DNA of 8,290 bases. Origin: an uncultured Eubacteriales bacterium (GTDB lineage Bacteria; Bacillota; Clostridia; Oscillospirales; Butyricicoccaceae). Both the position numbers and the translations under genes were made by a program. Below, one piece after another: positions 1 to 8,290 of the stretch (positions within the stretch are counted from its first letter, which is position 1; each line of letters opens with the position of its first letter). The stretch lies in NCBI GenBank assembly GCA_934675045.1, contig CAKUPI010000069.1, positions 1 through 8,290 of the forward strand. Direction: 5' to 3'. Below the pieces are notes generated by a model that saw only the letters and a program-made list of their open reading frames with translations, did no database searches and was not told the origin of the DNA.

Positions 1-1011
1 GGCGTGGGGCACCGGAAGGTCGATCATGGTGCGCAGGCCGGCGCGGGCGTTGATGACGTGGGGGATCATGTTGATGCACATGGCGATGGTGCCGATGCCG
101 CCGTCGACCTCGGGGCGGATCTCCATCGAAATGTCGGGGGAGCCCTTTAAAACGATGTAGTCGCCGGTGTGCGTTCCCTCCATCTCAGGCTCGATCTGCT
201 GCGGGTGGATCATGTCGATGACCACCTTGCCCCCGCGGCTGCCCTGACCCGTCATGTTGACGCCGGCGACGTGCCCCGCCCCGGCAAAGCCGTAGGGCGC
301 CTTGCGGTCGACGCCGGTGACGATGGGCTTCATCTGCTGCTCGAAGTGATCGACGCCCAGCCCCAGCGCCTCGTCCATCATAAAGACGCTCTCTTTAAAG
401 CCCACATGACCGGCCATGCTGCCGTCGGCCACCCTGGCCTCGAACTCGTCGACGGGCAGGCCGACGCCCTGCTCCTCCATGACAGCGACGCCGAAGGGGC
501 TTAAACTGTTGACCCGCCTGCACTGCACAAACTCCACGTCGGTCATGCCGCCCGACAGGCACAGGGCCAGAATGTCCATGATAAGGCCGGGGTTGACGCC
601 GGTGCCCAAAACGGAAACGCCGTGCTCGCGGGCGGCCGCGTCCATCCGGGCGGCCAGCTCCGGCTCGCCCGCCTTGGGATAGGCCATTTCCTCGGCCGTG
701 GTGATGACGTTGACGCCCTTTCCGACAATGTGCATCACCTTGTCAAACACCTTGGCGGTAAACGAATCGGTGGCAATGACGCAGATGTCACATTCCCCAG
801 CGCGGACAACGGCGTCGATGTCGGCGCTGACGATGACCTCTTCGCGCCCGCCGCGCTCGGTCTCCAGCACCTCGAAGATGCTCCTGCCGACGCGCGCGGG
901 GTGCAGATCGCACACCCCGACGACGTCGACGCCCTTTTTGCCCAGCAGCGCGCGGACGACGCCGGAGCCCATGGCTCCAAAGCCCCAAACGGCAACCTTT
1001 ACATTTTTCAT
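1..1011 (-). CDS. ord: 2,4-diaminopentanoate dehydrogenase, 3' end cut by window
   Basis: Predicted NAD(P)-dependent oxidative deaminase converting 2,4-diaminopentanoate to 2-amino-4-ketopentanoate in the clostridial ornithine fermentation pathway; cytosolic. The 337 codons seen start at an ATG with a strong AAGGAGGA ribosome site. A Rossmann nucleotide-binding motif GFGAMG lies at residues 10-15 after a beta strand (KVAVW). TTAEEMAYP (about 104-112) and GTGVNPG (136-142) are typical of this dihydrodipicolinate-reductase-like family. The family is about 340-350 residues, so only a few C-terminal residues are missing. In known ornithine-fermenting clostridia ord heads a cluster with the 2-amino-4-ketopentanoate thiolase (ortAB) and ornithine aminomutase (oraSE) genes; those would lie left of position 1 and are not visible. 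It sits behind a leader with a terminator. Other Gfo/DapB-like dehydrogenases are possible but less likely next to an arginase. Confidence 0.85.
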   Translation of the reverse strand, partial: MKNVKVAVWGFGAMGSGVVRALLGKKGVDVVGVCDLHPARVGRSIFEVLETERGGREEVIVSADIDAVVRAGECDICVIATDSFTAKVFDKVMHIVGKGVNVITTAEEMAYPKAGEPELAARMDAAAREHGVSVLGTGVNPGLIMDILALCLSGGMTDVEFVQCRRVNSLSPFGVAVMEEQGVGLPVDEFEARVADGSMAGHVGFKESVFMMDEALGLGVDHFEQQMKPIVTGVDRKAPYGFAGAGHVAGVNMTGQGSRGGKVVIDMIHPQQIEPEMEGTHTGDYIVLKGSPDISMEIRPEVDGGIGTIAMCINMIPHVINARAGLRTMIDLPVPHA

Positions 1012-1024
1012 GCCTGTTCCTCCT
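1012..1024 (-). promoter_or_regulatory. Ribosome binding site of ord
   Basis: The minus strand reads AAGGAGGAACAGGC immediately before the ATG at 1011. This is a near-perfect Shine-Dalgarno at good spacing and it fixes the start codon. It lies about 55 nt beyond the leader terminator, so it is only transcribed when that terminator is read through, unless an unseen second promoter exists. Confidence 0.8.
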
Positions 1025-1034
1025 TCTGTCCTGC

Positions 1035-1053
1035 GAATATTCATAATATTCAT
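1035..1053. promoter_or_regulatory. AT-rich inverted/direct repeat before ord, possible operator
   Basis: GAATATT (1035-1041) and AATATTC (1045-1051) form a perfect inverted repeat around a 3-bp centre. The same bases also make a tandem 9-bp direct repeat, AATATTCAT, at 1036-1044 and 1045-1053. It sits between the leader terminator and the ord ribosome site. The core ATTCA/TGAAT resembles the half-site of ArgR/AhrC arginine-repressor boxes, but the standard spacing of a full box is not present, so the assignment is speculative. Confidence 0.35.
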
Positions 1054-1078
1054 TTTTCGTATTCTAATAATTGCGTGT

Positions 1079-1107
1079 AAAAAAAACCGCCATCGAGGCG
1101 GTTTTGC
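1079..1107 (-). terminator. Intrinsic terminator in the ord leader
   Basis: On the minus strand AAAACCGCC, a 5-nt loop and GGCGGTTTT form a perfect 9-bp stem (1105-1083). It runs directly into eight T residues (1086-1079). The U-tract is only on the minus strand, so it acts on transcription heading toward ord. Because it lies between the promoter at 1230-1258 and the ord start, it is best explained as an attenuator or as the end of a small RNA. Confidence 0.85.
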
Positions 1108-1223
1108 AAAAGGCCAGTCACGGCCGGGCTTTCAGGGCGCACTGCACAGCGCACAGTGACAGCAGGCAAAACCGTCAATAGTGGTGTACAGATTAAACAG
1201 GCCCTTTCCATCCCTGCGTTTCT
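1079..1223 (-). promoter_or_regulatory. Structured 5' leader / candidate riboswitch-type attenuator of ord
   Basis: A transcript from the promoter at 1258-1230 should start near A1223 and run about 145 nt to the terminator at 1079. Inside it, CGGTTTTGC (minus strand, 1174-1166) is exactly complementary to GCAAAACCG (1107-1099), the terminator's 5' arm plus two bases, giving a 9-bp mutually exclusive antiterminator. Between the two lie a hairpin with CACTG/CAGTG arms and one with GGCC/GGCC arms. Near the 5' end, GCAGG (1217-1213) can pair with CCTGC just after the antiterminator strand, a possible switching helix. I do not recognise T-box, lysine, cobalamin, glycine, guanidine or other common riboswitch signatures. 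Alternatively this is an independent small RNA. Promoter, terminator and the pairing are seen; ligand control is inference. Confidence 0.55.
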
Positions 1224-1229
1224 GGTACT

Positions 1230-1258
1230 ATTGTAGCGCATTTTTCATCATTTGGCAA
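1230..1258 (-). promoter_or_regulatory. Sigma-A-type promoter of the ord leader
   Basis: The minus strand has TTGCCA (1258-1253), a 17-bp spacer and TACAAT (1235-1230). Each hexamer matches the TTGACA/TATAAT consensus at five of six positions, with optimal spacing. Transcription should start near 1223. The -35 box touches the foot of the large hairpin at 1257-1290. Confidence 0.8.
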
Positions 1259-1296
1259 CCCTGCAAAGCGGCTTTTCGCTTTGCAGGGTTTTTTTT
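1257..1296 (+). terminator. Perfect hairpin after arginase; U-tract on the plus strand
   Basis: Arms 1257-1270 and 1277-1290 are a perfect 14-bp inverted repeat around a 6-nt loop. A run of eight T on the plus strand (1289-1296) follows, so the canonical terminator faces right. On the minus strand the same hairpin lies just after the arginase stop but is followed by TTGCC instead of a U-run. It may serve as a weak terminator or 3'-end stabiliser for arginase mRNA while blocking antisense transcription. No plus-strand gene that would need it is visible. Confidence 0.7.
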
Positions 1297-1313
1297 CGGT
1301 ATTTTCCCCAAAA

Positions 1314-2207
1314 TCAATAGACGGTTTTTCCCAAAACCGAGAGGATGAGCTCGCAGGCCAGAATGCCCGTTTTGTTGAAGGCGTCCAGCATGGGGTTGAC
1401 CTCGACCATGTCGACCGAGACGACGCGGCCGCTCTCGGCCAGCATTTCGGCCGCCAGAAAGGCCTCGCGCACCGTCAGCCCGCTGTGCACCGGCGTTCCG
1501 ACCCCGGGCGCCGCCTCGGGCGTGATGGCGTCGACGTCAAAGCTGAGGTGAATGCCGCGCGTCCCCTCGCCGGCCACGGCAATGGCGCGGCGCATGACCT
1601 CGGCCATTCCCAGCTTGTCGATGTCGCTGATGGAAAAAACCGATACGCCGTTTTCGCGCAGCCGCTCGCGCTCGGCGGTGTCCAGATCGCGCGCCCCCAC
1701 CTGCGCCACATGGCGCGGATGGATGCGCGCGCCGGAAAAGGAGACCATGGCGTCGGGCCCGCAGCCGCAGACGGCCGAAAGCGGCATGCCGTGCATGTTG
1801 CCGCTGGGCGAGCTTTTTTCGTTGTTGAAGTCGCCGTGCGCGTCGATCCAGATGACGCCGATGTCGCCCAGCTCCTCCGCCACCGCCGGAATGCTGCCCG
1901 CGGCGACGCAGTGGTCCCCGCCCAGCACCACCGGCACGGCCCCGCCGCGCAGGCTCTCTCTGACCGTGCGGTACAGCCGCTCGTTGGCCTCGTTGATTTC
2001 CTTGGCGTGGCGCATCGCCGCATTGTCTTCGCTCTCGGGAATCAGGGGGATAATGTCCCCCTTGTCGCACGCCCGAATGCCCAAAAGCTCCAGCTTTTCC
2101 AGCAGTCCGGAATAGCGGATGGCCGACGGCCCCATGTTGACGCCGCGGCGCGAAGCCCCCAAATCCATCTGGATTCCGATAATATCGACCCTTTTCTCCT
2201 GTTTCAC
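1314..2207 (-). CDS. rocF: Arginase
   Basis: Hydrolyses L-arginine to L-ornithine and urea with a dinuclear manganese centre; cytosolic. The protein is 297 residues, normal for bacterial arginases. The ureohydrolase ligands are all in place: GGDH (His99), DAHGD (Asp122, His124, Asp126) and SFDVD (Asp224, Asp226), with DMVEVNP (Glu269) near the C-terminus. SPSGNMHGMPL (133-143) and APGVGTPVHSG favour arginase over agmatinase or formimidoylglutamase. One small oddity is DAITP where DxLDP is usual. I chose the GTG start because GGAGA lies 8 nt before it; an in-frame ATG at 2228 sits upstream of that ribosome site and lacks one of its own. It has its own promoter and feeds ornithine toward the pathway whose dehydrogenase is encoded next. 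Confidence 0.9.
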   Translation of the reverse strand: MKQEKRVDIIGIQMDLGASRRGVNMGPSAIRYSGLLEKLELLGIRACDKGDIIPLIPESEDNAAMRHAKEINEANERLYRTVRESLRGGAVPVVLGGDHCVAAGSIPAVAEELGDIGVIWIDAHGDFNNEKSSPSGNMHGMPLSAVCGCGPDAMVSFSGARIHPRHVAQVGARDLDTAERERLRENGVSVFSISDIDKLGMAEVMRRAIAVAGEGTRGIHLSFDVDAITPEAAPGVGTPVHSGLTVREAFLAAEMLAESGRVVSVDMVEVNPMLDAFNKTGILACELILSVLGKTVY

Positions 2208-2218
2208 AGCGCCCTCTC
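2208..2218 (-). promoter_or_regulatory. Ribosome binding site deciding the arginase GTG start
   Basis: The minus strand has AAAGGAGA followed by GGGCGCT and then GTG at 2207-2205. Spacing is ideal for the GTG and impossible for the upstream ATG at 2228, which overlaps the AT-rich leader. Confidence 0.7.
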
Positions 2219-2248
2219 CTTTATGCATTTATTTTATATTTTGCATAG

Positions 2249-2277
2249 AATATACCACACTCCCGTCCCTTTTGCAA
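2249..2277 (-). promoter_or_regulatory. Promoter of the arginase gene
   Basis: TTGCAA (2277-2272), a 17-bp spacer and TATATT (2254-2249) read on the minus strand, just downstream of the racemase terminator and repeat block. The expected start near 2242 gives a leader of about 35 nt. ATGCA/TGCAT arms flank the start region (about 2222-2246) and could be an operator. Confidence 0.7.
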
Positions 2278-2285
2278 CCCCGTTT

Positions 2286-2354
2286 TTCGCGCAGCAAAAA
2301 AGCGGCGGTTCGCGCAGCAAAAAAGCGGCGGTTCGCGCAGCAAAAAAGGCGGGG
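2286..2354. repeat. 23-bp tandem repeat, two exact copies plus one variant copy
   Basis: The unit TTCGCGCAGC-A6-GCGGCGG occurs exactly at 2286-2308 and 2309-2331. A third, slightly altered copy at 2332-2354 ends in GGCGGGG. That third copy overlaps the distal arm and U-tract of the terminator at 2344-2370. On the minus strand every unit therefore carries a CCGCC-like arm followed by six T. It looks like slippage duplication of the terminator's 3' half. Confidence 0.9.
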
Positions 2355-2370
2355 AAGCCCCCCGCCTTTT
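2342..2370 (-). terminator. Intrinsic terminator after the racemase gene
   Basis: The minus strand forms an 11-bp stem AAAAGGCGGGG/CCCCGCCTTTT (2370-2360 with 2354-2344) around a 5-nt loop, with six T in a row ending at 2342. It lies 63 bp after the racemase stop and before the arginase promoter, separating the two transcription units. Confidence 0.85.
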
Positions 2371-2432
2371 GCGATGTCGCTTTCAAGTCGCGCTTCCGGC
2401 ACAAAATCCCGGATTTCGACAGGCTTTTTGTA

Positions 2433-3131
2433 TTATTCTTTCGTTTTATACCCACAGTATTCAATCGCAGCCCGTGCCAGCTCGGCTGTCGGGTCGACGA
2501 AGTCGCCCGGCGGGCAAAGCTGCTCGATGACGATGGGCAGCTCGGTGCAGCCGAGAATGAAGTAATCGGCGCCCGCCGCGTGCATATCGCGCATCAGCTG
2601 TGCCAGCGGGCCGCGATCGCGCAGCGTTTCGCCGCCCTTGACGCGGTAAATGAGGTCCATCAGCACCTGCTGTCCCTTTTCGTCGGGCAGCACGCTTTTG
2701 ACCCCCGCCCTGTCGAGCGCGCGGGTGTACAGGCCGCTTTTCAGCGTGCCCGTCGTGCCCCACACGCCCGCCGTCTTGCCCGGGAAGCGCTCGGCGCAGC
2801 GCTCGGCCGTCACCTGAAGCATGTTGATAAAGGGAAGGCTTGTGTGCTCGCACAGCCTGTCGATAAAGTAATGCGCCGTGTTGCACGGCATGATGACGCA
2901 CGACGCGCCGCATTTTTCCAGATTTTCCAGCGCCGACAGCATTTGCGGCACGGGGTCCTCGCCGCCCTCCAGAATGGCGCGGGTGCGGTCGGGAATCTGC
3001 GCGTTGGAGTCGATAAAGACGCGGATGTGGTCGTTGTCGCAGGAAGCGTCGGTCATCAGGACAATTTTGCGGAAGAGGTCGGCGGTGGCCAGCGGGCCCA
3101 TGCCCCCGAGAATGCCAATGGTTCCTTTCAT
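2433..3131 (-). CDS. Aspartate/glutamate-superfamily amino acid racemase
   Basis: PLP-independent amino acid racemase of the Asp/Glu racemase superfamily, 232 residues, cytosolic. The N-terminus IGILGGMGPLAT (5-16) is the family signature. The two catalytic cysteines of the two-base mechanism are in MPCNTAH (Cys83) and LGCTELP (Cys195). The substrate cannot be read from sequence. Relatives such as B. subtilis RacX and E. coli YgeA have broad specificity, RacX including basic amino acids, so a role on ornithine, lysine or arginine is possible here as well as aspartate. Its ATG follows the M20 hydrolase stop by 1 bp, with GGAG inside the end of that gene, so the two are translationally coupled and probably act on related substrates. 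A terminator follows. Confidence 0.85.
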   Translation of the reverse strand: MKGTIGILGGMGPLATADLFRKIVLMTDASCDNDHIRVFIDSNAQIPDRTRAILEGGEDPVPQMLSALENLEKCGASCVIMPCNTAHYFIDRLCEHTSLPFINMLQVTAERCAERFPGKTAGVWGTTGTLKSGLYTRALDRAGVKSVLPDEKGQQVLMDLIYRVKGGETLRDRGPLAQLMRDMHAAGADYFILGCTELPIVIEQLCPPGDFVDPTAELARAAIEYCGYKTKE

Positions 3132-3132
3132 A

Positions 3133-4320
3133 TCACTTTTGCTCCTTCAGCCAGTTTTCGGCGCAGTTTGCCAAAATGGCGGCGCCGTAGGGCAATGCGT
3201 TTTCATCCAGCAGGACGGCGGGGTTGTGCATGGCCTTGTCAAAGCCCTGCCCGGCGGAGCCGGCGCCCAGGTTGATCATCAGGCCGGGGACCCTTTCGGT
3301 GACGCGCGCGAAATCCTCCGAGCCAAACGAGCTGGGCTCGTTGAGCAGCACCGTTTTCCCCGGGCCGGTGACCGCCTCGATCAGGGGGAAGAACCGCTCG
3401 GCCATGTCGGCGTCGTTGATGACGGGGGGCACCGAGACCTTGGCGTACGCGACCTCGACCTCGCAGCGCATGGCCTTGCCGGTCAGCTCGGCCACCTCCT
3501 GCACGCGCCGCTTGACAAAGGCACGCATCTCGTTGCTGAAAGTGCGGATGGTGCCCTTGAAGCAGGTCTCGTCGGGGATGATGTTGTCGGCCGTTCCGCC
3601 CTGAATGACGCCGAAGGTGATGGTGACGCGCTCGCTGCTCGGCACCTCCATGGCGATGATGTGCTGAATGGCGACGATGATCTGCGCGGCGGCGGTGATG
3701 GGGTCGATGTTCTTGCTGGGCATCGCGCCGTGGCCGCCGCGTCCGCGCACCGTGATGCACACCTTGTCGCCCGCGGCATAGGTGGCGCCGCGGCTGTAAC
3801 GCACCGTGCCGGCCGCCGAGTGCTCGGCCCCCGCCTCGACGTGCAGGGCAAAGGCGGCGTCCACCTTGGGATTTTCCAAAAGCCCGGCCTCCAGCAGCGC
3901 GGCGCAGCCCTCGAGCGTCTCCTCGGCCGGCTGAAAGACCAGCTTGACGGTGCCTTCAAGCTGCGCCTCGCGCGCTTTCAGCATACGGGCGGCCCCGAGC
4001 AGCATGGCGGCGTGGAAATCGTGGCCGCAGGCGTGGCAGCAGCCCTCGGTGTTGGCAAAGGGCAGGCCGGTTGCCTCCTTCAGCGGCAGCGCGTCGTAGT
4101 CGGCGCGCAGAAGCAGGGTTTTTCCGCCCTGTCCGATGGTGGCGACAATTCCGCAGGGGCAAAGCTCGCGCGCCTCGACGCCGATTTTCTTCAGCTCGCC
4201 GATGATGTAGTCGGCGCTTTGGCGCAGATCAAAGCCGACCCCGCCCATCCGGTGAATGGCCCGGCGGTCCTCCGCCATCTTCGGCAGCATTTCCTGCGCG
4301 GTTTGCAGGTAGTGGTTCAT
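3133..4320 (-). CDS. M20-family metallo-amidohydrolase (N-acyl-amino-acid deacylase-like)
   Basis: Zinc-dependent hydrolase of the M20 hippurate hydrolase / aminoacylase / N-acetyl-diaminopimelate deacetylase group, predicted to cleave an N-acyl amino acid; exact substrate unknown. It has 395 residues, the usual length. Metal and catalytic motifs are complete: CGHDFH (Cys98, His100), QPAEE (Glu133/134), LHVE (His160) and MHNP (His365). The dimerisation domain carries GRGGHGAMP (193-201), with NIIPDE further on and SFGSEDFA at 331-338. The start ATG at 4320 has GAGGAGG 9 nt upstream; an in-frame ATG six codons earlier would lie on that ribosome site. No signal peptide is seen. It is coupled to the racemase downstream, suggesting deacylation plus racemisation of one amino acid. 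It lies 53 bp after the membrane-protein gene with no clear terminator between. Confidence 0.85.
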   Translation of the reverse strand: MNHYLQTAQEMLPKMAEDRRAIHRMGGVGFDLRQSADYIIGELKKIGVEARELCPCGIVATIGQGGKTLLLRADYDALPLKEATGLPFANTEGCCHACGHDFHAAMLLGAARMLKAREAQLEGTVKLVFQPAEETLEGCAALLEAGLLENPKVDAAFALHVEAGAEHSAAGTVRYSRGATYAAGDKVCITVRGRGGHGAMPSKNIDPITAAAQIIVAIQHIIAMEVPSSERVTITFGVIQGGTADNIIPDETCFKGTIRTFSNEMRAFVKRRVQEVAELTGKAMRCEVEVAYAKVSVPPVINDADMAERFFPLIEAVTGPGKTVLLNEPSSFGSEDFARVTERVPGLMINLGAGSAGQGFDKAMHNPAVLLDENALPYGAAILANCAENWLKEQK

Positions 4321-4373
4321 GCTTTTTGTCCTCCTCAAAACAAAATTGCCCGAACGCCCGGCGGCGCCGGTCT
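4321..4373 (-). other. Short gap between DUF4129 protein and M20 hydrolase genes
   Basis: It holds the GAGGAGG ribosome site (4336-4330) and a small GC hairpin, CCGGC/GCCGG, without a T-run. I see no convincing promoter or terminator, so readthrough from the moxR cluster into the hydrolase-racemase pair is plausible. Confidence 0.5.
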
Positions 4374-5591
4374 TTACGGATGTTTCGGTTCTTCCTTTTT
4401 CATTTCGCGAAGCGCCTGCTGCGCCTCATCGGCCATGCCGCGCGTGATCTCCCCGTCGCTGTAACGGGCCGCAAGGTACAGCCGGCGCAGGCGGTCAACC
4501 GGCCCGGCGGACAGCACCTCTTTGCTCCACGCCGCCATTCTTTCGCTGGTGGCGTCGCGCGGCGGCGGAAAGCCCAGCCGGCAGCACAGCAGCAGGAACT
4601 TCCGGTAGCTCCAGCGCACGGCGGCCCGCGGCTCGCGCGGCCGGAAGCGGGGCGCACGCTCGTCACGGGGAATCCGGCCCGCGGCGCTCCGCGCTTCGGC
4701 GACGGCCGGAACGGTCTGCCCGCCCGGCCGGCCGCCCAGCATACGGCGCAGTATCCGCCATGCGGCAAAGATGCACAGGGCGATAAACAGCGTCGTGCCC
4801 AGCACCTTCAAAAACTCCGGCGCCTCCCAAAGCTCGACATCTTCAAACAGCGGCCGGTCCTGCAAGAGCAGGTCGCCCTCCTGCGGGGGAAGCTCCGAAT
4901 CGGCGCGGCGCAGCAGGCTGAACAGACGGATCAGCAGCCACACCAGAGCGGCGGCGATATACCCCAAAAGCATGAGCGGCGGCATGATGACGTGGAGGTA
5001 CACCCAGCCCAGCCCCCCTTTCAGCGCCTCAAGGGCCATGGGGGAGCTCAAAAGGGCCGTCACCGCCAGCGTCAAAAGGAGTACGGCGCTGTTGAGGGCG
5101 ATAAACCGCGGCTGCGAAAGCACGGACGGCTCATGCCGCAGCATGCGCAGCAGCAAAACGCCGCAGGTCAGGTAGAGAACCGCCAGCGGCAGCACGCCGC
5201 GCACCCACACGCGGCTGGCGCCGAACAGGGGCAGAATCAGCAAAGGGAGCAGCAGCAGCGCGCCGCGGCGGAAGTTGTCGCAGCATTCGCTGTGCTCAAT
5301 GCGGAACAGCCCGCGCGCCGCCGTCACGCCGAGATAGGCCGCGGGGACCAAAAGCGTCAGCAGGCCGGGCAGACCGGGCAGCAGCAAAAGGCAAAGGGGG
5401 AGCAGCAGCAGCGGCGCAAAGCGCACCCACCCCCGCTCGCGCAGGGCGTGGCACAACCCCCCGGCCGCGGCCAGCAGCAGCAGCGGAAGTCGCCCGTCCA
5501 GAGAAACGCCGAAGCAGGCGCAGAAAATCTGCGCGTAAATGAAGTACAGCGACAAATCGCACAGGGCTTTTATGCCGAAGCACAGGCTCAT
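4374..5591 (-). CDS. Polytopic membrane protein with C-terminal DUF4129-like domain
   Basis: A 405-residue membrane protein. Hydrophobic segments occur at about 4-29, 34-50, 58-75, 76-93, 109-129, 132-150, 163-184, 197-227 and 260-283, so roughly nine transmembrane helices. The soluble tail (286-405) has an aromatic/arginine-rich stretch RWSYRKF (326-332), a TSERMAAW helix (348-355) and RLYLAARYSDGEIT (370-383), which resembles DUF4129. Such domains usually end transglutaminase-like membrane proteins encoded next to moxR and DUF58 genes. Here I see no transglutaminase catalytic domain; the whole N-terminal part is membrane helices. The ATG overlaps the DUF58 stop (ATGA), with AAGGAGGTG about 6 nt upstream, so expression is coupled. 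The role is unknown; a cell-envelope or assembly function is inferred from context. The DUF4129 label rests on my reading of motifs. Confidence 0.75.
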   Translation of the reverse strand: MSLCFGIKALCDLSLYFIYAQIFCACFGVSLDGRLPLLLLAAAGGLCHALRERGWVRFAPLLLLPLCLLLLPGLPGLLTLLVPAAYLGVTAARGLFRIEHSECCDNFRRGALLLLPLLILPLFGASRVWVRGVLPLAVLYLTCGVLLLRMLRHEPSVLSQPRFIALNSAVLLLTLAVTALLSSPMALEALKGGLGWVYLHVIMPPLMLLGYIAAALVWLLIRLFSLLRRADSELPPQEGDLLLQDRPLFEDVELWEAPEFLKVLGTTLFIALCIFAAWRILRRMLGGRPGGQTVPAVAEARSAAGRIPRDERAPRFRPREPRAAVRWSYRKFLLLCCRLGFPPPRDATSERMAAWSKEVLSAGPVDRLRRLYLAARYSDGEITRGMADEAQQALREMKKEEPKHP

Positions 5592-6676
5592 GCCCCCACC
5601 TCCTTTTCAGAGGTCTCGGGCGGATAAAGGGTTAAAATCTCCTGACCGCTCAGCTCGCGCAGGCGGGAGAGCCCGTGCCCGTAAAAGCGCCCGTCGCGCG
5701 GCGTGATCAGAATGTGGCAGCGGCCCTGCGCCGCCCGGCGCGCCGCACGCCGCAGCGTCGCCTCAAAGGGCTCGGTGCTCGCGTAGGTGGCGCGGCCCAG
5801 CCCCTCGAGAATGGCCGACAGGTGGCTTTCGCCCAGCCCGTCGGAAATATCGCTCCACAGCCCCACGGCTCCGGCCGCCGTCGCGTTGGTCAAAAAACTG
5901 TACTGAATGCCCTTTTCCTCCAGCGCCTCGCACACCGACCGCGCCAGCGAAAAGCAGCTTTCGATGCGCTCGGGCTCGGGGCTTTTCCCCTCGGCGTCGC
6001 ACTCGATGTTGAGCAGCACCGTGGCCGTCTGCTCAAGGGTGTAATCGTACTTTTTGACCATCAGGCGGCCCGATCGGACGCTGGCCGGCCAGCTGATGGC
6101 CTTTTGCGGCTCGCGCCCGGTGTACTCGCGAAACCCTATCGTCAGCACCGGGTCCTCCAGAATAAAGCGGTTGACCGACCGCTCGCCGAGGTAGCCGCCC
6201 AGTGTTTCCTCAAGGTCGGGCCGCCCGGCGGGACGCGGTACGACGACAATTTCCCGCATGAGGGCGACGCGCTCGCTGCTTTCCCGCATACCGAGAAAGT
6301 CGCCGCCCGCCAGGCTGGCGCCGCGCAGGAAGTAGCGCCCCCGCCGGGGCAGGCTGGCGCGCACGCGGCGCTCCAGCCGCTGCCGCGGCCACAGGTAGCA
6401 GCTGTAACTCAGCCGGGTCATGTCGCGGTCGGCCGACAGCCAAAAGCCCTCGCCCTTCAGCGCGATGCCGGCCGGCAGCATTTCCTGCACGCGCAGGAAA
6501 AAGACGGGCAGGCGCCCGCCGTTGGAAATCCACGAGACAATCTCAAAGCTCTCGTCCGGGTTGACGGCGATTTGCGAAACATGGGTGTCAAACCTGACAT
6601 TGTCCAGGCTGTGCTGCAGCACAAAGCGCTGAAGCAGCACCGCCGCCAGCACCAGCACTATCAGAAAGGCCCACAC
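5588..6676 (-). CDS. DUF58 domain protein
   Basis: A 362-residue membrane-anchored protein of the DUF58 family that accompanies MoxR ATPases. One N-terminal hydrophobic helix (about 2-20) precedes a predicted beta-rich region. The DUF58 signature follows: GFREYTGREPQKAISWPASV at 181-200, then GRLMVKKYDYTLEQ. The C-terminal part should be the von Willebrand A-like fold, but the first strand reads LLNIECDAEG where a DxSxS metal site would be expected, so metal binding may be lost. The GTG start follows the moxR stop after 6 bp and uses a GAGG overlapping that stop. The stop overlaps the next ATG by 4 bp. Function is unproven in the family; MoxR-DUF58 pairs are thought to act as chaperone-like assembly systems for envelope or metalloprotein targets. 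Confidence 0.85.
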   Translation of the reverse strand: MWAFLIVLVLAAVLLQRFVLQHSLDNVRFDTHVSQIAVNPDESFEIVSWISNGGRLPVFFLRVQEMLPAGIALKGEGFWLSADRDMTRLSYSCYLWPRQRLERRVRASLPRRGRYFLRGASLAGGDFLGMRESSERVALMREIVVVPRPAGRPDLEETLGGYLGERSVNRFILEDPVLTIGFREYTGREPQKAISWPASVRSGRLMVKKYDYTLEQTATVLLNIECDAEGKSPEPERIESCFSLARSVCEALEEKGIQYSFLTNATAAGAVGLWSDISDGLGESHLSAILEGLGRATYASTEPFEATLRRAARRAAQGRCHILITPRDGRFYGHGLSRLRELSGQEILTLYPPETSEKEVGA

Positions 6677-6682
6677 GGCTTC

Positions 6683-7633
<951 letters not shown>

Positions 7634-7648
7634 AAAACCGCCCCTTCT
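7634..7648 (-). promoter_or_regulatory. Ribosome binding site supporting the TTG start of moxR
   Basis: The minus strand reads AGAAGGGG (7648-7641), then 7 nt, then TTG. No comparable motif precedes the alternative ATG at 7690. Confidence 0.5.
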
Positions 7649-7696
7649 GAAAGTTTTGTGTACAAGCGGCCGGCGCCGCAAACTGCCCATATTGAC

Positions 7697-7729
7697 AAAG
7701 GACGTTTTACGGCAAGCCGCAAAACGTCC
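7697..7729 (-). terminator. Hairpin terminator (weak U-tract) after ferredoxin gene
   Basis: On the minus strand GGACGTTTTGCGG and CCGTAAAACGTCC pair over 13 positions around the loop CTTG. The only non-Watson-Crick pair is a G-U, which would be an A/C mismatch on the plus strand, so the RNA form belongs to the minus strand. The tail is only TTTGTC, so termination may be partial and allow expression of moxR. Confidence 0.65.
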
Positions 7730-7747
7730 ATAGTCGATAAAAAACCG

Positions 7748-7918
7748 TTAGTCCTCTTTGATGGCCTCGACCGGGCACTGGGCCGCGCAAGCGCCGCACG
7801 ACACACAGGCGTCCTTATCGATTTCATACTTGCCGCCGGCATCCTGAATCGCGTTGACCGGGCACTGAGCCGCGCAGGCGCCGCAGCCGATGCAGGCGTC
7901 ACCAATTTTGTAAGCCAT
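7748..7918 (-). CDS. 2[4Fe-4S] clostridial-type ferredoxin
   Basis: Small soluble electron carrier of 56 residues with two [4Fe-4S] clusters, the usual low-potential redox partner in clostridial fermentation. Both cluster motifs are intact: Cys9, 12, 15, 19-Pro and Cys38, 41, 44, 48-Pro (CxxCxxCxxxCP twice), showing the internal duplication of the family. The ATG at 7918 is preceded by GGAGG at good spacing; an ATG five codons upstream overlaps that site and is unlikely. It has its own promoter and a terminator hairpin, so it is probably mostly monocistronic. It cannot be tied to a particular enzyme here. Confidence 0.95.
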   Translation of the reverse strand: MAYKIGDACIGCGACAAQCPVNAIQDAGGKYEIDKDACVSCGACAAQCPVEAIKED

Positions 7919-7941
7919 AACTGTTCCCTCCATATAAATGT

Positions 7942-7970
7942 GTACCGCCCGCCCATTGTGCGGCGGGTAC
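7942..7970 (-). promoter_or_regulatory. 5'-UTR hairpin of ferredoxin mRNA
   Basis: On the minus strand GTACCCGCC (7970-7962) can pair with GGCGG and GTAC of 7954-7942, leaving a short bulge. It would sit at the extreme 5' end of the mRNA predicted from the promoter at 7978-8005 and just before the ribosome site, fitting an mRNA-stabilising element. Confidence 0.45.
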
Positions 7971-7977
7971 CACTTTT

Positions 7978-8005
7978 ATTTTATCATGAAAATGAAAAAA
8001 TGCAA
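7978..8005 (-). promoter_or_regulatory. Promoter of the ferredoxin gene
   Basis: The minus strand has TTGCAT (8005-8000), a 16-bp spacer rich in T, and TAAAAT (7983-7978). It is placed correctly for a leader of about 50 nt before the ferredoxin ATG. It lies in the divergent gap with the clpC side. Confidence 0.65.
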
Positions 8006-8069
8006 TGCCGCGCGCCGAAATAATTCTGCCTTTTTTGTAAATGCTATCTGCCAAAGGAGAGTGTGTTTG

Positions 8070-8216
8070 ATGCCAAAAAAGATCATTTCCGGCGACAGCC
8101 CGGCAATCGGGGGCGCAGGCCCGCAGTCGGCCTGCCACGAGCAGCGGTTTGCCTCGCCCCCTCCCCCGCCCCCAAGCGGCGGCAAAAGCGGTAAGGACGG
8201 CTCGCCCGATGCTTGA
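8070..8216 (+). CDS. Small proline-rich hypothetical protein before clpC
   Basis: A 48-residue ORF that I do not recognise. It starts at an ATG preceded by AAAGGAG about 10 nt upstream. The N-terminus MPKKIISGDSP is followed by a Gly/Ala-rich stretch, one cysteine-histidine pair (SACHEQ), six prolines in a row (about 30-35) and a polar Gly/Lys/Ser tail. No membrane segment or known domain is seen. Its TGA overlaps the clpC ATG by 8 bp, which suggests translational coupling and argues for a real gene. It could also be a short leader ORF serving clpC translation. Low-complexity composition limits any functional guess. Confidence 0.5.
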   Translation: MPKKIISGDSPAIGGAGPQSACHEQRFASPPPPPPSGGKSGKDGSPDA

Positions 8217-8290
8217 CAACCGTTTTTCGCAGGAGGCGCAAAACGCCCTTCTGCTCGCTTTTTCCGCCGCGCGCCGCCTTCAGCACAGCT
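8209..8290 (+). CDS. clpC: ClpC/ClpA-type AAA+ chaperone, 5' end only
   Basis: The 27 residues seen (FSQEAQNALLLAFSAARRLQHS after the start) match the first helix pair of the Clp N-terminal repeat domain, where family members read F-x-x-x-A-x-x-A-L-x-x-A and then a His-Ser before the YVGTEHLL motif. The product would be the ATPase that unfolds substrates for ClpP. The ATG lies inside the end of the preceding small ORF; AAGGA about 12 nt upstream is a weak ribosome site, so coupling is likely. The assignment rests on a short fragment. Confidence 0.7.
   Translation, partial: MLDNRFSQEAQNALLLAFSAARRLQHS

Follow-up and report, generated by a model that had tools for sequence, protein, structure and literature searches.

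Riboswitches acting through a terminator and an antiterminator, such as the lysine and purine types, hinge on a sensor strand that has two alternative partners, one within the sensor and the other being the 5' arm of the terminator. In riboswitches of the preQ1-II and SAM-II types a hairpin is embedded in an H-type pseudoknot, and in leaders of the SpeFL type ornithine is sensed via a nascent peptide. In the part of the source consulted, the candidate RNA motifs odc1 and potE precede genes for ornithine decarboxylase and the putrescine-ornithine antiporter, respectively, and odc1 is described with a pseudoknot and headed as a uORF-containing element (PMC8632094). No RNA element preceding ord, ortA or oraS is described in the titles and abstract openings covered by a literature search. 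The RNA considered here is predicted to precede ord, the gene for 2,4-diaminopentanoate dehydrogenase, in a stretch of 8,290 nt (the window) from an uncultured Eubacteriales bacterium of the Butyricicoccaceae (contig CAKUPI010000069.1), and has homologues at five other loci (L001, L002, L003, L019 and L096). It resembles the lysine- and purine-type riboswitches in having a sensor strand with an alternative partner in the terminator arm, and differs from them in sequence and predicted fold. An H-type pseudoknot as in preQ1-II and SAM-II could be built from two of its helices, P0 and P1; its last loop would accommodate the P2-P3 arm, no spacer separates GGG from CCTGC, and a mostly purine loop of 4-8 nt precedes GGG. 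Unlike these classes, the leader reaches the threshold of no Rfam family and is predicted to be terminator-controlled, the pseudoknot is putative and a nested alternative exists. As with SpeFL-type leaders the downstream gene belongs to ornithine catabolism, but no conserved peptide is found in the six leaders. With odc1 and potE the leader shares the status of a candidate RNA before ornithine-handling genes; those genes are other than ord (PMC8632094).

Judging from sequence comparisons and modelled folds, the leader appears to be a conserved transcription attenuator, and likely a riboswitch not yet described; read-through into the ornithine-degradation genes would then depend on a metabolite, a role for which ornithine would be suited. 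A probability of about 0.6 is assigned to this reading. That a conserved, attenuator-like leader lacking an Rfam entry precedes these genes is regarded as real. The riboswitch reading is plausible, given the combination of a conserved block, two folds and no conserved leader peptide, and ornithine as the ligand is a guess. The initial annotation had laid out a promoter, a structured leader of ~145 nt, a terminator and the ord ribosome site in this order, and the coordinates were verified. On the minus strand the arginase gene is followed by the promoter, the predicted leader, the intrinsic terminator, a spacer, the ribosome site and ord (Table 1). The protein downstream of the leader is Ord according to NCBIfam NF040740 (474.8 bits vs a cut-off of 400), and in 6/6 copies arginase lies 5' and ord 3' of the leader. 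Past ord, the order in L019 is ortA, ortB, a small frame without family match and oraE, cut at the locus end; the small frame lies where oraS would be expected. Beyond arginase, the window carries at 2433-3131 a racemase scoring above the cut-off for cysteate racemase CuyB (242.9 vs 190 bits), which adjoins arginase and an M20 amidohydrolase and could serve the pathway as an amino acid racemase. Three copies of CGCGCAGCAAAAAA, with a 23-base period, are found before arginase, at 2288-2347.

Table 1. Coordinates of the ord leader, its predicted elements and the flanking genes in the window.
Feature	Position	Strand	Remarks
ord, 2,4-diaminopentanoate dehydrogenase	1..1011	-	ATG at 1011; gene cut by window end
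ord ribosome site	1025-1019	-	AAGGAGG
Terminator and T run	1079..1107	-	stem AAAACCGCC-TCGAT-GGCGGTTTT at 1105-1083, then T run to 1079; 5' arm overlaps antiterminator 3' strand (1107-1099)
Predicted leader RNA, ~145 nt	1079..1223	-	ends in intrinsic terminator; homologues in L001, L002, L003, L019, L096
P1 helix	1134..1205	-	AGGGC 1205-1201 with GCCCT 1138-1134
Alternative GCGC-repeat hairpin	1137..1154	-	1154-1148 with 1143-1137; part of predicted antiterminated fold
P2 helix	1142..1191	-	CTGTACA 1191-1185 with TGTGCAG 1148-1142
P3 hairpin	1157..1177	-	TGACGG 1177-1172 with CTGTCA 1162-1157; bears antiterminator 5' strand
Antiterminator 5' strand	1166..1174	-	CGGTTTTGC, exact complement of 1107-1099; matching strand in 6/6
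P0 hairpin	1197..1217	-	GCAGG 1217-1213 with CCTGT 1201-1197
Predicted sigma-70-type promoter	1230..1258	-	-35 TTGCCA 1258-1253, -10 TACAAT 1235-1230, 17-nt spacer
Arginase, rocF type	1314..2228	-	TIGR01229, 285.9 bits vs cut-off 227.6; upstream neighbour

The leader promoter matches 10/12 consensus bases, outranks the four other promoter-like sites listed in the window, and is expected to start transcription near 1223. A promoter of the same form, with the 17-nt spacer, begins 39 nt 5' of the conserved ACGCAGGG block in 6/6 copies, and matches the consensus at 10/12 bases in five of them and at 9/12 in L096. L003 has, in addition, a 9/12 promoter-like site within the leader. Between arginase and the promoter of the window lies a 15-pair hairpin (1257-1290), the end of which overlaps the -35 box; a T run follows it in the plus-strand direction alone, opposite to that of the genes. 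By eye, a hairpin of this kind, similarly oriented, is found in L001, and none in L003. An inverted repeat, GAATATT-ATG-AATATTC, is present on the minus strand at 1051-1035, between the terminator and the ribosome site. An AT-rich core resembling it has been kept, as judged by eye, in L002, L003 and L019, not in L001 or L096, and the repeat is possibly a candidate operator (e.g. of the ArgR type) or a -10 element.

The core of the putative switch is an expression platform in which two mutually exclusive pairings compete for one common 5' arm, and which is present in 6/6 copies. The 9-base complementarity of CGGTTTTGC (1174-1166) with GCAAAACCG (1107-1099), reported in the initial annotation, is exact on the minus strand, and is equalled by 2/1000 dinucleotide shuffles of the upstream 107 nt. 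The terminator stem counts 9 pairs in the window and L001, 10 in L002, L019 and L003, and 8 in L096; the corresponding figures for the antiterminator are 9, 9, 11, 11, 12 and 8. The antiterminator was matched or bettered by 2 (window), 5 (L001), 0 (L002 and L019) and 1 (L003) out of 1000 shuffles, and by 124 in L096, where taken alone it is not above chance. Arm and strand have changed in step in two copies. In L003 a C-G pair is replaced by U-A, and the antiterminator is lengthened to its 12 pairs, CGGUUUUGUGUG being matched by UAUACAAAACCG (the window equivalent is CGGUUUUGC with GCAAAACCG). In L096 three U face three A, vs four and four in the other copies. Pairing energies reflect these changes. 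For the L096 strand the values are -16.6 kcal/mol with its own arm and between -10.9 and -13.6 with those of the other copies, and the L096 arm pairs with foreign strands at -9.5 (window, L001, L002, L019) or -11.8 kcal/mol (L003). Likewise, the L003 arm binds its own strand at -14.8 kcal/mol and the others at -10.8 to -11.1. Counter-cases exist, however: the L003 strand binds the arms of L002 and L019 better (-16.8) than its own (-14.8 kcal/mol), and the strands of the window and L001 also prefer these arms (-18.2 vs -13.9 kcal/mol for their own), the terminator 5' arm of L002 and L019 being the longer one. Both rival pairings persist in each of the six genomes, and in L003 and L096 their strands changed in step, which bears out the earlier proposal of an attenuator-type leader with mutually exclusive folds.

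Folding was computed without pseudoknots. From leader through terminator (1222-1080) the fold has a z of -2.51, and 4/200 shuffles are equally good; the stability of the sensor part by itself is unremarkable, removal of the terminator bringing z to -1.52, with 16/200 shuffles equally good. Minimum-energy folding of the full leader yields the terminator in 6/6 copies, and the cost of forcing the antiterminator is 3.4 kcal/mol in the window, 13.5 in L001, 9.1 in L002, 7.4 in L003, 11.7 in L019 and 8.0 in L096. If the RNA is ended right after the terminator 5' arm, the antiterminator fold becomes the minimum in L002 and L003 (2/6), lies 2.0 and 1.5 kcal/mol above it in the window and L019, respectively, and in L001 and L096 is separated from the best fold by 6.7 and 9.8 kcal/mol. 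In the models, such energetics would fit a decision taken during RNA synthesis, with termination as the end state.

Upstream of the platform, ACGCAGGG, GGGCCTGYTTAATCTGTAC and RCAG-W-GCG are conserved in all six leaders (L003 with one additional G). The P0 pairs are possible in 6/6 copies, with one G-U variant; in P1 every two-lettered cell of the alignment pairs, with G-U variants in L003, and neither helix shows two-sided changes. P1 occurs in the minimum fold of 5/6 copies, the region pairing in another register in L003. In P2, which is in the minimum fold of 6/6, every two-lettered cell also pairs, and the single two-sided change depends on how L096, which has two possible registers, is aligned. 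Altogether, 100 % of the two-lettered cells of P0, P1 and P2 pair, vs 20.0-50.6 % when the strands are slid by 1-3 columns. Measures of pairing and covariation combined were attained by 82/500 shuffles, and there is one two-sided change in all, in the register-uncertain L096; for these reasons the three helices are called consistent rather than proven. The P3 stem is identical in 5/6 copies, L096 forming other hairpins instead, and includes an invariant G-U pair (GACGG, not GACAG, in 5/5), which makes P3 weaker and keeps the CGG of the antiterminator. Retention of this pair may reflect selection for that CGG. In the alternative GCGC-repeat hairpin at least 4 pairs are possible in 6/6 copies; pairing of GCGCU with AGCGC is seen in the forced antiterminator folds of 3/6 (L001, L002, L019), is shifted in register in the window, and is not found in L003 and L096. 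A kissing interaction of the P3 loop as the sole ON pairing was considered but not adopted, given that L096 lacks the hairpin and that the loop does not include the conserved CGG.

The initial annotation had suggested that an upstream GCAGG, here that of P0, could act on the switch. This is plausible, because in 6/6 copies GCAGG can pair nearby, with CCTGC/T, along with the antiterminator fold, and pairs further away in the terminated fold. The partner is other than CCTGC inside TTTTGCCTGC, a pairing which, by eye, is possible in just 2/6 copies (window and L001) and was dropped. P0 forms in the forced antiterminator fold in 6/6 copies and is absent from the nested minimum folds, in which GCAGG pairs over 4-8 bases with a segment past P1, the site and length of which vary between copies. 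The models suggest either that GCAGG swaps partner between the folds, or that P0 and P1 coexist in a pseudoknot of the H type. Neither the attenuator nor the riboswitch reading depends on the pseudoknot, and confidence in both is the same with the nested alternative.

The attenuator could work as follows. In fold A, P1 and P2 (and P3 in 5/6 copies) would form, GCAGG would pair past P1, and the terminator, being free, would switch the operon OFF. In fold B, P0 would form together with the antiterminator, consuming the terminator 5' arm, and the operon would be ON. The ligand would be bound by the conserved block around GCAGG, P1 and P2, and sensing would involve either the partner swap of GCAGG or P0 and P1 together as the pseudoknot. 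Fold A could be the folded aptamer, in which case the ligand would switch the operon OFF. The ligand would rather switch it ON if, as expected for a catabolic operon, substrate acts as inducer, and induction is slightly preferred because the six full-length leaders all fold to the terminated state without ligand. More specifically, and only tentatively, the leader can be seen as a new riboswitch class, a compact RNA sensing ornithine or 2,4-diaminopentanoate, and gating the oxidative ornithine-degradation operon via termination. The earlier suggestion of a signal from the ornithine/arginine pathway finds support in the gene context only, arginase and ord flanking each copy. Should a metabolite of the pathway be bound, a riboswitch class with an amino-acid-type ligand would be added to those described; if the leader senses ornithine itself, no natural RNA aptamer for that amino acid would, to our knowledge, have been found earlier. 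A genetic test is built into this short, single-copy element. In the part of the source consulted, non-inflammatory C. difficile colonisation is supported by the oxidative degradation of ornithine (PMC8803604), and its control in Clostridia is, given this link, of wider interest.

How far the same observations could be accounted for otherwise has to be weighed. Adenosylcobalamin is the cofactor of the pathway's ornithine aminomutase, and ornithine is similar to lysine, so that a diverged copy of a T-box, cobalamin or lysine riboswitch might be suspected before ord. Yet, no Rfam 15 family reaches the gathering score in the window, and permissive scans returned below-gathering matches only, both for three leaders (window, L001 and L096; E limit 10) and for the whole of L001, L002, L003 and L019 (E limit 1). 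T-box, cobalamin (RF00174) and lysine models match none of the three leaders up to E 10, nor do they reach gathering in the window. Moreover, cobalamin riboswitches above cut-off reside on other contigs in 4/5 of the leader-bearing genomes, which marks the leader as a separate element. Rfam scanning of 16 of the 80 ord loci analysed found nothing at the ord leader, the sole find being a c-di-GMP-II riboswitch in L030, ~3.5 kb past the ord end. A known Rfam class is thus rejected for the leader, and descent from one of the three named is very improbable; the earlier statement that the leader matches no known class agrees with these scans. Still harder to credit is ribosome-mediated attenuation through a leader peptide. 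The window does have a frame starting at the ATG at 1211, ATGGAAAGG..., which stays open into the terminator. But this ATG is missing from the other five copies, leader frames are shifted between relatives by single-base insertions and deletions, and those listed have no common arginine-rich run. No reading frame is common to the six leaders, start and frame being variable, and the peptide was rejected on these grounds.

Attenuators controlled by RNA-binding proteins have the same two-fold anatomy, and the antiterminator might be held or opened by a regulator sitting on the conserved GCAGGGAGGAAAGGGCC block or on P2-P3. The conserved stretch rich in purines might serve as such a site; in contrast, the conserved part is one long compact block rather than a set of short repeats, and the family matches of the eight window proteins scanned include no named regulator, one protein having no match in either library. 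Control by such a protein is rather unlikely. It would be improbable, too, and to a greater degree, that the terminator is fixed and the product is a stable 145-nt small RNA acting elsewhere, ord being expressed by leak-through or from a second promoter. The terminated state favoured by the full-length folds (6/6) is in line with this proposal, as is a 9/12 promoter-like match starting 70 nt before ord in the window. The latter site, however, is confined to the window (1/6 copies), and a second promoter directly before ord, which the initial annotation had named as what would count against its reading, was accordingly rejected. Nor did the two other contrary outcomes it had listed occur, the pairing being conserved in relatives and every Rfam family staying below its threshold. 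In addition, a fixed terminator requires no matching antiterminator, and yet one is kept with in-step changes. The metabolite-controlled attenuator is the reading preferred here.

The leader has a narrow distribution. With the Ord protein as query, 145 relatives were confirmed in a scan of genome contigs, and among the best 80 loci, which were analysed, the same leader occurs in four (L001, L002, L003 and L019, L002 being labelled Candidatus Ventrousia excrementavium). A covariance model, R1, was built from these and the window. P3 of L002 and L019 is one base out of register in its alignment, for which reason the two may score low. R1 gives 98.9-114.5 bits in 5/81 sources, all of them model-building sequences, and 12.0 bits in the next-best one. 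When searched in 149 relatives of genome G002, R1 hit 21 genomes at E<=1, five of which have the leader. One of these, G011, carries L096, a divergent copy unseen by R1 in its building, which scores 30.3 bits and has arginase upstream and ord downstream; in the other 16 genomes the six best matches have alignments read as chance. The leader is single-copy in the whole genomes of G001-G004, where other R1 matches score at most 24.9 bits. The match with this score, L085, is antisense to a malic-enzyme-like frame (named by eye) and was discarded as chance. Each genome having one clear copy, the ligand cannot be deduced from a second regulated gene. Scans at order and family level were run with stricter filters, by which weak matches are lost: the former hit 8/394 genomes, four truly (G001, G002, G004 and G011) and four weakly (L135 and L136 included), the latter found the leader in 5/87. 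Class-wide, the core pattern with up to 2 mismatches matched 10/391 genomes, exactly in G002 only, and a reversed control pattern matched 4. The six leader sequences come from one family, and they do not count as independent, since five are from close relatives.

The presence of the leader parallels that of arginase. An arginase similar to that of the window was found at 5/90 ord loci, exactly the five which bear the leader (at five of the 90, L003 included, less than 1300 nt of upstream sequence was at hand). Ord is present in 20/197 relatives, five of which have the leader; nine carry an Ord 51-60 % identical and no leader, and six carry proteins 26-31 % identical. At the leader-less loci L118, L119, L124 and L004-L006, inspection by eye revealed AT-rich, promoter-like DNA before ord and maybe the start of a divergent gene, an arrangement which would fit protein control of ord in other clades.
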